From contig NZ_JAOVZB010000006.1 of assembly GCF_025716875.1 (NCBI RefSeq), forward strand, positions 1 to 64,000: DNA of 64,000 nucleotides. Direction: 5' to 3'. The DNA is from Marinomonas sargassi (GTDB lineage: Bacteria > Pseudomonadota > Gammaproteobacteria > Pseudomonadales > Marinomonadaceae). Of this stretch, positions 1 through 64,000 are shown piece by piece; the stretch's first letter is position 1; each line of letters begins with the position of its first letter. The notes under the pieces are model-generated. The model worked only from the letters and a program-made list of their open reading frames with translations. It did not search any database and was not told the origin of the DNA. A program made the translations under genes and the position numbers.

Positions 1-122
1 AAACACCAACTTACTTAATAAAGCGAATTGACGTGTTTGACTCTCGTGTAAGACTTCAATTTTTTTGAAAGTCTCCAGCGAGCGCCCACACAAATTATCT
101 GATTATCTATTTTAAAGAGCGT
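1..122 (-). ncRNA. 5' leader of an rRNA operon (16S gene lies left of the window)
   Basis: Read on the minus strand, this segment closely follows the antitermination leader found before 16S rRNA in gammaproteobacteria. A boxA-like CGCTCTTTAAAA lies at about 110-121, then an AT-rich stretch, then TTTGTGTGGGCGCTCG (E. coli has TCTGTGTGGGCACTCG). The mature 16S 5' end is not reached, so the rRNA gene must start just beyond position 1. Placement downstream of tyrS on the same strand matches the tyrS-rrn order in Pseudomonas. The leader role is inferred from similarity to the E. coli rrn leader. Confidence 0.85.
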
Positions 123-189
123 TGCTATACCACTTGCAGCTACTTGAATCACCTAGTTACTAAATAACTAAGTAGAAGCACTGCCCGTG

Positions 190-270
190 TCAGCGAGGTG
201 TGTATACTACAGATTATTTTTTAAAGGACAACCCCTTTCTTTGAAAAAACATACCTTTCTTTCAAAAAAT
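190..270 (-). promoter_or_regulatory. rRNA operon P1-type promoter with upstream A/T repeat
   Basis: On the minus strand TTGTCC (226-231) and TAGTAT (204-209) are separated by 16 bp, followed by CACACCTCGCTGACACGG, which resembles the start region of E. coli rrnB P1 (CCACCACTGACACGG). Upstream of the -35 are two near-identical 16-mers, CCTTTCTTTGAAAAAA (234-249) and CCTTTCTTTCAAAAAA (254-269) on the plus strand, exactly 20 bp apart. Such phased A-tracts are what an UP element would look like. The -10 assignment could shift by a few bases. Confidence 0.7.
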
Positions 271-304
271 AAAGCCGAAATATTAAATATGTCTCGGCTT
301 TATT
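268..304 (-). terminator. Rho-independent terminator of tyrS
   Basis: AATAAAGCCGA (268-278) pairs with TCGGCTTTATT (294-304), giving an 11-bp stem. On the minus strand it is followed by a T-rich run. It sits 22 bp past the tyrS stop and overlaps the far end of the repeat upstream of the rrn promoter. Confidence 0.8.
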
Positions 305-326
305 AATGACATGTGCAAAACCAGTT

Positions 327-1631
327 TTATAAAACGAATAGGTGATGCTTTTTCTTACCTAACTTAACTAGGAAATATTTTCCAAAATAGCCATTTTCTG
401 CGACAAAAACACTCTCAGCAGACATATTATCGTCAAGCCCTTTTGCCACACCATTTATAAAGACAGACTGGCGCTGCAAAGCATCTTTCACTTGCTTACC
501 ACTAGCTGCCAAGCCTGCATCTGCAAACAAAGAGGTTAATGGAGTTGATGATAAATCCACATCTTCAAGCGAGCTACTAGGTAAACCATCCAACTGAATC
601 TGCTCCAAATCTTGTTCACTCAATTGCTCTGCCTGCCCACTAAATAAAGCCTGGGTAATTCTCTCCGCTGCTTGAAGCCCACTTTCACCATGAACAAGTT
701 TAGTCGCTTCACGTGCCAGGATTGCTTGCGCCTTAGGCTTACTACCACTTTCACTGTCTTCCTTCTCAATTGCATCGATCTCTTCAATACTTAAGAATGT
801 GAAGAATTTTAGAAACTTATAGACATCTGCGTCAGCAGTATTCATCCAGAATTGATAAAAAGCATATTGTGAAGTTTTCTTAGGGTCTAACCAAACAGCT
901 CCAGACTCCGTTTTACCAAACTTTGTACCATCTGATTTCGTCACCAAAGGTACAGTCATTCCAAACACTTGTGATTTATTCTGGCGTCGAGATAAATCAA
1001 TGCCACCAACAATATTTCCCCATTGATCACTACCGCCAATTTGAATTGTGCAATCATATTCTTTATTCAGTTCCGAGAAGTCCATACCCTGCAAAAGCGC
1101 ATAAGAAAACTCAGTGAAGGAGATACCTGCCCCTTCTCTATTAAGACGCTGCTGAACTGATTCTTTATTGATCATGGCATTAACAGAAAAATGTTTACCG
1201 ATATCCCTTAAAAAGTCGAGCACATTCATCTCACCAGCCCAATCCAAGTTATTAACCACTCGAGCTGAATTGGATACACCATCAAACTTAATAAACTGGC
1301 TTACTTGGCCTTTAATTTTCTCAGCCCAGCTAGCCACAATATCAGAAGTATTTAACTGACGTTCCGCAGCTTTGAAACTTGGGTCACCAATTAGACCTGT
1401 TGCCCCACCAACTAGAGCGATTGGATTATGCCCCGCATCTTGAAAACGTTTTAATACAAGTAGAGGAACAAGATGACCTAAATGAAGGCTATCGGCGGTT
1501 GGATCAAAGCCACAATAAAGCGTACGACTTCCATCCTCGAGATGTTTTCTGAGCTCTTCTTCCGCTGTCATTTGCGCGATAAGTCCACGAGTTTGTAAGT
1601 CATTTAACAGGTCTTTACTGCTTAGCGTCAT
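327..1631 (-). CDS. tyrS: Tyrosyl-tRNA synthetase, TyrS type
   Basis: Charges tRNA-Tyr with tyrosine in the cytoplasm. From the chosen ATG the protein has 434 residues. The class I HIGH-like motif appears as HLGH at residues 50-53, after [16 protein letters not shown]. The KMSKS-like loop is KFGKT near residue 235, and a C-terminal S4-like RNA-binding segment closes the protein. Alignment with E. coli TyrS (recalled) is close over the whole length. The frame extends upstream to 1676, but the extra 15 residues have no counterpart in the family and the longer start lacks a good ribosome-binding site, so the ATG at 1631 is preferred. The gene is divergent from the M23 peptidase and is followed by its own terminator and the rRNA promoter. 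Confidence 0.95.
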
Positions 1632-1736
1632 TTTTTGATCCAATTCCCAGTGAGTTAATGTCATTAAAGCATTCAATTATAAAAGTAATATTGATACGAT
1701 GATAAGGCTTTATTTAAAAATTTTTAGGTACATATT

Positions 1737-3170
1737 TTGATCAAGTTATTACCCGCAAAGCATTTACTGCTAATTGCAACAACATGCATAGTCTTTTCAA
1801 TCGTATTAATTGCACTACCAGACGATACAGACACCAATGATCAACCTACTATTTTAGAGGCAAAGTTTCAGGAAGTGAGCGACGCTGACATCTCGTTTAA
1901 CAACCTCCCTCAGACATTATCAATACAAAAAATCACCCCTCTAAGGCCTTTGGAACCAATAACCCAAGAGCCTTCAAGCCAACTCACAACCAATCAGACA
2001 TTATATGAAGCCCCAGCCCCAGCAGCATTGGTGCAAAAGAGTGCTCCCCCAACTTTTAGTAGCGGGAGCCTAACAGTCTCCTCCGGTGACTCTTTGTCCA
2101 AACTGTTATCCAACAAAGGCATATCCGCCCAAGACATTTACAAGGTTTCCCAAGCGGATAAAGAACAAAAGACATTGCTACAAATGCGACCTGGGCAAAC
2201 GCTCAACTTCATCAAGAATGACAAAACAAATGAGTTAACAGAAATCACCCTAGTGTTAAATAGACTCGACAGCGTCACTTTCACTCGCGATGGCTCAAAG
2301 TTTAACCGTAAAGAAGTTTCCCGCACTCCGGATATCACACAAACCTACAAAGAAGCTGAAATAAACAATTCCTTATTTGTAGACGGCTTAGCCGCGAATA
2401 TTGAACAACCCCTATTACTCGAGTTGGCCAATATATTTGGCTGGGATATCGACTTCGCTCTCGACATCCGAAAGGGAGATATGCTCAGCGTACTTTATGA
2501 AGAGAAGTTTCTTGACGGTGAAAAAATAGGCTATGGCAATATCATTGCCGCCCAATTCATTAATAATGGAAGAGTGTACAAAGCCATTCGATACGAAACA
2601 GATAAGAGCACAAGCTATTACACCCCAGACGGACAAGCAATGCGCAAAGCCTTCATCCGAACACCTGTGGACTTCACTCGTATATCTTCAAAATTCAACC
2701 CAAATAGAGTACACCCTGTTTTTAAGACCATTCGACCACACCGAGGCGTGGACTATGCAGCACCTAGCGGCACACCAGTCAAAGCAGCTGGCGATGGAAA
2801 AGTCTCTTTCGCAGGAAAACAAAATGGTTACGGAAACGTTGTCATCATTGACCACGGCAAAGGCTACACAACCCTTTATGCACATTTAAGAAGCTTCTCT
2901 CGAGGAATCAGAAAAGGTGCAAGAGTAAAACAAGGAAAAATCATTGCCTATGTAGGTCAAACAGGCTGGGCAACAGGGCCACACTTACATTATGAATTTA
3001 GAATTAACGGCACACACAAGAACCCTGTAACAGTTAGGCTGCCAAATGACGCCCCTATGCCTAAGAATGATTTAAAGAACTTCTTACCATATGCAAAGCA
3101 AGTTATTGCCACACTCAACAACTCTCACTCACCTGTATTGAGTCAAAAGCTTGCATCCCTACAAAAATAA
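1737..3170 (+). CDS. M23-family murein DD-endopeptidase with OapA/LysM-like domain
   Basis: A 477-residue cell-envelope protein likely to cleave peptidoglycan cross-links in the periplasm. An N-terminal hydrophobic segment (about residues 7-27) looks like a membrane anchor, followed by a linker. Residues around 110-165 look like the OapA/LysM-like peptidoglycan-binding region. The C-terminal M23 domain carries the zinc ligands of the family: H335 and D339 in HRGVD, and H416/H418 in HLHYEF, with H383 in YAHL. All active-site residues are present, so it should be active rather than an EnvC-type regulator. The start is TTG with AGG about 8 bases upstream. Such a peptidase next to tyrS is the usual Pseudomonas-type neighbourhood. 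Confidence 0.88.
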   Translation: MIKLLPAKHLLLIATTCIVFSIVLIALPDDTDTNDQPTILEAKFQEVSDADISFNNLPQTLSIQKITPLRPLEPITQEPSSQLTTNQTLYEAPAPAALVQKSAPPTFSSGSLTVSSGDSLSKLLSNKGISAQDIYKVSQADKEQKTLLQMRPGQTLNFIKNDKTNELTEITLVLNRLDSVTFTRDGSKFNRKEVSRTPDITQTYKEAEINNSLFVDGLAANIEQPLLLELANIFGWDIDFALDIRKGDMLSVLYEEKFLDGEKIGYGNIIAAQFINNGRVYKAIRYETDKSTSYYTPDGQAMRKAFIRTPVDFTRISSKFNPNRVHPVFKTIRPHRGVDYAAPSGTPVKAAGDGKVSFAGKQNGYGNVVIIDHGKGYTTLYAHLRSFSRGIRKGARVKQGKIIAYVGQTGWATGPHLHYEFRINGTHKNPVTVRLPNDAPMPKNDLKNFLPYAKQVIATLNNSHSPVLSQKLASLQK

Positions 3171-3173
3171 GAC

Positions 3174-3203
3174 AAAAAAAAGCAGCCTAAAGGCTGCTTT
3201 TTT
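3174..3203. terminator. Bidirectional terminator between M23 peptidase and trxA
   Basis: AGCAGCC-TAAA-style hairpin (AGCAGCC and GGCTGCT, 3181-3199) flanked by A-run on the left and T-run on the right, so it can stop transcription from both convergent genes. Confidence 0.88.
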
Positions 3204-3224
3204 TCAGCATAAACAATAGAGAAA

Positions 3225-3551
3225 TTATAGAGCACTCTCAATAAAGTCTACTAACTGGGACTTAGAAAGCGCACCTACTTTTGTTCCTACCACTTCACCA
3301 CCTTTAACAACTAATAAAGTTGGGATGCCACGAACATTGAACTTAGGCGCTGTTTCCGTGTTTTCATCAACATTCAACTTAACTACTTTAACTTTACCTG
3401 CAAATTCTTCAGCAATGTCTTCTAAAATAGGCGCGATCATTTTACAAGGCCCACACCAAGGTGCCCAAAAATCAACAACAACAGGCACATCTGAATTCAA
3501 GACTTCTTCTGCAAATTGAGCATCTGTAATTTGGATAGTATTTTCACTCAT
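3225..3551 (-). CDS. trxA: Thioredoxin 1
   Basis: Cytoplasmic disulfide reductase of 108 residues, the normal length for TrxA. The redox motif WCGPC is at residues 32-36, and the cis-proline segment RGIPTLL follows near residue 74. AGGAAA lies 5-6 bases before the ATG. The gene stands alone, convergent with the M23 peptidase; the roughly 110 bp upstream separate it from yigB and should hold its promoter. Confidence 0.97.
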
Positions 3552-3660
3552 AATATTTTCCTATAAATCTATTTTGTAACTAATGAATACCGCTAAGTGT
3601 ATCACTAAAACTTAAGGGTAAGAATCCGAATATATAAATTAAGGTAATAGACTTAAGCTA

Positions 3661-4356
3661 TTATAAAATTGATCGAATTGCAGTAGGCAACTCTAGTAAC
3701 GAATGCACTTCTGCGGTTGGGAAAGCACGCCATTCATCAGCCCAACGCCTTGCACCATGGCGGTTAAACCAAATAGATTTTCCACCAGCGGCCAGCACAC
3801 CAGATACATCATCTATAGGGTGATCCCCTATATGAATTAGATTAGAGATATCCGCTCCTGCTTTTTGAGCAGCTAGATCAAAAATATCCGTATTTGGCTT
3901 GGCAAAACCAACTTGATCGGCTCTAAGTGCAAAATCAAAATATCGACCTAGGCCAACATAAGGATGAAACACATCGGCGTTACCATTTGTTATGACGGCA
4001 AGAGAATAATCTTGATTGAGCTCTTCCAAGATTTCTAATGCATGGGGGAATAAATCTACCTTTTGGCGCCACTCTTTAAAATACTCTAACGCAGTACCAG
4101 CAACTAAACTTGCCTCCTCTGAGGGAAGACCAAACTGCTTTAGCATTTTAATATATAACTGCAGGCGAGTTTCCGTAAGGTTGGAGGGCTGTAAAACCGT
4201 CCCCTTCATTTCCCTCTGCACGGTAAGAGGGAATTGTTGAGAAAAACCAGGAAACCTTTCTTCGAACCAAGCCTCCATCGCATATTCAGCTCGAACCAAA
4301 ACAGGGTAAGTGTCCCAAAGCGTGTCATCTAAATCAAAAGTAATTAGAACACTCAT
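3661..4356 (-). CDS. yigB: HAD-family phosphatase, YigB-like
   Basis: A 231-residue HAD-superfamily hydrolase. The nucleophile motif is DLDDT at residues 8-12, a later TNG (motif II) follows, and GDHPIDDV is the acidic motif near the C-terminus. The family relative YigB of E. coli dephosphorylates the flavin precursor 5-amino-6-(5-phosphoribitylamino)uracil, also FMN and PLP; substrate here is inferred from gene order. Its ATG shares one base with the stop of the DUF484 gene (TGATG), so the two are probably translationally coupled. In E. coli and Pseudomonas xerC lies between these two genes; here it is absent. Confidence 0.85.
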   Translation of the reverse strand: MSVLITFDLDDTLWDTYPVLVRAEYAMEAWFEERFPGFSQQFPLTVQREMKGTVLQPSNLTETRLQLYIKMLKQFGLPSEEASLVAGTALEYFKEWRQKVDLFPHALEILEELNQDYSLAVITNGNADVFHPYVGLGRYFDFALRADQVGFAKPNTDIFDLAAQKAGADISNLIHIGDHPIDDVSGVLAAGGKSIWFNRHGARRWADEWRAFPTAEVHSLLELPTAIRSIL

Positions 4357-5018
4357 CAGGCTATCCTTAACAAGGTAGCACTTAACAAATCCGCTAAATA
4401 TTGAAGGAACAAAGTCCCTTTCTCTTTATCAAATTCGGATGACTTTTCCGCCCCAAGAACAAGTACACCACACTTTTTAATTTCACCGCCAGATCGAGAA
4501 AGCAAAGGCAGAACAGCAACAGATTTGATCGCCTCTGCACTCTCCGAAAAAATATAGTCCATTTCATGCTTAGGCAGTTCGCCACAAAAGCACTCTGTGG
4601 TATTTGAGGAAAGTGTTAACTGTGGATCATCCTCCGTTAAGCTATGACTTCTTATTGATGAAGTATTTTTTGAATCAAATAAAATTAGGGAATGGTGTGG
4701 TATCTGAAAATCATTCCTAACCATATCCCCAACCACCTCAGCGAAGTCATCTAACGATTGACAGCCTAATCCTGCCAACACTAAGCGGCGACTCTTTTGA
4801 AGCGTCGATTCGTTTTCACGAGCAACCTCAACCAAACATTCAAATTCTGCCCGATAGCTAGCGTTGGATTTTTTCATCACCTCAACTTGGTATTCAAGCA
4901 AAGAGATGACTTTTCCATTAACGGGATGAGGAAGAGTTAGATACTCCAAAACATCGGCATTCTGGATAAAAAAGTCCGGTGTGCTCAATAGGTATTGAAT
5001 TACTTCCTCTTCTCTCAT
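4356..5018 (-). CDS. DUF484 (YigA-like) GAF-like protein
   Basis: A 220-residue soluble protein of the DUF484 family, whose members sit between dapF and xerC in gammaproteobacteria and have a GAF-like fold; biochemical role unknown. The N-terminus (REEEVIQYLLSTPDFFIQNADVL) is the family's recognisable start, followed by a helical stretch near residues 40-75 and then the GAF-like body. The frame continues upstream to 5048, overlapping dapF, but the ATG at 5018 has GAGG just before it and aligns with the family start. Encoded in the lptM-lysA-dapF-DUF484-yigB operon. Confidence 0.85.
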   Translation of the reverse strand: MREEEVIQYLLSTPDFFIQNADVLEYLTLPHPVNGKVISLLEYQVEVMKKSNASYRAEFECLVEVARENESTLQKSRRLVLAGLGCQSLDDFAEVVGDMVRNDFQIPHHSLILFDSKNTSSIRSHSLTEDDPQLTLSSNTTECFCGELPKHEMDYIFSESAEAIKSVAVLPLLSRSGGEIKKCGVLVLGAEKSSEFDKEKGTLFLQYLADLLSATLLRIA

Positions 5019-5025
5019 ACTGCCT

Positions 5026-5859
5026 CTATAGGTAAATTTGACCTTCAAATACTTTGGCGGCTGGACCTGTCATTAGAATCGGAGAGCCTTCGCCCTGCCA
5101 TTCAATATGCAAGTCCCCACCACGTAGGTGTGCAGTAACTTTTGGAGACAACCAACCCTGTTTGATACCGGCAACAACAGCTGCACAAGCCCCAGTACCA
5201 CAAGCTTGAGTCTCCCCAACACCACGCTCATAGACACGTAAATTTATTTCAGAAGGCGTCAACACCTTCATAAAGCCCACATTGACATTATTGGGAAATA
5301 AATCGTGATTTTCGATCAAAGCCCCAGCAGTAGCGACCTCTTCATCAAACAACTCATCTACCTTGATAACAGCATGAGGATTACCGACTGATACGGGGGT
5401 AATCTGATACTCTTTCGATCCAGCTTTCAAAGGATAAAGAGAGTTCGACGAAGGATCAGCAGAGAAAGGCAAATCAGCAGGCATAAAGCTCGGCATTCCC
5501 ATATCCACAGTCACCAGATCATCTTCAACAACTCTTAGCTGAATTGAGCCGCGTTTCGTTTCTACATTAATAACACGCTTATTCGTTAGCCCACGCTCTA
5601 ATACAAACTTAGCGAAACAACGAGCACCATTTCCACAGTGCTCTACCTCACTACCGTCTGAATTATAAATGCGATATCTAAAATCCATATCGGGTTGAGT
5701 CGGCGGTTCAACCACAAGCAATTGGTCAAAACCAATTCCCCAGTTTCGATCACTTAGACGCTCAATCTGTTGCTTGTTAAAAAACACTTTGCGGGAGACC
5801 GCATCGACTACGACGAAGTCATTACCCAACCCATGCATTTTAGTAAATTTCAATAACAC
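5026..5859 (-). CDS. dapF: Diaminopimelate epimerase
   Basis: Interconverts LL- and meso-diaminopimelate in lysine and peptidoglycan synthesis. The protein is 277 residues from the GTG chosen here (E. coli has 274). The two catalytic cysteines are seen in EHCGNGARC (C75) and ETQACGTGACA (about C220). The frame reaches upstream to 5910 inside lysA, but GTG at 5859 has a strong AAGGGG six bases before it and begins LLKFTKMHGLGNDF exactly as in the family. Its ribosome-binding site overlaps the end of lysA (stop at 5870). Confidence 0.95.
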   Translation of the reverse strand: MLLKFTKMHGLGNDFVVVDAVSRKVFFNKQQIERLSDRNWGIGFDQLLVVEPPTQPDMDFRYRIYNSDGSEVEHCGNGARCFAKFVLERGLTNKRVINVETKRGSIQLRVVEDDLVTVDMGMPSFMPADLPFSADPSSNSLYPLKAGSKEYQITPVSVGNPHAVIKVDELFDEEVATAGALIENHDLFPNNVNVGFMKVLTPSEINLRVYERGVGETQACGTGACAAVVAGIKQGWLSPKVTAHLRGGDLHIEWQGEGSPILMTGPAAKVFEGQIYL

Positions 5860-5869
5860 AGCGAACCCC

Positions 5870-7123
5870 TTACTCTGGTAACAATTGCTCACCAACAAGT
5901 TGATGTTCAATCGTTTCTCGTGCTCGAATCAGGTGAGATTGATCATCATCTACCATTACTTCTGCAGCACGATTACGGCTGTTGTAATTTGAAGACATAG
6001 TAAAGCCATAAGCACCAGCAGAACGAACAGCCAATAAATCACCTGCCTGTATATCTAACTCTCGATCTTTACCTAAAAAGTCACCCGTTTCGCAAACAGG
6101 TCCAACCAAATCATAGCTACGTTTACCTTCGGGAGTCGGCAGCAATGAAACAGGCACTATATCCATCCAAGCACTGTATAAAGACGGGCGAATCAGATCA
6201 TTCATTGCCCCATCAATAATGGCAAAATTCTTATGAGGCATACATTTTAGAAACTCAACTTGAGTCAATAGTACTGCAGCATTAGCCGCAATAGAACGAC
6301 CTGGTTCAAAAGCTAATGCGATATCTCTATCCGCCATTTTTTCTAGCAATAATTTAGCGTAATCCGCTGGCTTTGGCGGCACTTCATCACGATAACGAAC
6401 ACCTAATCCACCACCTAAATCTAGATGCTTAATTGTAATTCCCTCTTCTGCTAAGAGGTCAACTAAACCAATCAAACGATCAAATGTGTCCAAGAAAGGT
6501 TTCAGCTCGGTTAATTGAGAGCCAATATGACAATCCACGCCCATCACGTTCAAGTTAGGTAGCGAATTAGCCACTTTATAAACTCGTACAGCGTCTTTAA
6601 TATCAATACCGAATTTATTTTCTTTTAGGCCTGTTGATATATAAGGGTGTGTTTTGGCATCTACGTCTGGATTAACCCGCAAAGAAACAGGAGCTTGCTT
6701 ACCCATCTCTCCAGCTACTTCATTAAGACGATACAATTCAGCTTCTGACTCAACATTAAAACAATGTATACCAACCTCTAATGCACGACGCATTTCATGA
6801 GCTTGTTTACCGAGACCCGAGAACATAACTTTACTAGGATCACCGCCAGCGCGTAAAACACGCTCTAACTCGCCAACAGATACGATATCAAAACCAGAAC
6901 CTAAGCGAGCTAAGACATTTAAGATCGCAATATTAGAAGAGGCTTTAACGGCGTAGCAGATCAAAGTCGGATGGGAAGCAAATGCGTCCGCATACGCATT
7001 GTAATGACTCTCAAATGCCGCACGAGAATATACATAGCAAGGCGTGCCATACTGTTGAGCAATATCAGACAAAGCGACATTTTCTGCGTTCAATGTCTGA
7101 TCAGAATAATTAAAAAAGTCCAA
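5870..7123 (-). CDS. lysA: Diaminopimelate decarboxylase
   Basis: PLP-dependent fold type III decarboxylase making lysine from meso-diaminopimelate, 417 residues. The PLP lysine is K60 in CYAVKASSN. HIGSQ (near 199) and EPGRS (near 275) are the phosphate- and PLP-binding motifs, and GPVCETGDFLG near the C-terminus binds substrate at the dimer interface. The start is a TTG preceded by GAGGA about 8 bases upstream. It lies 14 bp after the small lipoprotein gene lptM and just before dapF, the standard order. Confidence 0.95.
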   Translation of the reverse strand: MDFFNYSDQTLNAENVALSDIAQQYGTPCYVYSRAAFESHYNAYADAFASHPTLICYAVKASSNIAILNVLARLGSGFDIVSVGELERVLRAGGDPSKVMFSGLGKQAHEMRRALEVGIHCFNVESEAELYRLNEVAGEMGKQAPVSLRVNPDVDAKTHPYISTGLKENKFGIDIKDAVRVYKVANSLPNLNVMGVDCHIGSQLTELKPFLDTFDRLIGLVDLLAEEGITIKHLDLGGGLGVRYRDEVPPKPADYAKLLLEKMADRDIALAFEPGRSIAANAAVLLTQVEFLKCMPHKNFAIIDGAMNDLIRPSLYSAWMDIVPVSLLPTPEGKRSYDLVGPVCETGDFLGKDRELDIQAGDLLAVRSAGAYGFTMSSNYNSRNRAAEVMVDDDQSHLIRARETIEHQLVGEQLLPE

Positions 7124-7137
7124 AAGGGGTTCCTCAG

Positions 7138-7254
7138 TTACAGGGGTGAATGCTGTTGTGGTGCCTTAACATCACTAGGTAGATAAAGAGCACCTTTATT
7201 ACCACAAGCAACAAGAAGAACAACTACGGCACATATTGAAAACAACTTAAGCAT
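7138..7254 (-). CDS. lptM: Small lipoprotein LptM (YifL family)
   Basis: A 38-residue gene. The translation begins MLKLFSICAVVVLLVACGNK and continues with GALYLPSD. It has a short signal sequence, a lipobox VAC with the acylated Cys at residue 17, and the family signature CGxKGxLY-P directly after it. In E. coli LptM (YifL) assists maturation of the LPS-exporting LptD/E translocon in the outer membrane. Position immediately upstream of lysA-dapF matches Pseudomonas lppL and other gammaproteobacteria. It appears to be the first gene of the operon, with the promoter in 7255-7460. Confidence 0.88.
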   Translation of the reverse strand: MLKLFSICAVVVLLVACGNKGALYLPSDVKAPQQHSPL

Positions 7255-7465
7255 CACCGAATCTCTATATATTTTTGATCACCAGAGTATACCTTGAGCC
7301 CTGTTTGTACCCAACCCTAAGTAGTCTATTTCGTTTGATATTCTTTACAAAAATAAAAAATCGCTCGTCTATAAAATCTGTTATCTTATGACGTCGAACA
7401 ATAAGACGGCACTAAACGCTTCATGAGACACATCATTTGCTTTATTTACCATAGGCAAAACACCT

Positions 7466-8305
7466 ATGAAAAAAACTAAAGTACCTGTCATCGCGGCTAT
7501 TTGTAGCGCCATACTGATACACCTGTTAATCATTCACACTGCCATTAAACAAGGTTGGTTTATAACCGAAAGTAAACCTGCAACCTTTAAACTAGTACTC
7601 TTACCTGAAACCAATATTACAGCTGACGATATCAGTAACAGCGATGATGGTAGTGTCGATACATATAGCCAGAGGGAAGAATCAGCAAGCTCAAGTGATG
7701 CACAAGCAGACACTGTACAAACAAATGCCCCATCTATATCTACAGAGCATCAACCTCTAGAGCATCAAGAGAATCCAAATTTTAGTGCTGACATCAATAC
7801 AAACGCTGAAGAGCTGTCATTAAGCGATACTTTTGATATAGATAATCAAGCTTCAGAAAACCAGACGTTTAATAACGAGCTACCTAGCACCGAACAAAGC
7901 GAACCCTTCCTATCTGAAATGCTAAATAACTCTGCAATAACCGATAAGCCAGAACTGCTCGATCTATCCAATATTGAAATACCAATAGATAATAGTGACG
8001 CCGCTCTTTCTGGTGTTTTTTCGGAAGAACTGAGAAACAAAATAGAAAAGTCTAAAGCTGCACAGGCAGAGTATTTAAAGGGCCAAGTTGAAATCACTGA
8101 CTACCCGATTACGGAAGGTGCCGATGGAGTACGTTATGTGAATATTGAAGGGGTATGCTGGAAAATACCTGAACTTGGTTCAGATGAGCCTTGGAGTATC
8201 GTCTTGTCTGGTTGCGCTGAGCTTAACAAATCCTTTCATTTTGAGCTGAACATTGCTCCCAATACTTTACTTGGACCCGAGTCTCCATTTTTTATTGGCC
8301 AGTAG
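7466..8305 (+). CDS. Unknown single-span envelope protein with acidic, low-complexity linker
   Basis: I do not recognise this 279-residue protein. One hydrophobic segment (about residues 7-30) follows a short basic N-terminus, suggesting inner-membrane anchoring with the rest in the periplasm. Residues about 50-190 are rich in Ser, Asp, Glu, Asn and Gln and probably disordered. The last 85 residues look folded and contain two cysteines (GVCWKIPEL and LSGCAEL) that could form a disulfide. Overall layout (anchor, flexible linker, small C-terminal domain) recalls TonB/TolA-like or FtsN-like proteins, but no specific motif was seen. It is divergent from lptM-lysA and ends at a shared terminator with argH. 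Confidence 0.6.
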   Translation: MKKTKVPVIAAICSAILIHLLIIHTAIKQGWFITESKPATFKLVLLPETNITADDISNSDDGSVDTYSQREESASSSDAQADTVQTNAPSISTEHQPLEHQENPNFSADINTNAEELSLSDTFDIDNQASENQTFNNELPSTEQSEPFLSEMLNNSAITDKPELLDLSNIEIPIDNSDAALSGVFSEELRNKIEKSKAAQAEYLKGQVEITDYPITEGADGVRYVNIEGVCWKIPELGSDEPWSIVLSGCAELNKSFHFELNIAPNTLLGPESPFFIGQ

Positions 8306-8340
8306 TTTCTTGAACCATTAGCCAAATTTATAAAACAAAA

Positions 8341-8367
8341 AAAAGCGGCAATATCATTGCCGCTTTT
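8341..8367. terminator. Bidirectional terminator between the 7466 gene and argH
   Basis: Perfect palindrome AAAAGCGGCAAT-ATC-ATTGCCGCTTTT with A-run before and T-run after, serving both converging genes. Confidence 0.88.
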
Positions 8368-8401
8368 CAAACATTTAAAACATCTAAAACATGGCGCTCA
8401 A

Positions 8402-9808
8402 CTAGGCTAAGCGAGCTTCCAGTTCAGTTTTAGCACGGGCAACTGCAGCCAACACTTGAGCTGGAGCTGTACCACCAATATGGTCACGAGCAGCAACTGA
8501 ACCTTCTAGAGTTAGAACATCAAAAACATCACTCTTAATCATATCGCCAAACGCTTGCAACTCTTCCAAGGTCATTTCAGATAAGTCTTTACCTTCTTTC
8601 ACCCCGTAACCTACCGCTTTACCAACCACTTCATGGGCATCACGGAAAGCCACACCCTGACCAACAAGGTAATCTGCAAGGTCTGTTGCAGTCGAGAAGC
8701 CACGACGCGCCGCTTCATACATATGCTCTTTACGTGACTCAATGGCAGGAATCATGTCAGCAAAGGCTCTTAAAGACCCTTTCAGCGTATCTACCGTATC
8801 AAACAAGGGCTCTTTATCTTCTTGGTTATCTTTGTTGTAAGCCAAACATTGAGACTTCATTAACGTCAACAACCCCATCAAATGACCATATACACGCCCT
8901 GTTTTACCGCGAACCAACTCTGGTACGTCAGGGTTTTTCTTCTGTGGCATGATAGAAGAACCCGTACAAAAGCGATCAGGTAAATAGATGAAGTTAAATT
9001 GCGCAGATGCCCACATAACCATCTCTTCTGCCCAACGAGACATATGCATCATGATGATGGATGCAGCAGAGGTAAACTCAATGGCAAAATCTCGATCACT
9101 TACTGAGTCTAGAGAGTTGTAAGTTGGTCGCTCAAAACCCAATAATTCAGCGGTCATATTACGATCAATAGGATAAGTTGTTCCTGCTAGTGCCGCAGCA
9201 CCCAGAGGAAGAATATTGATACGCTTACGGCAATCCATTAGACGCTCGTAGTCACGCTGCATCATTTCGTACCATGCCATAAGATGATGACCAAATGTAA
9301 CAGGCTGAGCTGTTTGCAAATGAGTGAAGCCAGGCATGATGGTATCGGCCTCTTTTTCTGCAAGACTTAATATTCCCTGCTGTAAACGAGTCACTTCATC
9401 CAATAAAAAGTCGACTTCATCTCGCATGTAAAGACGGATATCTGTGGCAACTTGGTCATTACGAGAACGGCCTGTATGTAGTTTCTTGCCTGTAATACCA
9501 ATTTTCTGAGTCAATCGAGCTTCAATGTTCATATGAACGTCTTCTAGTTCAATAGACCACTCAAATTCACCTCTAGCGATTTCTTCTTCTATTTCAGTCA
9601 AACCTTGAATTATCTGATCGCACTCTTCTTCCGTTAAGACACCCACACTTGCTAGCATTTTACCGTGTGCAATAGAGCCTTGGATATCTTGCTTCGCCAT
9701 TCGTTGATCAAACTCAACAGAAGCAGTAAAACGCGCTACAAAAGCATCCACAGGCTCAGAAAAACGACCACCCCATTGCTGGTTTGTGGTTTTATTAACA
9801 TCAGACAT
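8402..9808 (-). CDS. argH: Argininosuccinate lyase
   Basis: Last step of arginine biosynthesis, splitting argininosuccinate into arginine and fumarate. The protein has 468 residues, normal for the family. The fumarase/aspartase superfamily signature [12 protein letters not shown] lies near residue 285, and the catalytic-region motif [12 protein letters not shown] near residue 115. The ATG has AGGA about 10 bases upstream. It is divergent from hemC with a 141-bp gap, as in Pseudomonas, though the algR/fimS genes found between them there are missing. Confidence 0.96.
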
Positions 9809-9949
9809 TCAAACGATTCCTAAACTAAATTCAAACAGCTGCCAAGAGTACCTGAAGCAAAGCCACATATAAAGCATGAAGGATGACGGCACAGCCTCGA
9901 ACAGGTATTATTTAAGAGATTTAGTTGTAGTAATGCATTGGGAGATAAT

Positions 9950-10873
9950 GTGAAAGACAAAATTGTGATCGCCACCCGTGAAAGTCAACTTGCTCTATGG
10001 CAAGCCAATACTGTAAAAGCACAATTAGAGTCTTTATATCCAGAGCTAAAAGTTGAGTTACTCGGCATGACTACAAAGGGAGATCAAATACTCGATTCCC
10101 CTCTCTCCAAAATAGGTGGTAAAGGGCTATTTGTTAAGGAACTTGAAACTGCATTATTAGATGGCCGTGCCGATATTGCAGTGCATTCAATGAAAGACGT
10201 CCCCATGGCTTTCCCAGAAGGTTTAACACTAGCCACTATTTGCGAACGCGAAGACCCTACCGATGCTTTAGTTTCCAATAAATTCACCTCTATCGATGAA
10301 CTTCCGGCTAACAGCATAGTAGGGACATCTAGCTTAAGGCGCTCATGTCAATTGCGCATGCTCCGTCCCGACTTAGTGGTCAAAGATCTTCGTGGCAATG
10401 TGAATACCCGTCTACGTAAATTAGATGAAGGGGAATACGACGCTATTATCCTCGCATCTGCAGGGCTTATTCGCCTAGAAATGCAAGATCGAATTGCGCA
10501 ATTCATATCAACCGAAACCAGCCTTCCAGCAGGTGGGCAAGGCGCTATGGGGATTGAATGTCGCAGCAATGACAAGGACACACACTCAATACTCGCGCCT
10601 CTACAGCATGATGAAACAGCAGTTCGCGTTATCGCCGAAAGAGCGATGAACAAAAGACTCAATGGTGGTTGCCAAGCCCCTATTGCCTGTTTCGCGGAAC
10701 TTCAAGACAACACTATTTGGCTGAGAGGACTCGTTGGCAGCCCTGATGGAAAGACAATGCTCAGAAGTGAAGCCTACGGCCCTAAAGACAAAGCAGAAGC
10801 ACTTGGCATAGAATTGGCCGAAGAACTCATCTCTCAAGGCGCTAACAGCATATTAGAAGCTATTTACAAGTAA
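9950..10873 (+). CDS. hemC: Hydroxymethylbilane synthase (porphobilinogen deaminase)
   Basis: Condenses four porphobilinogens into hydroxymethylbilane in haem biosynthesis. 307 residues from a GTG start with GGAG five bases before it; an upstream in-frame TTG at 9938 overlaps that ribosome-binding site and is unlikely. The dipyrromethane cofactor attaches to Cys in NGGCQAPI (C241). The N-terminal [14 protein letters not shown] and the DVPM and SSLRR segments are typical. First gene of hemC-hemD-hemX-hemY. Confidence 0.95.
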
Positions 10874-10885
10874 AGCAGGCAAACA

Positions 10886-11635
10886 TTGAAGAAGATTAAT
10901 ATTCTCATTACTCGCCCCGAACCAGAAAACAGCCTCAGCTGTAAAAAAATTCAGGAACTAGGGGCGACGCCTGTACCTTTGCCTATGCTTGAAATTAGCC
11001 CTATCTCGGGAAAACAAGAACAAGCAACTATTCGCTCACAAATTTTCAATATCGATGAGTTCCATTACGTTATTTTCGTGAGTAAAAATGCAGCTCGACT
11101 CGCTTGTGAGTGGCTAGATGAATGCTGGCCTATGCTACCAACAGGTGTTCATTGGATTGGTATCGGGCAAGGCACAACAAAAATACTCCTAGAAGAAGGT
11201 GTTCCAGCCTTATCCAACCCAGGAAATACTAGCGAAGCCTTGCTTGAGTGGCTTAAACCCGCCAAAATGACAAACCAAAAGGTGCTTATTGTACGGGGTA
11301 TCGGTGGACGAACTACACTAGGGGATAAACTCCAAGAGAAAGGTGCCAATGTTCAATACCTTGCTCTATACGAAAGAAAAAAACCGGATTATTTAGCTCA
11401 AACTTTCTTTATGTTGCCCGATATAGACTTAATATGGGTGACCAGTGGAGAAAGCCTAGAAAACCTTTCAGAATACGTATCGAGATATCAATCTGATTGG
11501 AAACACCTCCCCATACTTACCCCCAGCATAAGGGTAAATGAGCAAGCTAAGGAAATGGGGTGGTCTAATTCGCATTGTGCTCATGGCGCGGACGATACTA
11601 GCTTACTCGAAGCAACCAAACTTCATACAGGATAG
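10886..11635 (+). CDS. hemD: Uroporphyrinogen-III synthase
   Basis: Cyclises hydroxymethylbilane to uroporphyrinogen III. 249 residues with the weakly conserved bilobed HemD pattern: ITRPEPEN at the N-terminus, VIFVSKNAAR near residue 55, and VTSGESLENL near 175. TTG start with AGG six bases upstream. It follows hemC by 12 bp and precedes hemX by 4 bp. The family is divergent, but position and motifs agree. Confidence 0.9.
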   Translation: MKKINILITRPEPENSLSCKKIQELGATPVPLPMLEISPISGKQEQATIRSQIFNIDEFHYVIFVSKNAARLACEWLDECWPMLPTGVHWIGIGQGTTKILLEEGVPALSNPGNTSEALLEWLKPAKMTNQKVLIVRGIGGRTTLGDKLQEKGANVQYLALYERKKPDYLAQTFFMLPDIDLIWVTSGESLENLSEYVSRYQSDWKHLPILTPSIRVNEQAKEMGWSNSHCAHGADDTSLLEATKLHTG

Positions 11636-11639
11636 AAGA

Positions 11640-13115
11640 ATGACAGATAATAAAAAGCAAGAATCTGATATAGACAGTACTGTTGACTCAACCCCTGTAA
11701 CACCAGATCCATCCACAATAGAAAGCAATGAAGCTCTATCTTCAAATTCAGCACACGAACAAGCGAAAGTGAAAAAGCCTTTTAAACCACGCGTAACAAA
11801 TTCATCGACAGCAACATCCAAATCATTGCTCGCACTGTCTTTTATAATGTCGGCCACAGCTATTTCAGCGAGTATTTGGCTTTATCAACAAACAAGTCAA
11901 CAGACTTTCCAACAAGATATTTCTCAGATAGCACAACAACAAAACGTTCTAGCCTCAGAATTGAAACGTCAATCTCTGAATCAATCACAGATTTCGTCCA
12001 TGGGTGAGCAAGTTACTAAACTTGAGCTTGCAGGTCAGTCTCAGCAAGCGGAGTTTTTAAGCACTAAAAAAATACAAGATGAGCAACTACAGTCACTCGA
12101 CGCTAAGCTCAACCGATTAAGCAAAACCACGAAAGAAGATTGGAAGTTAGCTGAAGCCGATTACTTAATTCGTTTAGCAAACCAGAGACTACTACTAGAA
12201 TCAGACAACAAAAGTGCAGTCACATTGCTAAGTAATGCCGATACGATTTTAAATGAACTCAAGGACCCTATCGTATTCGATACCAGAAAAGCGCTAGCGA
12301 AAGATATTCAAGCATTACAAGCTATTAACGAATTTGATTTGGAAGGCGCCTATTTAAAAATCAGCGCACTTTATGAAAGTGTCGCAAGCCTCCCACAGAG
12401 AGAGCCGTCGAAAGAATGGCAATCGTCAGCTAATGCAGGCTCTCAAAGCACAGCTACACAAACGGATACCATAAAATCCACTCTAAGTAGCTTTTGGCAG
12501 GCAATACAATCTTTAGTAGTGATCAATTATCACAACAAGCCAATTAAAACCCTGCTTCCTCCCGCTCAATACCAAGAGCTCATTGCAGGTTTACAACTAC
12601 AGTTAGACGTTGCTCAAGTCGCCCTTATTAAGGGAGAGTCGACCATATACCAAACTGCCTTAGCCCGTATCGCCAACGCGATTACTGAGCATTTCGATAC
12701 TAATGCAGAGAGTACCGTTTCGTTTTTATCTAGCCTAACGGCAATGCAGCAGATTAACCCTTCCCCTGAACTACCACAACCAAGGGGCTCATTAGTTGCT
12801 ATGAAGTCCCTTATGGCGGCTTGGATAGAAAGGGACGATTTAGTGATAGAGCCAAGCATAGAGCCCACAGTAGATGCGACATCTACAACCGCAAGCACTT
12901 CGTCTGAGCCAAACACTTCAAGCGAATCGACAATAGACAACACTCCTGTAGCAGAAGTCGAGACAACGAATAAAGCAGACTCTTCCAATGAGCCAACCAT
13001 TGAAGAAGCACTTAAAGAAGCACCAGCTACAGAGGAACAGCTAACAGAATCCCCTGAAAATATAGAAGCTCCTGTAGGCACGACGACAACGGGAAGTACT
13101 GGGGGTAATCTATGA
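11640..13115 (+). CDS. hemX: HemX-family membrane protein
   Basis: A 491-residue protein of the HemX (PF04375) family, encoded in haem operons; once annotated as a uroporphyrinogen methylase, but no methyltransferase motif is visible and function remains uncertain. A charged, Ser/Thr-rich N-terminus (about 1-55) precedes one transmembrane segment (about 60-82), then a coiled-coil-like Gln-rich stretch (about 85-150), then the family domain. A low-complexity Thr/Ser/Glu tail closes it. The frame extends upstream into hemD, but ATG at 11640 directly follows the hemD stop and fits the operon spacing. Its end overlaps hemY by 4 bases. Confidence 0.85.
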   Translation: MTDNKKQESDIDSTVDSTPVTPDPSTIESNEALSSNSAHEQAKVKKPFKPRVTNSSTATSKSLLALSFIMSATAISASIWLYQQTSQQTFQQDISQIAQQQNVLASELKRQSLNQSQISSMGEQVTKLELAGQSQQAEFLSTKKIQDEQLQSLDAKLNRLSKTTKEDWKLAEADYLIRLANQRLLLESDNKSAVTLLSNADTILNELKDPIVFDTRKALAKDIQALQAINEFDLEGAYLKISALYESVASLPQREPSKEWQSSANAGSQSTATQTDTIKSTLSSFWQAIQSLVVINYHNKPIKTLLPPAQYQELIAGLQLQLDVAQVALIKGESTIYQTALARIANAITEHFDTNAESTVSFLSSLTAMQQINPSPELPQPRGSLVAMKSLMAAWIERDDLVIEPSIEPTVDATSTTASTSSEPNTSSESTIDNTPVAEVETTNKADSSNEPTIEEALKEAPATEEQLTESPENIEAPVGTTTTGSTGGNL

Positions 13116-14341
13116 GAAAGCTCCTTTTCTTACTAGTTAGCGTTATGGCTGTTGGCGGTGTTTTAGGCCTCCTTATGCGCCAAGATAGTGGCTATGTCCT
13201 CATTGCTTATAATGGCATTACCCTCGAAACCAGTGTTTGGGTTTTGGTGGCAGCTATGATTATTGCTTTATTCGCATTAAGTTGGCTGAAGCGCATCCTC
13301 TTTATCACCCTAAGACCGAGTAACTCACTGTCAAAAATTACGGGGAACCTTGCTCAAAAACGTGCTTCTAGAAACACCATTCGCGGCATGCTTGAGCTTG
13401 TCGGGGGAAACTGGAATAAAGCAGAAAAACTACTTACCAATAGTGCAGAGAAAGTCCCCTACCCTCTGATCAACTATATTAGTGCTGCTTATGCTGCCAG
13501 CGAGCAGGACGAAACTGAGCGCTCTAAAGCCTTGTTACGTGCCGCACATAAAGCCACACCTGAAGCGGAATTTGCTATTGGATTTGCACAAAGCCAAATT
13601 CAAATGAAACAGCGACACTATGAAAGCGCTCTGGCAACTTTGTTAAGATTGAAAAAGTTAAAGCCTAAGCACAAACAAGTCATAAAAATGCTAGTCACGG
13701 CTTATACCAAACTAAAAGACTGGGACGCTCTTCTAGAGCTCACACCTATGCTCAAAAAAGATGGCGTGTTCGATGATGAATATATGCTTGAGCTTGAACG
13801 TAATGCCTTTCTTGCCTTATTAGATAAAATCAAATACCGCGCAAAGCTAGGCCAAGAGAATAAAGATCTTATCTCTGAAGTTGAAACACTTTGGAATAAG
13901 TTAGATACGCTTCCTCAAGATGAAAAAATGAGTCTTATGTATGCTCAAACTCTCATCACCTTTGGAGACGAAAAGAAAGCCGAACTCTTTATTCGTTCAC
14001 ATTTAAACAAAAAGTGGAACGAAGAGCTTATTTATGAGTATGGAAATATTCGTGACGTATCAGCAAAAAAATTACTTTCCCATTGTGAACAATGGCTAAA
14101 ATACGACATTGTGAGCTCCAACTTATACCTTGTTTGCGGTCGTTTGAGCCAAGCATTAATGCTATGGGGGAAAGCAAAAGATTATTATGAAAAGTCCTTA
14201 TCTTTGGATAGCCAAAGCGAAGCCTTAGCTGAGCTAAACAGGTTATTGCAGGCTCTTGGTGATAACAAAGCAAGTCATGATTTGATGGTGATCAACTTAA
14301 ACCTAGCAAGCACAAAGTTAAAAGAGCTCCCTCTCCCTTAA
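13112..14341 (+). CDS. hemY: HemY-family TPR membrane protein
   Basis: A 409-residue inner-membrane protein of the gammaproteobacterial HemY family (unrelated to protoporphyrinogen oxidase of Bacillus). Two hydrophobic segments at about 3-20 and 40-60 form the HemY N-terminal domain; the remainder is helical with TPR-like repeats. It probably scaffolds haem-synthesis enzymes, although its exact job is not settled. The start overlaps the hemX stop by ATGA, implying translational coupling. Confidence 0.87.
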   Translation: MRKLLFLLVSVMAVGGVLGLLMRQDSGYVLIAYNGITLETSVWVLVAAMIIALFALSWLKRILFITLRPSNSLSKITGNLAQKRASRNTIRGMLELVGGNWNKAEKLLTNSAEKVPYPLINYISAAYAASEQDETERSKALLRAAHKATPEAEFAIGFAQSQIQMKQRHYESALATLLRLKKLKPKHKQVIKMLVTAYTKLKDWDALLELTPMLKKDGVFDDEYMLELERNAFLALLDKIKYRAKLGQENKDLISEVETLWNKLDTLPQDEKMSLMYAQTLITFGDEKKAELFIRSHLNKKWNEELIYEYGNIRDVSAKKLLSHCEQWLKYDIVSSNLYLVCGRLSQALMLWGKAKDYYEKSLSLDSQSEALAELNRLLQALGDNKASHDLMVINLNLASTKLKELPLP

Positions 14342-14360
14342 AGTTCATTTTCCATAAAAA

Positions 14361-14410
14361 AACAGAGCACTAGTTTGAATTGTATAAAGTTAGTGCTTTG
14401 TTCATTTTTT
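14361..14410 (+). terminator. Terminator after hemY
   Basis: AACAGAGCACTA (14361-14372) pairs with TAGTGCTTTGTT (14391-14402), one mismatch, followed by CATTTTTT. It ends at the stop of the convergent carrier gene. Confidence 0.7.
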
Positions 14411-15326
14411 ATTCCTCTTGTTTTTTAGCCCTGTTACTCATCCACCGAGAAATGACTGGCAATAGGTATGTGGGCAATTGTATAGCTCCCGCCAATGGCA
14501 AAAAAGCAGGGCCTAACAAACTCCCGGCAATAGTGTAGGTAAGAAGTACATTTCTATTCCCTGAAGTAATGGCTGCGGTTATTGCAAAAGCTGCCCCCTT
14601 TCTGCGATAAACACAATACGACAAGCCAAAGAACAAAAAGCACAAGCCCGTTGCTATCAAAAAGTAATTGAAGGCGATCCAAGGTGCTTGATCAAATAAG
14701 GTACGATAACCACCTATCAAACCAAACGGAAAAGCAAACACTAAAAATATCGTATAAGGCGTTATTTTAGATAAAAAGCGGTTGAGAACAACCTTGGGAA
14801 CCGCTTTATGGATACAATAAGAAAACAACATAGGACCAAAGATAAAGATCATCAATCTGTAGCAATAACCAACCCAATCGAGCTCTATCGCTTCTGTCTG
14901 ATATACCAGCAAGGTGAGAACTATCACTATCGGCAAACTCAACGTTGTCGCGATCGTCATGGCCATTGCCTGCATCACATCGAAATCAAGCGCTCGAACA
15001 ATAGCGGGCGTAGCAAATAAAGAGCCCGTTGCCGCAATAGCAACAGAGGCCAATCCAAGCTCGATACTAAAACCCAACAACCAACCAATAACACCCACCA
15101 GCAGCATCAGAACCAATGAGTGAAAAGCGGTGTATAGCCATATATTTAAGCGACTTAAACGCTCCATAAGCTTTACTTGATCTATACCGAGTAGGGTCAA
15201 GGTCATAAGTGAGAAAAGCACAAAGGGTAAGAAAGGGAACAACGCCATTGAAGCGCTAGGAAAAAGAAAGCCAAGAATGGCACATAAAAACATTAACAGA
15301 AGTGAGTGGCGGATAAGCAACGTCAT
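14409..15326 (-). CDS. BASS-like (bile acid:sodium symporter superfamily) membrane carrier
   Basis: A 305-residue polytopic membrane protein with about ten hydrophobic segments. The fold-typical features are a mid-protein ATGSLFATPAIVRAL crossing region and a late SGNRNVLLTYTIAG segment, which resembles the helix-break region of BASS carriers. Substrate cannot be predicted: family members move organic anions, arsenite or vitamins with sodium. It is monocistronic, convergent with hemY, and has the small gene at 15377 upstream on the same strand (50-bp gap). Assignment rests on topology and the SGNRN motif, so it is moderate. Confidence 0.6.
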   Translation of the reverse strand: MTLLIRHSLLLMFLCAILGFLFPSASMALFPFLPFVLFSLMTLTLLGIDQVKLMERLSRLNIWLYTAFHSLVLMLLVGVIGWLLGFSIELGLASVAIAATGSLFATPAIVRALDFDVMQAMAMTIATTLSLPIVIVLTLLVYQTEAIELDWVGYCYRLMIFIFGPMLFSYCIHKAVPKVVLNRFLSKITPYTIFLVFAFPFGLIGGYRTLFDQAPWIAFNYFLIATGLCFLFFGLSYCVYRRKGAAFAITAAITSGNRNVLLTYTIAGSLLGPAFLPLAGAIQLPTYLLPVISRWMSNRAKKQEE

Positions 15327-15376
15327 TTATTGGTAACCCTAGAATAAGATCCCCAATTATACACATAACTATGGCA

Positions 15377-15559
15377 TTACTTTTTCGCTGCGTAATACAT
15401 TTTATTGTTTTCGGGAAGTTCTGCTATTTCAAGGGGCCAACCTTGACGAGCTTTATCAAACGCCTTGCGCAATGATACCAGCTCGTCTTTAGACACTTTC
15501 TGTCCAGTATTGACATTTCGACGATGCGTTTTAGGAAAAGGTATTAAATTATTAGTCAT
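15377..15559 (-). CDS. Small protein of unknown function (60 aa)
   Basis: A 60-residue basic protein, no membrane segment and no signal. The middle (KDELVSLRKAFDKARQGWPLEIAEL) could form two amphipathic helices. AGAG lies 8 bases before the ATG, and the frame occupies most of the gap between the BASS-like gene and yaaA. I do not recognise the family. It might be expressed with the carrier downstream, which starts 50 bp later. Confidence 0.5.
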   Translation of the reverse strand: MTNNLIPFPKTHRRNVNTGQKVSKDELVSLRKAFDKARQGWPLEIAELPENNKMYYAAKK

Positions 15560-15649
15560 TAATAATCTCTATTGAAGCATTGTGTGGATATCTATCGGCA
15601 GTATATGGATAATCTTTAATAAGCACATTATTTAGCAAACGGAATCATT

Positions 15650-16432
15650 ATGAAGTTTTTAATATCTCCAGCAAAAACCTTAGACTTAACTTCAACACCA
15701 ACAACAACTGAATTCAGTATGCCTGAGTTATTGGAACACTCACAGGCACTAATTGAAACTATTTCAGATTACACGCCGGCGCAAATCTCAAGCTTAATGA
15801 AATTGAGTGACAATTTAGCAACACTCAATGTATCGCGCTACCAAGCTTGGAACATAGAACACTCCACCAGTAATAGCCGACCTGCAGCATTTACTTTCAT
15901 GGGAGATGTTTACACAGGCCTAGACGCCTATTCACTTAGCAAAGAAGATCTTGCCTACGCACAAAACTCGCTATGCATTTTGAGTGGACTATATGGTTTA
16001 CTGAAGCCTTTAGATTTGATGCAGGCCTACCGCTTAGAAATGGGCACAAAACTTAGTAATCCACGCGGGACTAACCTGTATCAATTCTGGGGGGATATTA
16101 TTGTCGATAAAATCAACGATGCCATGTCAGAAGATGAATTATTAGTAAACCTTGCATCAAATGAATACTTTAAAGCAGTCAATAAGAAGAAGCTTAATGC
16201 CCCTCTTATCACTCCAAATTTCTTGGATGAGAAAAATGGCCAATTTAAAGTCATTAGCTTTTATGCCAAGAAAGCTCGCGGCTTAATGGCAAGATACTTA
16301 ATACAGAATCGCTGCCAAAGTATTGAAGAGTTGTTAGCGTTTGATTTAGCTGGGTACCAATACGATGCCGAGCGTTCAACAGATACCAGCCCTGTGTTTA
16401 CAAGACCTGAAAGCGCTCAACCTAAAAAATAG
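15650..16432 (+). CDS. yaaA: Peroxide stress protein YaaA (DUF328)
   Basis: A 260-residue cytoplasmic protein. YaaA of E. coli limits free intracellular iron during H2O2 stress and binds DNA. The family start FLISPAKTLD is exact, and further family segments are FMGDVYTGLDA, LSGLYGLLKPLD and IISFYAKKARGLMARY-like (VISFYAKKARG) near residue 205. Monocistronic, ending at a terminator shared with prmC. Confidence 0.93.
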   Translation: MKFLISPAKTLDLTSTPTTTEFSMPELLEHSQALIETISDYTPAQISSLMKLSDNLATLNVSRYQAWNIEHSTSNSRPAAFTFMGDVYTGLDAYSLSKEDLAYAQNSLCILSGLYGLLKPLDLMQAYRLEMGTKLSNPRGTNLYQFWGDIIVDKINDAMSEDELLVNLASNEYFKAVNKKKLNAPLITPNFLDEKNGQFKVISFYAKKARGLMARYLIQNRCQSIEELLAFDLAGYQYDAERSTDTSPVFTRPESAQPKK

Positions 16433-16451
16433 ATCGCTTCAATCCATAAAT

Positions 16452-16477
16452 AAAAAAGTGGCATAAGCCACTTTTTT
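16452..16477. terminator. Bidirectional terminator between yaaA and prmC
   Basis: AAAAAAGTGGC-ATAA-GCCACTTTTTT hairpin. It overlaps the last bases of prmC, so the prmC stop codon is encoded within the stem's T-run. Confidence 0.88.
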
Positions 16478-17318
16478 ATTGTTTCCAAACTCCTAGTGTC
16501 ACTCTGTCGTTACCACCAATATCTTGAAAACTTTCTACCTTAACAAAGCCCACTTCTCTAAAACGTTTTTGTACCGCTGCCGCTTGATCGTAGCCATGTT
16601 CAAATATCAAATAACCATTTGGCTTCAAATAATCCGGGGCATTAAGAAGAATATGCTCTATATCAGCCAACCCTTTATTATCTGCTATTAACGCCGTTTT
16701 AGGCTCAAATCGCACATCACCTTGAGATAAATGCGCATCTTCTGGGTCGATATAAGGTGGATTAGAGACAATGACATCAAATTCCCTGCCGGCTTCTATC
16801 GAGTCAAACCAACTACTTTGCATAAATTCCGCATTAGCTATCTGATTTTTGATGGCATTCCTTTTTGCTAAGGCAACGGCATCTTCCATCAAATCTATCC
16901 CTAGCACCTGAGAGCGTGGCAACTCCGAGGCTAACGCCAGTGCAATCGCTCCTGTGCCAGTACCTAGGTCAAGTAAACTATATGCCGAACCGCTCTCCAA
17001 TCGCTCCAGCACAACTTCAACCAATCTTTCCGTGTCTGCTCTGGGAATAAGAGTGCAAGTTGCGACTTCAAGGTCTAGTGTCCAAAACGACTGAGCACCC
17101 AATAAGTAAGCAATCGGCTCACCTGACACTCTTCGGGAGAGTAAAGCCTCGAACTTATTAAAAGCTTCTTCCTCAACCTCTTTATCTGGCCAAGTATAAA
17201 AATACGAAGTTGGTACAGACAACACATGAGATAACAACAATTGAACATCTAATTGCGTCGTATCCGAGACAAAAGTAAGGCGCTCTGCAGCGCCTTTTAA
17301 TAATTCATCTATTCGCAT
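16476..17318 (-). CDS. prmC: Peptide chain release factor N5-glutamine methyltransferase
   Basis: Methylates the GGQ glutamine of release factors. 280 residues: N-terminal helical substrate-binding domain, then an SAM-dependent methyltransferase domain with LDLGTGTGAIALALA (motif I, near residue 115) and the catalytic NPPY in VSNPPYID near residue 185. It lies 42 bp downstream of prfA, its substrate's gene, as the third gene of hemA-prfA-prmC. Confidence 0.95.
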   Translation of the reverse strand: MRIDELLKGAAERLTFVSDTTQLDVQLLLSHVLSVPTSYFYTWPDKEVEEEAFNKFEALLSRRVSGEPIAYLLGAQSFWTLDLEVATCTLIPRADTERLVEVVLERLESGSAYSLLDLGTGTGAIALALASELPRSQVLGIDLMEDAVALAKRNAIKNQIANAEFMQSSWFDSIEAGREFDVIVSNPPYIDPEDAHLSQGDVRFEPKTALIADNKGLADIEHILLNAPDYLKPNGYLIFEHGYDQAAAVQKRFREVGFVKVESFQDIGGNDRVTLGVWKQ

Positions 17319-17360
17319 TAGTCGTTCAACACCTTTTGCAAAGATGAGGTGAAGGGCAAA

Positions 17361-18452
17361 TTAGTCATTTTCACTGCTTAACGCCGCTAATTGCTCTGCT
17401 TGGAACTCGTTCACTAGCGGGCTAATCAATACGTCTAGGTCACCCGTCACAATTTCATCCAGCTTATATAAAGTTAGGTTAATTCGGTGATCTGTTACTC
17501 GGCCTTGTGGGTAATTATAAGTACGAATACGCTCAGAACGATCGCCACTACCAACTAAAGATTTACGTGCCTCTGATTGCTCACTTGCTGCCTTCTCTTG
17601 CTCTGCTGCCAGCAGTCGAGAAGCAAGTAAAGACATCGCTTTAGCACGGTTCTTATGCTGTGAGCGCTCTTCTTGACACTCTACTACCACACCTGTGGGA
17701 ATATGTGTCAGACGAATGGCTGAGTCGGTTTTGTTAACGTGCTGACCACCCGCACCAGAGGCTCTAAAAGTATCAATACGCAAATCGGCTTTATTGATAA
17801 TGACATCATCAACTTCATCCATTTCCGGCATAATAGCCACAGTACAAGCTGAAGTATGAATACGACCTTGGGACTCTGTCGCTGGAACACGTTGAACACG
17901 ATGAGCACCCGACTCAAACTTCAACTTAGAGTAAGCTCCTTCACCAACAATACGAGCAATGACTTCTTTATAGCCACCATGCTCGCCTTCACTCGCACTG
18001 ACAATCTCGACTTTCCATTTCTGCCCCTCTGCATATCGAGAGTACATACGGAAAAGGTCGCCAGAGAATATTGAGGCTTCATCACCACCAGTACCTGCAC
18101 GCACTTCTAAAAATACGTTTTTAGAGTCGTTAGGATCCTTAGGAAGCAATAGTTTTTGTAATACCAGCTGCAGGTCCTCTTTTTGCTGTTGACCCGCTTT
18201 ATATTCTTCAACACCCATTTCTTTAATATCTGGGTCTTCATCCGACATCATCAATTCAGCTTCAGCGATATTTTCATCAACTTGCTGAAATTCATTGAAA
18301 CACTTAACGACAGGCTCAAGTTCCGCATATTCTTTCGAGTAAGAACGAAATAAATCTTGATCCATAATGACTTCCGAAACACCCAAAAGAGCGGCAAGTT
18401 CATCATAACGATCAGACAAGTTTTCTAACTTTAATTTTATTGATTCTTTCAT
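17361..18452 (-). CDS. prfA: Peptide chain release factor 1
   Basis: Recognises UAA and UAG stop codons and triggers peptide release. 363 residues, the usual length. The catalytic GGQ lies in [14 protein letters not shown] near residue 235; the stop-codon-reading PxT-type tripeptide is PAT in RVPATESQG near residue 188. Begins 2 bp after the hemA stop and is likely translationally coupled to it. Confidence 0.97.
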
Positions 18453-18454
18453 TT

Positions 18455-19723
18455 TTATTTGTCTTTTTCTTCTGTAATGCCTAATACATTTGAGGCAATG
18501 GTTAATGCAGTTTGATCTGCATCTGCACCTGCTTCACGTAAATAACGTGTGGGTGCATGTATAAGTTTATTCATCAGCCCATTAGCTAATTTATTTATCA
18601 CCATTTCAGGTGACTGACCCGCTTCAAGGCTTTTAAGTGCTTTTTCTAATTCTGCTGCTTTAAGTTCTTCTGCTGACTGTCTAAAGGACACAATCAGGTT
18701 CGAAAATTTTCTGGCTTCGGATATTTTTAGATAATCCGCCACGCCATCTTCAATTAATCGTTCTGCTGCTTCTGCAGCATCTTGTCTAGCCCGAACATTT
18801 TCTTCAATAACAGAGTGAAGATCATCAACTGTATAAAGGTAGGCATTTTTAACTTCTTCAACTTCGGGTTCAATATCTCTTGGGACAGCAATATCCACTA
18901 ACAACATAGGCGAACGACGGCGCTTAGCCGTTGCCCTTTCGATAACACCTTTACCAATAATCGGTAATTGACTGGCCGTGGATGAAATGACAATATCCGC
19001 CTGGGAAAGATAGTCACCAATATCCCCAAGCATGATGGCTTCTGCATTAAATTCACTTGCTAACACTTCAGCACGAGCCAATGTCCGATTGGCAACAATA
19101 ATGCGCTTTACACCATTTTCTTTCAGATGCCTTGCTACCAGTTCAATAGTTTGACCTGCACCAATCAACAAAGCAGTATTTGTTTTGATATCGGCAAAGA
19201 TGCGTTGCGCCAAACTGACCGCTGCAAATGCAATAGAGACCGGGTTTTCGCCAATGGCTGTGTCTGTGCGTACGCGCTTAGCGACAGAAAAAGTGCGTTG
19301 AAATAAAGGCTCGAGTTCAGAACCTATGCACCCTCCTTCCTGTGAAACAGCATAAGCCGATTTCACCTGCCCTAAGATTTGTGGTTCACCAAGAATAAGG
19401 GAATCCAAACCCGATGACACACGCATAATATGACGAATGCTGTCATCTTCTTTGTAGCTGTAGCAATACTGTTGAAGGTCCGTTAAGTCGATACTATGGT
19501 AATGCCCTAGCCAATTAATAATGCCAGTTTCTTTTTCTATATTATCAACAGAACAATAAAGCTCTGTTCTATTACAAGTAGATACGATAACGGCCTCATT
19601 AACTTTATTGTCTGATGTCAAAGATAACAAAGCATCAACCATTTTTTCAGGCGCAAAAGCAACACGCTCTCGTATCGCTACTGGCGCTGTTTTATGATTT
19701 ACACCTACTGTAATTAGCGGCAT
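18455..19723 (-). CDS. hemA: Glutamyl-tRNA reductase
   Basis: First committed step of tetrapyrrole synthesis by the C5 route, reducing glutamyl-tRNA to glutamate-1-semialdehyde with NADPH. 422 residues. The catalytic cysteine is C50 in STCNRTELY; the nucleotide-binding [10 protein letters not shown] lies near residue 190 and the C-terminal dimerisation domain is present. The hemA-prfA-prmC operon is divergent from the TPR lipoprotein gene, with about 200 bp between for promoters. Confidence 0.96.
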
Positions 19724-19920
19724 TCAGAGCTCTTCTAAAAAAAACGAGACCGGGGAGCATGATAGAAAGAAGTTTAATTTCAACATGACCATTTACATAA
19801 AGACGACACATTATACGAGAAATTCACTTTTTTTCGCACCCTCTTTACCCAATAAAAATGATTGATTCATTATAGTTATGACTGACATACTAATGCAGCC
19901 GACAATTAGATAGGCGCTAT

Positions 19921-21747
19921 TTGAACTTAGCTTTGAGAAACTCCATGCTGTTTAACGACAATAAAAAACAGAAAACAAAAAAGCAACACTTCCCTCACAA
20001 GGGCAAAAGATGGCTTTTTATCGCTTTCTCAAGCTTTGTATTCCTAACTGGTTGTAATCATTTCGATATCAAAGACCAGGAGCAAGCTCCAGCGGAAGAA
20101 ACACAAGCCATACAAGTTTTATCAACAAGCAATAGTATAGAAACACTAACACCCGCCGACGAAATTGAAGCTTTGCTCAAAGCAGAGTTTACGTTACAGA
20201 GAGAAGGGCCTAATAAAGCGTTTGAACAATTTTACGCACTCTCCGACCAGTCATCTGATATTCACTTTATTGAGCGTTTAAACCACATTGCTCTAGCCTC
20301 TAACAATGATTCCTACATTGAGAGGAGCACTAACTTATGGCTTGCCGCCAAACCTGATGCCGAGCAAGCTTACTCTTTGCAACTGCAGGTTTTCATCAAG
20401 AACAACCGCCCTGAAGACATTACCCGTTTATTGATAAATGCTATTCAGCAAAACGTAAACTTACATTTCCTCCCTCAGCATTTAGAATCAAACTCTCGAG
20501 ATACAGTCAAAGTAGATACTCTCAATACAGCTATCGCGAATCTACCTACAGACTTCCAAAATAATGAACATGTATTATTGAGCCGCGCTCATATTTTCCT
20601 TTTAACGGGAGAATACAGGTTAGCAATCAATTTGATCGAGAAGGACTTTTCTTCACCATCAACCGAAAAAAAAGAGGCCTTATACCTTATTCTGGCATTA
20701 AGCCAAAAAAACCTAGGTATGACTAACAAAGCCATTAGCACACTTATTAACGCATCTAAGCGCTTTCCTGAAAGCACGCGAATTCCACCACCTCTGATTG
20801 ATTTTTACGTAGAACAAAAGCAAATTTCAAAAGCGGTCAAAACCTATCAAGACTGTCTCTTAGAGCATGCTGACAAACTACAAGTGGGCATCAACTTTGT
20901 TCGTACCTTGTTGAAGCACAATCAGCCGAGCACAGCCTTAACTATCATTAAAGAGTTACCAGAAGACCAAACAGGTTTTACCGATCAAGTACAGTTTTTG
21001 AAGGCGCTAGCTCTTGCTGATACGGAACAAAAAATTGAAGCCATTAAGGTAATGAATGAAGTTGAGGGCAATTTACGTACTAGTGCAACGCAGCAAATCG
21101 CTTTCTGGCTTTACGATGAAAACAAAGAAAATCAAATTAACAATATGGTACTGAAGCGAACAAAACGTGAAAACATGCAAGAACAGGTTATGCTGATCAG
21201 CAACTTACACGAAGAGAAAGACCGCTTTGGGTTATCTTATGAGTTACTACAAATGGCCAGTAAGGTATATCCTGAGTCAAATGCTTTGCGCTACCGCAAA
21301 GCTCTACTTGCAGATGCGCTAGGCCAATGGCAAGTAACCGAATCAGAAATGACCACATTGCTTCAAAAAGACCCTTTAAACCCGCAATATCTCAACGCCC
21401 TTGGTTATACCCTTCTCACTCGTACAGATAGAATTGATGAAGCCATGCAATATATCGAATCGGCTTATGAACTTGCGGATGATGACCCTGCTATTATCGA
21501 CAGCTTAGGTTGGGGACACTTTCTTCGAGGAGAACTAGATCAAGCCTCTTATTTTTTAAATAAGGCATGGGGATTACTGCAAGATGATGAAATTGCAGCA
21601 CATTATGGTGAATCTTTATGGAGTCAACGACATTACGATAAAGCCATAGAAGTATGGGAAGCAGCGCTTAACAGCTCTCCAAACGCAAAAGTACTCATTG
21701 AAACCATTCAGCGACTTTCACCTTCGCTGCTTGAAAGCCTCCAATAG
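19921..21747 (+). CDS. TPR-repeat lipoprotein upstream of lolB
   Basis: A 608-residue predicted outer-membrane lipoprotein. A basic N-terminus is followed by a hydrophobic run and a lipobox FLTGC (C45 from the TTG start; C37 if the ATG at 19945 is used). The remainder is helical with recognisable TPR repeats, clearest near the C-terminus (PQYLNALGYTLLTR and IDSLGWGHFLRGELDQA). Same position as the conserved TPR gene between hemA and lolB in Pseudomonas. The function is unknown; TPRs imply a scaffold in outer-membrane assembly. AGG lies 7 bases before the TTG. First gene of a TPR-lolB-ispE-prs cluster. Confidence 0.82.
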   Translation: MNLALRNSMLFNDNKKQKTKKQHFPHKGKRWLFIAFSSFVFLTGCNHFDIKDQEQAPAEETQAIQVLSTSNSIETLTPADEIEALLKAEFTLQREGPNKAFEQFYALSDQSSDIHFIERLNHIALASNNDSYIERSTNLWLAAKPDAEQAYSLQLQVFIKNNRPEDITRLLINAIQQNVNLHFLPQHLESNSRDTVKVDTLNTAIANLPTDFQNNEHVLLSRAHIFLLTGEYRLAINLIEKDFSSPSTEKKEALYLILALSQKNLGMTNKAISTLINASKRFPESTRIPPPLIDFYVEQKQISKAVKTYQDCLLEHADKLQVGINFVRTLLKHNQPSTALTIIKELPEDQTGFTDQVQFLKALALADTEQKIEAIKVMNEVEGNLRTSATQQIAFWLYDENKENQINNMVLKRTKRENMQEQVMLISNLHEEKDRFGLSYELLQMASKVYPESNALRYRKALLADALGQWQVTESEMTTLLQKDPLNPQYLNALGYTLLTRTDRIDEAMQYIESAYELADDDPAIIDSLGWGHFLRGELDQASYFLNKAWGLLQDDEIAAHYGESLWSQRHYDKAIEVWEAALNSSPNAKVLIETIQRLSPSLLESLQ

Positions 21748-21761
21748 GACACTCATTCATT

Positions 21762-22337
21762 ATGAATCGTATTATTTACGTTATCGCACTTACCATTTTA
21801 ATAAGCGCATGTTCATCTAAGCCCAAAGGACCAGTGCACACCCCACCATCCAGCGTAGAGGCGATATCAAGCTGGGAAACATCAGGGCGAGTGGGCATAC
21901 GTACCGCAGACGATGCCGTATCTGGTAATTTTAATTGGCAAAAGACACCAAACACTTTTTCTTTAAAAGTTGTAGGACCATTTGGACAAGGTGCTACCAC
22001 CTTAACTCAAAATAATAATTCTCTTGTGACTTTATCTTACGATGGCAAACAAGTTACAGGCTCTAGTCCTGCCGAACTATTAGAACAAGAATTAGGCTGG
22101 GGCTTCCCTGTGGAAGATGTGGACTATTGGATTAGAGGATTAATTTCACCTCACTCTAACGCCGAGGTAAAAACAGATTCAGCAACACTGCGCCCTCAGC
22201 AAATCACCCAAAATGGCTGGTTGATTACTTATACAAATTTTACTGAAGTAGATGGCCTTTATTTGCCCCAAAAGATGCAAGTACAGAACCCACCTTACAG
22301 GATAAACCTCATTATTAACCAATGGACTGTTCGATAA
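21762..22337 (+). CDS. lolB: Outer-membrane lipoprotein insertase LolB
   Basis: Receives lipoproteins from LolA and inserts them in the outer membrane. 191 residues, with signal sequence and lipobox ISAC (C17). The body begins SWETSGRVGIRTADDAVSGNFNW in two typical LolB strands and ends in the YRINLIINQW segment. It follows the TPR gene by 14 bp and overlaps ispE by 16 bp at its 3' end. Confidence 0.93.
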   Translation: MNRIIYVIALTILISACSSKPKGPVHTPPSSVEAISSWETSGRVGIRTADDAVSGNFNWQKTPNTFSLKVVGPFGQGATTLTQNNNSLVTLSYDGKQVTGSSPAELLEQELGWGFPVEDVDYWIRGLISPHSNAEVKTDSATLRPQQITQNGWLITYTNFTEVDGLYLPQKMQVQNPPYRINLIINQWTVR

Positions 22338-23194
22338 AAATGCAACTTCCCTCTCCCGCGAAACTAAATCTGTTTTTACACATCACAGGTAGACGAGAAA
22401 ACGGTTATCACGATTTACAAACAATTTTTCAATTTATTGATCTATGTGACACGCTTGAGTTCACACTGACAAATGACAACCAAGTAACACTCACTCCAGA
22501 CATAGAAGGAGTGGCAACAACAGACAATCTCATATATAAGGCAGCTAAATTACTTTTCCCCCATAGAAAAAACAGCACATCAGGCATCCATATATCTCTT
22601 ACCAAACAACTCCCTATGGGGGGCGGAATCGGTGGGGGGAGCTCTAATGCTGCCACCACATTGCTAGCACTAAACACCTTATGGGAATGCCAATTATCAT
22701 TACCTGAATTGGCCGACCTAGGAATCACACTAGGGGCAGATATACCTATTTTTGTAATGGGGTTTTCAGCCTTCGCAGAGGGGGTCGGTGAAAAGCTACA
22801 GAAAGTCGAACCAAAGACTCCTTATTATTTGCTCCTTAAGCCCGATTGCCATGTATCTACTGGTCAAATTTTTACCGATAAATATTTGACAAGAGACACG
22901 CCTCCGATCAAAATGTCGCACGCTTTAGAGCTAGGTGGGCATAACGATTGCTTAGAAATTGTAATCAAACACAACCCTGAAGTAGAAGAAGCCTATTTTT
23001 GGCTTAAAAATCATGGAGATGCGAAGTTAACAGGTACAGGTGCCTGTGTTTTCTTAGCTTGTGAGAGTTTTCTCGAGGCTGAAAAAATTCAACAAAACAC
23101 TCCAAAAAAATGGCAAAGCTGGATTTGTCGTGGCTTTAATACATCTCCTACCCACACTGCATTAAAAGAATGGGTAGAACAGCATCAAAATTAA
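22322..23194 (+). CDS. ispE: 4-(cytidine 5'-diphospho)-2-C-methyl-D-erythritol kinase
   Basis: GHMP kinase of the non-mevalonate isoprenoid pathway. 290 residues from the first ATG (284 from ATG at 22340). SPAKLNLFLHITGRRENGYH holds the catalytic lysine region; the glycine-rich ATP loop is PMGGGIGGGSSNAA near residue 98, and LTGTGACVF is the third GHMP motif. Neither start has a clear ribosome-binding site; the upstream ATG overlaps lolB, the second sits 2 bp past the lolB stop, so coupling is likely either way. Confidence 0.93.
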   Translation: MDCSIKMQLPSPAKLNLFLHITGRRENGYHDLQTIFQFIDLCDTLEFTLTNDNQVTLTPDIEGVATTDNLIYKAAKLLFPHRKNSTSGIHISLTKQLPMGGGIGGGSSNAATTLLALNTLWECQLSLPELADLGITLGADIPIFVMGFSAFAEGVGEKLQKVEPKTPYYLLLKPDCHVSTGQIFTDKYLTRDTPPIKMSHALELGGHNDCLEIVIKHNPEVEEAYFWLKNHGDAKLTGTGACVFLACESFLEAEKIQQNTPKKWQSWICRGFNTSPTHTALKEWVEQHQN

Positions 23195-23230
23195 CCAGCA
23201 AATTGCAACAAAATACAAAAGGTATACACA

Positions 23231-24178
23231 GTGTCTAAGTTAATGGTTTTTACCGGTAACGCTAACCCTGAACTTGCCCGTAAAGTGGTTCGTCGTTTAG
23301 GGCTTCCTATTGGTAATGCGACTGTTGGTAAGTTCAGTGATGGCGAAATTACCGTTGAAATCAATGAAAATGTTCGAGGGAAAGACGTTTTCATCATTCA
23401 ATCAACTTGTTCACCCAGTAATGACAACCTGATGGAACTGATTGTCATGGCTGATGCACTGCGTCGTGCTTCAGCATCACGCGTTACCGCAGTAATTCCT
23501 TATTTTGGTTACGCTCGTCAAGATCGTCGAGTAAGATCAGCGCGTGTGCCCATTACAGCAAAGGTCATCGCTGATATGATTTCTGCTGTCGGCATCAACC
23601 GAGTATTAACGGTTGACCTTCACGCCGACCAAATACAGGGCTTTTTTGATATACCAGTAGATAACGTATACGCAACACCGTTACTGCTTGATGACCTAAA
23701 ACGCCAAGGTCACGAAAATATTACCGTCGTATCCCCGGATGTCGGCGGTGTTGTTCGCGCTAGAGCATTTGCAAAAATGCTAGATGACGCAGACCTTGCC
23801 ATTATTGATAAACGCCGTCCACGTGCCAATGAGGCTCAAATCATGCACTTGATTGGTGATGTGGAAGGAAAAACCTGTGTTCTTGTTGATGATATGTGCG
23901 ATACCGGTGGCACCTTATGTGCTGCAGCAAAAGCACTAAAAGAACACGGTGCCGCCAAGGTATTAGCCTACTGTACTCACCCAGTACTGTCTGGCAAGGC
24001 GATGGAAAACATAAAAAATTCTGTGCTTGATGAGTTGGTTGTGACCGACACCATCCCATTAACACAAGAGGGCATTAACTGTCCTCAGATCCGTCAATTG
24101 TCGATGTCTGACATTATTGCGGAGGCTGTTCGTCGCGTATGCAATGAAGAGTCAATCAGTGCCATGTTTGGGGCATAA
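23231..24178 (+). CDS. prs: Ribose-phosphate pyrophosphokinase
   Basis: Makes PRPP from ribose-5-phosphate and ATP for nucleotide, His, Trp and NAD synthesis. 315 residues, the standard length. Visible motifs: [16 protein letters not shown], the catalytic-loop region [23 protein letters not shown], and the PRPP-binding [10 protein letters not shown]. The start codon is GTG, with AAAGG upstream. The tRNA-Gln gene often found between ispE and prs in Pseudomonas is absent; tRNA-Gln copies lie 2.4 kb downstream instead. Confidence 0.97.
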
Positions 24179-24250
24179 TCCAAACAAAATAGGTTCGGAA
24201 TGGGTCGCAATTCTGGACAAAACTTACATAATTTAATTAGGAAAATAATC

Positions 24251-24829
24251 ATGTCATTATCTATTAATGCCGTATCTCGCTCAGAAGAAGGTAAAGGTGC
24301 GAGCCGCCGCCTTCGCCATACAGGCCTAGTACCTGCTGTAATCTACGGTGGCGATACTGCTCCTGTATCAATTGCTTTCAAAGACAACGAACTTGTTAAG
24401 GCTGTAGCAACTCCTGGCTTCCTTACTGGTCTTGTTGAAGTATCTGTAGAAGGCAAAGCTGAGAAAGTTCTTGTTAAAGCTCTACAACGTCACCCAGCAA
24501 CTGACGCTATGATGCACATTGATTTCCAACGCGTTCAAGAAGATAAAGTGATCACTACTCGTGTTCCATTAACTTTTGCAAACGCTGCGAAAAGCCCTGG
24601 TGTTAGCAAGCAAGGTGGTCGTCTAACGGTTGAAGCGAAAGTTGCTCAAGTACGTTGCCTTCCAGCAAACCTTCCTGCTGAACTAGTTGTTGACGCTTCT
24701 GAATCTCAACTTGGCGATATCTTCCACTTGTCTGATTGCACTCTTCCTGAAGGCGTTGAACTTGTTTCATTGCTTAAAGGCGAAGATCACAACCAGCCAA
24801 TCGGTCGTATCGGTAAAGCAAAACGTTAA
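24251..24829 (+). CDS. rplY: 50S ribosomal protein L25 (long, CTC type)
   Basis: Binds 5S rRNA on the large subunit. 192 residues, i.e. the longer form with a C-terminal CTC-like domain as in Pseudomonas rather than the short E. coli L25. The N-terminus carries SRSEEGKGASRRLRHTGLVPAVIYGG, the hallmark of the family. The frame starts upstream at 24200, but ATG at 24251 with AGGA 9 bases before fits the family start. Codon use is strongly biased, as expected for a ribosomal protein. Confidence 0.96.
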   Translation: MSLSINAVSRSEEGKGASRRLRHTGLVPAVIYGGDTAPVSIAFKDNELVKAVATPGFLTGLVEVSVEGKAEKVLVKALQRHPATDAMMHIDFQRVQEDKVITTRVPLTFANAAKSPGVSKQGGRLTVEAKVAQVRCLPANLPAELVVDASESQLGDIFHLSDCTLPEGVELVSLLKGEDHNQPIGRIGKAKR

Positions 24830-24851
24830 GATAATTCATTAAGGCAGCATT

Positions 24852-25436
24852 GTGGCAGGTTTTAGATTATTAGTAGGTCTGGGAAATCCCGGAAACGAAT
24901 ATAGCAACACTCGCCACAATGCCGGCGCAGAATGGATTGAGGCATTGGCTCAGCAGAGCCAATGCCTTTTACGTATGGAAAAGAAGTTTTCCGGCCTATT
25001 TGGCAAAGTTCATATAGCTGGTGAAGAATGTTATTTACTCATTCCCACAACCTATATGAATTTAAGTGGCACTGCTGTTCAAGCTGTGTGCAAATTTTAT
25101 AAAATCTCCCCCGAAGAAGTGCTTGTTGTTCATGACGAACTGGATATTCCACCCGGCTCAGCGAAGCTTAAAAAAGGTGGTGGTCATGGCGGACACAATG
25201 GTCTCAAAGACATTATTTCAAAGCTTTCAAACAACAGAGAGTTTGCTCGGCTTAGAATAGGCATAGGGCACCCTGGTCATGCTAGTCAAGTTGCTAATTA
25301 TGTTTTAAAGAAAGCAGCGCCAGATGACTACAGCAAAATTGAACAGACAATCAATGAATCATTACGTTATGTAGAAGACATCGTTGCGGGTAACTTAAAC
25401 CCTGTAATGAACAAATTACATAGCTTCAAAGCATAA
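24852..25436 (+). CDS. pth: Peptidyl-tRNA hydrolase
   Basis: Recycles peptidyl-tRNA released during translation. 194 residues. [17 protein letters not shown] carries N12 and the catalytic H22; TYMNLSG and [11 protein letters not shown] supply the remaining active-site Asn and Asp; [10 protein letters not shown] is the substrate-binding loop. Start is GTG with AAGG 7 bases upstream. Order rplY-pth-ychF is the usual one. Confidence 0.96.
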
Positions 25437-25458
25437 ATTTACTACTAGGAATCTCACT

Positions 25459-26550
25459 ATGGGTTTTAATTGCGGCATCGTTGGACTACCAAATGTCGGT
25501 AAGTCGACTTTATTCAATGCATTAACGAAAGCGGGAATTGGGGCAGAAAACTTTCCATTTTGTACTATCGAGCCAAATGCTGGTGTCGTCGCTATGCCTG
25601 ACCCAAGGTTAGATGCCCTAGCCGGCATAGTAAAACCTGAAAAAACCATTGCAACAACAATGGAGTTCGTCGATATCGCCGGCCTAGTAGAAGGTGCTTC
25701 TAAAGGGGAAGGTTTAGGCAATAAATTCCTTGCTAACATTCGTGAAACAGATGCAATCGCCCATGTTGTTCGCTGCTTTGAAGACGATAACGTTATCCAT
25801 GTATCTAACCATGTTAACCCTCAGGCCGACATCGAGGTGATTAACCTAGAGCTTATTTTTGCAGATATAGAATCCATCGATAAACAAATTTTCCGTACAG
25901 CGAAAAATGCTAAGAGCGGCAATAAAGAAGCCATCGCACATAAAGCCTTCTTAGAAAGCATAAAACAACACCTAGAAGACGGCTTACCTGTTCGCTCTAT
26001 GGAATTAACAGACGATCAGAAAAAAGAAGTTCGTTTACTGCATTTATTAACAACAAAACCAACTATGTACATTGCCAATGTTGCAGAAGATGGCTTTGAA
26101 AATAATCCTTACTTAGATCAAGTACGTGAAATCGCAGAACAAGAAGGTGCTATGGTGCTACCTATATGCAATCAACTTGAAGCGGAAATATCTGAGCTTG
26201 ATGCTGATGAAATGAAAGACTTCCTTGATGAAATGGGAATGGAAGAGCCTGGCCTTGATCGTGTTATCCGTGCTGGCTATCAATTACTAGGCCTTCAGAC
26301 CTACTTTACGGCCGGTGTAAAGGAAGTTAGAGCTTGGACAGTTAAAGAAGGCGCAACAGGTCCTCAAGCTGCTGGTGTGATCCACACGGACTTTGAGAAA
26401 GGTTTCATCCGAGCGGAAGTCGTTGCTTATGATGATTTCATTCAATACCAAGGTGAAAATGGCGCCAAAGAAGCTGGGAAATGGCGTCTAGAGGGGAAAG
26501 ACTACATAGTTGAAGACGGCGATGTCATGCATTTCCGTTTTAATGTGTAA
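25459..26550 (+). CDS. ychF: Redox-regulated ATPase YchF (Obg family)
   Basis: Universal Obg-family P-loop NTPase (OLA1 orthologue) that prefers ATP and binds ribosomes. 363 residues. The P-loop is GLPNVGKST (8-16), G3 is [17 protein letters not shown] near residue 72, and the NxxE G4 variant (NVAEDG) near residue 202 explains ATP preference. The C-terminal TGS domain contains [14 protein letters not shown]. Follows pth by 22 bp. Confidence 0.96.
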
Positions 26551-26576
26551 TCTTATAAAACATTTTCAGAAAACAC

Positions 26577-26605
26577 TTGACCCGTTAAGAGGTTATATGA
26601 ATAAT
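26577..26605 (+). promoter_or_regulatory. Promoter of the tRNA cluster
   Basis: TTGACC (26577-26582), 17-bp spacer, AATAAT (26600-26605), then a G+C discriminator ATCGCGCCAC that resembles those of stringently controlled stable-RNA promoters. It lies 57 bp before the first tRNA. Confidence 0.65.
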
Positions 26606-26661
26606 ATCGCGCCACAGAGACAGCACATCGTTTGATGTAAATTGTTTTTGTGGCAGTCTGT

Positions 26662-26736
26662 TGGGGTATAGCCAAGCGGTAAGGCAACGGGTTTTGATCC
26701 CGTCATGCGTAGGTTCGAATCCTGCTACCCCAGCCA
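26662..26736 (+). tRNA. tRNA-Gln (UUG), copy 1
   Basis: 75 nt with encoded CCA. The acceptor arms TGGGGTA/TACCCCA pair; the anticodon loop TTTTGAT gives UUG; the T-arm contains GGTTCGAATCC. Confidence 0.96.
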
Positions 26737-26747
26737 TAACAGACAAC

Positions 26748-26824
26748 GGCTATGTAGCTCAGTTGGTTAGAGCACATCACTCATAATGATGGGGTCACTA
26801 GTTCGAATCTAGTCATAGCCACCA
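26748..26824 (+). tRNA. Elongator tRNA-Met (CAU), copy 1
   Basis: 77 nt with encoded CCA. The acceptor arms GGCTATG/CATAGCC pair and the anticodon loop CTCATAA gives CAU. The sequence is nearly identical to E. coli elongator tRNA-Met, including the variable loop GGGGTC, so it is not the initiator or an Ile-CAU type. Confidence 0.94.
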
Positions 26825-26835
26825 ACTCGATATGT

Positions 26836-26910
26836 TGGGGTATAGCCAAGCGGTAAGGCAACGGGTTTTGATCCCGTCATGCGTAGGTTCGAATCCTGCT
26901 ACCCCAGCCA
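26836..26910 (+). tRNA. tRNA-Gln (UUG), copy 2
   Basis: 75 nt, identical to copy 1 by eye, with encoded CCA. Confidence 0.96.
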
Positions 26911-26940
26911 TCGATATAATTTAGAACAACACGTAATTTA

Positions 26941-27017
26941 GGCTATGTAGCTCAGTTGGTTAGAGCACATCACTCATAATGATGGGGTCACTAGTTCGAA
27001 TCTAGTCATAGCCACCA
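26941..27017 (+). tRNA. Elongator tRNA-Met (CAU), copy 2
   Basis: 77 nt, identical to copy 1 by eye, with encoded CCA. Confidence 0.94.
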
Positions 27018-27044
27018 CTTCTAAGTTAAATAATTCCTATCTTT

Positions 27045-27119
27045 TGGGGTATAGCCAAGCGGTAAGGCAACGGGTTTTGATCCCGTCATGCGTAGGTTCG
27101 AATCCTGCTACCCCAGCCA
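27045..27119 (+). tRNA. tRNA-Gln (UUG), copy 3
   Basis: 75 nt, identical to the other two tRNA-Gln copies, with encoded CCA. Last member of the alternating array; no clear terminator follows. Confidence 0.96.
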
Positions 27120-27165
27120 TTTAAATAATCATTCAAGCCAGCATTCATAATCCTTGCATAATAGC

Positions 27166-27195
27166 GCTAGATTTTGTCTTTCAAGTGCCTATAAT
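27166..27195 (+). promoter_or_regulatory. Promoter of the first barrel gene (duplicated element)
   Basis: GCTAG at 27166 through TATAAT at 27190-27195, with TTTTGTCTTTCAAGTGCC between. The same 30-bp block recurs with three changes at 27896-27925 before the second barrel gene. TATAAT is a consensus -10; the -35 (TAGATT, 16-bp spacer) is poor. Confidence 0.6.
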
Positions 27196-27234
27196 TAACA
27201 AGAAAATTCCCAACCATATTTACGGACAATTATT

Positions 27235-27810
27235 ATGAAATCATTAAAGACAGCTGTTTTACTTTCTACGACTTTATTAGCTAGCGCAGCTCATGCCGAT
27301 TTCATCGGGGCGAATGCAGAAGCCGGCACATTTGATACTGATAAAGGCAGCGCAACTTACATCAGCGCAGATGTTCAACACCCTATTCCAGTTATCCCTA
27401 ATATTCGAGTAGATCTATGGGATCTTGAGACAGATGAGAAAGCAGAAATTAGTCATTTTGACATTACAGGGTATTATGGTATTGGCCTATTATGGGCAAG
27501 CGTAGAAGCCGGCTTCACTTATCGCCAACTTGATATGACATTAGGTTCTGTATCAGAAAGCGAATCAGCACCTATGCTTTATTTAGGGGTTAACTTAGCC
27601 ATTCCGGGCACTGGCGCAACAATATCCGCAGAGTCCAAAACTACAGACTTTGATGATGTAGAAATTACAGATCAGTTAATCAAAGTTCAATATCAACCTC
27701 TACCAATTGTTGGTATTGAGGTGGGGTTCCGCAGTATTGATCAGACAACCAACGTATTTAAAAACCTTGACTATGATGGTTACTTTATCGGCTTAACAGT
27801 CGATATTTAA
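27235..27810 (+). CDS. Outer-membrane beta-barrel protein, TIGR04219-like, paralogue A
   Basis: A 191-residue protein with a cleavable signal peptide ending AHA-DF (about residue 21). The mature part alternates short hydrophobic strands, fitting a small eight-stranded barrel; it ends in the aromatic/aliphatic pattern YFIGLTVDI. Segments such as VQHPIPVIPNIRVD, DITGYYGIGLLW and APMLYLGVNLAIPGTG match the TIGR04219 outer-membrane family. Role unknown. A closely related gene follows at 27962. Confidence 0.75.
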   Translation: MKSLKTAVLLSTTLLASAAHADFIGANAEAGTFDTDKGSATYISADVQHPIPVIPNIRVDLWDLETDEKAEISHFDITGYYGIGLLWASVEAGFTYRQLDMTLGSVSESESAPMLYLGVNLAIPGTGATISAESKTTDFDDVEITDQLIKVQYQPLPIVGIEVGFRSIDQTTNVFKNLDYDGYFIGLTVDI

Positions 27811-27833
27811 TCATCTAAACTTTGTTTCAAATA

Positions 27834-27866
27834 TGCCCTATACTGCTTCAGTTATAGGGCATTTTT
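27834..27866 (+). terminator. Terminator after paralogue A
   Basis: TGCCCTATA (27834-27842) pairs with TATAGGGCA (27853-27861), followed by TTTTT. Confidence 0.85.
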
Positions 27867-27895
27867 ATATCACAGTCCTCCTCAACTCTTCCAAG

Positions 27896-27925
27896 GCTAG
27901 CTTTTGTCTTTCTAGTACCTATAAT
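27896..27925 (+). promoter_or_regulatory. Promoter of the second barrel gene (duplicated element)
   Basis: GCTAG at 27896 through TATAAT at 27920-27925, separated by CTTTTGTCTTTCTAGTACC. Nearly identical to the block at 27166-27195, showing that promoter and gene were duplicated together. Confidence 0.6.
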
Positions 27926-27961
27926 AGGTCAATATTCCCAGTTAATTTACGAGGCCTATCG

Positions 27962-28648
27962 ATGAAGTTATTTAGTTCAGTTTTTGCTTTTTCAATACTA
28001 TTACTGACAAGTACTGCACATGCGGATTTTATTGGGGCAAATGTCGAAGTTGGCGGCTTTAAAACTGAGGCAGACTTTAAAACAAACAGTAGTAATGACT
28101 TCGTATTTGAAGATAGTACTGGTACCTACTTTAGTATTGATGTCCAGCACCCTATACCATTAATTCCAAATGCACGAGTGGACACTTTTGAATTTGATGT
28201 AGATGGCAAATCAGGTACAACCGATTCCACTCTAGATGTTAGTTTAAAGGATGTTACAGGGTATTACGGCATTAGCCTTTTATGGGTCGGTGTTGAGGCT
28301 GGTCTGTTAGGTAGGAACATTAGTATAAACTATACTGAAGGTGGTACAGACAAAAATGCTTCTAATGCCTTATTACCTATGTATTACCTTTCTGCAAAAT
28401 TATCCATCCCTGGCACAAATATACAGATTGCAGCAGAATCAAAGCAAAGCATTGATCTTCAAATACTTGCAGACCTAAACATGGTAGAGGATGCAAATGA
28501 TTCAGCATCCGATGTTATTTATAAGATCGCCTATCAACCTATTCCAATCTTAGGTCTTGAGGTAGGTTACCGAGAAATGAATCACATAATAGACAGTGTT
28601 ACGATGGATCATACCGGTTACTTTCTAGGTGTGACGATTGATATCTAA
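27962..28648 (+). CDS. Outer-membrane beta-barrel protein, TIGR04219-like, paralogue B
   Basis: 228 residues from the ATG at 27962, which has GAGG 8 bases upstream; the longer frame from 27833 runs through the preceding terminator and promoter and is rejected. Signal peptide ending AHA-DF. It shares with paralogue A the strings DFIGAN, VQHPIP, IPNARVD, DVTGYYGISLLW, SIPGT, YQPIPILGLEVGYR and a C-terminal TGYFLGVTIDI, with insertions of about 10-20 residues in the loops. Tandem duplication with divergence mainly in the presumed surface loops. Confidence 0.75.
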   Translation: MKLFSSVFAFSILLLTSTAHADFIGANVEVGGFKTEADFKTNSSNDFVFEDSTGTYFSIDVQHPIPLIPNARVDTFEFDVDGKSGTTDSTLDVSLKDVTGYYGISLLWVGVEAGLLGRNISINYTEGGTDKNASNALLPMYYLSAKLSIPGTNIQIAAESKQSIDLQILADLNMVEDANDSASDVIYKIAYQPIPILGLEVGYREMNHIIDSVTMDHTGYFLGVTIDI

Positions 28649-28677
28649 CCCATATAAAAGTTAAGTAATACACAATT

Positions 28678-28717
28678 AAAAAAGCCCTAGGTGAGTAAAA
28701 TCATCTAGGGCTTTTTA
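28678..28717. terminator. Bidirectional terminator between barrel gene B and clpB
   Basis: AAAAGCCCTAG (to 28690) pairs with CTAGGGCTTTTT (28705-28716), 14-nt loop, A-run before and T-run after. Its right arm overlaps the 3' end of clpB. Confidence 0.85.
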
Positions 28718-31311
28718 TTTAACCTAATTTTATTTGCCTTGGTAAAAGTAAATTTCCCTTCTTTTACCTGAGCCTCTATTTTATCCCCTGTAACAAACTT
28801 TCCTGCTAATAAATCATTCGCTAGCGGATTTTCGATCCATTGTTGGATCGCTCGTTTCAGAGGCCGAGCACCGTATACAGGGTCATAACCTAGATCAACC
28901 AGTTTGTCTTCTGCTTCATCTGTAAGTTCAAGTGACATACCTAACTCTTCCAATCTGGCGTTTAGATGCTTCAATTGGATGCTGGCGATGCCTTTAATTT
29001 GAGACTTCATCAAAGAATGGAATACAACCGTCTCATCAATACGGTTAATGAATTCGGGACGGAAATGCATCCCTACTACGTCCATCACTTTGGACTTTAT
29101 TTCCTCGTATTGATCGCCTGCCTGATAGTCCTGAATGAGATCCGAACCCAAGTTAGAGGTCATCACGATCACGGTATTCCTAAAATCTACTGTTCGGCCT
29201 TGGCCATCCGTTAAACGACCATCATCTAGCACCTGCAATAAAATATTAAACACATCTGGGTGTGCCTTTTCTATTTCGTCTAGCAGCAACACAGAATAAG
29301 GTCTGCGTCTAACAGCTTCTGTTAAGTAGCCGCCCTCTTCATAACCTACATAACCTGGAGGAGAGCCGATTAAGCGTGCGACAGAGTGCTTCTCCATAAA
29401 CTCAGACATATCAACCCTGACCATAGCCTGCTCAGTATCAAATAGGAAACTAGCAAGTGCTTTACAAAGTTCTGTTTTACCCACTCCTGTAGGTCCTAAG
29501 AAGAGAAAAGAGCCATTAGGGCGATTGGGATCAGCAAGTCCAGAACGAGATCGTCTTACCGCATTAGAGACAGCCTCAACGGCTTCACTCTGCCCCATGA
29601 CAGATTGATGTAGCACTTCCTCCATACGTAGCAACTTATCTCTTTCACCTTCTAGCATTCGATCGACAGGGATACCTGTCCAACGAGATACAACTGTCGC
29701 AATTTCTTCTTCCGTAACACTGCGCTTCAGGAGTTGCGTTTCCGTGTCTTCTTCTGCTTGATTGGCTTTCTCTATTTCAGCCTCCAGCATAGGAATAACG
29801 CCATACTGCAACTCAGACATTTTTGCCAAATTACCATCTCGACGTGCTTCTTCCATTTCATGACGAACAGAGTCTAGCTCTTCTTTAAGCTTTTGTACTC
29901 CTTGCACAGCAGCCTTTTCGGCATTCCAGATTTCTTCAAGGTCTGCAAAGTGTTTTTGCAACCCACTGATTTCTTTTTCAAGTTCAGCAAGACGCTTTTT
30001 AGAGGCTTTATCTTTCTCTTTTTTGAGTGCTTCTTTCTCTATTTTCAGTTGAATTAAGCGACGCTCTAATCGATCCATTTCTTCTGGCTTAGAGTCCATC
30101 TCCATGCGAATACGGCTCGCTGCCTCATCAATTAAGTCAATCGCCTTATCTGGTAGCTGTCGGTCTGTTATATAACGCTGTGATAATTTAGCTGCTGCAA
30201 TGATAGCGGCATCATTAATGTCCACACCATGATGGATTTCATAGCGTTCTTTGAGGCCACGAAGAATTGCAATGGAGTCCAATAGGCTCGGTTCTTCCAC
30301 CAATACCTTCTGGAAACGGCGCTCTAGTGCTGCATCCTTTTCTATAAATTGGCGATACTCATCCAAAGTGGTCGCACCAACACAATGCAATTCACCACGG
30401 GCTAGAGCTGGTTTCAGCATATTCCCCGCATCCATAGAGCCTTCTGATTTCCCTGCTCCAACCATGGTATGAATCTCATCAATAAATAAGATGATCTGAC
30501 CTTCTTGCTTAGAAAGCTCGTTTAACAAAGCTTTTAGACGCTCTTCGAACTCGCCTCGAAACTTAGCTCCAGCAATCAAAGCTCCCATATCCAATGAAAG
30601 CACTCGCTTATCTTTCAAGCCTTCTGGTACTTCACCATTAATAATTCGTTGGGCTAAGCCTTCAACAATTGCCGTTTTACCCACCCCAGGCTCACCAATT
30701 AATACTGGGTTATTTTTGCGGCGGCGCTGTAATACCTGAATAGTACGACGTATTTCATCGTCTCGCCCTATCACAGGATCTAAACGCCCTTCGGCTGCCC
30801 TTGCCGTCAAATCTACTGTGTATTTATCTAACGCCTGACGATTCTCTTCTGCATCTGGGTCATTAATCGATTCTCCACCACGAATATTGTCAATCACAGC
30901 AACAATATCCGCTTTGGTCACACCTGTCGCCTTCAAGCTTTTCGATACGTCGTCTTTACCATCAAACATCGCCATTAAGACCAACTCAGACGAGATAAAC
31001 TGATCTTTACGCTTTTGTGCCTCTTTATCAGCAAGGTTTAATAAACGACCCAGCTCTTGTGACATTTGCACATTGCCATCGTGATCTTTCACCTTAGGCT
31101 GACGATCCAATAGCTTATTCAACTCTTCTCGAAAGGCTGACACGGAAACTCCGGCTTGCTGAAGAATAGGACGTGTGCTTCCACCTTGCTGATCTAGCAA
31201 AGCAATCAATAAATGAACCGACTCGATATAAGAGTTATCTTGCCCTAGCGCCACAGACTGAGCATCGGAAAGCGCCAACTGTAATTTACTTGTAAGTCTA
31301 TCTATACGCAT
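28705..31311 (-). CDS. clpB: ClpB disaggregase
   Basis: Hexameric AAA+ chaperone that rescues aggregated proteins with DnaK. 868 residues from the ATG at 31311. Domains in order: Clp N-domain (1-145), NBD1 with Walker A GEPGVGKT near residue 205, the long coiled-coil middle domain (about 400-525), and NBD2 with GPTGVGKT near residue 605 and the sensor [10 protein letters not shown] near the C-terminus. A GTG nine bases further upstream lies on the ribosome-binding site AAAGG, so ATG is the start. A sigma-32-like promoter precedes it. Confidence 0.97.
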
Positions 31312-31351
31312 AACAGACACCTTTAATTAAAATATTACTGAATTAAGAGCT

Positions 31352-31379
31352 TAATAGTGTCTCTAGAAAAGTTTTCAAG
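31352..31379 (-). promoter_or_regulatory. Sigma-32-like heat-shock promoter of clpB
   Basis: On the minus strand CTTGAAA (31373-31379) is an exact sigma-32 -35 box, followed by 13 bp and CACTATTA (31352-31359), six of eight matches to CCCCATTA. Located 40 bp upstream of the clpB ATG, as expected for a heat-shock gene. Confidence 0.7.
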
Positions 31380-31421
31380 GAGGAGTGTCATTTTTTTGAC
31401 AGTCTTTTTGAGGAGTGTATT

Positions 31422-32168
31422 TTAAGGTGATAGCCAAATCACAGAAGCCATTCGCCCAGTTTTACCTTCTCGACGATAAGAAAAGAATTGATGCTTTTCA
31501 GTAAAGGTACAGTAATCACCACCGTAGACTTGAGTCACACCCGCAGCAGCAAGCCTTTGTCTTGCCAACAGGTATAAATCACCAAGCCATTTCCCCGACT
31601 CATTAGCTGGCTTAAACGCTTTATCTGCCTCAGGAAGCATCTCTATGAATGCCTCCCTAACCTCACCTCCGACTTCAAATGCAGCAGGTCCAATTGCAGG
31701 CCCAAGCCACGCCATCACTTGATCCGCTTTTTCAAAGCAAGCAAGGGTAGACTCCAACACGCCAGAGCAAAGTCCTCGCCAACCAGCATGAGCTACAGCA
31801 ACCTGCCCTCCTGATTCATCGCAAAAGAAAACAGGTAGACAGTCCGCCGTTAATACGGCACATACCTGATCTTTCATAGAAGAGAAAGCAGCATCGGCAC
31901 TTTCGGGAGTATTATCGCAAGGAAGCTGAACCACATCCGTACCGTGAACCTGATTTAGCCATACTAGAGAGTCCGGCATATCCGTTGCCTCAGAAAATAG
32001 TCGCCTATTTTCTCGTACAGACTCAGCATCATCTTGCACATGCATACCTAAATTCAGGCTATCAAAAGGTGAAACACTTACCCCTCCAGCACGATTAGAA
32101 ACATAGGCTTTAACTGATTCTGGCGCTGGCCAGTTAGGCAAAATATAAAGGTCTTGTTGATCCGTCAT
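31422..32168 (-). CDS. pgeF: Peptidoglycan editing factor PgeF (YfiH/laccase-domain family)
   Basis: A 248-residue cytoplasmic protein. YfiH of E. coli keeps L-Ser-containing precursors out of peptidoglycan; homologues are also described as purine nucleoside-active enzymes. Family motifs: SNRAGGVSVSPFDSLNLG, WLNQVHGTDVV with the metal His, LTADCLPVFFCD and AHAGWRGL. A TTG at 32180 is in frame, but the ATG at 32168 has the better spacing to GAG. Lies between rluD and clpB as in E. coli; an intervening terminator suggests partly separate transcription from rluD. Confidence 0.92.
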   Translation of the reverse strand: MTDQQDLYILPNWPAPESVKAYVSNRAGGVSVSPFDSLNLGMHVQDDAESVRENRRLFSEATDMPDSLVWLNQVHGTDVVQLPCDNTPESADAAFSSMKDQVCAVLTADCLPVFFCDESGGQVAVAHAGWRGLCSGVLESTLACFEKADQVMAWLGPAIGPAAFEVGGEVREAFIEMLPEADKAFKPANESGKWLGDLYLLARQRLAAAGVTQVYGGDYCTFTEKHQFFSYRREGKTGRMASVIWLSP

Positions 32169-32197
32169 AACATCACTCAAACTACTAACAGGGCTAC

Positions 32198-32233
32198 TTT
32201 ATAAAACAAAAGGCAACCTATTTGGCTGCCTTT
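32198..32233 (-). terminator. Terminator between rluD and pgeF
   Basis: On the minus strand AAAGGCAGCC-AAATA-GGTTGCCTTT (32209-32233), a 10-bp stem with one G-T pair, followed by TTGTTTTAT. It would attenuate read-through from rluD into pgeF. Confidence 0.65.
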
Positions 32234-32236
32234 ATA

Positions 32237-33220
32237 TTAAAAATATTCAGAATCGTTACTACCAGACTCCAGCATATCCGCCTTCAAAGCAGCAAGTAAC
32301 TTCTTCATGTCCTCGGGCAATTCCACTTCCCAAGACATCCACTCCCCAGATATCGGGTGAGAAAGCTCCAGCTTTTTAGCGTGTAACGCTTGGCGACGGA
32401 ACATTCTAAGTTCTTCCTGCAACTCAGGAGAACAAGCCTTAGGCATTTTTAAGCGACCGCCATATTGCGGGTCACCCACCAGCGGATATTGTATAAATGC
32501 CATGTGCACACGAATTTGATGAGTACGGCCTGTTTCTAGCTTAAGACGAATATGAGTGTGATTTTTATAACGCTCAACCAAACGATAGTGGGTGATAGCC
32601 TCTTTGCCATTAACAGGTTCAACCGCCTGTTTCATACGATTATGGGGGTGACGACCTATAGGCTCATCGACCTCACCGCCCCCCGTCATGACACCAATCG
32701 CCACCGCTTCGTACTCACGTCCCATACTACGTTCTTGTAACTGGGCAACAAGATCCGTTTGAGCCGCCAAGGTTTTTGCCACTACCATCAATCCAGTCGT
32801 TTCTTTATCCAAGCGATGGACAATACCAGCGCGTGGAATATGGGCTGTTTCAGGGGCATGATGTAAGATGGCATTCATTAATGTGCCATCACGGTTACCC
32901 ACCGCAGGGTGAACAACAAGACCAGCAGGCTTGTTAACGACTAAAATATCTTCATCTTCGTACACTATGTCTAATGACATTTCCTGTGCTTGATGTACTT
33001 CTTGGTCTTCTAAAAGAATATCTAAAGCAATCGTCTCGCCACCAAATAGCTTCTCTTTGGCCTTGCCTGCTTTTCCATCTACCGTTAATACGCCTTCTTT
33101 TATCCAAGCTTGAATACGCGCTCGGGAATAATCGCTAAACAGCTCTGTTGCAATTTGATCAAATCGACTACCACCCAAATCAAACGGGACTTGGGCTTCT
33201 TTTACTATGCGCTCTGCCAT
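32237..33220 (-). CDS. rluD: 23S rRNA pseudouridine synthase D
   Basis: Makes pseudouridines 1911, 1915 and 1917 in helix 69 of 23S rRNA. 327 residues: an N-terminal S4 domain (about 18-75) and the RluA-type catalytic domain with D138 in VHRLDKETTGL. RTHQIRVHM, typical of the family, lies near residue 232. Divergent from bamD, the normal arrangement. Confidence 0.95.
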   Translation of the reverse strand: MAERIVKEAQVPFDLGGSRFDQIATELFSDYSRARIQAWIKEGVLTVDGKAGKAKEKLFGGETIALDILLEDQEVHQAQEMSLDIVYEDEDILVVNKPAGLVVHPAVGNRDGTLMNAILHHAPETAHIPRAGIVHRLDKETTGLMVVAKTLAAQTDLVAQLQERSMGREYEAVAIGVMTGGGEVDEPIGRHPHNRMKQAVEPVNGKEAITHYRLVERYKNHTHIRLKLETGRTHQIRVHMAFIQYPLVGDPQYGGRLKMPKACSPELQEELRMFRRQALHAKKLELSHPISGEWMSWEVELPEDMKKLLAALKADMLESGSNDSEYF

Positions 33221-33384
33221 ACAATGTACTTATGTTTGTTGTTATCGGTGCAATAAGAGTAATTATTGCAGCCGAATGTAAATAAAATGTGTAGCGTCTT
33301 GCACTTCATCGTCTTTCGCACTATAAAACACTACAAAATGCCGACTCTGGCTTGTCTACAACCATATCAAGGTTTTGATTATAC

Positions 33385-34230
33385 ATGGGATTTCATCACA
33401 GGTTGCTCCGAATATCTGGAATAGTTAGTTTTTCTTTACTCATTGCCGCTTGCTCAAGCACACCTGAGCCAAGGGAGCCCGATTTACCAGAACGTACATA
33501 CTATGAACAAGCTCAAGAAGCGTTAGAAAACGGCCTTCCAAGTACAGCCATTGCACACCTGAAAGATTTGACTGCCCGCTACCCATTTGGCGAATACAGC
33601 ACTCGTGCTGAGCTAGATTTAATTTATGCTCAAATTGAAGCTAACGAACACATTGCTGCCCACGCCACAGCCGAGCGTTTTATTAAAAATAACCCAGAGC
33701 ATCACGCTATCGACTACGTCTACTATATGAGGGCATTGTCTACTTATTATGGTTCCGAAGGGTTATTTCAAAGCTTATTTGATTTAGATCCAAGTGAAAG
33801 GGACTCTAAAGAGTTAATAAAAGCTTTTAATGAGTTGGCAGACTTAACTGCTCGCTATCCAGAAAGCGAATATGCGCCCGATGCAAAAGTTCGTATGCAT
33901 TACTTGCGCGAATTAATTGCTCGCCATGAAGTACACGTTGCCCGTTATTACCTAAAACGTAAAGCACCTCTTTCAGCATTACGTCGTAGCCAAGAGGTGA
34001 TTCAAAATTACCCTAGCAGTCCTTCTATAGAAGAAGCATTGGCAGTTTCAATACAGTCCTATAATGACTTAGAGCAAACTGAGCTGGCACAATCCAACCT
34101 AGCGGTTTTAAAGCAAAACTTCCCTCAATCAGAATTTGTAGATGAAAGTGGACATTTTATTGCTTTAGAACTTCCAAGTGACGCAGATCCTGGCTTCCTA
34201 TATTGGATTAGCTTTGGTCTATTCGACTAG
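33385..34230 (+). CDS. bamD: Outer-membrane assembly lipoprotein BamD (ComL)
   Basis: Essential lipoprotein of the BAM complex inserting beta-barrels in the outer membrane. 281 residues, lipobox LIAAC (C23), then five TPR-like helical pairs; RYPFGEYSTRAELDLIYA and RYPESEYAPDAKVRMHYLR are recognisable BamD repeats. Monocistronic with a strong terminator after it. Confidence 0.95.
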   Translation: MGFHHRLLRISGIVSFSLLIAACSSTPEPREPDLPERTYYEQAQEALENGLPSTAIAHLKDLTARYPFGEYSTRAELDLIYAQIEANEHIAAHATAERFIKNNPEHHAIDYVYYMRALSTYYGSEGLFQSLFDLDPSERDSKELIKAFNELADLTARYPESEYAPDAKVRMHYLRELIARHEVHVARYYLKRKAPLSALRRSQEVIQNYPSSPSIEEALAVSIQSYNDLEQTELAQSNLAVLKQNFPQSEFVDESGHFIALELPSDADPGFLYWISFGLFD

Positions 34231-34238
34231 ATACAATT

Positions 34239-34294
34239 ATTACTTATTGCCTATTTAATAAATACTAAATTAGGCAATAAGTAATATATTTTTA
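34239..34294 (+). terminator. Terminator after bamD
   Basis: A perfect 15-bp stem: ATTACTTATTGCCTA (34239-34253) with TAGGCAATAAGTAAT (34271-34285), then ATATTTTTA. From here to 34576 no gene is visible; an A+T-rich palindrome (34389-34407) and the FliA-like promoter are the only structures. Confidence 0.85.
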
Positions 34295-34487
34295 GTACGT
34301 AAATACCCTTCCTTAACTATCCCAAGAAAACCACTAATCTATCAATTTAAAATTCACCTAATTGATTGTATATGAGCCATCTTACAATTAAGCTTTTTTT
34401 AAAGCTTCTCACCCACATATATTATGTCGCCAAAAGCTATAGTAAATACGCCAATTTATTATTAGTATTAAGAATTAATGTGGACGG

Positions 34488-34514
34488 TAAAGTTACTGTC
34501 TCCTCTGAAAATAA
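34488..34514 (+). promoter_or_regulatory. FliA (sigma-28)-like promoter of the chemoreceptor gene
   Basis: TAAAGTTA, exactly 11 bp, then GAAAATAA. Compared with TAAAGTTT-N11-GCCGATAA this is 7/8 and 5/8 with correct spacing. It is 62 bp upstream of a chemotaxis gene, which supports the call. Confidence 0.6.
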
Positions 34515-34576
34515 ATCTGTTTGTTTATAGAAGTCAGATATTTAGATACGAACGCAATCCATAAAGGGAAAATAGG

Positions 34577-35875
34577 ATGTTTTTCAGAAAAGAAAACAAA
34601 ATATCACCACTCTCACCAGAACAAGAGCAGGCTAATAAATCACACCTTATTCTAAGTACTCTAAAAAACTCTTTAGCTTTCATTGAATTCAAAACAGATG
34701 GAACAATACTGGATGCAAACGATAATTTTTTAAATACTGTTGGCTACTCTCTTAATGAAATACAGGGTAAGCACCACAGAATATTTTGCGATCATGCGTA
34801 TAGTCAAACTAAAGAATACTCCCAGTTTTGGCAGCAGCTCGCATTAGGGAACTCTATTAATGATAGATTCCTAAGATACACTAAGGGTGGCAAAGAAATT
34901 TGGTTAGAGGCCAGCTACAGCCCTGTAAAAGATCACAGTGGAAACACAATCTGCATCGTAAAAGTAGCCACTGACATAACAAATTCAGTTCAACAAGCAA
35001 ATATCCAAAATGGTATTTTAAAAGCTCTTGATCGCTCAACGGCGACAATATCTTTTAATGGTGACGGAACCATTATTGAAGCTAATAACAACTTCCTATC
35101 TACTGCAGGTTACAAGTTACATGAAGTTCAAGGTCAGCATCACTCTATGTTTTGTGATGACAGCTTGGTTAACAGTAACGAATATAAGCAATTTTGGAAC
35201 AAGTTAAATTCTGGCGAATTTATACAAGGGCTTTTTCAACGAAAAAACTCGCATGGAGATACTATTTGGCTAGAAGCCAGTTATAACCCTATCATTGATG
35301 AAAACGGAAAGTTACTCCGTATTGTTAAATTTGCTTCTGATGTTACAGAGCGCATAACTAATATTAATGACGCAACAGCCACTGTACATTCTACAGTCAC
35401 AGGTACAGAAAAAGTGTCTGAGGAAGGAAAACAAGTACTAGCCGAAAGCGTCGGTATCATGGACGAAATTGCCGACAATGTTGACACCGTTGTGGAAGAC
35501 ATTACTTCTCTAAATGAACAGTCGAATCAAATCAGTGAAATAGTGAACACCATCTCTTCTATAGCAGATCAAACCAATTTACTTGCGCTAAATGCCGCCA
35601 TTGAAGCTGCAAGGGCAGGTGAACAAGGTCGAGGGTTTGCTGTTGTGGCAGATGAAGTAAGACAACTAGCAGGCAGAACAAGTTCTTCTACGGCAGAAAT
35701 CTATGATGTTGTAAAAGCTAATGCCACTTTATCAAGCGTATTATCTGAAAACATATTAAAAACGCAGCAAAAAGCTCAATCTGGAAAAGAACTAGTTAAT
35801 CAGGTTGAAGGTATTTTCATGGACATCAATCAAGGAATGAAAGATGCAAGTGAGGCAGTAAATAAATTATCTTAA
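34577..35875 (+). CDS. Soluble double-PAS methyl-accepting chemotaxis protein (BdlA-like)
   Basis: A 432-residue cytoplasmic receptor with no membrane segment. Two tandem PAS domains (about 25-135 and 147-257) share the same wording (HHRIFCD and [18 protein letters not shown] and [11 protein letters not shown]). The C-terminal signalling tip contains [20 protein letters not shown] near residue 325, the CheA/CheW contact region, and [12 protein letters not shown]. The same PAS-PAS-MCP layout occurs in P. aeruginosa BdlA, a redox/energy sensor in biofilm dispersal; whether function is shared is inference. Only one arm's worth of the four-helix bundle is present after the tip, so it is a short class. 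A FliA-like promoter precedes it. Confidence 0.85.
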
Positions 35876-35884
35876 AATCACAGG

Positions 35885-35920
35885 CGACATGTCACGAGAC
35901 TCTTACCTTGTGACATGTCG
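35885..35920. other. Perfect hairpin between convergent chemoreceptor and GST genes
   Basis: CGACATGTCAC (35885-35895) pairs with GTGACATGTCG (35910-35920), 11 bp, 14-nt loop, with no T-run on either side. It might be a factor-dependent terminator or RNA-stabilising structure. No further support. Confidence 0.5.
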
Positions 35921-35967
35921 AAGATTGAAAAACGGGGAACAGTCAGATCAAGTCTGAGCTAATGCAC

Positions 35968-36627
35968 TTAAGGAAAAACAATACCCTCACATCCTTCCTC
36001 CCATGGTGGAAGTTTAGGCATAACAACTTCTTTAAAAAGAGAAGATTCCGTAAAGCTTTCCAACCATGCTTTTACATTTTCGTAGCTTGATGCATCGAAC
36101 CAAGCTCGATCCACTCCCGCAAATTGCCTGATAAAGGGGAACAAAGCCATATCAACAAGGCTCATCTCTTCTCCAAATAAATACCTCCGCTGGCTTAATC
36201 GTTTATTAAGCCTTTGCAAAAATATACAGCCTTTATCGCGATAATAACTCTCGCTAAATTCTGGGTGTCTATCTGCGTATTTGTATCTATCTAACCAATA
36301 TTTGAAAACCTGATCGTTGTAGGTAATCCAAACTCTTATCTTATATTGCTGTTGCAATGAAGCAGGCCATATAAACGTCTTCAGGTCGCTTCGTTGTGTT
36401 CGCTCCAAAGCCCAATAAATAATGTCCATACTCTCTGGATAACGCTGCCCATCGGTATCTATTAGTTGTGGTACAGTTGAGCGACTGCCCAATGCCAACA
36501 AAGCCTCAGGTTTGGACTTCAATACAACTTCTCTTAACGATACTTTTACGTCTAATTGGGCTAAAACATACCTTGCCCTTATGGCATAAGGACACCGACG
36601 AAAAGAATATAGTACGGGTAACAGCAA
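35968..36627 (-). CDS. Glutathione S-transferase family protein
   Basis: 219 residues from the TTG at 36627, which has GGAGA about 8 bases upstream; the frame itself extends to 36684 but the extra N-terminus has no match to the family. The thioredoxin-like domain starts LLPVLYSFRRCPYAIRARYVLA, the CPYAxRAR pattern used by glutaredoxin-2/GST-like proteins, and STVPQLIDTDG and ESMDIIYWAL give the cis-Pro and Glu-Ser glutathione-binding motifs. A helical C-terminal domain follows. Substrate unknown. Divergent from the DTW gene. Confidence 0.82.
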   Translation of the reverse strand: MLLPVLYSFRRCPYAIRARYVLAQLDVKVSLREVVLKSKPEALLALGSRSTVPQLIDTDGQRYPESMDIIYWALERTQRSDLKTFIWPASLQQQYKIRVWITYNDQVFKYWLDRYKYADRHPEFSESYYRDKGCIFLQRLNKRLSQRRYLFGEEMSLVDMALFPFIRQFAGVDRAWFDASSYENVKAWLESFTESSLFKEVVMPKLPPWEEGCEGIVFP

Positions 36628-36728
36628 AGGCGTCTCTCCACAGAATATGAAAACGCTGACTCTATGATAGTATGGCGCCGACAATCAAGGCTTATTCACA
36701 TAAACGCAAAGGCTCATTAATTTTTAAA

Positions 36729-37184
36729 ATGAAAATCTGGCTTCTTACACACAGCGAGGAACTCAAAAAAACAACAGGTACAGGGCCTTTAGTTAAAGAG
36801 CTTCTCAAGCATGAGTGTGAAATCATCGAATGGTCTCGTGTTGAACCTAACCAAAAAATTATCGAGCTGTCAGCAGAAGACACAGTACTTATTTACCCAA
36901 GTGACTCAATGGAAAACTCGACAGTTCACAGCACCTCAATCGTCAATAACATCATCATTATTGATGGCACATGGCAACAAGCTAGAAAAATATACAACCG
37001 ATCTCCGTATTTAAAAGCCTTCCCTCATTATGAAATTCAAGGTGAATCATCTATTTATAGCAAAAGGCAAAATCAAAAAAATACGGGATTATGCACAGCC
37101 GAAGTCGCTATCTATAGCTTAAAACAACGAGAGCACCCTATGGCGGACGAGCTACTTAATCACTTTCTAGAGTTTAATTCGTAA
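36729..37184 (+). CDS. DTW-domain protein (TapT-like tRNA aminocarboxypropyltransferase), short form
   Basis: 151 residues from the ATG at 36729 (170 if the ATG at 36672 is used; neither has a strong ribosome-binding site). The DTW family transfers a 3-amino-3-carboxypropyl group from SAM to uridine in tRNA. The DTW motif is DGTWQQARKIYNRSPYL, preceded by WSRVEP and followed by CTAEVAI, the same order as E. coli TapT (YfiP). What is missing is the N-terminal zinc-binding CxRC-x-CLC segment of TapT. The 3' end overlaps the convergent hydrolase gene by 11 bp. Confidence 0.75.
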   Translation: MKIWLLTHSEELKKTTGTGPLVKELLKHECEIIEWSRVEPNQKIIELSAEDTVLIYPSDSMENSTVHSTSIVNNIIIIDGTWQQARKIYNRSPYLKAFPHYEIQGESSIYSKRQNQKNTGLCTAEVAIYSLKQREHPMADELLNHFLEFNS

Positions 37185-37881
37185 CTCTTACTTGTATAGA
37201 ACCTAAATGTTCAACCCAAGCATGCATTTCATCACCAGCGACTACCGCTCCAACATTTTCAGGTGTGCCTGTCATAATCAGATCACCGGGGCGTAGCTCA
37301 TACACCTCTGACAACTTACATATGACCTCTTCGATAGACCAAGTTAGGTTAGCAATCGAGCTAATCTGTTGAGTCGCTCCATTCACCTTCAACCCAATCT
37401 CCGACTTTACTAGCGTTTCAGATAGAGCCTGAGTATGCAAAACAATTGGGCTAATGGGGGCTGATTGGTCAAATGATTTACCTACCTCCCATGGACGACC
37501 TTTTTTCTTCGCCTGAGCCTGTAGGTCGCGGCGAGTCATATCTAGCCCTACGGCATAACCTAAAATAGCGTTTTTCGCTTCTTCAAGGCTCATATTTTGG
37601 CCACCCTTACCTAGAGCAACAACCAATTCAACCTCGTATTCAAATTGCTTGGTTGCCATTGGGTAGGAAATCTCTGCGACTTTTGAGAACTCAGTAGGTA
37701 CAACACAAGAAGCATCTTTGGCAAAAAAGAAAGGTGGATCTCTATCCGGGTCATCCCCCATTTCCCTAGCGTGTGCCGCGTAGTTACGACCAACACAAAA
37801 AACACGCCCTACTGGAAAAACAGCGTCATCATCTAAAACAGGTAAATAAACCCTTTCTTGCTTAGGAACAATACACTTCAT
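37174..37881 (-). CDS. Fumarylacetoacetate hydrolase (FAH) family protein
   Basis: 235 residues, the single-domain FAH type that includes acylpyruvases and fumarylpyruvate hydrolase (YcgM-like). The metal-binding pattern is visible in VGRNYAAHAREMG, EYEVELVVALGKGG and GLDMTRRDLQ; TGTPENVGAV near the C-terminus is the typical closing motif. The enzyme splits C-C bonds in beta-diketo acids in this family, but the actual substrate is unknown and no pathway neighbours hint at it. GAGG lies 6 bases before the ATG. Confidence 0.85.
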   Translation of the reverse strand: MKCIVPKQERVYLPVLDDDAVFPVGRVFCVGRNYAAHAREMGDDPDRDPPFFFAKDASCVVPTEFSKVAEISYPMATKQFEYEVELVVALGKGGQNMSLEEAKNAILGYAVGLDMTRRDLQAQAKKKGRPWEVGKSFDQSAPISPIVLHTQALSETLVKSEIGLKVNGATQQISSIANLTWSIEEVICKLSEVYELRPGDLIMTGTPENVGAVVAGDEMHAWVEHLGSIQVRVTN

Positions 37882-37973
37882 ACCAACCTCTTAATATAAA
37901 AGCTCTCATATACAAGGCTTTATAATATAGGTTTGCACTGATACAAAACATCAAAAAGTTCCCTGCTATTCCT

Positions 37974-38010
37974 TAAATAAAAAAGGCACCAGATGCAAAC
38001 ACCTGATGCC
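37974..38010 (-). terminator. Terminator downstream of the porin gene
   Basis: On the minus strand GGCATCAG-N10-CTGGTGCC (38010 to 37985), then TTTTTTATTT. It is 110 bp after the porin stop; in between lies a second hairpin TAAGGCTCT-ACAC-AGAGCCTTA-like (38071-38092) without a T-run. Confidence 0.7.
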
Positions 38011-38120
38011 AAAATGTCCGACCCTAATCAAAAGTAGATAAAGGGGGACCTTTAATGATCTTGCTTAACATAAGGCTCTACACAGAGCCTTAGAGTAAAT
38101 AAAATCAAATATCGCTGAAT

Positions 38121-38987
38121 TTAAAAGCCGTAATATACGCCGACAGCAGACTGAGTTTCTTCACTAGAACCTACTTGGCCAACTTCACCATACACATACA
38201 CATTGGATGCTAGGTTATAACTAACGCCTGCCGCGAACTCTTCGTAATCATCACTACCATCAGGAGAGACAATTTGAGCAGATGCATAGACATCGCCAGC
38301 ACCATAGCCGTAACGAGTCGCTACACCTGTGATATCTGTTGTATCTGGTGTAGTTTCAAATTTCGCTGATAGGGATAAATCAGAAGAGGCTTGGAAATCA
38401 ACCGCATAACCTACAGTGTCATCACTAGAATCATAACCTGCAGCTAATGTGACCGCACCTGTCGTATATTTCACAACAGCGGCACTTTCGTTACCTTCAC
38501 CCTCCGCAGTATTTACTTGAGATGCCACCTGAATTTCAACACCACCGAAAGAAGGTGATAGATAAGCAATGGTATCTCCTTCATCTGTTAATGACGCACT
38601 TTCTAAACCTAGGTATTCATATTGATCGACAGAATCTTGAATAGCATTGTTGTAAATACTATCAAAGCTACCAATTTGAACCTGACCAAAGCCGCCTTTT
38701 AAGCCAACAAAGGCTTGATCAATAGCGACATCCACATCACCCGTTTTTTCATCAGCATCCGCTTCTAGCTCATACTTGAAGAAAGCCGTCGTATCCTGAT
38801 TGATTTCTGTTTCACCCTTGATACCAAAGGTAGACCCGTTATCTTCAAAGTCACCACCAGCATCAGAGTTACTAAGTGCGTATTGAATATTACCGTATAG
38901 ATCTACACTTGTTTCTTCCGCTGCAACAGCAGCCACTGAAGCAAGTGCTGAACTAGATACCGCTAGGGCAATAATGGTCTTTTTCAT
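38121..38987 (-). CDS. Gram-negative general porin
   Basis: A 288-residue outer-membrane protein. Signal peptide MKKTIIALAVSSSALASVAAVA, cleaved before AEETSVDLYGN. DLYGNIQYALS is the porin_4 family start; alternating strands and acidic loops follow, and the C-terminus ends in VGVYYGF, with the terminal Phe recognised by BAM. Asp/Glu-rich loops suit a marine organism. AAGGAAA sits before the ATG. Monocistronic with more than 400 bp of upstream non-coding DNA. Confidence 0.92.
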   Translation of the reverse strand: MKKTIIALAVSSSALASVAAVAAEETSVDLYGNIQYALSNSDAGGDFEDNGSTFGIKGETEINQDTTAFFKYELEADADEKTGDVDVAIDQAFVGLKGGFGQVQIGSFDSIYNNAIQDSVDQYEYLGLESASLTDEGDTIAYLSPSFGGVEIQVASQVNTAEGEGNESAAVVKYTTGAVTLAAGYDSSDDTVGYAVDFQASSDLSLSAKFETTPDTTDITGVATRYGYGAGDVYASAQIVSPDGSDDYEEFAAGVSYNLASNVYVYGEVGQVGSSEETQSAVGVYYGF

Positions 38988-39360
38988 TGTCGTTTCCTTT
39001 TATAAAAATACACTTTCATTTTTCCTAATACATGCTCGATGAGCACAAGCAACAGGAGTCAATTTAAAGCGTTGAAGAAAATAGACAATAGGGTGTAGAT
39101 GGCTTGCTGATTCTTACCTTATTCAGTGCTTTTTTGAGAAAAAAGATGACAAATGCACAAGGCTTATGGATTTACAAAAAAGAGATGTTTTGTATTTTTC
39201 CCATATATATCAAAAAGATATAGACCCTCAATTACTAGGTTGCAAGAATTAAGAAAATACAATGTGGGTTAAATACTATAACTAGGAGAAAACACGAAAG
39301 CTAACTGTCAAAATAGCTCAAATTAAGAACTCTATGACTTAGAATTTTAAGATTCAAACC
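38988..39360. other. Gene-free region upstream of the porin gene
   Basis: About 370 bp without a plausible gene. It should contain the porin promoter and regulatory sites on the minus strand. The only structure seen is a small palindrome TGCTC-GAT-GAGCA (39033-39045), about 45 bp before the porin ATG, which could be an operator. No OmpR-type site was confidently recognised. Confidence 0.5.
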
Positions 39361-39391
39361 AAAAAAAGAGCCTGAAAAGGCTCTTTTTTTT
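39361..39391 (-). terminator. Terminator of the DUF2058 gene
   Basis: AAAAAAAGAGCCT-GAA-AAGGCTCTTTTTTT hairpin with T-run on the minus strand, 15 bp past the stop. Confidence 0.85.
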
Positions 39392-39405
39392 ATCAAGAAA
39401 GCGAT

Positions 39406-39954
39406 TTACCACATCAAATCATCAGGGATTTTGAAGTCTGCATATGGGTCATCTTCGTCGTCCACTTCTTCGGCTCGGTTATTACACACTAATATATAGC
39501 TTTCATCCCGCTCGTTTATTTTCAGAGCGACAGGCTCTGGTACTAGCTCATAAGTGTTGTCTAATTTAGCAATAGCAAGACGACCACGGCTTAAATCATT
39601 ATGCATTGCTTGGCTAACGTACAACTTCTTCACTAGTTTATTATCCGTGAAGTTATACGCGATATCGCCCTCTTCCTTAACAACTCTGTTTTGCTCAATC
39701 ATTTGACGAATTTGAGCTTGGACGGCTTTTTTCTCAGCTTCTTTTTGTTTTTCTAAGTTAAGCGCTTTGTCTTTCTCTATTTTCTCTTCTCGTTGTCGCT
39801 TTAACTCTTCTAAACGTGCAGAATCATCTTCTGCAACCGCTTTGCCCTTTTTAATTTTTTGCTTCTTTTGTAACTTTTCAGCTTTAATTTTGTTGGCCTT
39901 TTTTTTATCAACCAGACCTGCACCTAAAAGCTGTTCTTGTAACGATTTGGCCAT
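39406..39954 (-). CDS. DUF2058 family protein (YaiL-like)
   Basis: 182 residues. The N-terminal half is highly charged and probably a long coiled coil (about 10-95, rich in Lys, Glu and Gln), preceded by the family start SLQEQLLGAGLVDKKKANK. The C-terminal part (IAYNFTDNKLVKKLYV and later) is the folded DUF2058 segment. E. coli YaiL is described as a nucleoprotein/polysaccharide-associated protein of unclear role. No membrane segment. Confidence 0.87.
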   Translation of the reverse strand: MAKSLQEQLLGAGLVDKKKANKIKAEKLQKKQKIKKGKAVAEDDSARLEELKRQREEKIEKDKALNLEKQKEAEKKAVQAQIRQMIEQNRVVKEEGDIAYNFTDNKLVKKLYVSQAMHNDLSRGRLAIAKLDNTYELVPEPVALKINERDESYILVCNNRAEEVDDEDDPYADFKIPDDLMW

Positions 39955-40058
39955 TTACCTAATGCTCCTAATTCACACTGCCACTAAATTAACTGAATAC
40001 TACTAAGTTATGGAAAACCTAACCACCTAAAAGCCAATAAATTAGATGGCATACACAC

Positions 40059-41462
40059 TCATTCTGAAACCAGTTTGCGTGCACTAGCTTTATGTTTTTC
40101 AATTAAGCCAGCAATATCCAGCCCCACAATTTGCCCTTCAGTAACTCGCCACTTACCAGCGACCATAACGTGTTCTGCTTTTTCAGCACCACAGAGTAAT
40201 AAGGCGGAAATAGGGTCATGACTTCCTGAAAAACGTAACTCGTCTAATTTATAGAGAGCAATATCTGCTTGTTTCCCAACAGCTATTTCACCAATATCTT
40301 TACGCCCTAAAAGGGCAGCAGAACCCTTTGTTGCCCAACCTAATACCGTTTCTGGGGTAATTCGTTCAGCCCCATATTTTAAACGCTGCAAATATAAAGC
40401 TTGGCGCGCCTCATACATCATATTAGAGGCGTCATTAGAAGCAGAACCATCCACTCCAAGACCGATTGGAGACCCTGCTGAAGTTAGCTCCAAAGTGGGA
40501 CACATACCTGATGCCAAACGCATATTAGATACAGGGCAATGACAGATACCGGTTCCCGCCGCTCCTAAACGTTTTATCTCCTCATCATTAAAGTGAATAC
40601 CATGGGCCAACCAAGTGCGCGAGCTAAGCCAACCAACGCTTTCTAGATAATCGACAGTACGCATGCCAAACATTTTTAGGCAGAAGGCTTCTTCATCAAG
40701 AGTCTCCGCAAGATGTGTATGCAAACGAACATCTTCTTTTTCCGCTAACTTTGCACTATCTTCCATGATTTCTCTGGTAACCGAAAATGGAGAACAAGGG
40801 GCTAAGGCAATTTGTATTTGCGCTCCCTCTTCCCTCTGATGATATTGCTGAATAAGTCGTTGGCTGTCCGCCAAAATTGTATCGCCGCTTTGCACCGTAT
40901 GTTGTGGCGGCAAGCCACCATCTTTTTCACCTAAACTCATCGAACCACGAGTTAGCATGGCTCTCATACCCAGTTCACGTACCACTTCAACTTGGATATC
41001 AATCGCATTTTCCATGCCAGTGGGGAATAAGTAATGGTGATCTGCTGCTGTGGTACAACCAGATAATAACAGCTCTGCCATGGCTACTTGAGTCGCTAAA
41101 GAAAGTGCCTCTGGAGTTAATTTTGCCCACACAGGATATAAAGTTTGTAACCAAGGAAATAACGGCACGTTAACGACAGGTGCCCATGCTCTCGTTAATG
41201 TCTGATAAAAATGATGGTGTGTATTAATTAAACCGGGCAGTAATACCAAGTCTCGGGCATCCATAACCTCATCTATGACTAAACTGGGCTGCTGCCCAAC
41301 AGGTAAAACCTCAGCTATCTCAGAGCCTTTGATGACAATGCCACCTCTGGCGTCTAAATCATTAGCAGTAAAACAAGCTAACGGCTCTTTAATCCAAATA
41401 GTTTTTTGAGAAGGATTCGCGGTATCTTTATCGGTAAACGAGGGAGTTGAATGATGTTTCAT
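40059..41462 (-). CDS. Amidohydrolase, probable 8-oxoguanine deaminase
   Basis: 467 residues, TRZ/ATZ-type amidohydrolase. Metal ligands and catalytic residues: LINTHHHFYQ (HxH), HTHLAET (His and Glu), LAHGIHF, and the metal Asp in GVDGSASND. The string HHHFYQTLTRAW and SASNDASNMMYEARQALYLQR match the P. aeruginosa enzyme shown to deaminate 8-oxoguanine to urate, as I recall it. Related enzymes deaminate guanine or s-triazines, so substrate is moderately certain. The ATG has a weak ribosome-binding site. Monocistronic. Confidence 0.8.
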   Translation of the reverse strand: MKHHSTPSFTDKDTANPSQKTIWIKEPLACFTANDLDARGGIVIKGSEIAEVLPVGQQPSLVIDEVMDARDLVLLPGLINTHHHFYQTLTRAWAPVVNVPLFPWLQTLYPVWAKLTPEALSLATQVAMAELLLSGCTTAADHHYLFPTGMENAIDIQVEVVRELGMRAMLTRGSMSLGEKDGGLPPQHTVQSGDTILADSQRLIQQYHQREEGAQIQIALAPCSPFSVTREIMEDSAKLAEKEDVRLHTHLAETLDEEAFCLKMFGMRTVDYLESVGWLSSRTWLAHGIHFNDEEIKRLGAAGTGICHCPVSNMRLASGMCPTLELTSAGSPIGLGVDGSASNDASNMMYEARQALYLQRLKYGAERITPETVLGWATKGSAALLGRKDIGEIAVGKQADIALYKLDELRFSGSHDPISALLLCGAEKAEHVMVAGKWRVTEGQIVGLDIAGLIEKHKASARKLVSE

Positions 41463-41671
41463 AAGCGGCGCCTTGAATGTAAATGATCAAATAGCCAGCT
41501 CAGTTATACTCTGTCTGCTGATCCAGAGGATATGAAGAAAGTACTTGCCTTCTTTATATCGATTCATACTTTACACAAAAAACGAGAAAATAACATTCTA
41601 AGTCACGGACTAAAACTCGCACCTCAAAAAATAGATTAGTTTTTTTCACCTATCGCTGTATTTTTTATCGT

Positions 41672-41700
41672 TTGTCCTAAAAGCTCTCTACCCCTACTAT
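41672..41700 (+). promoter_or_regulatory. Promoter of the small gene at 41745
   Basis: TTGTCC (41672-41677), 17-bp spacer, TACTAT (41695-41700). Well spaced and 45 bp upstream of the ATG. Confidence 0.6.
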
Positions 41701-41744
41701 TTCATTATCGAAAAGCAACTGACTAAACACATTAGGAGAACATT

Positions 41745-41948
41745 ATGACAAACACTAAAACTATGATTGAATTACTTGGCGCAGTAGATACTTCTCACCT
41801 TTCTGAAGAAGACAAATATGCTTTATTTGCTAACGCAACAAGCAGCGAATTCAGCCTATCATTTGCAAGTGATTTTGCTAAATGGGCAAAGAAATCATTT
41901 AACGCAATCAAAGAGAACCTAACGCCTTTCACACTAAAACACGCTTAA
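41745..41948 (+). CDS. Small protein of unknown function (67 aa)
   Basis: A 67-residue protein with its own well-formed promoter, an AGGAG 6 bases before the ATG, and a strong terminator, so it is very likely expressed. No signal peptide or membrane segment. The N-terminal half is acidic (HLSEEDKYALFANA); the C-terminal half FASDFAKWAKKSFNAIKENL would form a basic amphipathic helix. It resembles no family I recognise; DUF1127-type small proteins were considered but their Arg-rich pattern is missing. Confidence 0.7.
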   Translation: MTNTKTMIELLGAVDTSHLSEEDKYALFANATSSEFSLSFASDFAKWAKKSFNAIKENLTPFTLKHA

Positions 41949-42025
41949 GATTCCTTTCTAGGATCTAAGCCATTTGAATGACCATATGGTACTCACATTA
42001 TGACTATCCAAAAAAGTGCGGAAAT

Positions 42026-42056
42026 AAAAAAAGGGGCAAATAATCTGCCCCTTTTT
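42026..42056. terminator. Bidirectional terminator between the small gene and the TRAP operon
   Basis: AAAAAAAGGGGCA pairs with TGCCCCTTTTT (42046-42056), 7-nt loop; serves the small gene and the converging TRAP genes. Confidence 0.88.
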
Positions 42057-42077
42057 ACTTTTTAGATAGCGACTTCT

Positions 42078-43148
42078 TTAGTTCAAATCAGCTTTATATT
42101 CCGCTTCTACTTTTTGTTCTGCTTCCTTCGCAGCATCATTCAATAAGTTAAACCACTTATCACCATCTTTGATACTTTCCTTGAACCAGCTATAAACTGG
42201 TGTAGCGGCAGCGGCAAACTCTGCTTTTTGAGCTGGCGTTGGAACATATAAATCACCACCCGCTTCTGAGAAAGCGTCATATGCAGCAATGGATTTACGC
42301 TTAGGTGAAGCAAAGGTTGCCTGCTGTAAAGCAGAGAAACCATCCACAACAACACGACGTAAGTCCTCATCCATGTCCATGAAAGTATCATTGTTCATGT
42401 ACCAGAGTGCGGACATGTAAGCGTGGCCATCTAAGGTCACGTATTTAAGACCGGCATCCGTAAACTTCATACCCATGATATCGGTAATACCGTTTTTAGA
42501 ACCTTCTACAACCCCAGTTTGGAAAGAGGTAAATAGGTCACCCCATGGGATTGGTGTAGGACTAGCTCCTAAAGAACGAACCAACTCTTGTGGTAAATCA
42601 GACACTACGGTACGAATTTTCAAGCCACTTAAGTCGTCTGGTGATTTAACAGTACGCTTTGTGTTTGCAAAATTACGCCAGCCACCTGTATTACCAATTG
42701 TCATCAAGCGAACAGTATTGCCAGAGTCCTCAAGAATTTGCTTACGCAACTCACGAGTGAAATCCCCTGTTAATACTTCTTCTGCAATACGATCATCACG
42801 TAGTACATAAGGTAGATCTAACACTTGAACATAAGGGTACATGGCAGACGCACCACCAGAGGTGGAGATATAAACATCAATTGAGCCATATTCTAATGCC
42901 TCAAGACACTCAACCCCGTTGCCACAAAGCTGTGTTCCCATATAGATATCGACAGCAATTTTGCCATTAGAGCGCGACTCGACAAAGTCTTTAAAGACCA
43001 CTAAACCATCATAGTCTTCATCGTTTTCATTTGAATTTGCTACGGCACGAATATTAAAGTCAGCCGCTTGTGCGACTCCGCCTAACATCAGTCCGGCACC
43101 AATTAACGTCGCTGCAATCACACTATTTATTTTTGTTTTCATGAACAT
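42078..43148 (-). CDS. TRAP transporter substrate-binding protein (DctP family), system 1
   Basis: 356 residues with an N-terminal signal peptide ending AQA-AD (about residue 28). The mature protein shows the DctP fold, including LSGLKIRTVVSDLPQELV with the conserved Arg that grips a substrate carboxylate, and FTSFQTGVVEGSKNG, the hinge-region motif. It delivers ligand to the DctQM membrane subunits encoded upstream. Last gene of the aldo/keto reductase-dctQ-dctM-dctP operon. The conserved Arg implies a carboxylate ligand, but identity cannot be read. AGGA is 7 bases before the first ATG; another ATG is two codons later. Confidence 0.92.
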   Translation of the reverse strand: MFMKTKINSVIAATLIGAGLMLGGVAQAADFNIRAVANSNENDEDYDGLVVFKDFVESRSNGKIAVDIYMGTQLCGNGVECLEALEYGSIDVYISTSGGASAMYPYVQVLDLPYVLRDDRIAEEVLTGDFTRELRKQILEDSGNTVRLMTIGNTGGWRNFANTKRTVKSPDDLSGLKIRTVVSDLPQELVRSLGASPTPIPWGDLFTSFQTGVVEGSKNGITDIMGMKFTDAGLKYVTLDGHAYMSALWYMNNDTFMDMDEDLRRVVVDGFSALQQATFASPKRKSIAAYDAFSEAGGDLYVPTPAQKAEFAAAATPVYSWFKESIKDGDKWFNLLNDAAKEAEQKVEAEYKADLN

Positions 43149-43187
43149 TAAGAAATCCTCTCTTCATGGTTTTGCTTTGCGTATTTA

Positions 43188-44480
43188 CTACCCTGAGACC
43201 AGACCAAGTAGCCTTGGTACTGTCATGGATAGAGCTGGGAAAAAGGTCACTAGGAAAATTACGGCGACTTCAACCGCTAGGAAGGGCAGAATCGCTTTTG
43301 AAATACTTTCGATACGTTCGCCAGACACACTGGAGGCGACAAACAACACCAGTCCCATGGGCGGGGTTGCTAGGCCAACGGTCAAGTTCACACTCATAAT
43401 GATGGCGAAATGTACTGGGTCGACACCTATGTTAATAAAGATGGGGCCTAATATTGGACCTAAGATAATGATCGCAGGGCCTGCATCAAGGAACATGCCA
43501 ACAACGAACAATAAAAGGTTTATCAGGAACAACAGCATTAATGGGTTTTCACTGATGGTCAGTACCCAATTTGCTAGAATTTCTGCACTATGGGACAAGC
43601 TAACAACCGTCTTAAAGGCAATTGCTGAACCGACTAGCAGGAGAACCACAGCAGAAGCTTGCGCACCTTTAATAAAGATATTCGGCAAATCTCGTAGCTT
43701 CACCGTTTTCATTACCCAAACACTGATAATAAGTGCATAGGCTGTCGCAACAGCAGAAGCTTCTGTCGGTGTAAAAATACCGCCTATAATGCCGCCTAAA
43801 ATAATCACAGGAGCTAATAAAGGGAAAATGGCATTCTTCGTCGCGGTTCCTCGCTCAGACCAAGTAGACTTTGGCCCTGCTACAGGAAAGTCGTACTTCT
43901 TAGCCATTAGGGCAACCATGATCATTAAAGAAGCGCCCACTAAAATTCCCGGAACAATACCAGCCGCAAATAAGGCCGCTACAGATACTTCCATTGTGTA
44001 GGCATAAATAATCATGATGCCTGATGGGGGGATAATGGGACCAATAACCGAAGATGCCGCTGTGATAGCTGCTGCAAACTTACGGCTATAGCCATTCTTT
44101 TCCATGGCTGGAATCATCATGGAGCCAATTGCTGAGGTATCTGCCACAGCCGAACCAGATAGACCTGCAAACAACATACTCGACATGACATTCACATGGG
44201 CTAGACCACCACGAACATGGCCGATAAAAGACTGGGAAAACTGCACAAGATTCATGGTAATACCACCACGGTTCATGATTTCACCAGCCAACATAAAGAA
44301 AGGGATAGCCATTAAAGGAAAGGAGTCAATGCCGTTGTAAATATTGCGGAACAACAGGGAAACATCACGTTCCATTCCTGTGGCGTAAAGCATAAAGCCT
44401 GGTGCAGTCAACATGGCAAAAAACACTGGCATACCAACCAACAACAAGACTAGAAATAAAGGTAAAAATAGCGCTAGCAT
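43188..44480 (-). CDS. TRAP transporter large permease subunit (DctM), system 1
   Basis: 430 residues, about 12 hydrophobic segments, inner membrane. Hallmarks: SFPLMAIPFFMLAGEIMN near residue 52, GLSGSAVADTSAIGSMMIPAM near 107, PIIPPSGIMIIYA near 147, and the repeat-related FTPTEASAVA near 236. Sodium-coupled uptake channel of the TRAP system. dctP follows after 39 bp and dctQ precedes it by 65 bp. Confidence 0.95.
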   Translation of the reverse strand: MLALFLPLFLVLLLVGMPVFFAMLTAPGFMLYATGMERDVSLLFRNIYNGIDSFPLMAIPFFMLAGEIMNRGGITMNLVQFSQSFIGHVRGGLAHVNVMSSMLFAGLSGSAVADTSAIGSMMIPAMEKNGYSRKFAAAITAASSVIGPIIPPSGIMIIYAYTMEVSVAALFAAGIVPGILVGASLMIMVALMAKKYDFPVAGPKSTWSERGTATKNAIFPLLAPVIILGGIIGGIFTPTEASAVATAYALIISVWVMKTVKLRDLPNIFIKGAQASAVVLLLVGSAIAFKTVVSLSHSAEILANWVLTISENPLMLLFLINLLLFVVGMFLDAGPAIIILGPILGPIFINIGVDPVHFAIIMSVNLTVGLATPPMGLVLFVASSVSGERIESISKAILPFLAVEVAVIFLVTFFPALSMTVPRLLGLVSG

Positions 44481-44545
44481 AATTATCGTCTCTTTTTATT
44501 ATTGTTTTACTGCCCTTTGATCAAGGGAACGAATACATAACTGAG

Positions 44546-45100
44546 TTAGTCTGGATTCGCGTCAGCACGCACTTCCATGGCAATCTGAAACTCTTTTTTA
44601 TGCCCTAGAAAACAGCCAATTTCTCTTAAACACAGCTCAACGTTTGCTAATAGCATAGTGAAGAAACACACAGGCATAGCGAGATAAATCCACGCACGGG
44701 AGATATGAATAGAAGCTGCTCGGGTACGGAAACCGCGCTCAAAGAACTCAATACCTAAGGAGGTAAGTTTTACGAGAACAACGCCGGCGATTAGTAATAG
44801 AAAGAGTTTAAATAAGCTAGAGGCTTTATCAGGTAAAGCATGTAAGAACATATCGATAGCGACAAATGAACCACGACGGTAGGCCTCACCTGCCACCATG
44901 GCCATCATCCAGATCATTAAGGCGCGAGCGGCCTCTTCTGGCCAAGGTAATGCACTACCCAATACATAGCGACAAAAGACTTGCAGCAAGATAACGCATA
45001 TCATTGCGGTGACTAGCACCCATGCAATATTACGCCCTATCTTACTCAGAAAAAGATTAATAGCAGAAATGACTGTTACCAGATTTCGTAGAATAATCAT
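44546..45100 (-). CDS. TRAP transporter small permease subunit (DctQ), system 1
   Basis: 184 residues with four hydrophobic segments, the size and topology of DctQ. The region LPWPEEAARALMIWMMAMVAGEAYRRG near residues 52-80 matches the family signature W-EE-AR. Second gene of the operon, 59 bp after the aldo/keto reductase gene. Confidence 0.92.
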   Translation of the reverse strand: MIILRNLVTVISAINLFLSKIGRNIAWVLVTAMICVILLQVFCRYVLGSALPWPEEAARALMIWMMAMVAGEAYRRGSFVAIDMFLHALPDKASSLFKLFLLLIAGVVLVKLTSLGIEFFERGFRTRAASIHISRAWIYLAMPVCFFTMLLANVELCLREIGCFLGHKKEFQIAMEVRADANPD

Positions 45101-45159
45101 TGTTATTCCCTTCTAAACGTTTTTATTTTTATTGTTTATCCGTGTTTAGGGGTAAAGAA

Positions 45160-46062
45160 TTATGGTACTTCTTGCCCTGCTGCTGCAGTCCACAACTCAA
45201 ACCAAGTTTCTCTATCAATAGAGATATCTAAAACCTTAGACAAGTCTTTCATGCGCTGCACGTTATTTGTTCCAACGACAGGCAAAATGTTTGCTGGATG
45301 AGCCAATAACCAAGCTAAAGCAACATGATCTGATGAAGCTCCTTGTTCTTCCGCTAAGCGTTTGAACAATGGCGCTAAGCGGCGAGTTTCAGGAGTATCG
45401 GCAAAAAGAGCACCACCAGCTAAAGGAGACCAAGCCATTGGTGTTAAAGAATCTAATTGCATGGCGCTCAAGTTACCATTAGTGAAGGTATCTCGCTGTA
45501 ATAAGCTCATTTCAACTTGGTTAACCACTAACGGATGACGCATGTTCGCTTGCAGTAGTCGCCAATCCCATACTTCAAAGTTTGACACACCAACAGCACG
45601 TACTTTACCGCTGTCAATCAAGGCATCTAGAGCGGCGCCCGTTTCAGCTGCGTCCATAAAAGGATCAGGGCGGTGGATCAACAAAAGATCTAGATAATCT
45701 GTAGAAAGGTTTTCAAGGCTTTTCTCAACACTCGCATTCACATAAGCAGCACTGGTGTCGTACAATTTTACTCGGCGAGCTGGGAATTTATCAGAAAGGA
45801 GGCCTATATCGCATTTGGAAATAAGCTGCATTTTAGAGCGAAGGCTTGGGTCAACAGCGAGTGCTTGACCAAATAAACGTTCACATTCGTAGTCACCGTA
45901 AATATCGGCATGGTCAAATGACGTGATACCCTGTTCAAGGCATAAATCAATCTTTTCGCGCACATGTTTAGTGGATACATCAGCAGCATCAGCAAGACGC
46001 CATACACCGTAAACTAATTGGCTTAACTCAATATCAGATTTGCCAAGTCGAATCATTCGCAT
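45160..46062 (-). CDS. Aldo/keto reductase, YdhF-like
   Basis: 300-residue NADP-dependent oxidoreductase with a TIM-barrel AKR fold. The catalytic tetrad is visible as D50 and Y55 in DHADIYGDYE, Lys in LISKCDI near residue 88, and His in LLLIHRPDP near residue 126. The cofactor-binding segment GTNNVQRM is near the C-terminus. Close in wording to E. coli YdhF, whose substrate is unknown. It is the first gene of the leftward operon with TRAP system 1, suggesting that the imported compound or its aldehyde/ketone product is acted on here. Confidence 0.88.
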   Translation of the reverse strand: MRMIRLGKSDIELSQLVYGVWRLADAADVSTKHVREKIDLCLEQGITSFDHADIYGDYECERLFGQALAVDPSLRSKMQLISKCDIGLLSDKFPARRVKLYDTSAAYVNASVEKSLENLSTDYLDLLLIHRPDPFMDAAETGAALDALIDSGKVRAVGVSNFEVWDWRLLQANMRHPLVVNQVEMSLLQRDTFTNGNLSAMQLDSLTPMAWSPLAGGALFADTPETRRLAPLFKRLAEEQGASSDHVALAWLLAHPANILPVVGTNNVQRMKDLSKVLDISIDRETWFELWTAAAGQEVP

Positions 46063-46137
46063 AACTTTTCATCTCCGAAGCAAGCAGTATGACGTTCTCA
46101 TTACTGATCGCTTAATTCTTATTTTTATAAATTAATC

Positions 46138-46173
46138 ACTGGCATTAACCGTTAATCCGTTACTAATGCCAGT
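46138..46173. promoter_or_regulatory. Nested inverted repeats in the divergent AKR/GntR promoter region
   Basis: ACTGGCATTA (46138-46147) is inversely repeated as TAATGCCAGT (46164-46173). Overlapping it is the perfect palindrome ATTAAC-C-GTTAAT (46144-46156). Either could be an operator for the GntR regulator; the outer repeat might also be a hairpin in the leftward 5' leader. Confidence 0.5.
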
Positions 46174-46212
46174 AGTTGTATATTTACATTAACAGTGTAT
46201 TCTAATTATGTA

Positions 46213-46230
46213 AATCAATAGTAAATCAAT
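46213..46230. promoter_or_regulatory. Direct-repeat element, copy 1 (AATCAAT-N4-AATCAAT)
   Basis: AATCAATAGTAAATCAAT: two exact heptamers 11 bp apart. Three further versions lie before the TauD-like gene. An 11-bp period places both half-sites on the same DNA face, as for many regulators. Confidence 0.5.
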
Positions 46231-46270
46231 TTATCTATTTATTAACTTTTTACTTGCAGCGATCTAACTC

Positions 46271-46288
46271 ATCAAAGCAAACTTTGAT
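46271..46288. promoter_or_regulatory. Inverted repeat 43 bp before the gntR start
   Basis: ATCAAAG-CAAA-CTTTGAT, perfect 7-bp arms. Its position close to the gntR start makes autoregulation plausible. Confidence 0.5.
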
Positions 46289-46330
46289 TTAAAAACCATG
46301 TACTCCCCCTTTTAAATATCAGGTGATAGA

Positions 46331-47047
46331 GTGGAAAAAAAGAACAGAGCTAAGCAGTTACCCCTATTTATTCAGATAAGTGAGTTATTACATCGGGAGA
46401 TTGCTGCTGGACATTGGCTACCGGGCGATAGATTACCAATAGAAGCGGAACTCGCCACTAAGCTCGGTGTAGCAGTCGGCACATTAAGGAAAGCTCTCAA
46501 AAAACTAGAAGAAGATGGTTTGTTAGAGCGCAAGCAAGGCTCGGGGAACTATGTAAAACGGGCACCAGATGGGCGCGCTATTTACCAGTTTTTTCATTTA
46601 GAAACGCTAACTGGTGGCGGTATCCCTTCTGCAAATACATTGTCAATTGAAGTGGATAACAATGAATTCGCTAAGCAACAATTAGGCGTTCCAGAAGACC
46701 AGCAGCTTTGGTGCATTAAGCGGGCACGTTACTTAAACCGAGAACTGGTAGCCATGGAACAAATTTGGTTTAAACATGCCCATGACCCAAACCTGAAGCC
46801 AGAAGATTTACACGAATCCTTATACCTTCATTATCGAGAGCAATTCTCCTTTTGGATTAGTCGCGTCGAAGATGAAATTGACTGTGACTCCGCTCCCACT
46901 TGGGTGACTCAACAGCTAGGGCTGACGGAAGGTACCGTTATGCCTCAAGTGCATCGCAGGAGTTGGTCAAATGAAAATACCATAGAAGAGTTTTCTTTCA
47001 CTTGGTATGACCCTAAACGCTGTCGTTATATCGCTCGCTGGCATTAA
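46331..47047 (+). CDS. GntR-family regulator, HutC subfamily
   Basis: 238 residues: N-terminal GntR winged helix (about 8-76, with GDRLPIEAELATKLGVAVGTLRKALKKLEEDGLLERKQGSG motif parts) and C-terminal UTRA ligand domain (about 95-235). GTG start with AGG 7 bases upstream. It is divergent from the AKR/TRAP operon and precedes the dehydrogenase and dioxygenase genes. Likely senses the imported compound or a metabolite, with the palindromes in 46138-46288 as candidate operators. Confidence 0.92.
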   Translation: MEKKNRAKQLPLFIQISELLHREIAAGHWLPGDRLPIEAELATKLGVAVGTLRKALKKLEEDGLLERKQGSGNYVKRAPDGRAIYQFFHLETLTGGGIPSANTLSIEVDNNEFAKQQLGVPEDQQLWCIKRARYLNRELVAMEQIWFKHAHDPNLKPEDLHESLYLHYREQFSFWISRVEDEIDCDSAPTWVTQQLGLTEGTVMPQVHRRSWSNENTIEEFSFTWYDPKRCRYIARWH

Positions 47048-47142
47048 ATTAAAAGCTATTCAAAACGGCTATTTTGAATCGAGAAACAATTTTCAAAAAA
47101 CAAAAATATAAAACTAATATTAATAAAAATAAGAGGTTAGTA

Positions 47143-48273
47143 ATGAAAAAGTCTATTCGCTATGGTGTTTTAGGGTGTGGAATGATGGGGCAGGAGCATT
47201 TAAAAAACCTTGCACTCATCCATGGCGCAGAAGTGGTTGCTATTGCAGAACCCAATAAAGAAATGCAACAGCGCTGTCTTGAGCTGGCTCCAAATGCTCA
47301 CATGTTTAATACATTAGAGGAGCTGCTTGCTGCAGACCTAAATCTTGAAGCCTTGGTTATTGCCACACCTAACTACCAGCATGCAGAACAGCTATTAGAA
47401 CTTTTCGATCGAACAAGTTTGCCTATCTTAATCGAAAAGCCGGTCGTTACCAGCATTGAGCAAGTAGCAAAAATAAGAGCAGCCGCTGAAAAGCACCCAG
47501 CACCTATCTGGGTCGCTATGGAGTATCGATACATGCCTCCCGTTGCCCAGTTTCGTAAGCAAATCACACAAGGCGATATTGGTAGCATGAAAATGCTCAA
47601 TATCCGTGAGCACAGATTTCCCTTCCTAGAAAAAGTGGATGACTGGAATCGCTTTAACCATAAAACAGGTGGCACATTGGTTGAAAAATGCTGTCACTTT
47701 TTTGATCTCATGCGCCTGCTAACAGGTAGTGAAGTAACACGTGTTTACTCATCAACAGGGCAAGACTGTAATCACTTAGAAGAAAATTACGATGGTCAAG
47801 CACCTGATATCATCGACAATGCCTTCGTAATAGTAGACTTCAAAAGCGGCCAAAGAGCTTGTTTAGACCTAAATATGTTTGCAGAAGGTTCTCGCTACCA
47901 AGAAGAAATTTGCGCCATTGGCCCAAAAGCTAAGATTGAATGTTTTGTCCCTGGTCCGGGTAGGTTCTGGCCTGTAGACAGCTTAGGGGCAGCACCAATA
48001 CCAAAAGTGGTATTAAGCCCACGCTTACCTAAAGGTCCGATTGAAGCCGACATTCCAGTTGATGAAAAACTACTCGATGCTGGTGACCATAACGGCTCAA
48101 CTTACTACCAGCACTTAGGCTTTTTTAAAGCCATCACAGAAAATGCTGCCGTGGATGTGAGCTTAGAAGATGGTTTAAAAGCGGTTGTTATCGGCTTAGC
48201 AGCACAACACTCCTCTGTAACAGGCCAAGCCATTACTATCACTGAAGATGGCTACAGTTTTAGCCAAGTATAA
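47143..48273 (+). CDS. Gfo/Idh/MocA-family dehydrogenase
   Basis: 376-residue NAD(P)-dependent oxidoreductase acting on sugars or polyols in this family. The Rossmann loop is YGVLGCGMMGQEHL (about 6-19); ILIEKPVVTS gives the family EKP motif near residue 97, and KTGGTLVEKCCHFFDLMR supplies the catalytic His region. The frame starts upstream at 47074, but ATG at 47143 with GAGG before it aligns with the family. Substrate unknown; plausible partner of the aldo/keto reductase divergently encoded. Confidence 0.9.
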   Translation: MKKSIRYGVLGCGMMGQEHLKNLALIHGAEVVAIAEPNKEMQQRCLELAPNAHMFNTLEELLAADLNLEALVIATPNYQHAEQLLELFDRTSLPILIEKPVVTSIEQVAKIRAAAEKHPAPIWVAMEYRYMPPVAQFRKQITQGDIGSMKMLNIREHRFPFLEKVDDWNRFNHKTGGTLVEKCCHFFDLMRLLTGSEVTRVYSSTGQDCNHLEENYDGQAPDIIDNAFVIVDFKSGQRACLDLNMFAEGSRYQEEICAIGPKAKIECFVPGPGRFWPVDSLGAAPIPKVVLSPRLPKGPIEADIPVDEKLLDAGDHNGSTYYQHLGFFKAITENAAVDVSLEDGLKAVVIGLAAQHSSVTGQAITITEDGYSFSQV

Positions 48274-48300
48274 TTTTAATTAAAAACTTTAGATCTTATA

Positions 48301-48318
48301 AATCAATAGTTTATGAAA
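48301..48318. promoter_or_regulatory. Direct-repeat element, copy 2 (degenerate)
   Basis: AATCAATAGTTTATGAAA: first heptamer exact, second degenerate (TATGAAA). Also matches the IHF consensus WATCAANNNNTTR at 48301-48313, an alternative explanation for this copy only. Confidence 0.4.
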
Positions 48319-48341
48319 TAAACCTTTCTAGGAAAGAAAAA

Positions 48342-48359
48342 ATTCATTCACTATTGATT
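48342..48359. promoter_or_regulatory. Direct-repeat element, copy 3
   Basis: ATTCATTCACTATTGATT: ATTCATT-N4-ATTGATT, the reverse orientation of copy 1. It lies 143 bp before the TauD-like start codon. Confidence 0.5.
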
Positions 48360-48395
48360 TGCTTTATTTTAAATAGAAACTATAGTTGTTTTTAA

Positions 48396-48413
48396 ATTCA
48401 TTCACTATTGATT
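48396..48413. promoter_or_regulatory. Direct-repeat element, copy 4
   Basis: ATTCATTCACTATTGATT, identical over 18 bp to copy 3 and 54 bp downstream of it, close to five helical turns. Confidence 0.55.
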
Positions 48414-48484
48414 CATTTATTGGTTGTGTATGTAATTCAAGATATCAATATACAAGGCACTACTACTTTCAAATAGGAGTAAAT

Positions 48485-49465
48485 ATGAGTGTGGTCATTT
48501 CCAAACTAGAAGAACAAAAACAAGTAAATGGGTTGGATTTTCCTTTGCTAGTCACACCTCACAATGAAGAAGTTCAAGCGGATACATCGAGCTTTTTCCA
48601 GTGGGTCAATAGTAATAAGTCTGAATTACACGACTTACTAATCAAGCACGGTGCCGTATTATTCCGTGGCTTCCCTGTAGACAATTCTGATAAATTTGAG
48701 CAAATGCTTAATGAAACAGACTACAAGAATATGCCTTACGTTGGTGGCGCTGCACCTCGCTCACAAGTAACCGAGTCTCGCATTGTTACAGCTAACGAGT
48801 CCCCTGCTACAGAAAAAATCCCCTTTCATCATGAAATGGCTCAAGTACCCACACCTCCTGGCTACATTTATTTTTACTGTGATATTGCAGCAGAAAAAGG
48901 CGGTGCTACCTCAATATTGCACTCAGGCGAAATATGCAAAACCTTCTTTGACATTGCTCCCGATTTTGCAAAGAAAGTAGAGGAACAAGGCGTACGTTAT
49001 ATTCGAGTCATGCCTGAAGTCACAGACACCACATCCGCTATTGGCCGTTCTTGGAAAGACACCTTTTTGGTTAATACTCGTGAAGAAGCCGAAGCTAAAA
49101 TGCGTGAAGCGGGCATGTCATGGGAATGGTTAGAAAACGGTAATGTACGTACAGAAACCCGTGTATTGCCTGCTATCCGCTATGATGATGAAACCCAACA
49201 GAAAGTCTTCTTCAATTCTATTGTTGCCGTATTCACAGGCTGGAATGACGATAGAAACCAAGGTGAAACCGCTGTATCGACTGCAGACGGTGAGTTCATG
49301 GACAAAGAAGCCCTAATGGAATTGGTCTCAGCCATGGATGAAAAATGCGTTAACTTCAAATGGCAAGATGGTGACGTACTGTGGATAAACAACCATACTG
49401 TGCTCCATGCTCGCCAACCCTTCGAAGGCGACCGCCGTATTCTGGCATCTATCGCCTTTAAATAA
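48485..49465 (+). CDS. TauD/TfdA-family Fe(II)/2-oxoglutarate dioxygenase
   Basis: 326 residues from an ATG with AGGAG five bases upstream (the longer frame from 48386 crosses repeated promoter motifs and is rejected). Iron ligands appear as H115 and E117 in PFHHEMAQ and H308 in VLHARQPF; R317/R318 in GDRR would bind 2-oxoglutarate. The HxE variant instead of HxD recalls clavaminate-synthase-like members. RGFP and the hydrophobic strands of the jelly roll are typical. The substrate is unknown. A separate promoter region with three direct-repeat elements precedes it and a terminator follows. Confidence 0.88.
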   Translation: MSVVISKLEEQKQVNGLDFPLLVTPHNEEVQADTSSFFQWVNSNKSELHDLLIKHGAVLFRGFPVDNSDKFEQMLNETDYKNMPYVGGAAPRSQVTESRIVTANESPATEKIPFHHEMAQVPTPPGYIYFYCDIAAEKGGATSILHSGEICKTFFDIAPDFAKKVEEQGVRYIRVMPEVTDTTSAIGRSWKDTFLVNTREEAEAKMREAGMSWEWLENGNVRTETRVLPAIRYDDETQQKVFFNSIVAVFTGWNDDRNQGETAVSTADGEFMDKEALMELVSAMDEKCVNFKWQDGDVLWINNHTVLHARQPFEGDRRILASIAFK

Positions 49466-49481
49466 AGATTTAAGAAGATAT

Positions 49482-49519
49482 AAAAAAGACCAGATAGCCT
49501 CAACTATCTGGTCTTTTTT
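49482..49519 (+). terminator. Terminator after the TauD-like gene
   Basis: AAAAAAGACCAGATAG pairs with CTATCTGGTCTTTTTT (to 49519), 6-nt loop, T-run. Confidence 0.88.
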
Positions 49520-49560
49520 ATTCGACGTTCCATGCTGGAATAAATACTTAAAGGTTCGAA

Positions 49561-49596
49561 TTTACTGGCTTTGAGAGGTGCATGGCCTAGTTAATT
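49561..49596 (+). repeat. Inverted repeat, left arm
   Basis: 36 bp containing GGCTTTGAGAGGT and CCTAGTTAATT. The same sequence, with about five differences and one single-base gap, is present in opposite orientation at 50054-50088. The pair encloses one membrane-protein gene. Confidence 0.7.
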
Positions 49597-49608
49597 TTGA
49601 ATTCAGAG

Positions 49609-49965
49609 TTAATCATTCCAATCCAATTTATTTAAGTAATAGAAAAAAATAAATGTCGTCCAGATAAGAGTCAGAACCCCTGATATTAAAACAAGCTGAT
49701 AATAATCATAAGTAACCCCCATTCCGATTAAAGTGACACCTAGAATTGTCTGAATTATTAATCCTACTAAAAAAAGCCTATCAAATTTAGCAAAATGAAG
49801 AATATCTTTTCTTAGCATCGCAATGGTTGCACATATACCAATTATTATTAATTTAGTATTGAGTAAAAATATTCCAGCTATTAAATGATTCATTCCCAAT
49901 AAACCTGTACACCACAATGGAGCTGCATAAGCCAGCCCCCATTTATCAGAATATATATTATTCAT
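49609..49965 (-). CDS. Small four-helix membrane protein of unknown function
   Basis: 118 residues from the ATG at 49965 (124 if the ATG at 49983 is used). Four hydrophobic segments: about 12-35, 37-50, 64-82 and 87-108; short loops. I do not recognise the family. Base composition is more A+T-rich than the neighbouring genes. The gene is the only one inside a pair of 36-bp inverted repeats, suggesting mobility or local inversion. A 21-codon frame ends inside its first codons (49958-50023) and may be translationally coupled. Confidence 0.6.
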   Translation of the reverse strand: MNNIYSDKWGLAYAAPLWCTGLLGMNHLIAGIFLLNTKLIIIGICATIAMLRKDILHFAKFDRLFLVGLIIQTILGVTLIGMGVTYDYYQLVLISGVLTLIWTTFIFFYYLNKLDWND

Positions 49966-50023
49966 AAAAACCACTCGCTTCATTCATTAATGCCCCTTGA
50001 ACTTGGCCGGTTGCATCAATCAT
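49958..50023 (-). CDS. Very short frame overlapping the membrane-protein start (gene remnant or leader)
   Basis: 21 codons beginning MIDATGQVQGALMNE; the reading frame is open further upstream to a stop in the right inverted repeat. It ends 8 bases into the membrane-protein gene, the geometry of translational coupling. The composition looks like real protein, so it may be the remnant of a larger gene or part of a dispersed repeat. There is no good ribosome-binding site. Confidence 0.3.
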   Translation of the reverse strand: MIDATGQVQGALMNEASGFYE

Positions 50024-50053
50024 AACCCTAAAGGATGTCGAATCATTTCTGGT

Positions 50054-50088
50054 AATTAACTAGGCATTTACCTCTCAAAGCCTGTTAA
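50054..50088 (-). repeat. Inverted repeat, right arm
   Basis: Reverse complement of the element at 49561-49596 with few differences. The pentamer AAGGT occurs just outside both arms (49551-49555 and 50092-50096), a possible but weak target-site duplication. Confidence 0.7.
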
Positions 50089-50094
50089 TATAAG

Positions 50095-50160
50095 GTGCTC
50101 CACGCCCATCTACCCTTCGATAGCGACCGCTATATTCTGGCTTCTATTGCTTTTAAATAA
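50095..50160 (+). pseudogene. Decayed 3' end of a second TauD-like dioxygenase gene
   Basis: 66 bp aligned without gaps to the end of the TauD-like gene (49400-49465), 54 of 66 bases identical including the TAA stop. It translates as PFDSDRYILASIAFK at its end, against PFEGDRRILASIAFK in the intact protein. No upstream coding sequence remains; the right inverted-repeat arm begins 6 bp away. This indicates loss of a duplicated or homologous gene, probably linked to the repeat-flanked insert. Confidence 0.75.
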
Positions 50161-50198
50161 GCCTTTTATTCACATCCCATTCTGAAAAGCACAATATA

Positions 50199-51530
50199 TC
50201 AGTAAAACTCACCCGCTCGAATTGCCTCTCCAATTGACAACAAGCTTGCTTCAAGAGATGCATCTTTAAGCGGTGTTATCTCATTAATATCGTTTGACGC
50301 AAATAACTCAGTTTTGCCGTCGTGATGTTGTATCACCTTATAATCTGCATTTCTAACCGTCCATGAAATATCGGTTTTTCGAGTTCGCCATTCGCTGTAA
50401 TTGTATTCACGTGAAGGCTGCGCCTCTGCATTGGTCAAACGCTGAGCAAAACTAATACTGCTGCTTGGCACATTAATTGGCGCTTCATTAGCCAGCGCTA
50501 AAGACGTAAAGGTAGCAAACACATCGGTTGCATTGACCAAAGACCCGTCCCGCTCGCCCTGTCGTGTAACACCAGCACCAGACACGATTAGTGGAGTGCG
50601 AATTCCCCCTTCATACAGGGTTCCCTTTACATGGTCCTTATCAAATACTTGCTTATCCCGCACTCTTCTCGGTGTACCGTTGTCGCCAATAAACACAATA
50701 TAAGTATTGTCTTGATCTTCTTTTGGCACTGCATCAATCAAGCGCCCTATTTCAGTATCCATGGCTTCAATCATGGCTTGGTATTTATCTGTGGGGCTTC
50801 GTGTGGGCGTACTGCTCGAAATTAAATTAGCTGGCGGCTCATGGAAAGGGCTATGGGGGGCAGAGTACGCCACCCAAGCAAACCAAGGGGACGCTTGATT
50901 AGCTTGTATAAAATCTATTGCCAGATCGGTCACTACCGAGGTGTGATAACCCTTTTCATTAGATTGCTGACCATTTTGGGTCAAAGTCCAGTCGTTGTAA
51001 TCTTCTAAGTTGAATAGGTTTCCGCCGTATGTGTCCACACCAAACTGACTAGGGTGATTAAGGTCAGGACGCCCTCCACCCAAATGCCACTTTCCAAATA
51101 TGCCTGTGGCGTATTTTTCGGGCAGATCTTCTTGTTTCAATCGCTGCTGCAATGTTTTTGTATTGCTGGGCATCACGGCCGGAACATATTCAACAGTAGA
51201 GCTATAGCCATGTTGGCCAGATATCAATGCTGCTCGGGTTGTTGTACAGGCAGGCGTTACCCAAAAGTTTTCAAAAGACAAACCACTCTTGGCCAGTTTA
51301 TCCAAGTTTGGTGTATTGGCTGTGTTGTTACTCACATTGTAGGAACCTAATGCATCAACACCAAGATCATCCGCAATAATCAGTAAAAAATTAGGCGAGT
51401 TTGCATGCGCTATATTTGCATGCACTACAGAAGCAGAGAATAAGAGGGAAGCAGCAAGAAAAAATTTTGTTTTATTGATTAGAAACTTTGATTCAGCTCT
51501 TTTTAATTCAGTTATAGATAGGCATTTCAT
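50199..51530 (-). CDS. Sulfatase-family hydrolase with atypical formylglycine motif
   Basis: 443 residues from the ATG at 51530 (GGGA 6 bases before; an in-frame TTG at 51542 is less likely). A secretion signal (hydrophobic about 20-38) ends near VHA or AHA, so it is periplasmic or outer-membrane exposed. Sulfatase metal ligands LLIIADDLG and FIGDNGTP are present, as are GKWHLGGG, SAPHSPFH and the catalytic Lys region VKGTLYEGGIRTP. The nucleophile is C95 in TPACTTTRAALISG, where the usual CxPxR has Thr in place of Pro. Substrate unknown; marine relatives cut sulfated polysaccharides. Confidence 0.85.
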   Translation of the reverse strand: MKCLSITELKRAESKFLINKTKFFLAASLLFSASVVHANIAHANSPNFLLIIADDLGVDALGSYNVSNNTANTPNLDKLAKSGLSFENFWVTPACTTTRAALISGQHGYSSTVEYVPAVMPSNTKTLQQRLKQEDLPEKYATGIFGKWHLGGGRPDLNHPSQFGVDTYGGNLFNLEDYNDWTLTQNGQQSNEKGYHTSVVTDLAIDFIQANQASPWFAWVAYSAPHSPFHEPPANLISSSTPTRSPTDKYQAMIEAMDTEIGRLIDAVPKEDQDNTYIVFIGDNGTPRRVRDKQVFDKDHVKGTLYEGGIRTPLIVSGAGVTRQGERDGSLVNATDVFATFTSLALANEAPINVPSSSISFAQRLTNAEAQPSREYNYSEWRTRKTDISWTVRNADYKVIQHHDGKTELFASNDINEITPLKDASLEASLLSIGEAIRAGEFY

Positions 51531-51682
51531 TTCTTGTCCCAATAATATGATGAAGTCATCCCATACTAGGCGATATACAGACTTAAAATCCAGAATTGGA
51601 TTCTACCTTTACGCACCTTTACTCAGGCAGCTCACAGTAAACACAATCAATACAAGGTGACTCAAGGTCTAAAAAAACATAC

Positions 51683-51699
51683 AATGAGAACGATTATCA
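51683..51699. promoter_or_regulatory. Fur box upstream of the two-component system
   Basis: AATGAGAACGATTATCA; its reverse complement TGATAATCGTTCTCATT is very close to the classical Fur box. 30 bp before the response-regulator ATG. Confidence 0.8.
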
Positions 51700-51728
51700 A
51701 AAACACCTACATTAAAGGTACGTTACCC

Positions 51729-52415
51729 ATGTTTAATTCTCGGATTTTGATCATTGAAGATGATGCTTTTCTAGGAGAAAAGGTCTCTCAGTTATTAGAG
51801 TCTAAGGGCTGTTTCACGGAAGTATATCGAGATGGCGAACAAGGCCTACTCGCAGCACTTAAGTCTTCGTTTGATTTAATACTATTGGACATCATGCTAC
51901 CCAGCATAAATGGCTTGAAGGTTTTGAGCCTACTAAGAAAAGAGCGTCAAACCCCTGTAATGATGCTAACTGCGTTAGGAGCAGAAGAAGACCGTATTAA
52001 AGGCCTTAGTTTTGGCGCAGACGATTACCTGCCCAAACCGTTCAACTTTACCGAGATGTCGTTACGGGTTGATGCACTTTTACGCCGCACATTACAAAAT
52101 ACACCCAGTAAAAATGTTCTCACCTTAGAAGACGATTTCCTTTCGTTAACTCGCATGGATCATCAAGTCACTTATCAATCACATGCTATTGATTTAACGC
52201 CAATTCAATTCAAATTGCTGTGGCTACTGGTAGAAAATAAAAGTTCCACATTAAGTAAAGCCTACTTATCCCAATCAGCATTAGGTAAGCCCCATAATCA
52301 ATATGATAGAAGCCTAGATATGCACATCAGCCGCATTAGGAAAAAATTAGTGTCCGTTGGTATGCCAAGTGAACACATCACTACCGTTCACGGAAAGGGA
52401 TACTGCTACCGATGA
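51729..52415 (+). CDS. OmpR-family response regulator of the iron locus
   Basis: 228 residues from the ATG at 51729; the longer frame begins before the Fur box and is rejected. Receiver domain: acidic pocket E10-D11-D12, phosphorylatable D54 in LLDIMLP, Lys in YLPKPF near residue 105. C-terminal winged helix with LTPIQFKLLWLL and HISRIRKKL, THVHGKGY-type end (TVHGKGYCYR). Overlaps the kinase gene by 4 bp. The Fur box and location imply iron-dependent expression and control of the adjacent TonB/ABC genes. Confidence 0.92.
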   Translation: MFNSRILIIEDDAFLGEKVSQLLESKGCFTEVYRDGEQGLLAALKSSFDLILLDIMLPSINGLKVLSLLRKERQTPVMMLTALGAEEDRIKGLSFGADDYLPKPFNFTEMSLRVDALLRRTLQNTPSKNVLTLEDDFLSLTRMDHQVTYQSHAIDLTPIQFKLLWLLVENKSSTLSKAYLSQSALGKPHNQYDRSLDMHISRIRKKLVSVGMPSEHITTVHGKGYCYR

Positions 52416-53800
52416 AAAACAGCTTATTATGGAAACTGTTTGCCGTTATTGCGGTGGGCACAGTCGTATTTTTCTGGTTGGTGGATCTTGTCGCCAGTCA
52501 CACTGAAGACAGCATGAGCTACATAGATCAAGAGTATCGTGCTGAGCTCCGAGCCTACGCCAAAGAAGCGGAAAGATTACTGTATGACGAAGGCGAAGAA
52601 ATTCTATCTAAATGGGTAAAAGGCATCGAGGAGAAAGAAGATACTTGGATTGCCATCTCTCGCCCTTCCATTGAAAACCTTGCCGATACTCAACTATCAG
52701 AACGATATATCAGCACCTTTAGCCTAGGACGCGATTTAGAATGGAAAATCCATTTGTACTTTGCTGGCAACCCTACTATGGACATTCCATTTGAGGATGG
52801 CATTACACGTTTCTTAATTCAGCTCCCGCAAAGAATGAGGCCGGGAAAGAACTTATTCATCATAGATTTACTTCTGCAAATTGCCCTGCCTTTTCTCATT
52901 TTGTGCCTTCTCACCTATGTCCTGTATCGATACATGATGAAGCCGCTTAAGAAACTTGAAAAAGCCACTCGCCACTTTAGTGAAGGGCACTTTCATGTAC
53001 GAGCAAGCGAAGGTTTAAGTCATCGACAAGATGAATTAACGGCTCTCGCTAGTACTTTCGACCAAATGGCAACGCGCATCAGTACCTTGATCGTCGACCA
53101 AAGACAGCTATTGGCTGATTTGTCTCATGAATTAAGAACCCCACTTACTAGACTTAACATTGCGGTCGATTGCGTTGAGCACAATCAAAACTCAAAAGAG
53201 GAGCTAGAAAGACTGAGGTATGAGTCAGCCAACATGCAGGCACTGATTGACGATGCCCTCACCTTGGCATGGTTTAATACAGAATCTCCAAAGTTAGAGC
53301 TAGAAAGTGTTGAACTAACCTCCTTATTACAGGTTCTTGTAGAGGATGCTCGATTTGAATTTTCGAACCATAAGGTCACTCTTAATCAACCTGATAAAGA
53401 TATCTATATTAGCAGTGCCCAACAGGCTTTATCGGCTGCATTAGAGAATATTATTCGCAATGGCCTTTCTCACACGCCGGAAGGGAAAACCGTAAATATA
53501 CAACTGACCGAAAGAAAGTCCTCTCTGGCTATTTGTGTAGAGGATCAAGGAATAGGAGTGCCTGACGAGTATTTAGAAGACATCTTCAAACCCTTCTTCC
53601 GCATCAAAGAAAAAAACTCAGACAATGCTCGCATCGTCAGTTCTAAAAAGAGCGGTTACGGCCTTGGTTTAGCACTGGCTCAACGTCAAATACTGGCACT
53701 AGGCGGCTCAATTAAAGCGTCCAATATGCTAGATGATAATGGCGAACGTACCGGTTTAGCTATATGTATACATATTCCTTATGACGGCGAGAGTCTGTAG
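52412..53800 (+). CDS. Sensor histidine kinase of the iron locus
   Basis: 462-residue inner-membrane kinase. Transmembrane helices at about 8-28 and 150-175 flank a periplasmic sensor of about 120 residues; HAMP follows (to about 228), then HisKA with H239 in LADLSHELRTPLTRL, and the HATPase domain with NIIRNGLSHTP (N box), DQGIGVP (G1) and GYGLGLALAQ (G2). Overlaps the regulator by ATGA. Ligand unknown; by position probably a ferric siderophore or iron signal, similar in layout to Pseudomonas PirRS/PfeRS. Confidence 0.92.
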   Translation: MKNSLLWKLFAVIAVGTVVFFWLVDLVASHTEDSMSYIDQEYRAELRAYAKEAERLLYDEGEEILSKWVKGIEEKEDTWIAISRPSIENLADTQLSERYISTFSLGRDLEWKIHLYFAGNPTMDIPFEDGITRFLIQLPQRMRPGKNLFIIDLLLQIALPFLILCLLTYVLYRYMMKPLKKLEKATRHFSEGHFHVRASEGLSHRQDELTALASTFDQMATRISTLIVDQRQLLADLSHELRTPLTRLNIAVDCVEHNQNSKEELERLRYESANMQALIDDALTLAWFNTESPKLELESVELTSLLQVLVEDARFEFSNHKVTLNQPDKDIYISSAQQALSAALENIIRNGLSHTPEGKTVNIQLTERKSSLAICVEDQGIGVPDEYLEDIFKPFFRIKEKNSDNARIVSSKKSGYGLGLALAQRQILALGGSIKASNMLDDNGERTGLAICIHIPYDGESL

Positions 53801-53831
53801 ACTCATAACCTCCAACATGACGCAATTCTAT

Positions 53832-53862
53832 TAAGCCCCTTCCCAGTAAGGGGCTTATTTTT
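53832..53862 (+). terminator. Terminator after the histidine kinase gene
   Basis: TAAGCCCCTT (53832-53841) pairs with AAGGGGCTTA (53848-53857), then TTTTT. Confidence 0.88.
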
Positions 53863-53878
53863 ACCCTCTCTAAATATG

Positions 53879-53905
53879 TAACAAATGCAACAAATGTAAC
53901 AGTTG
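53879..53905. repeat. Three tandem 9-mers upstream of the TonB receptor
   Basis: TAACAAATG, CAACAAATG and TAACAGTTG follow one another without gaps, ending 80 bp before the receptor ATG. A candidate tandem binding site for the adjacent OmpR-type regulator, although those usually have 10-11 bp periods. Confidence 0.5.
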
Positions 53906-53953
53906 TAAAAAACATTCACTTTCTTTACATAAAAAAGATAATAGCCGCTATCA

Positions 53954-53973
53954 AATGTAAACAATTCTCATTA
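53954..53973. promoter_or_regulatory. Fur box upstream of the TonB receptor
   Basis: AATGTAAACAATTCTCATTA; the right half is the consensus ATTCTCATT, the left half degenerate. It lies 12 bp before the ATG at 53986 (between promoter and start). Confidence 0.65.
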
Positions 53974-53985
53974 ATAGAGGTATTT

Positions 53986-55965
53986 ATGCGTTCCAACGTC
54001 ACATTTAAAAAATCTTTACTGGCTCTTGCCATTGTCCAAGCGACAGCAATGAGCAGCATGGCTTTAGCAGAAGACACGGTACTTCTAGACGAACTAAAAG
54101 TGGAAGGTCGTGCAATCACTGAGCTTGACCAAGAAATCACAGCCGAAGATATTGAAAAAAGCCAAGCAACTGATCTAAAGGGACTATTCCAGAATAAAAG
54201 TGAAGTTACTGCTGGTGGTTCAGTCAACATTGGGCAAAAAATATATGTCCGTAACCTCGGCGAAGATTCTTTAAATATTACCGTAGATGGTGCTGAGCAA
54301 TCTGGTGGTGTCTTCCACCATGCTGGCCGTATTACTATTGAGCCAGAACTGCTAAAGCGTGTTGAAGTAGAAGCAGGCGCTGCAAACGCGACATCAGGGC
54401 CAGGTGCACTTGGTGGATCAATTCGTTTTGTCACCAAAGATGCTAGCGATTTATTAGACGACGATCAAAACGTTGGCGCTCTACTAAAATCCACTTTTAG
54501 CAGCAATGGAGAAGGACTAAAAAATAGTGCAACTGTATATGGCCGTACTGAATCAGGTAAAACTGAAGGGATGCTGCACATACTAGACTCTAGTCATGAT
54601 AACTATGATGACGGTGAGGGCAATGAATTAGAAGGAACAGAATTAGACGAAAGCCTCGGCTTTGTTAAGGTCAAAACTCAATTAACAGAAGAACAAGGCT
54701 TATCTGTCAGTTATGAATCATTAAAGAAAGCGGGTGACATGACATATAAGCCAGAATGGGCTTATAACACTACATTAACTAATAAAAACCCTCTTAGCGA
54801 TTCTGAAAGCACTCGTAAAACAACGACAGTAAATTATAACTTTACGGATTCCGAAAGCGACTTAATAGATACACAAGTAACGCTATATAAAACCAGAAAT
54901 GACTTAGACTCTGTTGATGGTAGTGACAACATAACAGGCTTCGTAGAAACAGTAGGAGTAACACTTCAAAATACAAGTATTTTAGATCAGCACGAACTAA
55001 CTTATGGTTTGAATCACCGAGAAGACGAGAGTAACTATAACAATAGTTCAAATACAGAGACTGGAACTGTAACAGGGCTATACCTTCAAGATAGCATTGA
55101 TGTTAACAAAAAGTTAACCATTTCTACTGGTGTACGATATGACCAATACGATCTTGATGACGTTAACAACCAGCAGCTAAAAGACAGTGACGTATCACCT
55201 AATATTGGAGCTGTAATCTATCTTACAGATCAGCTAAATCTAACCGCAAACTATTCCAAAGCTATACGTGGTCCTGAGATTAAAGATGCTTATAAAATCT
55301 CTGCTGGAGTAAGTAACTCTGATGATCTAACAGCTGAAACTGCTACTAACACTGAAATTGGTATCAATTATAAGAAAGGTTCTTTTTCTGTAAGTGGTGG
55401 GGTTTATGAGTCTGTTATCGAAGATGCCATTGGTACCGAGACTCCATGGGGTAAAGCCTACACCAACCTAGAAGAAGATATTGAAACAACTGGTTTCTAT
55501 ATAGATATTTCGTACCAACTAGAAAGATTAGCAGCTGGATTACATTTCCATAGTGCTGATACGATGCAAGGTGACCAAATAGTTACCCGTTATACCCACA
55601 GTTCAACGGCTACATCTATCGGTGACACTTTAGTTTTAAGCCTTGATTATCAAATGAGCCAAACATTTGAAGCTGGATGGTCTGCTGAATTTGTTAAAGG
55701 AATTCATGATATTGAACAATCTGTCAGCACTTACACCTTAACACTCGATAAACCTGGCTATGCTACCCACAATATCTATGCTAAGTGGCTACCTTTAGGA
55801 GATGACCAACTTACAGTTGCCCTGACTATTAACAATCTCTTTGATAAACAATATCTAAGCCATGCGTCTATGGAAGACTATAATGGCAATTCAGGATGGG
55901 AAGGCATTGTAGGGACTGCAGCTACAGGCCGTGACATCCGTCTAAGCGCTGCGTTGAAGTTCTAA
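53986..55965 (+). CDS. TonB-dependent outer-membrane iron/siderophore receptor
   Basis: 659 residues. Signal peptide ends ALA-ED (about residue 29). The plug domain includes VYVRNLGEDSLNITVDG-like (IYVRNLGEDSLNI) and GPGALGGSIRFVTKD, the typical plug end; the rest is a 22-stranded barrel ending in the aromatic/basic RLSAALKF. A TonB-box-like DTVLLDELKV follows the signal. Neighbouring siderophore-type ABC importer suggests a ferric siderophore or haem ligand; no haem-specific FRAP/NPNL motif was seen, favouring a siderophore. Confidence 0.88.
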   Translation: MRSNVTFKKSLLALAIVQATAMSSMALAEDTVLLDELKVEGRAITELDQEITAEDIEKSQATDLKGLFQNKSEVTAGGSVNIGQKIYVRNLGEDSLNITVDGAEQSGGVFHHAGRITIEPELLKRVEVEAGAANATSGPGALGGSIRFVTKDASDLLDDDQNVGALLKSTFSSNGEGLKNSATVYGRTESGKTEGMLHILDSSHDNYDDGEGNELEGTELDESLGFVKVKTQLTEEQGLSVSYESLKKAGDMTYKPEWAYNTTLTNKNPLSDSESTRKTTTVNYNFTDSESDLIDTQVTLYKTRNDLDSVDGSDNITGFVETVGVTLQNTSILDQHELTYGLNHREDESNYNNSSNTETGTVTGLYLQDSIDVNKKLTISTGVRYDQYDLDDVNNQQLKDSDVSPNIGAVIYLTDQLNLTANYSKAIRGPEIKDAYKISAGVSNSDDLTAETATNTEIGINYKKGSFSVSGGVYESVIEDAIGTETPWGKAYTNLEEDIETTGFYIDISYQLERLAAGLHFHSADTMQGDQIVTRYTHSSTATSIGDTLVLSLDYQMSQTFEAGWSAEFVKGIHDIEQSVSTYTLTLDKPGYATHNIYAKWLPLGDDQLTVALTINNLFDKQYLSHASMEDYNGNSGWEGIVGTAATGRDIRLSAALKF

Positions 55966-55980
55966 GAAAATCCCCTTTAC

Positions 55981-56014
55981 CGCCCAATTCATTAACCTGA
56001 GTTGGGCGTTTTTT
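55981..56014 (+). terminator. Terminator between TonB receptor and ABC importer genes
   Basis: CGCCCAA (55981-55987) pairs with TTGGGCG (56002-56008), then TTTTTT. May limit but not abolish read-through to the importer genes 20 bp later. Confidence 0.8.
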
Positions 56015-56034
56015 CGTATCTGGAGGATGCCATT

Positions 56035-57201
56035 ATGCCTTATTTACATTCTGTTAAAACCTTTATCAAAGCACTGCTTCTCTTGGTTATTTGTAGTGTT
56101 AGTTATGCCAATCAAACTTTTACAGTAACTGACCTTGCGGGTCGAGATGTGACATTTTCTTCTCAGCCTGAGCGTATTATCTTGGGTGACAGTCGTTACC
56201 TGCATGCACTATCTATCTTAGATCAAGAAGACCCAACCAAAAACGTCGCTGCTATGTTGTCCCGATTAGACTGGGTCGATTACGGTAGCTATGTGGAATA
56301 TCTAAAGCGTTTCCCAAACCTTAAAGATATTCCCATTATTGGCCGCTCTTCTGCGGACAGTTTCAGTATCGAAAGTGCCATTGATTTACGTGCTGATCTA
56401 GCCATCTTTAGTTTGGATGGCCACGGTCCTAATGCCCGCCATGCAAACACCATCAAGATTCTTGAAAAAGCTGGCATTAAAGTCATCTTTGTCGACTTCC
56501 GTAAGTCTCCTTTAGAAAACACACCTAAAAGCATTGCCCTATTGGGTAAAGTTTTGGGTAAAGAGGCAAAGGCACAAACTTTTCTTAACTTTTATGAAGC
56601 CCAGCTAAGCAAGGTTACCGACAAAATAAAGAGTCTGGATGCTAACGCCCCTGCTAAAGTTTTCATTCATAGTCGTGTTGGCGTGAAAAGTGGCTGCTGT
56701 GAGACTATGGCTCGCGGCATGATGGCCTCATTCTTTGATGCGGCAGGTGCACATAACATTTCTAAAGCCGTTGTTCCGGGTATTGCTGGTTTTATGGATT
56801 TAGAATACTTATTAACCAACCAGCCAGACCTCTATGTCGCCACTGCGGTAGGCTCGAAAGGTATGCCAAAAGAAAGTAAGGATGACGAACTTCCTTATGT
56901 CATGCTAGGTGCTGGCACTCCCAATGATTTTGCAGAAAAGTCTCTATACGACTCTATTAAGCGCTATAAGCTGAATCACTTAGAAGCGGTTAAATCAGGC
57001 CGCGCACATGCCCTTTGGCACGGTTTCTATAACTCCCCTCTCAATGTGGTTGCCGTACAAGTGGCAGCTAAATGGCTTTATCCAAAACACTTTAGTGACT
57101 TAGACCCAGAAGCAACGTTAGAGCATTTTTTCAATGAGTTCCAAGCCATTCCATTAACGGGTGTGTATTGGACAACTCTATCGTCAGATGAATATAAGTA
57201 A
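56035..57201 (+). CDS. Siderophore ABC transporter periplasmic binding protein
   Basis: 388 residues from the ATG at 56035 with GGAGG 8 bases before it; the in-frame extension to 56002 lies in the terminator. Signal peptide ends near SYA-NQ. FTVTDLAGRDVTF and RIILGD are the typical start of FepB/BtuF-type class III binding proteins, followed by the helical linker of that class. First gene of a three-gene importer. Confidence 0.88.
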   Translation: MPYLHSVKTFIKALLLLVICSVSYANQTFTVTDLAGRDVTFSSQPERIILGDSRYLHALSILDQEDPTKNVAAMLSRLDWVDYGSYVEYLKRFPNLKDIPIIGRSSADSFSIESAIDLRADLAIFSLDGHGPNARHANTIKILEKAGIKVIFVDFRKSPLENTPKSIALLGKVLGKEAKAQTFLNFYEAQLSKVTDKIKSLDANAPAKVFIHSRVGVKSGCCETMARGMMASFFDAAGAHNISKAVVPGIAGFMDLEYLLTNQPDLYVATAVGSKGMPKESKDDELPYVMLGAGTPNDFAEKSLYDSIKRYKLNHLEAVKSGRAHALWHGFYNSPLNVVAVQVAAKWLYPKHFSDLDPEATLEHFFNEFQAIPLTGVYWTTLSSDEYK

Positions 57202-57208
57202 CGACTAG

Positions 57209-58285
57209 ATGCCATTTATACAAAGGGCTAAGCCCCAAGAAGGACAAACACTCGCTAGCCAGTATCGACAATATATGAGTTTACGGCTCATTATATTGTT
57301 GGCACTGGCTGTCGGAACCCTACTCACCCTCGTCTATGATCTATCTGAAGGTCCATCTTCCCTCAGTTTCTTAGGCTTACTGCAAGGCTTGTGGTCTCCC
57401 GATTCACTGCCGATTACACAGCAAGTGATTATCTGGGATATTCGACTCCCCTATGCTCTTATGGCGATTTTAGTGGGTGCCGCGCTGGGATTAGCAGGTG
57501 CCGAAATGCAAACTGCATTGAATAATCCACTCGCTAGCCCATTCACCTTGGGTGTAGGTTCAGCTGCGACCTTCGGTGCTTCCCTTGCGATCGTGTTTGA
57601 TTTATCCCACCTTGGCATTAGTCAGAATTTTCTACTTCCCGTTTGTGCCTTTGCCTTCGCAGGTGCAACCTCTTTGATCATTCTGGGTATCGCGAATAAT
57701 CTGGGTGGCAGCATACACAGCGTTTTATTGTTCGGCATTGCCTTAATGTTTGGCTTAAATGCCATGGTTGGTGTTCTTCAATTTGTCGCGGATGAAGGTC
57801 AATTACAGCAAATTGTCTTTTGGACAATGGGGAGCCTTGCCCGTGCTGACATAGAAAAGGCCTCAATTGTCGCCATAGTACTGCTTGTTTGTTTGGTGTT
57901 TAGCTTACGCAATGCTTGGGCAATGACCCTACTAAGAAGCGGTGAAGAACAGGCCAAAAGTATGGGCATAAACGTCAAACGTTTAAGGGTAATCACCCTA
58001 TTACGAGTCAGTCTCTTGACCGCTGTGGCGTTAGCGTTTGTCGGGGAAATTGGCTTTATCGGCTTAGTTGCCCCACATATAGCACGAATGATAATTGGGG
58101 AAAGCCATAGGTTATTTCTGATTGGCAGTGCATTGTGTGGTGCATTACTGCTTTCTCTAGCATCAATTGCCAGTAAGAGCGTGATCTCAGGACTGGTGTT
58201 GCCAATTGGCATGGTAACCGCATTGGTCGGTATTCCTTTCTTCATCACGCTTATCTATCAGCATCAAAAACGTAATACATTATGA
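57209..58285 (+). CDS. FecCD-family ABC importer permease
   Basis: 358 residues, about nine to ten membrane helices. Family segments: IRLPYALMAILVGAALGLAGAEMQTALNNPLASPFTLGVGSAATFGAS is split across residues 73-120, and GFIGLVAPHIARMIIGESHR near residue 275 is the EAA-type coupling loop. Probably acts as a homodimer, as only one permease is encoded. Starts 7 bp after the binding-protein stop and overlaps the ATPase gene by 4 bp. Confidence 0.93.
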   Translation: MPFIQRAKPQEGQTLASQYRQYMSLRLIILLALAVGTLLTLVYDLSEGPSSLSFLGLLQGLWSPDSLPITQQVIIWDIRLPYALMAILVGAALGLAGAEMQTALNNPLASPFTLGVGSAATFGASLAIVFDLSHLGISQNFLLPVCAFAFAGATSLIILGIANNLGGSIHSVLLFGIALMFGLNAMVGVLQFVADEGQLQQIVFWTMGSLARADIEKASIVAIVLLVCLVFSLRNAWAMTLLRSGEEQAKSMGINVKRLRVITLLRVSLLTAVALAFVGEIGFIGLVAPHIARMIIGESHRLFLIGSALCGALLLSLASIASKSVISGLVLPIGMVTALVGIPFFITLIYQHQKRNTL

Positions 58286-59052
58286 ATCTAAACCTCGACC
58301 AAATTAGCATCTCCTACGGTAAAACGAAGATTCTATCGGACATCACGACTGGCTCTCTTCAAAAGGGGAATGTGATTGCCCTACTTGGCTCGAACGGCGC
58401 TGGGAAATCCACCTTAGTCAAAGCCCTTGCAGGTCTTGTCCCTTATCAAGGAAAAGCAAGCTTAGGTGATTTAGAGTTTGCACAGATGACCCAAGAGCAA
58501 AGGCTGGCATTGATTGGCTATGTACCGCAAACCTTACCTCAAGCCAGTAGTTTACTGGCTTATGAAGTGGTGAAAAGCGCCGCTAATAGCTTGTTAAAAA
58601 GTCAGTCAGTCAGTGCTATGGAAGAGGCGATCGAAGAGGTATTCCAAAAGCTGAAGATTAGTCATCTCGCCCTTTTACCTATGCACAAGTTATCAGGTGG
58701 ACAAAAACAAATGGTGAGTTTAGCTCAGGCTATTGTACGCCAGCCAGAGCTGTATTTACTTGATGAACCCACTAGTGCATTGGATTTAAATTGGCAAATT
58801 CAGGTATTAGAAACCGTTAGAAATGAAGTAAAGAAGAACCAAAGCACAGCGGTTTTAGTCTGCCATGATATCAACTTAGCATTGCGCTATTGTGACCATA
58901 TTCTTCTTCTAAACCAAGGGCAGCTTTTAAGCTCCGGTTTACCTAAAGAATGCCTTACCCCAGACACTTTGGCTAAGGCTTATCAAGTCAGTGCTAGGGT
59001 CGAAACCTGCTCCCTAGGCCGACCAATGATCTTGGTCGATCATGCCTTATAA
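58282..59052 (+). CDS. Siderophore ABC importer ATP-binding protein
   Basis: 256 residues. Walker A GSNGAGKST (near 36), Q-loop VPQTLPQ, ABC signature LSGGQKQMVSLA (near 138), Walker B LYLLDEPTSALD (near 160), switch His in VCHDINLALRY. FepC/BtuD-type. Coupled by ATGA overlap to the permease. Its stop is 10 bp from the convergent regulator gene end. Confidence 0.94.
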   Translation: MNLNLDQISISYGKTKILSDITTGSLQKGNVIALLGSNGAGKSTLVKALAGLVPYQGKASLGDLEFAQMTQEQRLALIGYVPQTLPQASSLLAYEVVKSAANSLLKSQSVSAMEEAIEEVFQKLKISHLALLPMHKLSGGQKQMVSLAQAIVRQPELYLLDEPTSALDLNWQIQVLETVRNEVKKNQSTAVLVCHDINLALRYCDHILLLNQGQLLSSGLPKECLTPDTLAKAYQVSARVETCSLGRPMILVDHAL

Positions 59053-59062
59053 AAACGCCCCT

Positions 59063-59959
59063 TTATAAAAGAGCCGTATTTTTGAGCATGTTCTTAGCTG
59101 TATCAAGGTGTTTTGCTAAGGCGATTGTTGCACCTTGATAATCCTTCATTAACATACAAGCCATGATATCGATGTGCTCTTTTACCGCCACGGTATTTCG
59201 CTCTCTTTCTTTATTTCTCTCCCATTGATAATGGTAGTGATATATAAAGCTGATCACCGTATAGAACTCACTGATAAATGGATTAGGACGAGCTTCTTGA
59301 AGTAAGAAATGGAAGCGCTCATCTAACTTAGGAAAGGATTCATAGTCATCATGCATTCTTGGCATAAGATTCTTATGATCAATAAAAAGCTCATTTAATT
59401 GTCCCCAATAATCACTCGAATCAGGCAGGCTCATAAAGTGTGACAGGGAGTTCATTTCAAAAAGATATCTAAGTTCATGCAATTGGTCGATAAAATTTTC
59501 ATCGAACTTCTTCATTTGCCACTGGGATCTGGGGTTCTTTTCGATTAAGCCAAAACGTGAGAAACGAATCAAAAATTCCCTTACGACAACCGTACTACTT
59601 TCCGATTGACGCGCTAATTCAAGCTCCGAGAACTTATCTCCTGATTTAAGTGCGCCACTCTGAATCAAGCCAAGAAAGTATTCTTCCACTATTTTTTCTT
59701 TGGGCTTACTTAGCTTGCTAACATCAAAAAAGTGTTCCTTTTTAGGCATAGAAAGCAGCACTTTTCCGGAGTCAGATTTAAGTACAACCTCCTGTTCTTC
59801 AAGGTATTCAATGGCCTTTCTCACCGTAGTTCGACTGACACCGAATAACTCAGCTAGAGCAACATCGGAAGGCAAAATATCGCCAACTTGATACTTTTTA
59901 TCAATGTCCTCAAGCAGCTGATTTACAAGCTTTTGGAATAACGAATTTTTACGACTCAC
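59063..59959 (-). CDS. GntR/FadR-type regulator with two predicted winged-helix domains
   Basis: 298 residues, longer than a normal FadR-type regulator (about 230-250). Residues 1-70 form a GntR winged helix (GDILPSDVALAELFGVSRTTVRKAIEYLEEQEVV in parts). A second GntR-like winged helix seems present at about 85-150 (IVEEYFLGLIQSGALKSGDKFSELELARQ... VVVREFLIRFSRFGLIE). The C-terminal FCD ligand domain (about 165-290) has the helical pattern and metal-site histidines (HFLLQEARP, KEHIDIMACM). GTG start. Divergent from the second TRAP system, its probable target. Confidence 0.8.
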   Translation of the reverse strand: MSRKNSLFQKLVNQLLEDIDKKYQVGDILPSDVALAELFGVSRTTVRKAIEYLEEQEVVLKSDSGKVLLSMPKKEHFFDVSKLSKPKEKIVEEYFLGLIQSGALKSGDKFSELELARQSESSTVVVREFLIRFSRFGLIEKNPRSQWQMKKFDENFIDQLHELRYLFEMNSLSHFMSLPDSSDYWGQLNELFIDHKNLMPRMHDDYESFPKLDERFHFLLQEARPNPFISEFYTVISFIYHYHYQWERNKERERNTVAVKEHIDIMACMLMKDYQGATIALAKHLDTAKNMLKNTALL

Positions 59960-60457
59960 TTAAGATAAAACCTCAGAACCTTCTTATTTTAGCCCTCCTT
60001 TATAACACATGATAAACATGGATGAAATCATACTAAAGTAGGGTTTTTAATATATAAAAAACAACATTTTTCAGAATTTATGGGTTATATGTTTTTATTA
60101 TGTGGATTTTATAATTAAAAAACAGTTGATCTTTGGTTTTTTCATTTCTATTCTTTGCACAAATAAATATAAAAACACATTAGGTATTACTCATTATGAC
60201 TTCATCCGCTCCTATACCTCTGCCACAACTCACCCTAGTTAATCTAGCTAACAAACTTTTAGCATCAGAATTAAATAGTGGATAAACCTATTTGAAACAT
60301 AGTTAGCTATGTTTCATTGGTCTTATGCCGTGGAGTACCTAGTCTCCCAAGCATCTGACAAGCATGGCTCCTTTTTGTTAAAGGAACCTCAGTGTCACTT
60401 CAGGAAAATGCCTTGTTTAGTGACTCAACCTCAAATAACAATAAAACAGGTAATTGT
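59960..60457. other. Long divergent control region of TRAP system 2
   Basis: About 500 bp without a clear gene. Seen: a very A+T-rich segment (60040-60190); a 29-codon frame at 60196-60285 beginning MTSSAPIPLPQLTLVN that might be a leader peptide or remnant; a hairpin GAAACATAG-TTAG-CTATGTTTC (60294-60315); and TCCTTT-TTGTT-AAAGGA (60369-60385) shortly before the gene. It should hold promoters of both divergent units; no FadR-type operator was clearly recognised. Confidence 0.5.
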
Positions 60458-61483
60458 ATGACTAAGATCTCTCACCCAGCATCTAAGAAAGCAACGCTAT
60501 TAAGCAAAATTTCACGACGCTCACTCTTGGTTGCCGCTTCTGTGGCAGCGGTAAGTTTCGGTTTACCCACTATGGCAAATGCCGCAACCACATTAAAATG
60601 GGCTCACGTTTATGAGTCTGGTTCTTCTTACCATCAAGCCATTCTTTGGGCGGCGGATGAAGTAGCTAAAAAAACCGACGGTCGAGTTCAAATTAAAGCC
60701 TTCCCAGCGTCTTCCCTTGGTAAAGAAGTTGAGTTGAATGAGGCGCTTGATTTTGGTTCTGTCGATATTATCTATACGGGTGATATTTTTGCTGCTCAAA
60801 CCTACCCAGCAATGAAAATCTCTTCTTTCCCATTTGCTATTCGAGATTTCAATCATTGGAAAAGCTTCCGTGATAGCAGCTTGTACAAGACTCTTGAAGC
60901 AGGTTATGAAAAGAAATCTGGTCACGATGTCGCAGGATTCACTTATTACGGTGCTCGTCACGTTACGTCAAACTTCCCAATTAAATCGCCTAAAGATATG
61001 GAAGGCATGAAAATTCGTGTACCAAACGCACCTTTGTTTTTAATGTTTCCAAGAGCGGTAAAAGCAAACCCTAGCCCTATGGCCTTCTCTGAGGTTTACC
61101 TAGCGTTGCAACAAGGCGTGGTTGATGGTCAGGAAAACCCACTGCCAACGATTCAATTCAAAAAGTTCTATGAAGTACAAAAGTACATCAACCTAACGGG
61201 ACACATGACCAACTCGCTGTTAACGATTTTGTCGACTTATACGAAAAACAAAATCAGCAGCGAAGACTATAAAGTTCTGACGGATATCACAGTCCAAGCC
61301 GCTCAAAAAGCTTCGAATGAAATTAATGACGCTGAGCAGAACCTAGTAAGCTGGTTTAAGGATCAAGGCACTATGGTGCAAGAAGTTGATACCAAACCTT
61401 TCATGGATGCTCTTAAGCCTTACTTAACCTCTCAGGATAATGGTTTCACCCCGGCTCAGTTTGCTGAGTTAGAAGCACTTTAA
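60458..61483 (+). CDS. TRAP transporter substrate-binding protein (DctP family), system 2
   Basis: 341 residues from the ATG at 60458 with AGG 7 bases upstream; the longer frame to 60392 is not used. The signal contains a twin-arginine-like KISRRSLLVAASVAAVSFG and is cleaved near ANA-AT. The mature protein matches DctP/SiaP: TTLKWAHVYESGSSYHQA, MEGMKIRVPNAPLF with the conserved carboxylate-binding Arg, ALQQGVVDGQENPLPT. Different subtype from system 1. First gene of dctPQM. Confidence 0.92.
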   Translation: MTKISHPASKKATLLSKISRRSLLVAASVAAVSFGLPTMANAATTLKWAHVYESGSSYHQAILWAADEVAKKTDGRVQIKAFPASSLGKEVELNEALDFGSVDIIYTGDIFAAQTYPAMKISSFPFAIRDFNHWKSFRDSSLYKTLEAGYEKKSGHDVAGFTYYGARHVTSNFPIKSPKDMEGMKIRVPNAPLFLMFPRAVKANPSPMAFSEVYLALQQGVVDGQENPLPTIQFKKFYEVQKYINLTGHMTNSLLTILSTYTKNKISSEDYKVLTDITVQAAQKASNEINDAEQNLVSWFKDQGTMVQEVDTKPFMDALKPYLTSQDNGFTPAQFAELEAL

Positions 61484-61508
61484 TTTTTTGTATCAAGAGG
61501 GGAACCTG

Positions 61509-62084
61509 ATGATTACTCAACAGGAAACACAGCAAGCTGATCCAAATGGCTTGCCTCCCCTCGATTTGATTGATGAGAATCAGGTCGAGGAAAAGTTTAA
61601 GTTTAATTTCTATGATTTACCCGCCATGCTGTTTTTTTGGGTCTTGGTTATCATCGTCTTTCTACAGTTTTTTACTCGCTATGTGTTAAATGACTCACTT
61701 GGCTGGACAGAAGAAATTGCGCGCTTCCTATTGGTGCTGGTTGGTTTTATTGGCTCAGTAACCGCAGTAAGAAAAGGTAGCCATATTTTTTTAGAGTTTC
61801 TATACCGTTATACGACTGCGTCTGTAACCAAACTCTTAGTTTTATTCTCAGATTTAGCTAGCGCCAGTTTTTACGGTTTTTGTGCCTATCTTTCGTTTCA
61901 AGTCGCCCAGCGTATGGGGCAATCACTGGTTTCGATTCCTATGCCGAAGTCCTATCTATACTGGACGATTGGCATCTGCTTTGTGCTTATGGCTTGCCAC
62001 TCAGCTCTATGGCTTTTTAGACACCTACAACTCAAAAATGATGAGTTAGTAAATCAAGTTAATAGCCAAGTATTACCCGATTAG
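61509..62084 (+). CDS. TRAP transporter small permease subunit (DctQ), system 2
   Basis: 191 residues from the ATG at 61509, which has AGGGG 6 bases before it. A 40-residue soluble N-terminus is followed by four hydrophobic segments; SLGWTEEIARFLLVLVGFIGS is the DctQ signature W-EE-AR. Located between dctP and dctM with 25 and 14 bp gaps. Confidence 0.92.
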   Translation: MITQQETQQADPNGLPPLDLIDENQVEEKFKFNFYDLPAMLFFWVLVIIVFLQFFTRYVLNDSLGWTEEIARFLLVLVGFIGSVTAVRKGSHIFLEFLYRYTTASVTKLLVLFSDLASASFYGFCAYLSFQVAQRMGQSLVSIPMPKSYLYWTIGICFVLMACHSALWLFRHLQLKNDELVNQVNSQVLPD

Positions 62085-62098
62085 GTTTAAGGATTTTT

Positions 62099-63376
62099 AT
62101 GTCAATTCTTTTCATGTTTCTCGTTTTATTTGTACTCCTTATTATCGGTGTACCCGTCGCAGTGTCTTTAGGCATCGCTTCTATCTTATTTATTTTGTTT
62201 GAAGGCATGCCCAGCATTGTGGTTTTACACACCATGGTGAATGGCGTAAATAGCTTCACCCTAATCGCTATCCCCTTCTTTATTTTGGCTGGCCATTTAA
62301 TGAATACGGGGGGCATTACCAACCGTATTTTCGCATTTGCAAGATCTCTAGTGGGTTGGCTTCCGGGTGGACTAGGCCATGTAAATGTTGGTGCTAGTGT
62401 TATTTTTGCAGGCATGTCTGGGGCAGCGGTTGCCGATGCAGGCGGATTAGGGAATGTTGAAATCAAAGCGATGAAAGATGCAGGCTACGATACTGATTTC
62501 TCTGTTGGTATTACTGCGGCATCATCAACAATCGGGCCTATTATCCCACCCTCTTTACCACTCGTTATATATGGCGTAATCGCCGATACCTCCATTGGTC
62601 AGCTGTTCGCCGCTGGACTAATACCCGGGTTATTAATGGCCTTTTCTTTAATGGTAATGGTGTCTTGGTTTGCTAAAATCCGTAACTATCCAAAAGACGA
62701 TAAGTTCCGACTTAGTGTTTTATGGATTAGCTTCAAAAGAGCCGTTTTACCTCTCATGACGCCAGTTATCATTGTTGGTGGTATTTCAACAGGGATATTT
62801 ACTCCGACAGAAGCCGCCGTTGCCGCTGTGGCCTACTCAATCTTTCTAGGGTTGTGTGTGTATAAAACTCTGTCTTTTAATAATATTTTAAGAGTTTCCC
62901 AAGAGACGATTGAAACAACCGCGTCCATATTAATGATAGTTGCGACTTCCACTATTTTTGCTTGGATTCTAACCGCTAATCAATTCGCAACCTTCTTCGC
63001 TGAGCACCTATTATCTTTTACTGATAATAAAGTTTTGATCCTACTTATCATCACCTTATTGGTACTCATCATTGGTTGTTTTATGGAAACCATTGCCGCT
63101 ATTACCATCTTGGTACCTGTGCTGCTTCCAGTAGCCATCGAAATTGGTATCGATCCTGTACATTTTGGCATCATTTTAATTTTGAATTTGATGCTGGGAC
63201 TTCTCACACCACCTGTTGGCATGGTGCTGTATGTTCTCGCGAAAGTATCTGATACACCGTTTGAGCGTTGCGTTATTGCAACCGCTCCGTTCCTCGTGCC
63301 CTTGGTCACTGTATTGTTATTGCTGACTTTTATCCCAGCATTTTCAATGTGGCTTCCTACTCTTATTTATCGTTGA
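62099..63376 (+). CDS. TRAP transporter large permease subunit (DctM), system 2
   Basis: 425 residues, about 12 hydrophobic segments. NSFTLIAIPFFILAGHLMNTGG, GMSGAAVADAGGLGNVEIKAM, IGPIIPPSLPLVIYG and FTPTEAAVAAVAY are the typical DctM landmarks in order. AAGGA lies 6-7 bases before the ATG. Ends the dctPQM operon. Confidence 0.95.
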   Translation: MSILFMFLVLFVLLIIGVPVAVSLGIASILFILFEGMPSIVVLHTMVNGVNSFTLIAIPFFILAGHLMNTGGITNRIFAFARSLVGWLPGGLGHVNVGASVIFAGMSGAAVADAGGLGNVEIKAMKDAGYDTDFSVGITAASSTIGPIIPPSLPLVIYGVIADTSIGQLFAAGLIPGLLMAFSLMVMVSWFAKIRNYPKDDKFRLSVLWISFKRAVLPLMTPVIIVGGISTGIFTPTEAAVAAVAYSIFLGLCVYKTLSFNNILRVSQETIETTASILMIVATSTIFAWILTANQFATFFAEHLLSFTDNKVLILLIITLLVLIIGCFMETIAAITILVPVLLPVAIEIGIDPVHFGIILILNLMLGLLTPPVGMVLYVLAKVSDTPFERCVIATAPFLVPLVTVLLLLTFIPAFSMWLPTLIYR

Positions 63377-63390
63377 GAGTTGCACCTTTG

Positions 63391-63430
63391 GGAAGGCCCA
63401 CTGAATAAGTGGGTTCTTCTCTTTTTTTAT
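63391..63430 (+). terminator. Terminator after TRAP system 2
   Basis: GAAGGCCCACT-GAATA-AGTGGGTTCTTC, stem with G-T pair, followed by CTTTTTTTATTT. Confidence 0.8.
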
Positions 63431-63486
63431 TTACGTATAGTATCCCTAAGCTGAAACACCATAATTTAAACGGAATTTAATCTACT

Positions 63487-64000
63487 ATGTTTACCATTGT
63501 TGCTGGAATACTGTTTCCTGTCTTTGCCATTACTCTTGTTGGCTTTGCCATTGGCCGCTGGATTAAAATCGACTTTCAACCAATAAACCGCATCAACATG
63601 GACTTCTTTGTGCCAGCGCTAGTGTTTTCTTCTATCGGAACCATGTCCCTTGATATCACAAAAATCCCACTATTAGGCGCTTCTATCCTGACCACCTTAA
63701 TTCCCTTCTTATTGATGTTTCCTATATGCAAACTCTTCAAGATAAATTTTAAGGTCTGGGCGCTGCCCAATATTTTTCGCAATACAGGTAACCTTGCTAT
63801 CCCTCTTTTCACCTATGCATTTGGTCCACAAGCCCTAGCACCGGCCGTACTATTATTTGTGGTATCTGCTTGCGCTCATTTCAGCCTTGGATTCGCGATC
63901 GTCAGTAAAGGCAACCAGCTAAAGAAGATTATTAAAATACCCACCTTTATTGCCGCTTTTCTAGCACTGAGTTTAAATCTATCAGGAATCACAGTTTGGC
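63487..64000 (+). CDS. AEC-family transporter, N-terminal part (runs off the window)
   Basis: 171 residues visible without a stop. MFTIVAGILFPVFAITLVGFAIGRW starts like auxin-efflux-carrier family permeases, and NIFRNTGNLAIPLFTYAFG is the family's characteristic N-rich broken helix. About five membrane segments are in view; a complete member has about 300 residues. Substrate in bacteria is usually a dicarboxylate such as malate. Follows the TRAP terminator by about 60 bp on the same strand. Confidence 0.85.
   Translation, partial: MFTIVAGILFPVFAITLVGFAIGRWIKIDFQPINRINMDFFVPALVFSSIGTMSLDITKIPLLGASILTTLIPFLLMFPICKLFKINFKVWALPNIFRNTGNLAIPLFTYAFGPQALAPAVLLFVVSACAHFSLGFAIVSKGNQLKKIIKIPTFIAAFLALSLNLSGITVW

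Follow-up and report, generated by a model that had tools for sequence, protein, structure and literature searches.

Back-to-back solo ends of a RAYT-type transposon family around one accessory gene in Marinomonas sargassi: a probable relic of transposon activity

The locus lies in the window, the whole 64,000-nt stretch of Marinomonas sargassi DNA that was analysed, adjacent to an intact gene for a TauD/TfdA-family dioxygenase (tauD; 48476-49465, plus strand). Between tauD and the locus is a terminator with a 19-bp stem (49480-49521). Two short inverted arms follow, the left at 49558-49596 (minus strand) and the right at 50054-50090 (plus strand), and the 457-nt spacer separating them holds one gene. 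Abutting the right arm is a decayed duplicate of the tauD 3' end (50090-50160, plus strand), 71 nt long and 80% identical to 49395-49465. No such duplicate was found behind tauD in the sister species examined, and the tauD-sulfatase neighbourhood was found in none of the relatives examined. A search of Rfam gave no match. Elsewhere in the window, a direct repeat at 26657-27129 extends over about 300 nt at 85% and includes an 81-nt portion at 99%.

The gene between the arms (49609-49983, minus strand), referred to below as the cargo, encodes a predicted four-helix membrane protein of 124 aa, or of 118 aa if read from an internal ATG at 49965. It is the only clear ORF between the arms and has a GC content of 0.304 against 0.416 for the window, in agreement with the initial annotation, made from the sequence alone, which described a single A+T-rich gene there. 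The same annotation named a four-helix membrane protein; AlphaFold2, run without an alignment, returned four long helices, but with low confidence only (pLDDT 65). No convincing relative of the cargo was found in Pfam, NCBIfam, PHROGs, PADLOC or the PDB, in plasmids, phages, viral contigs or genome contigs (close search), or in the genomes of 55 relatives, 369 members of the class and 390 members of the order, where two matches with E of about 0.01 are at chance level. Confidence regarding the function of the gene is low. The internal ATG of the cargo overlaps the stop codon of a 30-codon open tail (49958-50050, minus strand; RNDSTSFRVMIDATGQVQGALMNEASGFYE followed by the stop), the overlap reading ATGAATAA, and the right arm cuts the tail off. 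It is a possible remnant of a toxin tail; no homologue of it was found.

The arms (49560-49596 and 50054-50089 as aligned) are 36-37 nt long and inverted, with 86% identity over 37 columns and one indel, much as the initial annotation had it, and one arm retrieves the other with an E of 4e-4 in a search across the whole 3.1-Mb genome. With the arms and gene together as query, the genome (3.14 Mb, 12 contigs) yielded several copies of the arm and no second copy of the gene or of the arm-gene-arm arrangement. The arms resemble both ends of a transposase-bearing element on contig C7, RAYT element 1 (L010 5683-5726 and 7005-7048), as well as the 5' ends of a second one, RAYT element 2; the left arm is 97% identical over 37 nt to the 3' end of element 1. 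As their sequence agrees with the termini of transposase-bearing copies, the arms can be assigned with high confidence as solo ends of a RAYT/TIRYT element, the right one inverted relative to the left and with a 1-nt deletion. An autonomous RAYT/TIRYT element has an HUH Y1 transposase between its ends; none is encoded between or beside the arms. The initial annotation had likewise seen no transposase and proposed a search for a matching one elsewhere, and two were found, on C7 only (C7:223952-224923 and C7:280161-281132). Of the readings offered there, two opposed copies of a dispersed repeat is the one borne out, and the arm sequence is not confined to this locus, with copies on C7 and also on C6.

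An end model, R1, finds nine good ends in the genome: the two in the window, six at the two RAYT loci and one solo end on C6. All nine but the C6 site, namely both window arms and the six ends on C7, also served as training rows of the model. The left arm, itself a training row, is the top match in the genome at 39.8 bits; the right arm scores 26 bits. A genus-wide position weight matrix trained without the window also places the left arm as the top site of the 64-kb window (15.0). A further site of the end matrix lies at 37256-37283 on the minus strand (13.4 bits), where about one per window is expected by chance. The C6 solo end (L079) has no transposase in its vicinity; its truncated leader of about 115 nt stops at the 3' terminus of a gene. 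There, solo leader and end (L079 5162-5270; G000 C6, ~355161-355269) encode the last codons of a 365-aa ORF, apparently changing its C-terminus.

RAYT element 1 (L010) comprises a 324-aa transposase gene flanked by 44-nt inverted repeats (89%), and RAYT element 2 (L011) a second copy of the transposase with three truncated 5' ends in tandem beside the element. The transposase is a Y1 enzyme of the REP-associated kind, an HUH single-strand nuclease; matches to Pfam Y1_Tnp and NCBIfam REP_Tyr_transpos fall below the cut-offs, and in the alignment the NHxH motif is conserved and YVDLNP invariant. By these features it appears closest to TnpA_Y1 subclass 2.3 as defined by Quentin et al. 2018 (PMC6006769), with which it shares YVDLNP, a length near 325 aa, the presence of several diverged copies in a genome and occurrence in Alteromonadales and relatives. 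The HUH motif differs, being NHLH, NHTH or NHIH here and NHYH in the table of Quentin et al. Of 48 genomes from the genus, 41 contain the family, a single genome giving as many as 33 matches, and relatives occur in Colwellia, Shewanella, Pseudoalteromonas and others. The surroundings of the two C7 elements are themselves repetitive. Near element 1, a nudix hydrolase gene is repeated in part: incomplete local copies (80-92%) of its 5' end and leader lie at L010 2334-2590, 3411-3530, 3594-3705 and 7048-7298, one of them directly abutting the element as another local duplication. The 9-mer TTAAAGGGC is repeated in tandem about ten times at L010 7280-7382. The second RAYT array is abutted by a GTPase-like ORF and partners (L011 7686-9791), one of which has a long Lys/Glu/Arg repeat; PADLOC was negative for the two ORFs tested.

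The terminal inverted repeat of the family was defined on 74 full Marinomonas copies. Its core is RGACACCCA and its consensus motif aatTaaaCAAGACACCCA. In these copies the 5' motif was in the proper orientation in 59 cases and wrong in 2, in most cases preceding the start codon by 73-82 or 104-109 nt, and the 3' motif was proper in 53 and wrong in 9, mostly 187-255 nt after the stop. Since the matrix was built from those same copies, it was tested out of sample on 67 copies from other genera, where the 5' motif was proper in 53 against 1 wrong and the 3' motif proper in 59 against 2. From outer edge to outer edge most elements measure about 1.19-1.34 kb. Quentin et al. found no flanking repeat for subclass 2.3, whereas the RGACACCCA repeat stands at fixed distances from the gene in Marinomonas and in most other copies tested. 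No earlier description of the end sequence, or of the abundance of solo and tandem ends, was found in the open-access literature, and both seem to be new for this transposase family. The statement in the initial annotation that no described element with such ends is known seems sound for the end sequence, as far as can be searched; the element type (RAYT/TIRYT, TnpA_Y1 subclass 2.3) was already known.

Several known systems resemble the arrangement in part. TIRYTs and TIRtrons, the names given by Di Nocera et al. 2013 (PMC3733652) in connection with transposase genes that have terminal inverted repeats, likewise carry a tyrosine transposase between such repeats, and single, paired and grouped repeat copies occur elsewhere. 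Their consensus is GGGGWSAS rather than RGACACCCA, and the window pair faces outward, with a gene between its ends and no transposase. REPINs, or REP doublets (Bertels and Rainey 2011, PMC3116915), are also inverted pairs of a RAYT-associated repeat without a transposase. The window pair differs from these in its reversed orientation, its 457-nt gene-holding spacer, mostly weak hairpins and the absence of the GTAG tag. Canonical REPs are marked by a stable hairpin with GTAG or GTGG at its base. No such tag was found in the arms, and the ends as a class have no convincing hairpins (z-scores of five ends from -2.9 to +0.4); the ends are therefore not REPs, and a canonical REP or REPIN was rejected.

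In complete elements the AATTAAC/GACACCCA edge is outermost and the gene lies on the opposite side. In the window the left arm reads GGCTTTGAGAGGTGCATGGCCTAGTTAATT toward the cargo and the right arm is its mirror image, the inner edge of the arms being the GGCTTT side. Both outer edges thus point to the cargo, the reverse of autonomous copies, whose outer edges point away from the transposase, and it follows that the cargo is part of neither element. The lost elements would have had their interior left of 49558 and right of 50090. On the inner side of the left arm, a remnant of element interior, the leader upstream of the transposase gene, is found at 49542-49557 (minus strand), so that some 15-20 nt of leader are still attached. 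Window positions 49542-49599 align at 86% with RAYT element 1 across its leader and 5' end (L010 6989-7046) and at 76% with the corresponding part of element 2, and the L079 solo end aligns with 49539-49613. Neither the orientation nor the extension of the left arm into the leader was recorded in the initial annotation, nor was the duplicated tauD tail.

These alignments also account for the AAGGT letters noted beyond both arms. The copies are present (49551-49555 and 50092-50096), but the left one falls in the stretch that aligns with the RAYT leader (compare L011 and L079) and the right one in the decayed repeat of the tauD 3' end. AAGGT as a target duplication is therefore out.

A non-autonomous mobile cassette, as first suggested for the locus, would move as arm-gene-arm, mobilised by RAYT transposases encoded elsewhere in the genome. 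Matching transposases are indeed present in trans, the inverted repeats surround one A+T-rich gene foreign to relatives, and outward pairs around accessory genes recur. A MITE- or REPIN-like derivative should, however, keep the end orientation of the autonomous element, with both ends inward, and here that orientation is reversed, which leaves the cassette unsupported. AAGGT is no target duplication, no second arm-gene-arm was found in the genome, and the gene was not found in the 55 relatives or the 369 class and 390 order genomes. A cassette with the arms as its own ends is very unlikely and was dropped as the main reading on orientation. The other early suggestion, an invertible segment with the arms as recombinase substrates, has in its favour that inverted arms flank a gene, but an indel and several substitutions distinguish the two arms, which also occur singly elsewhere and are ends of elements; inversion is extremely improbable.

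Outward-facing ends recur in the genus. In 77 RAYT neighbourhoods (1.11 Mb; matrix at 12 bits or more), 442 end sites were found against 22 after shuffling. Pairs can be grouped by orientation. Inward pairs, those of the element type, number 73, and 58 of them have RAYT sequence inside. Tandem adjacent pairs number 271 (137 '<<' and 134 '>>'), many with ends 20-150 nt apart, solo ends in tandem being very common beside RAYT genes. Outward pairs number 36 across the 77 loci, RAYT sequence lying inside only one of them, and it is to this class that the window pair belongs. They hold single genes and small operons, and their ORFs have lower GC than ORFs outside end clusters (p=0.002; for ORFs shorter than 800 nt, p=0.0004). 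Pfam matches among 44 outward-pair proteins, the window cargo included, comprise Ntox50, ToxN, Deam_C (a deaminase domain), Barstar, FRG, GNAT, GFA and DUF998, alongside ordinary metabolic genes; the enrichment of conflict genes is an impression only. Four sister species have outward-facing RAYT ends that enclose toxin-like C-terminal fragments with small, immunity-like ORFs behind them (L073 9977-12084, L077 5148-7437, L093 9040-10252 and L141 8532-10519).

The cargo could on this account be an immunity protein against a membrane-acting contact-dependent toxin of which the right-hand end left only the last 30 codons. The overlap of the tail stop with the cargo start (ATGAATAA) is in keeping with such an orphan module, as are the similar anatomy of L093, L077, L141 and L073, with toxin-like tails ahead of small ORFs between RAYT ends, and the Pfam matches to Ntox50, ToxN, Deam_C and Barstar within outward pairs. 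Orphan cdiA-CT/cdiI arrays with transposases are known (PMC4927057); like the window they have a small ORF behind a truncated ORF tail in a transposon-active region, but no CdiA-like sequence was recognised here and no homologue of the ORF was found. In L093 the order is a RAYT end, a truncated ORF tail, an overlapping small hydrophobic ORF that is apparently multi-helix, and another end; no similarity was found between this small ORF and the cargo. A TPS/CdiA search of the M. sargassi genome was empty, but its control was silent too, making it uninformative. The geometry of a tail with an overlapping ORF occurs at 7.4% of 446 ends and at 13% of random positions, and so was rejected as a general signature of ends. 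With no homologue found for either tail or cargo, an orphan immunity gene is doubtful.

The locus looks like a relic of transposon activity rather than a new mobile cassette. The preferred reading, to which a probability of about 75% is given, is that two solo ends of subclass 2.3 RAYT elements stand back to back around an accessory gene and most likely no longer move. The cargo would be host or acquired DNA outside both elements. Elements of the family probably landed on either side of it, bracketing the gene, and afterwards lost their bodies with the ends left in place; the duplicated, decaying tauD 3' end marks the right-hand breakpoint. We infer this order of events, the loss of the element bodies and the present immobility of the arm pair, and confidence in the history of the locus is moderate. 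Against it, the genome has only two other full-element loci and one solo-end locus, so that relic ends of independent origin on both sides of one gene, 457 nt apart, would be coincidental unless a single event links them. Such an event, in which one element copied ends to both sides of a neighbouring gene, much as in the genus's arrays of tandem solo ends, or an inserted array with passenger DNA collapsed by repeat recombination, is a tentative possibility. Tandem solo ends are very common by RAYT genes (137 '<<', 134 '>>'), L011 has three truncated 5' ends by one element, and RAYT element 1 and the window locus each have local duplications beside them; but tandem arrays usually have one orientation, the window pair is inverted, and no intermediate was seen in the genome.

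Under the preferred reading, an apparently nameless mobile cassette becomes the relic of a known kind of transposon, and a transposase subclass gains an end sequence that the published survey missed. Knowing the ends makes it possible to test where cleavage occurs, how targets are chosen and how the large arrays of solo ends arose, and whether the ends contribute to moving or dismantling toxin-immunity modules. A wider proposal would be that subclass 2.3 RAYT terminal repeats multiply as solo and tandem ends, and that in Marinomonas outward pairs enclose short low-GC accessory genes, including toxin-immunity modules, and contribute to their shuffling, the window being the smallest form with one gene between two ends; in this generality it is unlikely. 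In a sister genome (G028), a 3.28-kb tandem duplication at L064 3546-7035 is bounded by RAYT N-terminal fragments and carries a RelB/RelE-like pair and IS fragments.
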